Assembly (NCBI GenBank): GCA_023144585.1
Contig: JAGLFI010000008.1
Coordinates: 1 to 12,254 of the forward strand
DNA from: Desulfobacula sp.
Lineage (GTDB): Bacteria > Desulfobacterota > Desulfobacteria > Desulfobacterales > Desulfobacteraceae
Length of the DNA stretch: 12,254 nucleotides
Reading direction: 5' to 3'
Under the pieces are notes generated by a model, which saw only the letters and a program-made list of their open reading frames with translations, did not search any database and had not been told where the DNA came from. This document shows, piece by piece, positions 1 to 12,254 of the stretch; the first letter of the stretch is position 1, and every line of letters starts with the position of its first letter. The position numbers were made by a program, and so were the translations under genes.

Positions 1-51
1 AATACATCGCCCTATTCTTCCATACCCGTTAATTGCAATATTAATTTTCAT
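1..51 (-). CDS. gap: Glyceraldehyde-3-phosphate dehydrogenase, N-terminal 17 codons (cut by window edge)
   Basis: The reverse strand from 51 down to 1 reads MKINIAINGYGRIGRCI. This matches the start of type I GAPDH, where an INGFGRIGR-type sequence forms the first strand and glycine-rich turn of the NAD(P)-binding Rossmann fold. The frame starts at an ATG (51-49) and stays open to the edge. The enzyme interconverts glyceraldehyde-3-phosphate and 1,3-bisphosphoglycerate in cytoplasmic glycolysis or gluconeogenesis. Only 17 residues are visible, so the catalytic Cys cannot be checked. No strong Shine-Dalgarno is seen; only a weak AAGA lies about 10 nt upstream. The gene is divergent from the HDOD-GGDEF gene and has no evident link to the Hdr/Fdh row. 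Confidence 0.8.
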   Translation of the reverse strand, partial: MKINIAINGYGRIGRCI

Positions 52-288
52 ATTTATTTTATCTTAAAATTTTTCCCATTTCTATTCAAAAACAACTTAG
101 CATCAAATCCATAAACCACGGTACAATTTAATTGAAAAAATTATAAATGTCTAATAGAATTTTCATATTTGTATTTTCTTTGAGAAAAAGGTTTTCTTGT
201 ATTCCTGACTGAATTCATGTTAAATTTCTGATACCTTTTCTCACCATTAAATATTTTAACCTGAACATGAAAGGTTATTTTTTGGCTC
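52..288. other. Divergent intergenic region between gap and the HDOD-GGDEF gene
   Basis: This 237-bp, very AT-rich stretch separates two genes that point away from each other, so it should hold promoters for both. For gap, a weak candidate on the minus strand is TTGATG (106-101), a 16-nt spacer, and TAGAAA (84-79), which would give a short leader. For the plus-strand gene see the candidate at 132-160. I see no RNA gene, riboswitch fold or clear operator palindrome. An 83-codon minus-strand frame crosses from here into the HDOD gene but has no recognisable sequence and is not called. Confidence 0.6.
132..160 (+). promoter_or_regulatory. Candidate sigma-70-type promoter for the HDOD-GAF-GGDEF gene
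   Basis: TTGAAA (132-137) and TAGAAT (155-160) are separated by exactly 17 nt and point toward the gene starting at 289. Start of transcription would fall near 167 and leave a leader of about 120 nt. The region is so AT-rich that a match of this quality can occur by chance, so this is a candidate only. Confidence 0.35.
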
Positions 289-2289
289 ATGATGATGAAT
301 GACAAGCTCATACTCCCTTTAGAATCTGATATCAAACAGGTTTTAAAGCTTGATGTCAAAGAGGTTCCAAGCTTTCCTCCTGTGATGGCCAAACTATTGG
401 AAATCTATAGTGATGAGGATGCATCCACTCAAGATCTTTCCAAACTTGTGGAAACAGACCCGGGGATTTCAGCCAGGGTGCTGGGTATTGTAAATTCTGC
501 ATTGTATGGCCTGAGACAAAACATAACTGCTGTATCCGATGCAGTCATCTATCTTGGGTTTGACGAGGTTAAAAGGCTTTGTCTCGGGGTCACTGTCTTT
601 GAAAAAATGTTTCAACCAAAAAAGAAAAAGCAGTTTAACAGAATCTTTTTCTGGCGGCACTGTCTTTGTGTGGCCACCTTAAGCAAAGCCATTGCTGAAG
701 AAATCCGGCACCCGAATCCCGGGGAGGCATATATCAGTGGACTTTTACATGACTTTGGAAAGATTATTTTTGATCTCCAGGGACGAGTCAATTATGGTGA
801 TTTGATCACCAATGTAACAAAATCCACAGGCCAGATGATCACCGAAGAAAGGGAACTCATGGGCATGGGACATGATGATCTGGGCGCCTATTACGGTTCT
901 TTGTGGCATCTGCCCGAATCCCTTATCCTGGCCATAAAATACCACCATCAGCGGTATGAACACCTGGATCTTCCCAAAGAGGAGGCACTGCTGATATCCA
1001 TTGTTTCCCTTGCCAATTTTCTGTCCTGGACCCAGGGCATGGGATCGGTTGATATCATTCGCCCACCAATTCTTCAGCCTGAAGTTGAAAAAAATATAAA
1101 CCTGAGCAAAATCGATCTCATAAAGGTCATCACCCAGATGGACAGGGAAATAGAAAACACATCAAAATTTTATCATTTTGCTTTTCCTTCCTCCAGCCAG
1201 TTCAGAGAGAACCTGCTCAGGGCAAATCTCAAGCTGTGCAGTATTAATACCATCTATTATTATCTTGGAGAACATCAGACCAGGACTATGGATATATCTC
1301 AGATAAAAGAGAGTATCTCCACGCCCCACCGCAGCCTTAATCCTAAAAAAATTATTACCTCTACCTTAAAGGCCATTTATAAAGATTTCAAATTCGACAG
1401 GCTTTATGTCATGAAGGTGGTAAAAAACCTTAGAAGCCTTAAAGTGATTGAGTCCCTTGATGCTGTGGGCACCAAAATGGATTTAACGTCAATTGAAATC
1501 CCCATCAATAAGACGGCAGGCGGCTTTGTTCACTGTCTGCGGAACCAGGAGCCCGTGATGGTCCGTGGCAGGACTTTAGGTGAAAAAAAAGCCCTGAAAC
1601 AATTTAAAATCAAAGAAATGATCATAGTGCCTTTCTATAGTAATAACAAGGTCATCGGTATCCTGGGAATGGATAATATTGTTTCAAAAAAGGCCATTTT
1701 ACCGGATATATTATCTTCCATTGCCATTGTGGCCAATGAGCTTGGAATGGCCCTGGAAAACGCAGGTGCCTACAATGAGGCAAAAGCGGTTTCTCTCAAA
1801 GACGGGCTCACAGGCCTTTTAAACCGTGTGGCCATTGACGACCTGCTGGCAAAATCATTCAGAAAAGCTGTGGATGGAAAAAATGATCTATCCCTTGTAA
1901 TGATTGATGTAGATTTTTTTAAAAAATTTAATGATAAATTCGGGCATCAGGCCGGGGACAATGTCCTTAAACTGATTGCCACCACTTTAAAAAAGCTATC
2001 CAGACCCTTTGATTATGTGGGGCGGTATGGCGGCGAAGAATTTATTGTCATCCTGAATAATACTGATTTACCCAAAGCTATTGTTTATGCTGAAAGGATA
2101 CGCAAAGAAATTGAGCATCTGGGCACACTTCTGATCAACAGGTTTCCAGGGCTTTCCCTCACTGTCAGTGCCGGTGTCAGTGAATACCAGAAAAGTGTTA
2201 AAAACCGGGATAATTTCATTGCAATGGCTGATAAAGCCCTTTACCAGGCAAAGGAAACCGGAAGGAATAAAGTGGTGCCCAGTGAATAA
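289..2289 (+). CDS. HDOD-GAF-GGDEF protein, probable diguanylate cyclase
   Basis: This 666-residue cytoplasmic signalling protein has no membrane segment or signal peptide. An HDOD domain spans about residues 25-225, opening with the FPPVMAKLLEI element and including an HDFGK at 154. A GAF-like sensor domain lies at about 347-490. A GGDEF domain follows from about 504 to 660. The catalytic loop is GGEEF (581-585), intact for making cyclic di-GMP from two GTP. RxxD (R572-D575) lies five residues before it, the arrangement of the product-inhibition I-site in PleD. Three consecutive ATGs occur at 289, 292 and 295; the only Shine-Dalgarno-like run is AAAGG at 270-274, somewhat far, so the first ATG is preferred. 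The gene converges on the fdhA end of the minus-strand row. The GAF ligand is not predictable, and no c-di-GMP target is visible nearby. Confidence 0.9.
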   Translation: MMMNDKLILPLESDIKQVLKLDVKEVPSFPPVMAKLLEIYSDEDASTQDLSKLVETDPGISARVLGIVNSALYGLRQNITAVSDAVIYLGFDEVKRLCLGVTVFEKMFQPKKKKQFNRIFFWRHCLCVATLSKAIAEEIRHPNPGEAYISGLLHDFGKIIFDLQGRVNYGDLITNVTKSTGQMITEERELMGMGHDDLGAYYGSLWHLPESLILAIKYHHQRYEHLDLPKEEALLISIVSLANFLSWTQGMGSVDIIRPPILQPEVEKNINLSKIDLIKVITQMDREIENTSKFYHFAFPSSSQFRENLLRANLKLCSINTIYYYLGEHQTRTMDISQIKESISTPHRSLNPKKIITSTLKAIYKDFKFDRLYVMKVVKNLRSLKVIESLDAVGTKMDLTSIEIPINKTAGGFVHCLRNQEPVMVRGRTLGEKKALKQFKIKEMIIVPFYSNNKVIGILGMDNIVSKKAILPDILSSIAIVANELGMALENAGAYNEAKAVSLKDGLTGLLNRVAIDDLLAKSFRKAVDGKNDLSLVMIDVDFFKKFNDKFGHQAGDNVLKLIATTLKKLSRPFDYVGRYGGEEFIVILNNTDLPKAIVYAERIRKEIEHLGTLLINRFPGLSLTVSAGVSEYQKSVKNRDNFIAMADKALYQAKETGRNKVVPSE

Positions 2290-2301
2290 TCAGTTTAATC
2301 G

Positions 2302-2341
2302 CCAGACGGTTTATATTACAAAACCGCCTGGTAAAATTTTT
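2302..2341 (+). terminator. Rho-independent terminator in the convergent gap
   Basis: An 11-bp stem (2302-2312 with 2321-2331) encloses an 8-nt loop. It has one A-C mismatch on the plus strand, which is a G-U pair on the minus strand. On the plus strand it is followed by TAAAATTTTT, so it fits as terminator of the HDOD-GGDEF gene, whose stop is 12 bp upstream. The same hairpin lies just past the fdhA stop (2342-2340). It could also stop minus-strand transcription, although no clear U-run follows in that direction. Confidence 0.7.
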
Positions 2342-4379
2342 ACGCTTTCTCAAGTTTTACAGCGCAGACCTTGAGTTCCGGTATCTTAGCAATAGGATCA
2401 TAAGCCGGATTGGTCAGCTTATTCACATTTGTTTCTTCAAAATGGAAAGGCATAAACACCACGCCCGGGTCCACACGATCGGTGATCATGATCTTTGTGA
2501 CAATCTCACCTCTCCGGGAGGCCATTTTGATCTGATGTCCATCACAGATATCAAGATTTTGCGCATCAACAGGATTAATTTCAAGGAATCCTTCTGGAAT
2601 TTCAAAATCAAGAGACTTGGAATTTCTGGTCATGGTGCCGGTGTGGTAATGGGCATAAACACGGCCGGTGGTCATCCAGAAAGGATATTCATCATCAATC
2701 ACTTCAGCCGGTGGATTATAGGTAATTGCATGGAAAAGTCCTTTCCCACGGGTAAATTTTCCATCCTTGTGCAAAAAAGGTGTCCCAGGATGTTCTCTGG
2801 TTGGACAGGGCCATTGCAGTCCCACGCCTTCCAGCCGTTCATAGCTTATGCCCCCGTAAGAGGGTGTCAGGCTTGCAATTTCATTAAAAATATCTTCCGG
2901 AGAATCATAGTTCATTTCAAAACCGAACCGGTTGGAAATTTCCTGGATGATCTCCCAGTCCTGTCTTGAGTCTCCCACAGGGTCAATGGCTTTTCTCACC
3001 CGCATCACCCGTCTTTCCGTATTGGCAAAGGTTCCGTCTTTTTCTGCAAACGAAACACCCGGCAGTACCACATCGGCAAGCTTAGCCGTAGGGGTAAGAA
3101 AGATATCCTGAACAATGAGAAGTTCAACCTTTTTCAGGACCTTTTTAACATGATCGGCATCAGGATCGGACACAACCGGGTTTTCACCCATGACCCAAAG
3201 TGCCTTTACTTCATCATTTTCTATGCCTGCAAACATCTCAGGGATGGTTAAGCCAATATTGGTCGGCAATTGATCCACTCCCCAGGCCTGGGCGAATTTC
3301 TTATTGGCAGCCCCAAGGGTTACCGGCTGGTATCCGGTATAGACATTGGGAAGACCGCCCATGTCACAGGCACCCTGCACATTGTTCTGCCCGCGAAGGG
3401 GATTGACCCCTGTTCCAATCTTTCCGATATTTCCGGTCAGCATGGAAAGATTTGCCAAGGACTTTACATTATTAACACCATTGGTATGCTGGGTTATCCC
3501 CATGCAGTAAACAATAGAGGCTCTATCAGCTTCTCCATACATTTTGGCAAGCGCTTCAATATCTTTGACAGATACACTACAGATTTCTGATGCTTCTTCA
3601 ACAGTAAAATTATCAATCCCCTGTTTAAACGCATCAAACTCTTCTGTGTTTTGCGCTATAAATTTTTCATCGGCAAGCCCCTTTTCCATGATCACTTTCA
3701 TCATCCCGTTTAAAAGAGCCACATCTGTTCCGGGCTTATGACGGATATAAAGATCAGCAAAACCGGCAATCTGATTTTTTCTCGGGTCTGCAACAATTAG
3801 TTTGGCACCTTTTTCAATGGCCCTGAAAATACGCGTGGCAACTAAAGGATGGGTGGTTGCCGTATTGGACCCGATAATAAAGATGGCATCAGTTGTTTCT
3901 AATTCACCCATTGCATTTGTCATTGCTCCACTGCCAAAAGATGCGGCAAGACCTGCCACGGTGGAGGAATGTCACAGCCGGGCACAGTGATCGACACTGT
4001 TGGTACCAATGGCAGCTCTTGCAAACTTCTGCATGAGATAATTCTCTTCATTGGTTACCTTGGCTGATGCAAAAAACCCTACAGAATCAGAGCCGTTTGC
4101 TTCTTTTATTTCTTTTAATTTCGATACGGTAAAATCCAGGGCTTCATCCCAGGAAACTTCTGTAAGTTTTCCGTCTTTTCTTAACAATGGTTTGTTCAAT
4201 CTTTTCTCAGACTGAACAAATTGATGGACATTCCATCCCTTGATACAAAGTTTGCCTTCATTTACAGGGCTTGTTTTGCAGGGGGTTGTATGGGTTAATT
4301 TTCCATCAAGGGACTCAAGAAAAAGGTTGCATCCACATCCACAATAAGTGCAGGTTGTCAGCGTATTCCTGTAATCCAT
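2340..4379 (-). CDS. fdhA: Formate dehydrogenase catalytic subunit FdhA, selenoprotein (Sec136)
   Basis: This 679-residue molybdo/tungstopterin enzyme oxidises formate to CO2 and passes two electrons to an N-terminal [4Fe-4S] cluster. The cluster is bound by C10, C13, C17 and C45, with K47 following as in the family. An in-frame UGA at 3974-3972 falls in HCARL-U-HSSTVAGL, the active-site signature. Sec136 and His137 match E. coli FdhF Sec140 and His141. Arg329, in NPLRGQNNVQGACDMG, matches the second substrate-binding arginine. The dinucleotide-binding C-terminal domain covers about 570-675. Length is close to archaeal-type FdhA; no extra N-terminal ferredoxin domains and no Tat signal are present, so it should be cytoplasmic. 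ATG at 4379 has an AGAGGA site about 7 nt upstream, and FdhB ends 25 bp before it. Reading the UGA as stop would give two false fragments of 135 and 539 residues. Confidence 0.95.
3926..3974 (-). promoter_or_regulatory. SECIS element of fdhA with its UGA
   Basis: UGA (3974-3972) is followed after 18 nt by the loop GGUCU (3953-3949), closed by GGCA (3957-3954) and UGCC (3948-3945). A lower stem, CUCCAC (3966-3961) with GUGGAG (3931-3926), surrounds it. Loop sequence and 18-nt spacing agree, from memory, with the E. coli fdhF element that binds SelB. Part of the match comes from conserved protein sequence, but the lower stem is not dictated by it. Confidence 0.85.
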
Positions 4380-4404
4380 TATTTTTCCTCTTTATTTAGA
4401 TCTG

Positions 4405-5208
4405 TTACTTTTCGGGCGCAGGGCCCATTAAGTTTAAGGGTGATTGTTCATTTTTATTGATCCCGGATGTAAACCCGAACTCAGCATTCATAATCTTTGA
4501 TGTCTTTTTATATAAAAGCCGCAACGGAATACCAGACGGGCAGGTTTCATCACAAAGACCACAATCAATACACCGGTCTGTCATATGCATGGCCCGGGTC
4601 AAATGAAATACCGGAATATCAACCGGAAGCTCGCCTTTTGATATAATATCCTCACATTCAAGGCTGCATTCCCTGCAAAAACACATGGGACAGATATCCC
4701 GGCAGCCATAGCATTTTACACATTTTGAAAACTGATTCTTCCAAAAGGAAAACCGTTTTGACAGATCCATGTCTTCCATATCCTGCACACCCTGTTGGGT
4801 AATTCCTTCTGTTTTTTCACCTGCCACAAGTTCATCCGGGTATGGTTTTTTGCACTCACACGCTTTTGCAAGTTCTTGTGGGCAGGCGATACCAATGGTC
4901 ATCACTTTATCCGGCTCAAGCTGATTCAGCCTGTACAGGACATAAAGTCCCCTTTCATCACACCCGCGAACCAGAACTCCAAAAACATCCTCGGGATATT
5001 GTCTTGCAATGGTAATAAGAACTTTATTCAGAGGATATCTTGCATCTCCCGGCTTTTTTGTATCACCCAGGCAAAGCGGTTCAAGATCATCCTCTTTTTG
5101 AAACAGACATGGGGCCACATGACCATTTGCCATTGCAAGTGCCACAACTCCCTTTACTGAACCATCTGAAAGAAGCTTGCTTATTTTCTGTCTTACTATA
5201 TCAATCAT
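4405..5208 (-). CDS. fdhB: FdhB/FrhB-like iron-sulfur subunit paired with FdhA
   Basis: This 267-residue protein carries two C-terminal cluster motifs. The first is a cysteine-rich CVKCYGCRDICPMCFCREC (C163, C166, C169, C173, then C176, C178, C181). The second is a ferredoxin motif with C213, C216, C219 and C223. The first resembles the C-terminal part of the archaeal FdhB/FrhB (coenzyme F420 dehydrogenase beta) family. The N-terminal half has further cysteines (C34, C46, C83, C109, C117, C119). It is much shorter than methanogen FdhB (about 400 residues), so an F420/FAD site may be absent; I would expect it to relay electrons between FdhA and MvhD. It sits 25 bp before fdhA and 41 bp after mvhD. 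ATG at 5208 has a weak TAGGT site. The name rests on the cysteine pattern and on adjacency to fdhA. Confidence 0.7.
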   Translation of the reverse strand: MIDIVRQKISKLLSDGSVKGVVALAMANGHVAPCLFQKEDDLEPLCLGDTKKPGDARYPLNKVLITIARQYPEDVFGVLVRGCDERGLYVLYRLNQLEPDKVMTIGIACPQELAKACECKKPYPDELVAGEKTEGITQQGVQDMEDMDLSKRFSFWKNQFSKCVKCYGCRDICPMCFCRECSLECEDIISKGELPVDIPVFHLTRAMHMTDRCIDCGLCDETCPSGIPLRLLYKKTSKIMNAEFGFTSGINKNEQSPLNLMGPAPEK

Positions 5209-5249
5209 AAAAATACCTATGTCAGTTAACGGTTAGCTTTTGATAACTG

Positions 5250-5687
5250 CTAAGCAACATCTTTGGATGTTTGCTTTTTCAATGGTGACGGGCCCAGGGG
5301 TTTAAGAACATCAATAAACTCATTGATTTCCTCAACAAATTCAGGCGCCTCAGCTGAGGACACCCATCTGGCCCGAAGCCGATCTTTTTCAATACCACAA
5401 AAATCCAGCATCTGGGAAAGAACCGTTACTCGTTTTTCAGCACAATAATTACCATACAGGTAATTGCATTCACTCAAATGTCAGCCACCCACGAAAATGC
5501 CGTCAACCCCTTGTTGGAAGGCGCGCAATACATGGTGGGCAGACACGCTTCCAGAGCACATTACCCGGATAATACGAATGTTTGCCGGGTACTGCATACG
5601 ACTGACCCCAGCCAGGTCAGCAGCGGCATATGCTCACCAGGTGCAAAGAAAACATATAATAGTGGGTTCAAAATTATCGTCGCTCAT
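5250..5687 (-). CDS. mvhD: MvhD-like electron-transfer protein with two selenocysteines (Sec18, Sec69)
   Basis: Translated through two UGAs this is a 145-residue MvhD/FlpD-family protein. In methanogens MvhD is a small [2Fe-2S] protein linking hydrogenase or formate dehydrogenase to HdrA. Here [19 protein letters not shown] has Sec18 where the paralogue at 8986-9405 has Cys. VMCSG (C44) is kept. VGG-U-HLSEC has Sec69, the position of Sec68 in that paralogue, followed by C74. The frame begins at ATG 5687-5685 with AAGGA 9 nt upstream, 24 bp after the preceding hdrA stop, and ends 41 bp before fdhB. Without readthrough only the last 75 residues would be called, from a TTG at 5477. Homology is continuous across both UGAs, so a double nonsense pseudogene is unlikely. 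Its place between HdrA and FdhBA suggests it passes electrons between them. Confidence 0.9.
5447..5483 (-). promoter_or_regulatory. SECIS-like hairpin after UGA 69 of the two-Sec mvhD
   Basis: UGA is at 5483-5481. A 7-bp perfect stem, AAUUACC (5465-5459) with GGUAAUU (5453-5447), encloses the loop UGUAU. The loop starts 22 nt after the UGA and has G in its second position. The paralogous mvhD has the same hairpin with its outer A-U pair replaced by C-G. Confidence 0.75.
5602..5636 (-). promoter_or_regulatory. SECIS-like hairpin after UGA 18 of the two-Sec mvhD
   Basis: UGA is at 5636-5634. CUGACC (5620-5615) pairs perfectly with GGUCAG (5607-5602) around the loop UGGCUGG. A flanking G-U pair could extend the stem to 7 bp. 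The loop begins 19 nt after the UGA with G in its second position. The Cys-encoding paralogue has nearly the same residues here, but its different synonymous codons destroy the pairing. Confidence 0.7.
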
Positions 5688-5711
5688 TTACTTTATTCCT
5701 TATAACTATTG

Positions 5712-7385
5712 TCAAGCAGCCCCGATCTGGGCCAGCAACTGCTCTGGTTTATATCCGCAAAGCTGCGCACTGTGAGACGGACAGGTAGCCGCACAATTTC
5801 CACATCCTTTGCAAAGAATTTCATTAATCTCACAGATTCTCTTGTCCCTGTTGTATGTAATGGCTTCATAGGGGCACATGGTAAGGCATGCCTTGCAGCC
5901 CACACATGACTCAGGATTAATTTTTGCCACAATGGCGCTTTTCACCAGTTTGTCCTTGAACAAAATGGCTGCCACTCTTGATGCAACTCCCAAACCCTGC
6001 GTTCTGGCTTCCGTAGATGTGGCAGGATACCGTCCCGATCCGCAGACAAAAATACCATCTGCTGCAAAATCAAGGGGACGAAGCTTTGCATGGGCTTCTA
6101 AGAAAAATCCATTCTGGTCAGTGGGTACCCGCATCATATTGGCAACTGCCGGGGCGTCACTTCTGGGAACAAGGGGAGTTGACAAAACGACAAGGTCTGT
6201 ATCAAGGTCTATTATTTTGCCGGTAATGCTCTGAAAAAAACTGACCTTTCCTTCCTTGACTTCCGGTGGATTATCAGGATTGTACACATCGAATTGTATC
6301 CCTTTTCCCCTGGCATCCCAGAGCATCTGTTCTTTATGGGTGCCATACATCTGCATGTCACGATAAAGGATTCTCACATCAATCAATGGATACTTTTCCT
6401 TAACGATCATGGCATTTTTAACACCGATCATGCAGCAGATTCTTGAGCAGTATTCTCTTTCTTTGGTCCTGGCTCCGGCGCACTGGATAAACACAATTCG
6501 CCTGGCAGTAAGATCATCTTTTTTAAGCTTTTGTTCCAGCTCCATTAACGAAATCACAGTTTCTCCGTCATACCCGAAAAGCCCTTTCGGGATCAAAGGA
6601 ACAGCACCTGTGGCCACCACAATACAACCGACCTTGTCTTTAATTAAGCCATTTTGTGTATCAATTTTGATTTCAAAGTTACCAATATAGCCACCCGTCT
6701 CTTTAACGATTGCTTTTGTATAACAGGTAATATTGGATCGGGACTGGACATCATCAATAATTTTAGAAAGCAGCGCCCGGGCACTCCCCCCTGTATCCAG
6801 TTGATGGACCTGTTGCAAAAGACCACCAAAATTTGATGTTTTTTCAACCAGCATAATGTCCAGGCCCATATCTGCCAGAGCCTGGGCAGCAGACAATCCT
6901 GCAATGCCACCCCCCATCACCAGAACCTTTCTTACCAGGGATGATTCAATCTCTTCTTGGGGTTCCAATCCCGCACTTTTTGCAACACCCATTCGGATCA
7001 ACTCTTTGGCCTTCTGGGTCGCATCATCCCGCTTCCCCATATGAACCCAGGAGCACTGATCCCTGATATTGACCATTTCAAAAAGATAGGGATTGAGACC
7101 TGCTTCAGCACAGGAGCTTGAAAACAATGGCTGATGGGTTCTGGGCGAACAGGATGCCACCACCACCCGGTTCAAGTTCTGACCCTTGATGGCTTTTTTA
7201 ATTTCCACAATCCCGGCTTCAGAGCATGTGTAAAGATTTTCCTTTACATACACAACATTGGGAAGGGTTTTGGCATATTCAGCCACATCGGCACAATCCA
7301 GATGTCCGGCAATATTTGAACCGCAATCACAGACAAATACCCCGATTCTGGGTTCTTCATAAAGTATCAAATCATTCATATTCAT
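5712..7385 (-). CDS. hdrA: HdrA-like flavoprotein, C-module (N-terminal Hdr domain, FAD domain, two ferredoxin clusters)
   Basis: The 557-residue product belongs to the HdrA family. It opens with the HdrA N-terminal domain: VFVCDCGSNIAG at 17-27, C54, C79, and IRDQCSWVH at 107-115. An FAD/NAD-binding domain starts with MGGGIAG near 157. CSRICC at 313-318 and the YRDMQMYG stretch follow. Two C-terminal [4Fe-4S] motifs are C494/497/500/504 and C525/528/531/535. The segment after the glycine-rich loop reads LLQQVHQLDTGG, so this module lacks the PTNDCA(C/U) motif found in the next protein upstream. It aligns along its length with the second half of the fused HdrA at 9418-12254. ATG 7385 has AAGG about 8 nt upstream and lies 15 bp after the HdrA-N stop. 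The HdrA-C plus MvhD order recalls QmoB, which fuses both domains. It probably forms one complex with the adjacent HdrA-N. Confidence 0.88.
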   Translation of the reverse strand: MNMNDLILYEEPRIGVFVCDCGSNIAGHLDCADVAEYAKTLPNVVYVKENLYTCSEAGIVEIKKAIKGQNLNRVVVASCSPRTHQPLFSSSCAEAGLNPYLFEMVNIRDQCSWVHMGKRDDATQKAKELIRMGVAKSAGLEPQEEIESSLVRKVLVMGGGIAGLSAAQALADMGLDIMLVEKTSNFGGLLQQVHQLDTGGSARALLSKIIDDVQSRSNITCYTKAIVKETGGYIGNFEIKIDTQNGLIKDKVGCIVVATGAVPLIPKGLFGYDGETVISLMELEQKLKKDDLTARRIVFIQCAGARTKEREYCSRICCMIGVKNAMIVKEKYPLIDVRILYRDMQMYGTHKEQMLWDARGKGIQFDVYNPDNPPEVKEGKVSFFQSITGKIIDLDTDLVVLSTPLVPRSDAPAVANMMRVPTDQNGFFLEAHAKLRPLDFAADGIFVCGSGRYPATSTEARTQGLGVASRVAAILFKDKLVKSAIVAKINPESCVGCKACLTMCPYEAITYNRDKRICEINEILCKGCGNCAATCPSHSAQLCGYKPEQLLAQIGAA

Positions 7386-7400
7386 TTTGGCAACCTTTCT

Positions 7401-8945
7401 TTACGATGCCTTTTTATTATTTTTTTTCATTATTGCCTGCACAGCCCTTGCAGCAGCAGAACTTGCCTGGGCAACGGATTCAGGAATATCCATGGGACTG
7501 TGGGCACACCCGCAAACAAAAATACCCTCCCTTGATGTATCAAGGGGATCGGCAGGCTGGGTTTTAAAGAATCCATAGGCATCCACATCAATGGATAGGG
7601 TATCTGCAATTTTCTGTGTACTTTTTACAGGCTCGCAGGCTGTGGCCAGCACGACCAGATCAAAGGTTTCCCTTTTCACTTTTTGTTCCAGGGTATCCTC
7701 ATAGATCAGAACAGGACTTTCATCTGTATTTTTTGTAATTTCCGCCACACGGGACCGCTTATAAGAAATATTTGAATTATTTCCCCCTCGGACCTTATAC
7801 ACTTCAAACCCTTTACCAACCGCCCTGATATCCATTCCAAAAATAACCGAATGGGTATCATTATCATGTTCATGGGCAATAATGGCTTCCTTGATGGAAT
7901 GCATGCAGCAATAGCCGTAACAAAAAGGATAAAATCTTAAATCCCTTGATCCCACACACTGGATAAAGGCAAGATTTTTAGCACTTGTAAACCCTTTGGC
8001 TTTTTCTTTTAAAGCTTCGAGGGGAGTGGCATTTTCAAGATGAGCTTCATATTTTTTGGCCCATTTGTCTTGATCCTTTTCCAGGTCATCATTGGCATTC
8101 AGGCTGCCAGCCTTATAGGCAGAGTAAAATTCAACACTATCCTGACCATGATTCTTTTCAAACCTGTCCAACGCTTTTTGAGATTTCTTTACTTTTTTCT
8201 CAAAAACCGCAATCTGGGCCGTCACCTTGCGATCGGACGGACGGTAAATATGGCCTTCCGTGGGCCCGGAAGCAGACAAAAATCGTTCAAATTCCATGGC
8301 AGTGATCACATTGTCCAACTGGGTATAACGATATTCCGGCAGTTTAGCCGGGTCAAAAACATCATATCCCGTGGCCACAATGACGGCACCCACTAAAAGC
8401 TCCAGAATAGATTCTTTCTGATCAAAATTAATGGCATCTGCTTCACATTTTTTCTGACAGATCCCGCATTTTTTCCCTGTAAGCACCCGACAATGATCCG
8501 GGTCTATGACATGGGTGGAGGGTATCCCCTGTGCAAACCAGGAATAGATGGCTTTGCGCTCTGCATGGCCTTCATTATAAAGATCTAAAACACTTGTGGG
8601 GCAAATTTCGGTACAGGCGCCGCAGCCCGTACATTTGTCTTCTTCCACAAATCTGGCTTTTCTTCTAATAATGGCCGTAAAATTCCCGGCTTCACCCTCT
8701 ATCTTTTCAAGCTCGCTGTAAGCCAGAAGTGTTATATTGGGATGTCGACCGACATCCAGCATCTTAGGCGAAAGTATTCAGATGGCACAGTCATTGGTGG
8801 GAAAGGTCTTGTCAAGCTGAGCCATTTTCCCACCAATGGAGGCAAGGCTCTCCACAAGGTGAACCCTAAATCCCATCTCCGCCAGATCCAGTGAGGACTG
8901 AATCCCGGCAATTCCTCCGCCAAGGACAAGTATATCATTTGTCAC
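7401..8945 (-). CDS. hdrA: HdrA-like flavoprotein, N-module, selenoprotein (Sec56) with a large charged insertion
   Basis: Read through the UGA at 8780-8778, this 514-residue protein begins [13 protein letters not shown], an FAD-binding turn at 9-14. It continues to [25 protein letters not shown], where HdrA proteins have Cys or Sec near the flavin. The inserted ferredoxin domain has C105/108/111/115 and C152/160/163/167. A further cysteine group is QCVGSRD (C330) and CYGYCC (342-347). Residues about 241-322 form a lysine/glutamate-rich insertion absent from the fused paralogue. It lacks the HdrA N-terminal domain and the C-terminal ferredoxins, both supplied by the next gene. The start is GTG 8945-8943, set by a strong AGGAGG 8 nt upstream; no ATG precedes the flavin motif. 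In the family this flavin is the site of electron bifurcation. Without readthrough it would be miscalled from 8762 and lose its FAD motif. Confidence 0.9.
8740..8780 (-). promoter_or_regulatory. SECIS-like hairpin of the hdrA N-module gene
   Basis: After UGA 8780-8778, a perfect 7-bp stem, GGAUGUC (8757-8751) with GACAUCC (8746-8740), closes a GGUC tetraloop. The loop starts 27 nt after the UGA, further than in the other four elements but within the range generally accepted for bacterial SECIS. The loop resembles GGUCU of fdhA. These codons encode the conserved VGRHPN stretch, yet the fused paralogue encodes similar residues without this stem. Confidence 0.75.
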
Positions 8946-8953
8946 AATCTCTA

Positions 8954-8959
8954 CCTCCT
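8954..8959 (-). promoter_or_regulatory. Ribosome binding site deciding the GTG start of hdrA-N
   Basis: AGGAGG at 8959-8954, the strongest Shine-Dalgarno in the row, lies 8 nt before GTG 8945. It fixes the start upstream of the UGA and places the FAD-binding glycine motif at residue 9, as expected. Confidence 0.8.
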
Positions 8960-8985
8960 GTTACCGCTGTCTATTATATAAACCA

Positions 8986-9405
8986 TCAGGCCACCTTTTT
9001 GATATTGGCAGGACCCAGGGCTTTTATATCTTCTGTAAATTCATTTGCAACCCAGGCAAACTTTGTCCCTTCAGCAGAAGAGATCCATTCCAACCTGATT
9101 CTCTTTGGATCAATTCCCAGAAGGTTTAAAAATTCACCGGTCATTTGAAACATTTTTTCAGCTTTTACATTACCATCCAGGTAATGACATTCACCCATAT
9201 GTCAGCCAGAGACTAAGATTCCGTCCGCCCCCTTTTCAAAGGCTTTCAAAATATAATTGGGATTAATCCCCCCCGAGCACATGACCCTGATAATTCTCAT
9301 ATTGGGCGGATACTGGAACCGGCTGACACCTGCAAGATCTGCTGCTGCATAGGAACACCAGTTGCAGGCAAATGTTAAAATCTGTGGATTAAACTCCTTT
9401 GACAT
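8986..9405 (-). CDS. mvhD: MvhD-like electron-transfer protein, selenoprotein (Sec68)
   Basis: Translated through UGA 9204-9202, the product is a 139-residue MvhD/FlpD-family protein. It shows [18 protein letters not shown] (C14, C17), VMCSG, and [16 protein letters not shown] with Sec68 and C73. These cysteine positions are presumed to hold the [2Fe-2S] cluster of MvhD, which relays electrons to HdrA. ATG 9405 is chosen over the in-frame TTG at 9411 because AAGGA (9416-9412) lies 6 nt before the ATG but directly abuts the TTG. It starts 12 bp after the fused HdrA stop and ends 40 bp before HdrA-N, so it is probably the partner of the fused HdrA. Its own stop is a UGA (8988-8986) at the family's normal C-terminus, so UGA serves both meanings in this gene. 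It is the single-Sec paralogue of the protein at 5250-5687. Confidence 0.92.
9168..9204 (-). promoter_or_regulatory. SECIS-like hairpin of the single-Sec mvhD
   Basis: UGA is at 9204-9202. CAUUACC (9186-9180) pairs perfectly with GGUAAUG (9174-9168) around the loop UGGAU. The loop starts 22 nt after the UGA, with G in positions two and three. The element is at the same place as the hairpin after UGA 69 of the paralogue, with a compensatory change in the outer pair. Confidence 0.78.
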
Positions 9406-9411
9406 CTCCAA

Positions 9412-9417
9412 TCCTTT
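9412..9417 (-). promoter_or_regulatory. Ribosome binding site deciding the start of the single-Sec mvhD
   Basis: AAAGGA at 9417-9412, next to the stop codon of the fused HdrA, is 6 nt from ATG 9405. It leaves no spacing for the alternative TTG at 9411, so the shorter start is favoured. Confidence 0.65.
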
Positions 9418-12254
9418 CTATTGATCCAGTGCTGTCTCAACCATGGCCAGCACCTCATTATCATAATGAAAAACACCTGCAGCTCCTGTGGGACAGGCTG
9501 CTGCACAGGCTGCACACCCTTTGCAAAGGGCCTGCTGCACTTTGGCAATTTTTACCCCGTTTTCAAGCTCAGCCACCAGTATGGCCCCGAATGCACACGC
9601 TTCTTCACAGGCACCACAGCCCCGGCATAAGGCTTCATTCACTTCGGATACCACACCGTCGACGGTGACGCTTTCTTTGGACAATACAACAATTGCCCTT
9701 GATGCTGCCGCTTTTGCCTGGGAAATACATTCTTCCACAGGCTTGGGATAATGGGCCGTCCCGGCAAGGAAAAGACCGTCCGTGGCAAAATCCACCGGAC
9801 GAAGTTTTGCATGGGCTTCCATGAAAAAATTATCATCATTCAAGGTCAGCTTGAACATCTGTGCAAGAACGGTATTATCTTCTGCAATAATGGAAGAGGC
9901 AAGCACGACAAAATCTACAGATATAGCAACATCCATGCCCAAAATTCGATCTTTTACCTGGACTATCAATGTGTCTCCATCATCTTTTACCAGAGGTTTT
10001 TCTTCAGGATCAAACCGGATAAAAATGATACCCGCATCCCTTGCCTGTTTGTATAACATTTCCCGTTGCCCATAGGTTCTGATATCTCTGTAAAGAATAT
10101 ACACATTCATGTCAGGATTCATTTGTTTGAACATTAATGCAGACTTTATGGAATGGGTACAGCATACTTTCGAACAATATGGCCGGGAGGGTTCCCTTGA
10201 TCCCACGCACTGGATAAAGACGGCACTATTGCTTCTTTTGATCAGGTACTTGTCCTCTCTGAGTATCGGATCAAGATCAAGATGGGTCATCACCCGTTTA
10301 TCCTGACCGTATAAATATTCATCCGGCGTACTTGCCTTTGCTCCGGTGGCAATAATGACCGCACCATGCTCAAGGATTGTTTCATTGCTGCTATTACCGA
10401 TAGTTGTCTTAAAATTCCCTATCAATCCTGTGGTTGATCTGATTTGAAACCCTGTAAAAACTTCTATCAAATCATGGTTTTCAACTTTTTCAATCATTTT
10501 TTTGACATTGTCTGCAATGGGCTCACCCTTCCAGGTATTATTCAGGTTCAGGGCATGACCCCCCAGCATGTCAGTTTTTTCAACCAGATAGGTATAAAAC
10601 CCTTGATCTGCAAGCCCCATAGCGGCTGAGAGACCTGCCACGCCACCCCCTATGACAAGACCTTTCTGGGTAACCCCTACGGTGGGTTGTGTCAGCGGTT
10701 TCATTAAAGAGGCTTTGGCAACGGCAATCCGAACCAGGTCCTTGGATTTTGCTGTGGCAAGCTCGGGTTCTTTTGAGTGAACCCAGGAGCACTGGTTCCT
10801 GATATTAGCCATTTCAACGAGATACTTATTGAGACTAGAATCTCTCAATGTTTCCTGAAAAAGTGCTTCATGTGTCCTTGGTGTGCAAGCGGCAATGACG
10901 ATCCGGTTCAGGTTGTTCTCTTCAATGACCTTCTTCATCTTGTCCTGTGTATCCTGGGAACAGGTAAACATGTTTTCTTCAACATAGGATACATTGGGTA
11001 ATGTTCTTGCATATTTCGCCACTGACGGGACATCAACGATTCCACCGATATTTGTTCCGCAATTACAGACAAATACGCCGACACTGGGTGTCTCGTTTAT
11101 AATATCCTTTTCTTTGGGATATTCCTTCAAGCTTGTGAGCGTGCCCCTAGCCTTTGAAAGCATGGCCCCTGCATCACAGGCAGCAGCACTGGCCTCCATA
11201 ACCGACATGGGAATATCCTTGGGTTCCTGGAGTGCACCGCACACATAAAACCCCTCTCTTGAAGTGCTGACCGGTGAAAAACTGGACGTTTCAATAAAAT
11301 TATTGAAATTGAGTTCGATTCCAAATTCTCTGACCTGCGCTGCCAGAGCCTTTGGGGTTTCCATTCCAACGGACAAAACTACCATATCAAATGTTTCAAC
11401 ACGATTTTGCCCCTCTTCTGTCACATAGGTACAGATAAGCTTTTTGTCCTCATTTTCCGTAATGGTATGAATCCTGGACCGGATAAACCGAACACCTTCA
11501 TCTTTTGCGCGGTCATAATATTTCTCAAAATCTTTTCCATAGGTCCTCATATCCATTAAAAATATAGAAGCTTCAAACTCACCGGATATATGATCCTTGG
11601 CCATCATGGCTTCCTTGACCGCATACATGCAGCAGACAGAAGAACAATACTGATGCTCGCATTTATTCTGATCCCTTGACCCCACACATTGAAGCCAGGC
11701 AACTTTTTTGGGTTCTGCCTTGTCCGGGTAACATTCAATATGACCGGAGGTCGGACCGCCTGCAGATAAAATTCTTTCAAACTCCATACTGGTCACTACA
11801 TTAGGAAATTTTGAATACTGAAGATTATCAAGATTTGAAGGATCAAAGGGTTTGAACCCGGCTGCCATGATGACAGACCCCACATTCAGGGTGATGATTT
11901 CTTCTTTGTCATCATAGTTGATGGCGCCCGCAGGACAAACCTTTGCACAGATTCCGCATTTATCTTTAAGCAGTTTTAAGCATCTTGACGGATCAATGAC
12001 ATATTTTAACGGCACAGACTGGGGATACGGCACATAAATGGCTTTTTTTTTATCAAGCCCTTCATTAAACTCATCCGGCGTTTTCCCGAGGCATTTTTTA
12101 GTACATTCTCCACAGGCAATGCATTTATCCATATCCACATACCGGGGAGCCTTTTTAATTAATACGGTAAAGTCACCCGCCTCACCGTCAATCTGTTGAA
12201 CTGTGGAAAGGGTGTGAAGTTGAATATTTAAGTGCCGGCCGACCTCGACCAGTT
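9418..12254 (-). CDS. hdrA: Fused double-module HdrA-like flavoprotein (5' end beyond the window)
   Basis: The frame is open to the right edge, giving 944 visible residues; the first GTG (12138) is internal, since recognisable HdrA sequence (VEVGRH...) precedes it. Visible residues about 40-110 carry the inserted ferredoxin domain (C44/47/50/54 and C91/99/102/106), then QCVGSRD, CSSVCC and the end of a first flavin module near 370. A second HdrA begins at about 390: VGVFVCNCGTNIGG, ACTPRTHEALF, IRNQCSWVH, GGGVAG near 535, CSKVCC, and two C-terminal [4Fe-4S] motifs (about 876-886 and 910-920). This equals HdrA-N plus HdrA-C joined by a short charged linker. The first module's flavin loop and its Cys/Sec position are off-window. 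It is followed after 12 bp by mvhD. It is presumably a cytoplasmic electron-bifurcating or electron-relay subunit; the redox partners are not shown by the sequence. Confidence 0.9.
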   Translation of the reverse strand, partial: LVEVGRHLNIQLHTLSTVQQIDGEAGDFTVLIKKAPRYVDMDKCIACGECTKKCLGKTPDEFNEGLDKKKAIYVPYPQSVPLKYVIDPSRCLKLLKDKCGICAKVCPAGAINYDDKEEIITLNVGSVIMAAGFKPFDPSNLDNLQYSKFPNVVTSMEFERILSAGGPTSGHIECYPDKAEPKKVAWLQCVGSRDQNKCEHQYCSSVCCMYAVKEAMMAKDHISGEFEASIFLMDMRTYGKDFEKYYDRAKDEGVRFIRSRIHTITENEDKKLICTYVTEEGQNRVETFDMVVLSVGMETPKALAAQVREFGIELNFNNFIETSSFSPVSTSREGFYVCGALQEPKDIPMSVMEASAAACDAGAMLSKARGTLTSLKEYPKEKDIINETPSVGVFVCNCGTNIGGIVDVPSVAKYARTLPNVSYVEENMFTCSQDTQDKMKKVIEENNLNRIVIAACTPRTHEALFQETLRDSSLNKYLVEMANIRNQCSWVHSKEPELATAKSKDLVRIAVAKASLMKPLTQPTVGVTQKGLVIGGGVAGLSAAMGLADQGFYTYLVEKTDMLGGHALNLNNTWKGEPIADNVKKMIEKVENHDLIEVFTGFQIRSTTGLIGNFKTTIGNSSNETILEHGAVIIATGAKASTPDEYLYGQDKRVMTHLDLDPILREDKYLIKRSNSAVFIQCVGSREPSRPYCSKVCCTHSIKSALMFKQMNPDMNVYILYRDIRTYGQREMLYKQARDAGIIFIRFDPEEKPLVKDDGDTLIVQVKDRILGMDVAISVDFVVLASSIIAEDNTVLAQMFKLTLNDDNFFMEAHAKLRPVDFATDGLFLAGTAHYPKPVEECISQAKAAASRAIVVLSKESVTVDGVVSEVNEALCRGCGACEEACAFGAILVAELENGVKIAKVQQALCKGCAACAAACPTGAAGVFHYDNEVLAMVETALDQ

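Follow-up and report, generated by a model that had tools for sequence, protein, structure and literature searches.

The gene mvhD-2, carried by the 12,254-nucleotide stretch of DNA analysed here (the window), is predicted from its sequence and those of its relatives to encode a genuine MvhD protein with two selenocysteine (Sec) residues, whose [2Fe-2S] cluster would relay electrons from an FdhBA formate-oxidising module to HdrA-type flavoproteins in an electron-bifurcating or electron-confurcating complex; we give this reading a probability of roughly 85%. The genes and elements concerned are the following:

9418..12252, minus strand: large HdrA-type protein, its N-terminus cut off by the end of the window
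8986..9405, minus strand: mvhD-1, the paralogue of mvhD-2, with C18 and, at the column-69 position, a single Sec (codon 9204-9202)
7401..8945, minus strand: HdrA-like flavoprotein, first half, with Sec in CAIU (codon 8780-8778)
5706..7385, minus strand: HdrA-like flavoprotein, second half
5250..5687, minus strand: mvhD-2, a 145-aa FlpD/MvhD protein with two in-frame UGA codons (Sec18 and Sec69); 172 bits with PF02662
5634..5636, minus strand: UGA codon 18, in C15-T-W-U18 (C-T-W-U), checked base by base
5601..5621, minus strand: hairpin 18, GCUGACCU-GGCUG-GGGGUCAGU, with an 8-bp stem (two G-U pairs) at +13..20/+26..33 after UGA 18
5481..5483, minus strand: UGA codon 69, in G-G-U69-H, checked base by base
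5448..5464, minus strand: hairpin 69, AUUACC-UGUAU-GGUAAU, with a 6-bp stem at +17..22/+28..33 after UGA 69
4405..5208, minus strand: FdhB-like iron-sulfur protein of 267 aa, directly downstream of mvhD-2
2340..4379, minus strand: FdhA, formate dehydrogenase alpha subunit, with Sec in CARLUHSS (codon 3974-3972); 867 bits with TIGR01591 (cut-off 666)

The mvhD-2 reading frame runs from an ATG at 5687-5685, with an AAGGA stretch immediately 5' of it, to a TAG stop at 5252-5250 on the minus strand, and with UGA read as Sec its product is MSDDNFEPTIICFLCTWU18...FVGGU69HLSEC...; a gene caller that halts at UGA would cut this frame after residue 17. The score with the Pfam FlpD profile (above) compares with a gathering cut-off of 22.3 bits, and the NCBIfam VhuD model (NF045873) gives 147.3 bits, under its cut-off of 215. 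The five Cys/Sec columns of the family are occupied by C15, U18, C44, U69 and C74, an HdrA partner, by which the MvhD/FlpD family is recognised, adjoins the gene, and the window has a single copy of the pattern W-U...M-C...G-U-H, which none of 200 shuffles contains. Six solved relatives were found by sequence (5odc_D, 8rvu_F, 8rvv_F, 9sw2_D, 7bkb_F and 9sfi_K). An ungapped alignment with chain D of 5ODC places columns 18 and 69 at Cys16 and Cys67, and in five of the six alignments (all but 9sfi_K) the relatives, unlike mvhD-2, have Cys at both columns.

The gene order of the minus-strand operon, conserved among its homologues, is large HdrA-type gene, mvhD-1, HdrA first half, HdrA second half, mvhD-2, FdhB-like gene and fdhA, with five UGA codons in total across four genes. 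HdrA, MvhD, FdhB (by synteny) and FdhA are encoded together, as in the Fdh-Hdr electron-bifurcating complex, and in these bacteria, which resemble sulfate reducers, MvhD-2 most likely hands formate-derived electrons on to the electron-splitting enzyme. The FdhB-like gene gave weak iron-sulfur profile matches, none above a family cut-off; the label FdhB rests on synteny and on the loci described in the accessible part of PMC2702500, not on a family match. The paralogue had been said to have only one Sec, and this is correct: mvhD-1 has its single Sec at column 69, followed by the same hairpin 69 as in mvhD-2 (at 9185-9169). The Rfam SECIS_3 model covers the Sec codon of FdhA (window 3919-3977, minus strand) at 41.3 bits, below its gathering score of 63. 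A divergent neighbour gene (window 169-2289, plus strand) encodes HDOD, GAF and GGDEF domains.

A species-level genome collection was scanned with the pattern TGG-TGA, ATG-TGY and GGN-TGA-CAY at exact spacing, and 47 stretches matched. Two of them (L061, Microbacterium, and L086, Nisaea) encode no MvhD and were dropped as chance matches, and the other 45 records encode a double-UGA MvhD, in all 43 distinct proteins. Their taxa are deltaproteobacterial or of Desulfobacterota type (two are labelled just "Proteobacteria"), and no archaeal-named record in the collection matched the W-U..MC..GU-H pattern. When codon 18 was relaxed to TGN, which allows Cys, Sec or Trp, 389 genomes of the window's order gave 26 matches including the window itself, 26/26 with TGA, and the reversed control gave none. 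In the window's phylum, Desulfobacterota to judge by the record titles, 86 of 395 genomes match the C-x-W-U core pattern (reversed control, one genome), and with the double form present in 45 records the two-Sec arrangement is not the rarity that the first-pass annotation took it to be. FdhB lies directly downstream of the double-UGA gene in 41 of the 45 records; in L046, L056 and L076 the sequence ends 400 nt or less from that gene, and the proportion is 41 of 42 where the next gene is identifiable. The double-Sec MvhD of L051 (Syntrophobacteraceae) is followed not by FdhB but by a VhuG-like hydrogenase small subunit (L051:2-751, minus strand), which scores 204 bits with NCBIfam VhuG (cut-off 450) and 114 bits with Pfam Oxidored_q6. 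A second MvhD, whole or in part, is present at 17 of the 45 double-UGA loci, and the one-Sec paralogue is C18/U69 in all 15 operons in which both columns are visible.

FdhB, which has a match in 258 of the 395 phylum genomes, was used as an anchor to avoid selecting for UGA, and the best 73 listed FdhB places (E ≤2.6e-48, the window included) were taken as the sample. An MvhD lies within 1.5 kb upstream at 66 of these best 73 listed places, and none at the other 7. The states of columns 18/69 (C, Cys; U, Sec) in the 66 are CC in 30, CU in 18, UU in 11 and UC in 7, so that only C or U, and never TAA or TAG, stands at either column in 66/66. The refuting outcome named at first pass, homologues of identical context without U or C at column 18, thus did not arise: C and U alternate there. 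All searches pooled gave 233 distinct MvhD sequences, a set enriched for UGA by design, in which columns 15, 44 and 74 are Cys in 231/231, 231/231 and 229/229 of the sequences that have the residue. Column 18 in this set is U in 138, C in 91, D in 1 and T in 1 (Cys or Sec in 229/231, with the Asp and the Thr in two remote domains), and column 69 is C in 135 and U in 96 (231/231); five of the 233, being partial or having Asp18 or Thr18, belong to none of the four classes. The two columns vary separately in bacterial MvhDs, and the window's own assembly holds UU, CU, UC and CC MvhDs as well as an Asp18 fusion domain. That assembly also holds an MvhD (L004, G000:C6:1468-1836) with C-N-F-U, which has Sec18 only and Phe in place of Trp, and which is missed by W-based patterns because of the Phe.

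A quick maximum-likelihood tree (225 sequences, 132 columns, both trait columns masked, drawn from the midpoint) requires at least 6 changes of state in column 18 and at least 10 in column 69. Sixty UU genes group with five UC genes in a single clade that lies within a grade of CU genes linked to FdhB; branch support is moderate, with SH-aLRT 90 for this clade of 65 and 71–86 for the next nodes outside it. Separate from it are 62 U18-only genes, which form a clade of their own, and the CU genes of the MvhD-1 type; since U18 occurs in separate clades, column 18 probably became Sec more than once. Within the FdhB-linked MvhDs the double form looks to have been assembled stepwise, although this depends on rooting: U69 would have come first (the CU grade), then U18 together with its hairpin (UU), and a few members would later have lost U69 (UC).

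Judged by sequence, each UGA of mvhD-2 and its close homologues has its own hairpin of bacterial SECIS type, which is there with the UGA and has in most cases degenerated where a Cys codon stands instead. The loop of hairpin 18 (GGCUG, 5 nt, +21..25) has G first and that of hairpin 69 (UGUAU, +23..27) has G second. All 57 distinct UU segments pair fully after UGA 18 in the form GCUGACCU-5 nt-GGGGU(C/U)AGU from +13 to +33, and the C-to-U change in the 3' arm, seen in 9/57, gives a G-U pair; the motif common to UU and CU genes after UGA 69 is AUUACC-5 nt-GGUAAU from +17 to +33. Full pairing of stem 18 (8/8) was found in 61/61 UU, 5/76 UC, 0/34 CU and 1/57 CC genes, and full pairing of stem 69 (6/6) in 60/61 UU, 34/34 CU, 1/74 UC and 1/57 CC genes (two UC genes are too short to score for this stem); in other words, stem 69 is fully paired in 94 of 95 U69 genes versus 2 of 131 C69 genes. 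The five UC members of the UU clade have hairpin 18 intact (5/5), and hairpin 69 is fully paired in 1/5. In stem 69, a compensatory change replaces an A-U pair by G-C in the UU gene of L080, and the UU gene of L076 has one mismatch. The all-Cys, FdhB-linked MvhD of L168 has the exact hairpin-69 stem, which may be a remnant of a lost Sec site, or chance.

Because the stems are nearly invariant, support for the hairpins comes from frozen codons and hardly from covariation. In UU genes the modal codon share is 0.82–1.0 for codons 22–29 (1.0 for the six-fold degenerate Leu25 and Ser29) and 0.98–1.0 for codons 76, 77, 79 and 80, with 0.69 for loop codon 78; the other codons mostly have shares of 0.3–0.8, and a few two-fold codons reach 0.89. 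The residues encoded around hairpin 69 (xYxxGN) are identical in 54/57 CC genes, so the protein does not force the hairpin-69 codons. Both hairpins fit the bacterial SECIS (bSECIS) model as given in the accessible part of PMC13188914 (stem of 4–16 bp, loop of 3–9 nt, G at loop position 1 or 2, loop 16–37 nt after the UGA), the G being first in loop 18 in 61/61 and second in loop 69 in 95/95. Folding relative to synonymous recodings (28 sequences per class) gave mean z values of −1.80 after UGA 18 and −0.80 after UGA 69 in UU genes, −0.90 after UGA 69 in CU genes and −0.13 after Cys69 in CC genes, where the −0.80 is barely beyond same-gene control segments (+0.19 to −0.53); support from folding energies is strong at site 18 and weak at site 69. 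The UC class had a mean z of +0.50 against such recodings, and consensus folding found no shared hairpin after the UGA of the UC (U18-only) genes at L190–L272. An Rfam search with E up to 1 gave no match for either MvhD hairpin, listing SECIS_3 of FdhA alone.

Values of pN/pS in 400 random pairs of double-UGA genes are 0.15 for residues 7–17, 0.18 for residues 19–68 and 0.34 for residues 70–134, and such low values flanking both UGA codons indicate that the frame is under purifying selection on either side of each. No SelB or tRNA-Sec over cut-off was found in the window's own assembly, which is 68% complete; both were found over cut-off in 10/10 same-genus genomes that carry the C-T-W-U motif, and SelB and tRNA-Sec would insert Sec at each site independently. 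The fragmented assembly and its lack of a SelB match over cut-off might be taken to point to a sequencing error, a pseudogene or a reassigned UGA, but the 45 further records with the double UGA, the purifying selection, the alternation of UGA with Cys only and the Sec machinery of the ten same-genus genomes leave that reading a practically negligible chance. Bacterial Sec insertion is inefficient, and two insertions per chain are costly, which would favour decoding of only one UGA while the other truncates the protein or is bypassed by a downstream start such as Met31 or Met43. Met43 is in fact present in 58/61 UU sequences, though the pattern that retrieved most of them demands it; residue 31, however, is Met in just 29/61, the pN/pS of 0.15 lies upstream of UGA 18, each UGA has a dedicated hairpin, and the frame is uninterrupted at these positions in the Cys homologues, so we consider decoding of one UGA alone very unlikely. 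The two Sec sites assigned to positions 18 and 69 at first pass therefore stand, on the strength of the same double UGA in 45 records, purifying selection and a hairpin for each UGA.

Both Sec residues had also been placed at or near the [2Fe-2S] cluster, and here the two sites part company. A [2Fe-2S] cluster needs four ligands. In 30 homologues of an HdrA-MvhD fusion (found in 26 of the 59 matching genomes; the FlpD domain scores 139 bits in the query), which we take to be QmoB, columns 15, 44, 69 and 74 are Cys in 30/30 and column 18 is Asp in 30/30; the remote second domain of L271 has Thr at column 18 and Cys at the other four. The simplest inference from four Cys kept and column 18 replaced is that columns 15, 44, 69 and 74 are the ligands and column 18 is not, so Sec69 is probably a cluster ligand, as proposed, and Sec18 probably is not one. 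Sec69 would then replace one of four Cys ligands and alter the potential or exchange rate of the cluster, and Sec18 would replace the fifth, non-ligand Cys of a CxxC motif beside the cluster, where it may be a second-shell or redox-active selenol. That both are ligands, with CxWU as a ligand pair, U69 as the third ligand and another conserved Cys left free, is rather unlikely: CxxC-type motifs commonly supply a ligand pair and all five Cys/Sec columns are near-invariant among MvhDs, but column 18 alone is replaced, always by Asp, in the fusions, and by Thr in the L271 domain. It is possible that Asp serves as a ligand at column 18 of the fusions.

The first-pass annotation further held that the version of MvhD wired to formate dehydrogenase is the one with two Sec, from which it suggested functional tuning. 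The association holds here and in 41 of 42 records, but 55 of the 66 FdhB-adjacent MvhDs at the best 73 listed places are not UU, and the UU gene of L051 adjoins a VhuG-like gene. Contexts were counted for 84 HMM-confirmed U18 matches in 88 loci: 38 are UC genes adjoining NuoE-like genes, 36 are UC genes in other or cut contexts, 8 are FdhB-adjacent (6 UU, 2 UC), and one UU and one partial gene have cut flanks. In this count four places appear twice (L273, L276, L278 and L279 are L190, L206, L210 and L216), L194, L204, L245 and L259 gave no U18 MvhD, and nine FdhB-adjacent places (five UU including the window, four UC) are omitted, so the FdhB share is understated. Eleven loci, L051 among them, had no match to a context query, and several of their MvhDs have an extra ferredoxin-type domain. 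The MvhDs of U18-only loci L190–L272 have a C-terminal extension or two [4Fe-4S] motifs, and many adjoin NuoE/NuoF-like genes. With U18/C69 common beside NuoE/NuoF-like genes (38/84), U18 was rejected as a mark specific to formate dehydrogenase; Sec18 is no such mark, and the double form nearly is one.

Functional tuning of MvhD by Sec is a hypothesis. That Sec18 does so specifically for formate dehydrogenase as electron donor is unlikely, even though FdhB follows nearly every double-UGA gene and the one-Sec paralogue has C18 in 15/15 operons: C18 is found in 48 of the 66 FdhB-adjacent MvhDs (best 73 listed places), U18/C69 is common beside NuoE/NuoF-like genes as well as in MvhDs that have an additional ferredoxin domain, the UU gene of L051 is an exception, and the shared ancestry of one clade could account for the association. 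A scheme in which the selenolate ligand Sec69 acts with a non-ligand selenol, Sec18, in a C-x-W-U pair that would store or gate a second electron is speculative, and we rate its chances as low; Cys18 in the all-Cys forms would act likewise, more slowly. If true, it would bear on how the bifurcating FAD receives two electrons from a one-electron cluster. The accessible text of PMC12350162, on the archaeal Elp-Hdr structure, reports delivery of two electrons from cluster to FAD over 25 Å by a mechanism described as unknown.

The two-Sec kind of MvhD is already known from archaea. The accessible text of PMC9622424 states that in M. maripaludis "vhuD contains two TGA codons", which bears out the first-pass mention of a two-Sec VhuD in Methanococcus-type archaea, and Table 1 in the accessible part of PMC13188914 lists the VhuD/FrhD family as CxxU with 2 Sec, and multiple Sec "in archaea". 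These archaeal proteins, known to us by description, are like mvhD-2 in being MvhD/FlpD proteins with two UGA codons and CxxU, whereas mvhD-2 differs from Methanococcus VhuD in being bacterial, linked to formate dehydrogenase and furnished with a hairpin within the coding sequence after each UGA. On the bacterial side, Sec-containing MvhD beside HdrA is shared with the FrhD/MvhD selenoproteins of Syntrophobacter and Desulfobacterium autotrophicum: the parts of PMC1794560 available to us report FrhD selenoproteins in Deltaproteobacteria, e.g. Syntrophobacter, and those of PMC2702500 report, for D. autotrophicum, Sec MvhDs, hdrA/hdrL loci with mvhD, and fdhB followed by fdhA in loci V and VI. 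The accessible part of PMC5109826 mentions one Sec mvhD in Desulfococcus multivorans. We found no statement of a bacterial double-Sec MvhD in the literature searched, in which subscription papers are thinly covered, and this is not proof of absence.

MvhD of the Methanospirillum hungatei Fdh-Hdr-Fmd complex and ElpC of Methanothermobacter marburgensis join FdhB or ElpB to HdrA and carry a [2Fe-2S] cluster; according to the accessible text of PMC12350162, MvhD or ElpC connects Fdh or Elp to Hdr, with the [2Fe-2S] cluster near the bifurcating FAD. Both complexes contain HdrBC, whereas no HdrB or HdrC was found among the eight main window frames scanned; the window ends upstream, and these genes may lie elsewhere. 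The U18-only MvhDs of HdrA-MvhD-NuoE/F clusters, which we take to be the Sec-containing BamF, resemble mvhD-2 in having Sec18 in C-H/N-W-U and differ from it in Cys69, an extra C-terminal domain and a separate clade. BamF has been linked to selenite (PMC13119186, accessible part). Beside these systems, what appears to be new here is a bacterial form linked to formate dehydrogenase with two separate hairpins, a four-state series, and a probable split between a ligand and a non-ligand Sec. The two frozen hairpins show that a short gene can hold two putative bacterial SECIS elements some 150 nt from each other, each retained or lost independently of the other. The family also forms a natural series, CC, CU, UC and UU, at two given positions of a small cluster protein within a single genomic context, and even in one organism, so that what selenium does next to an electron-bifurcating flavin can be tested site by site.
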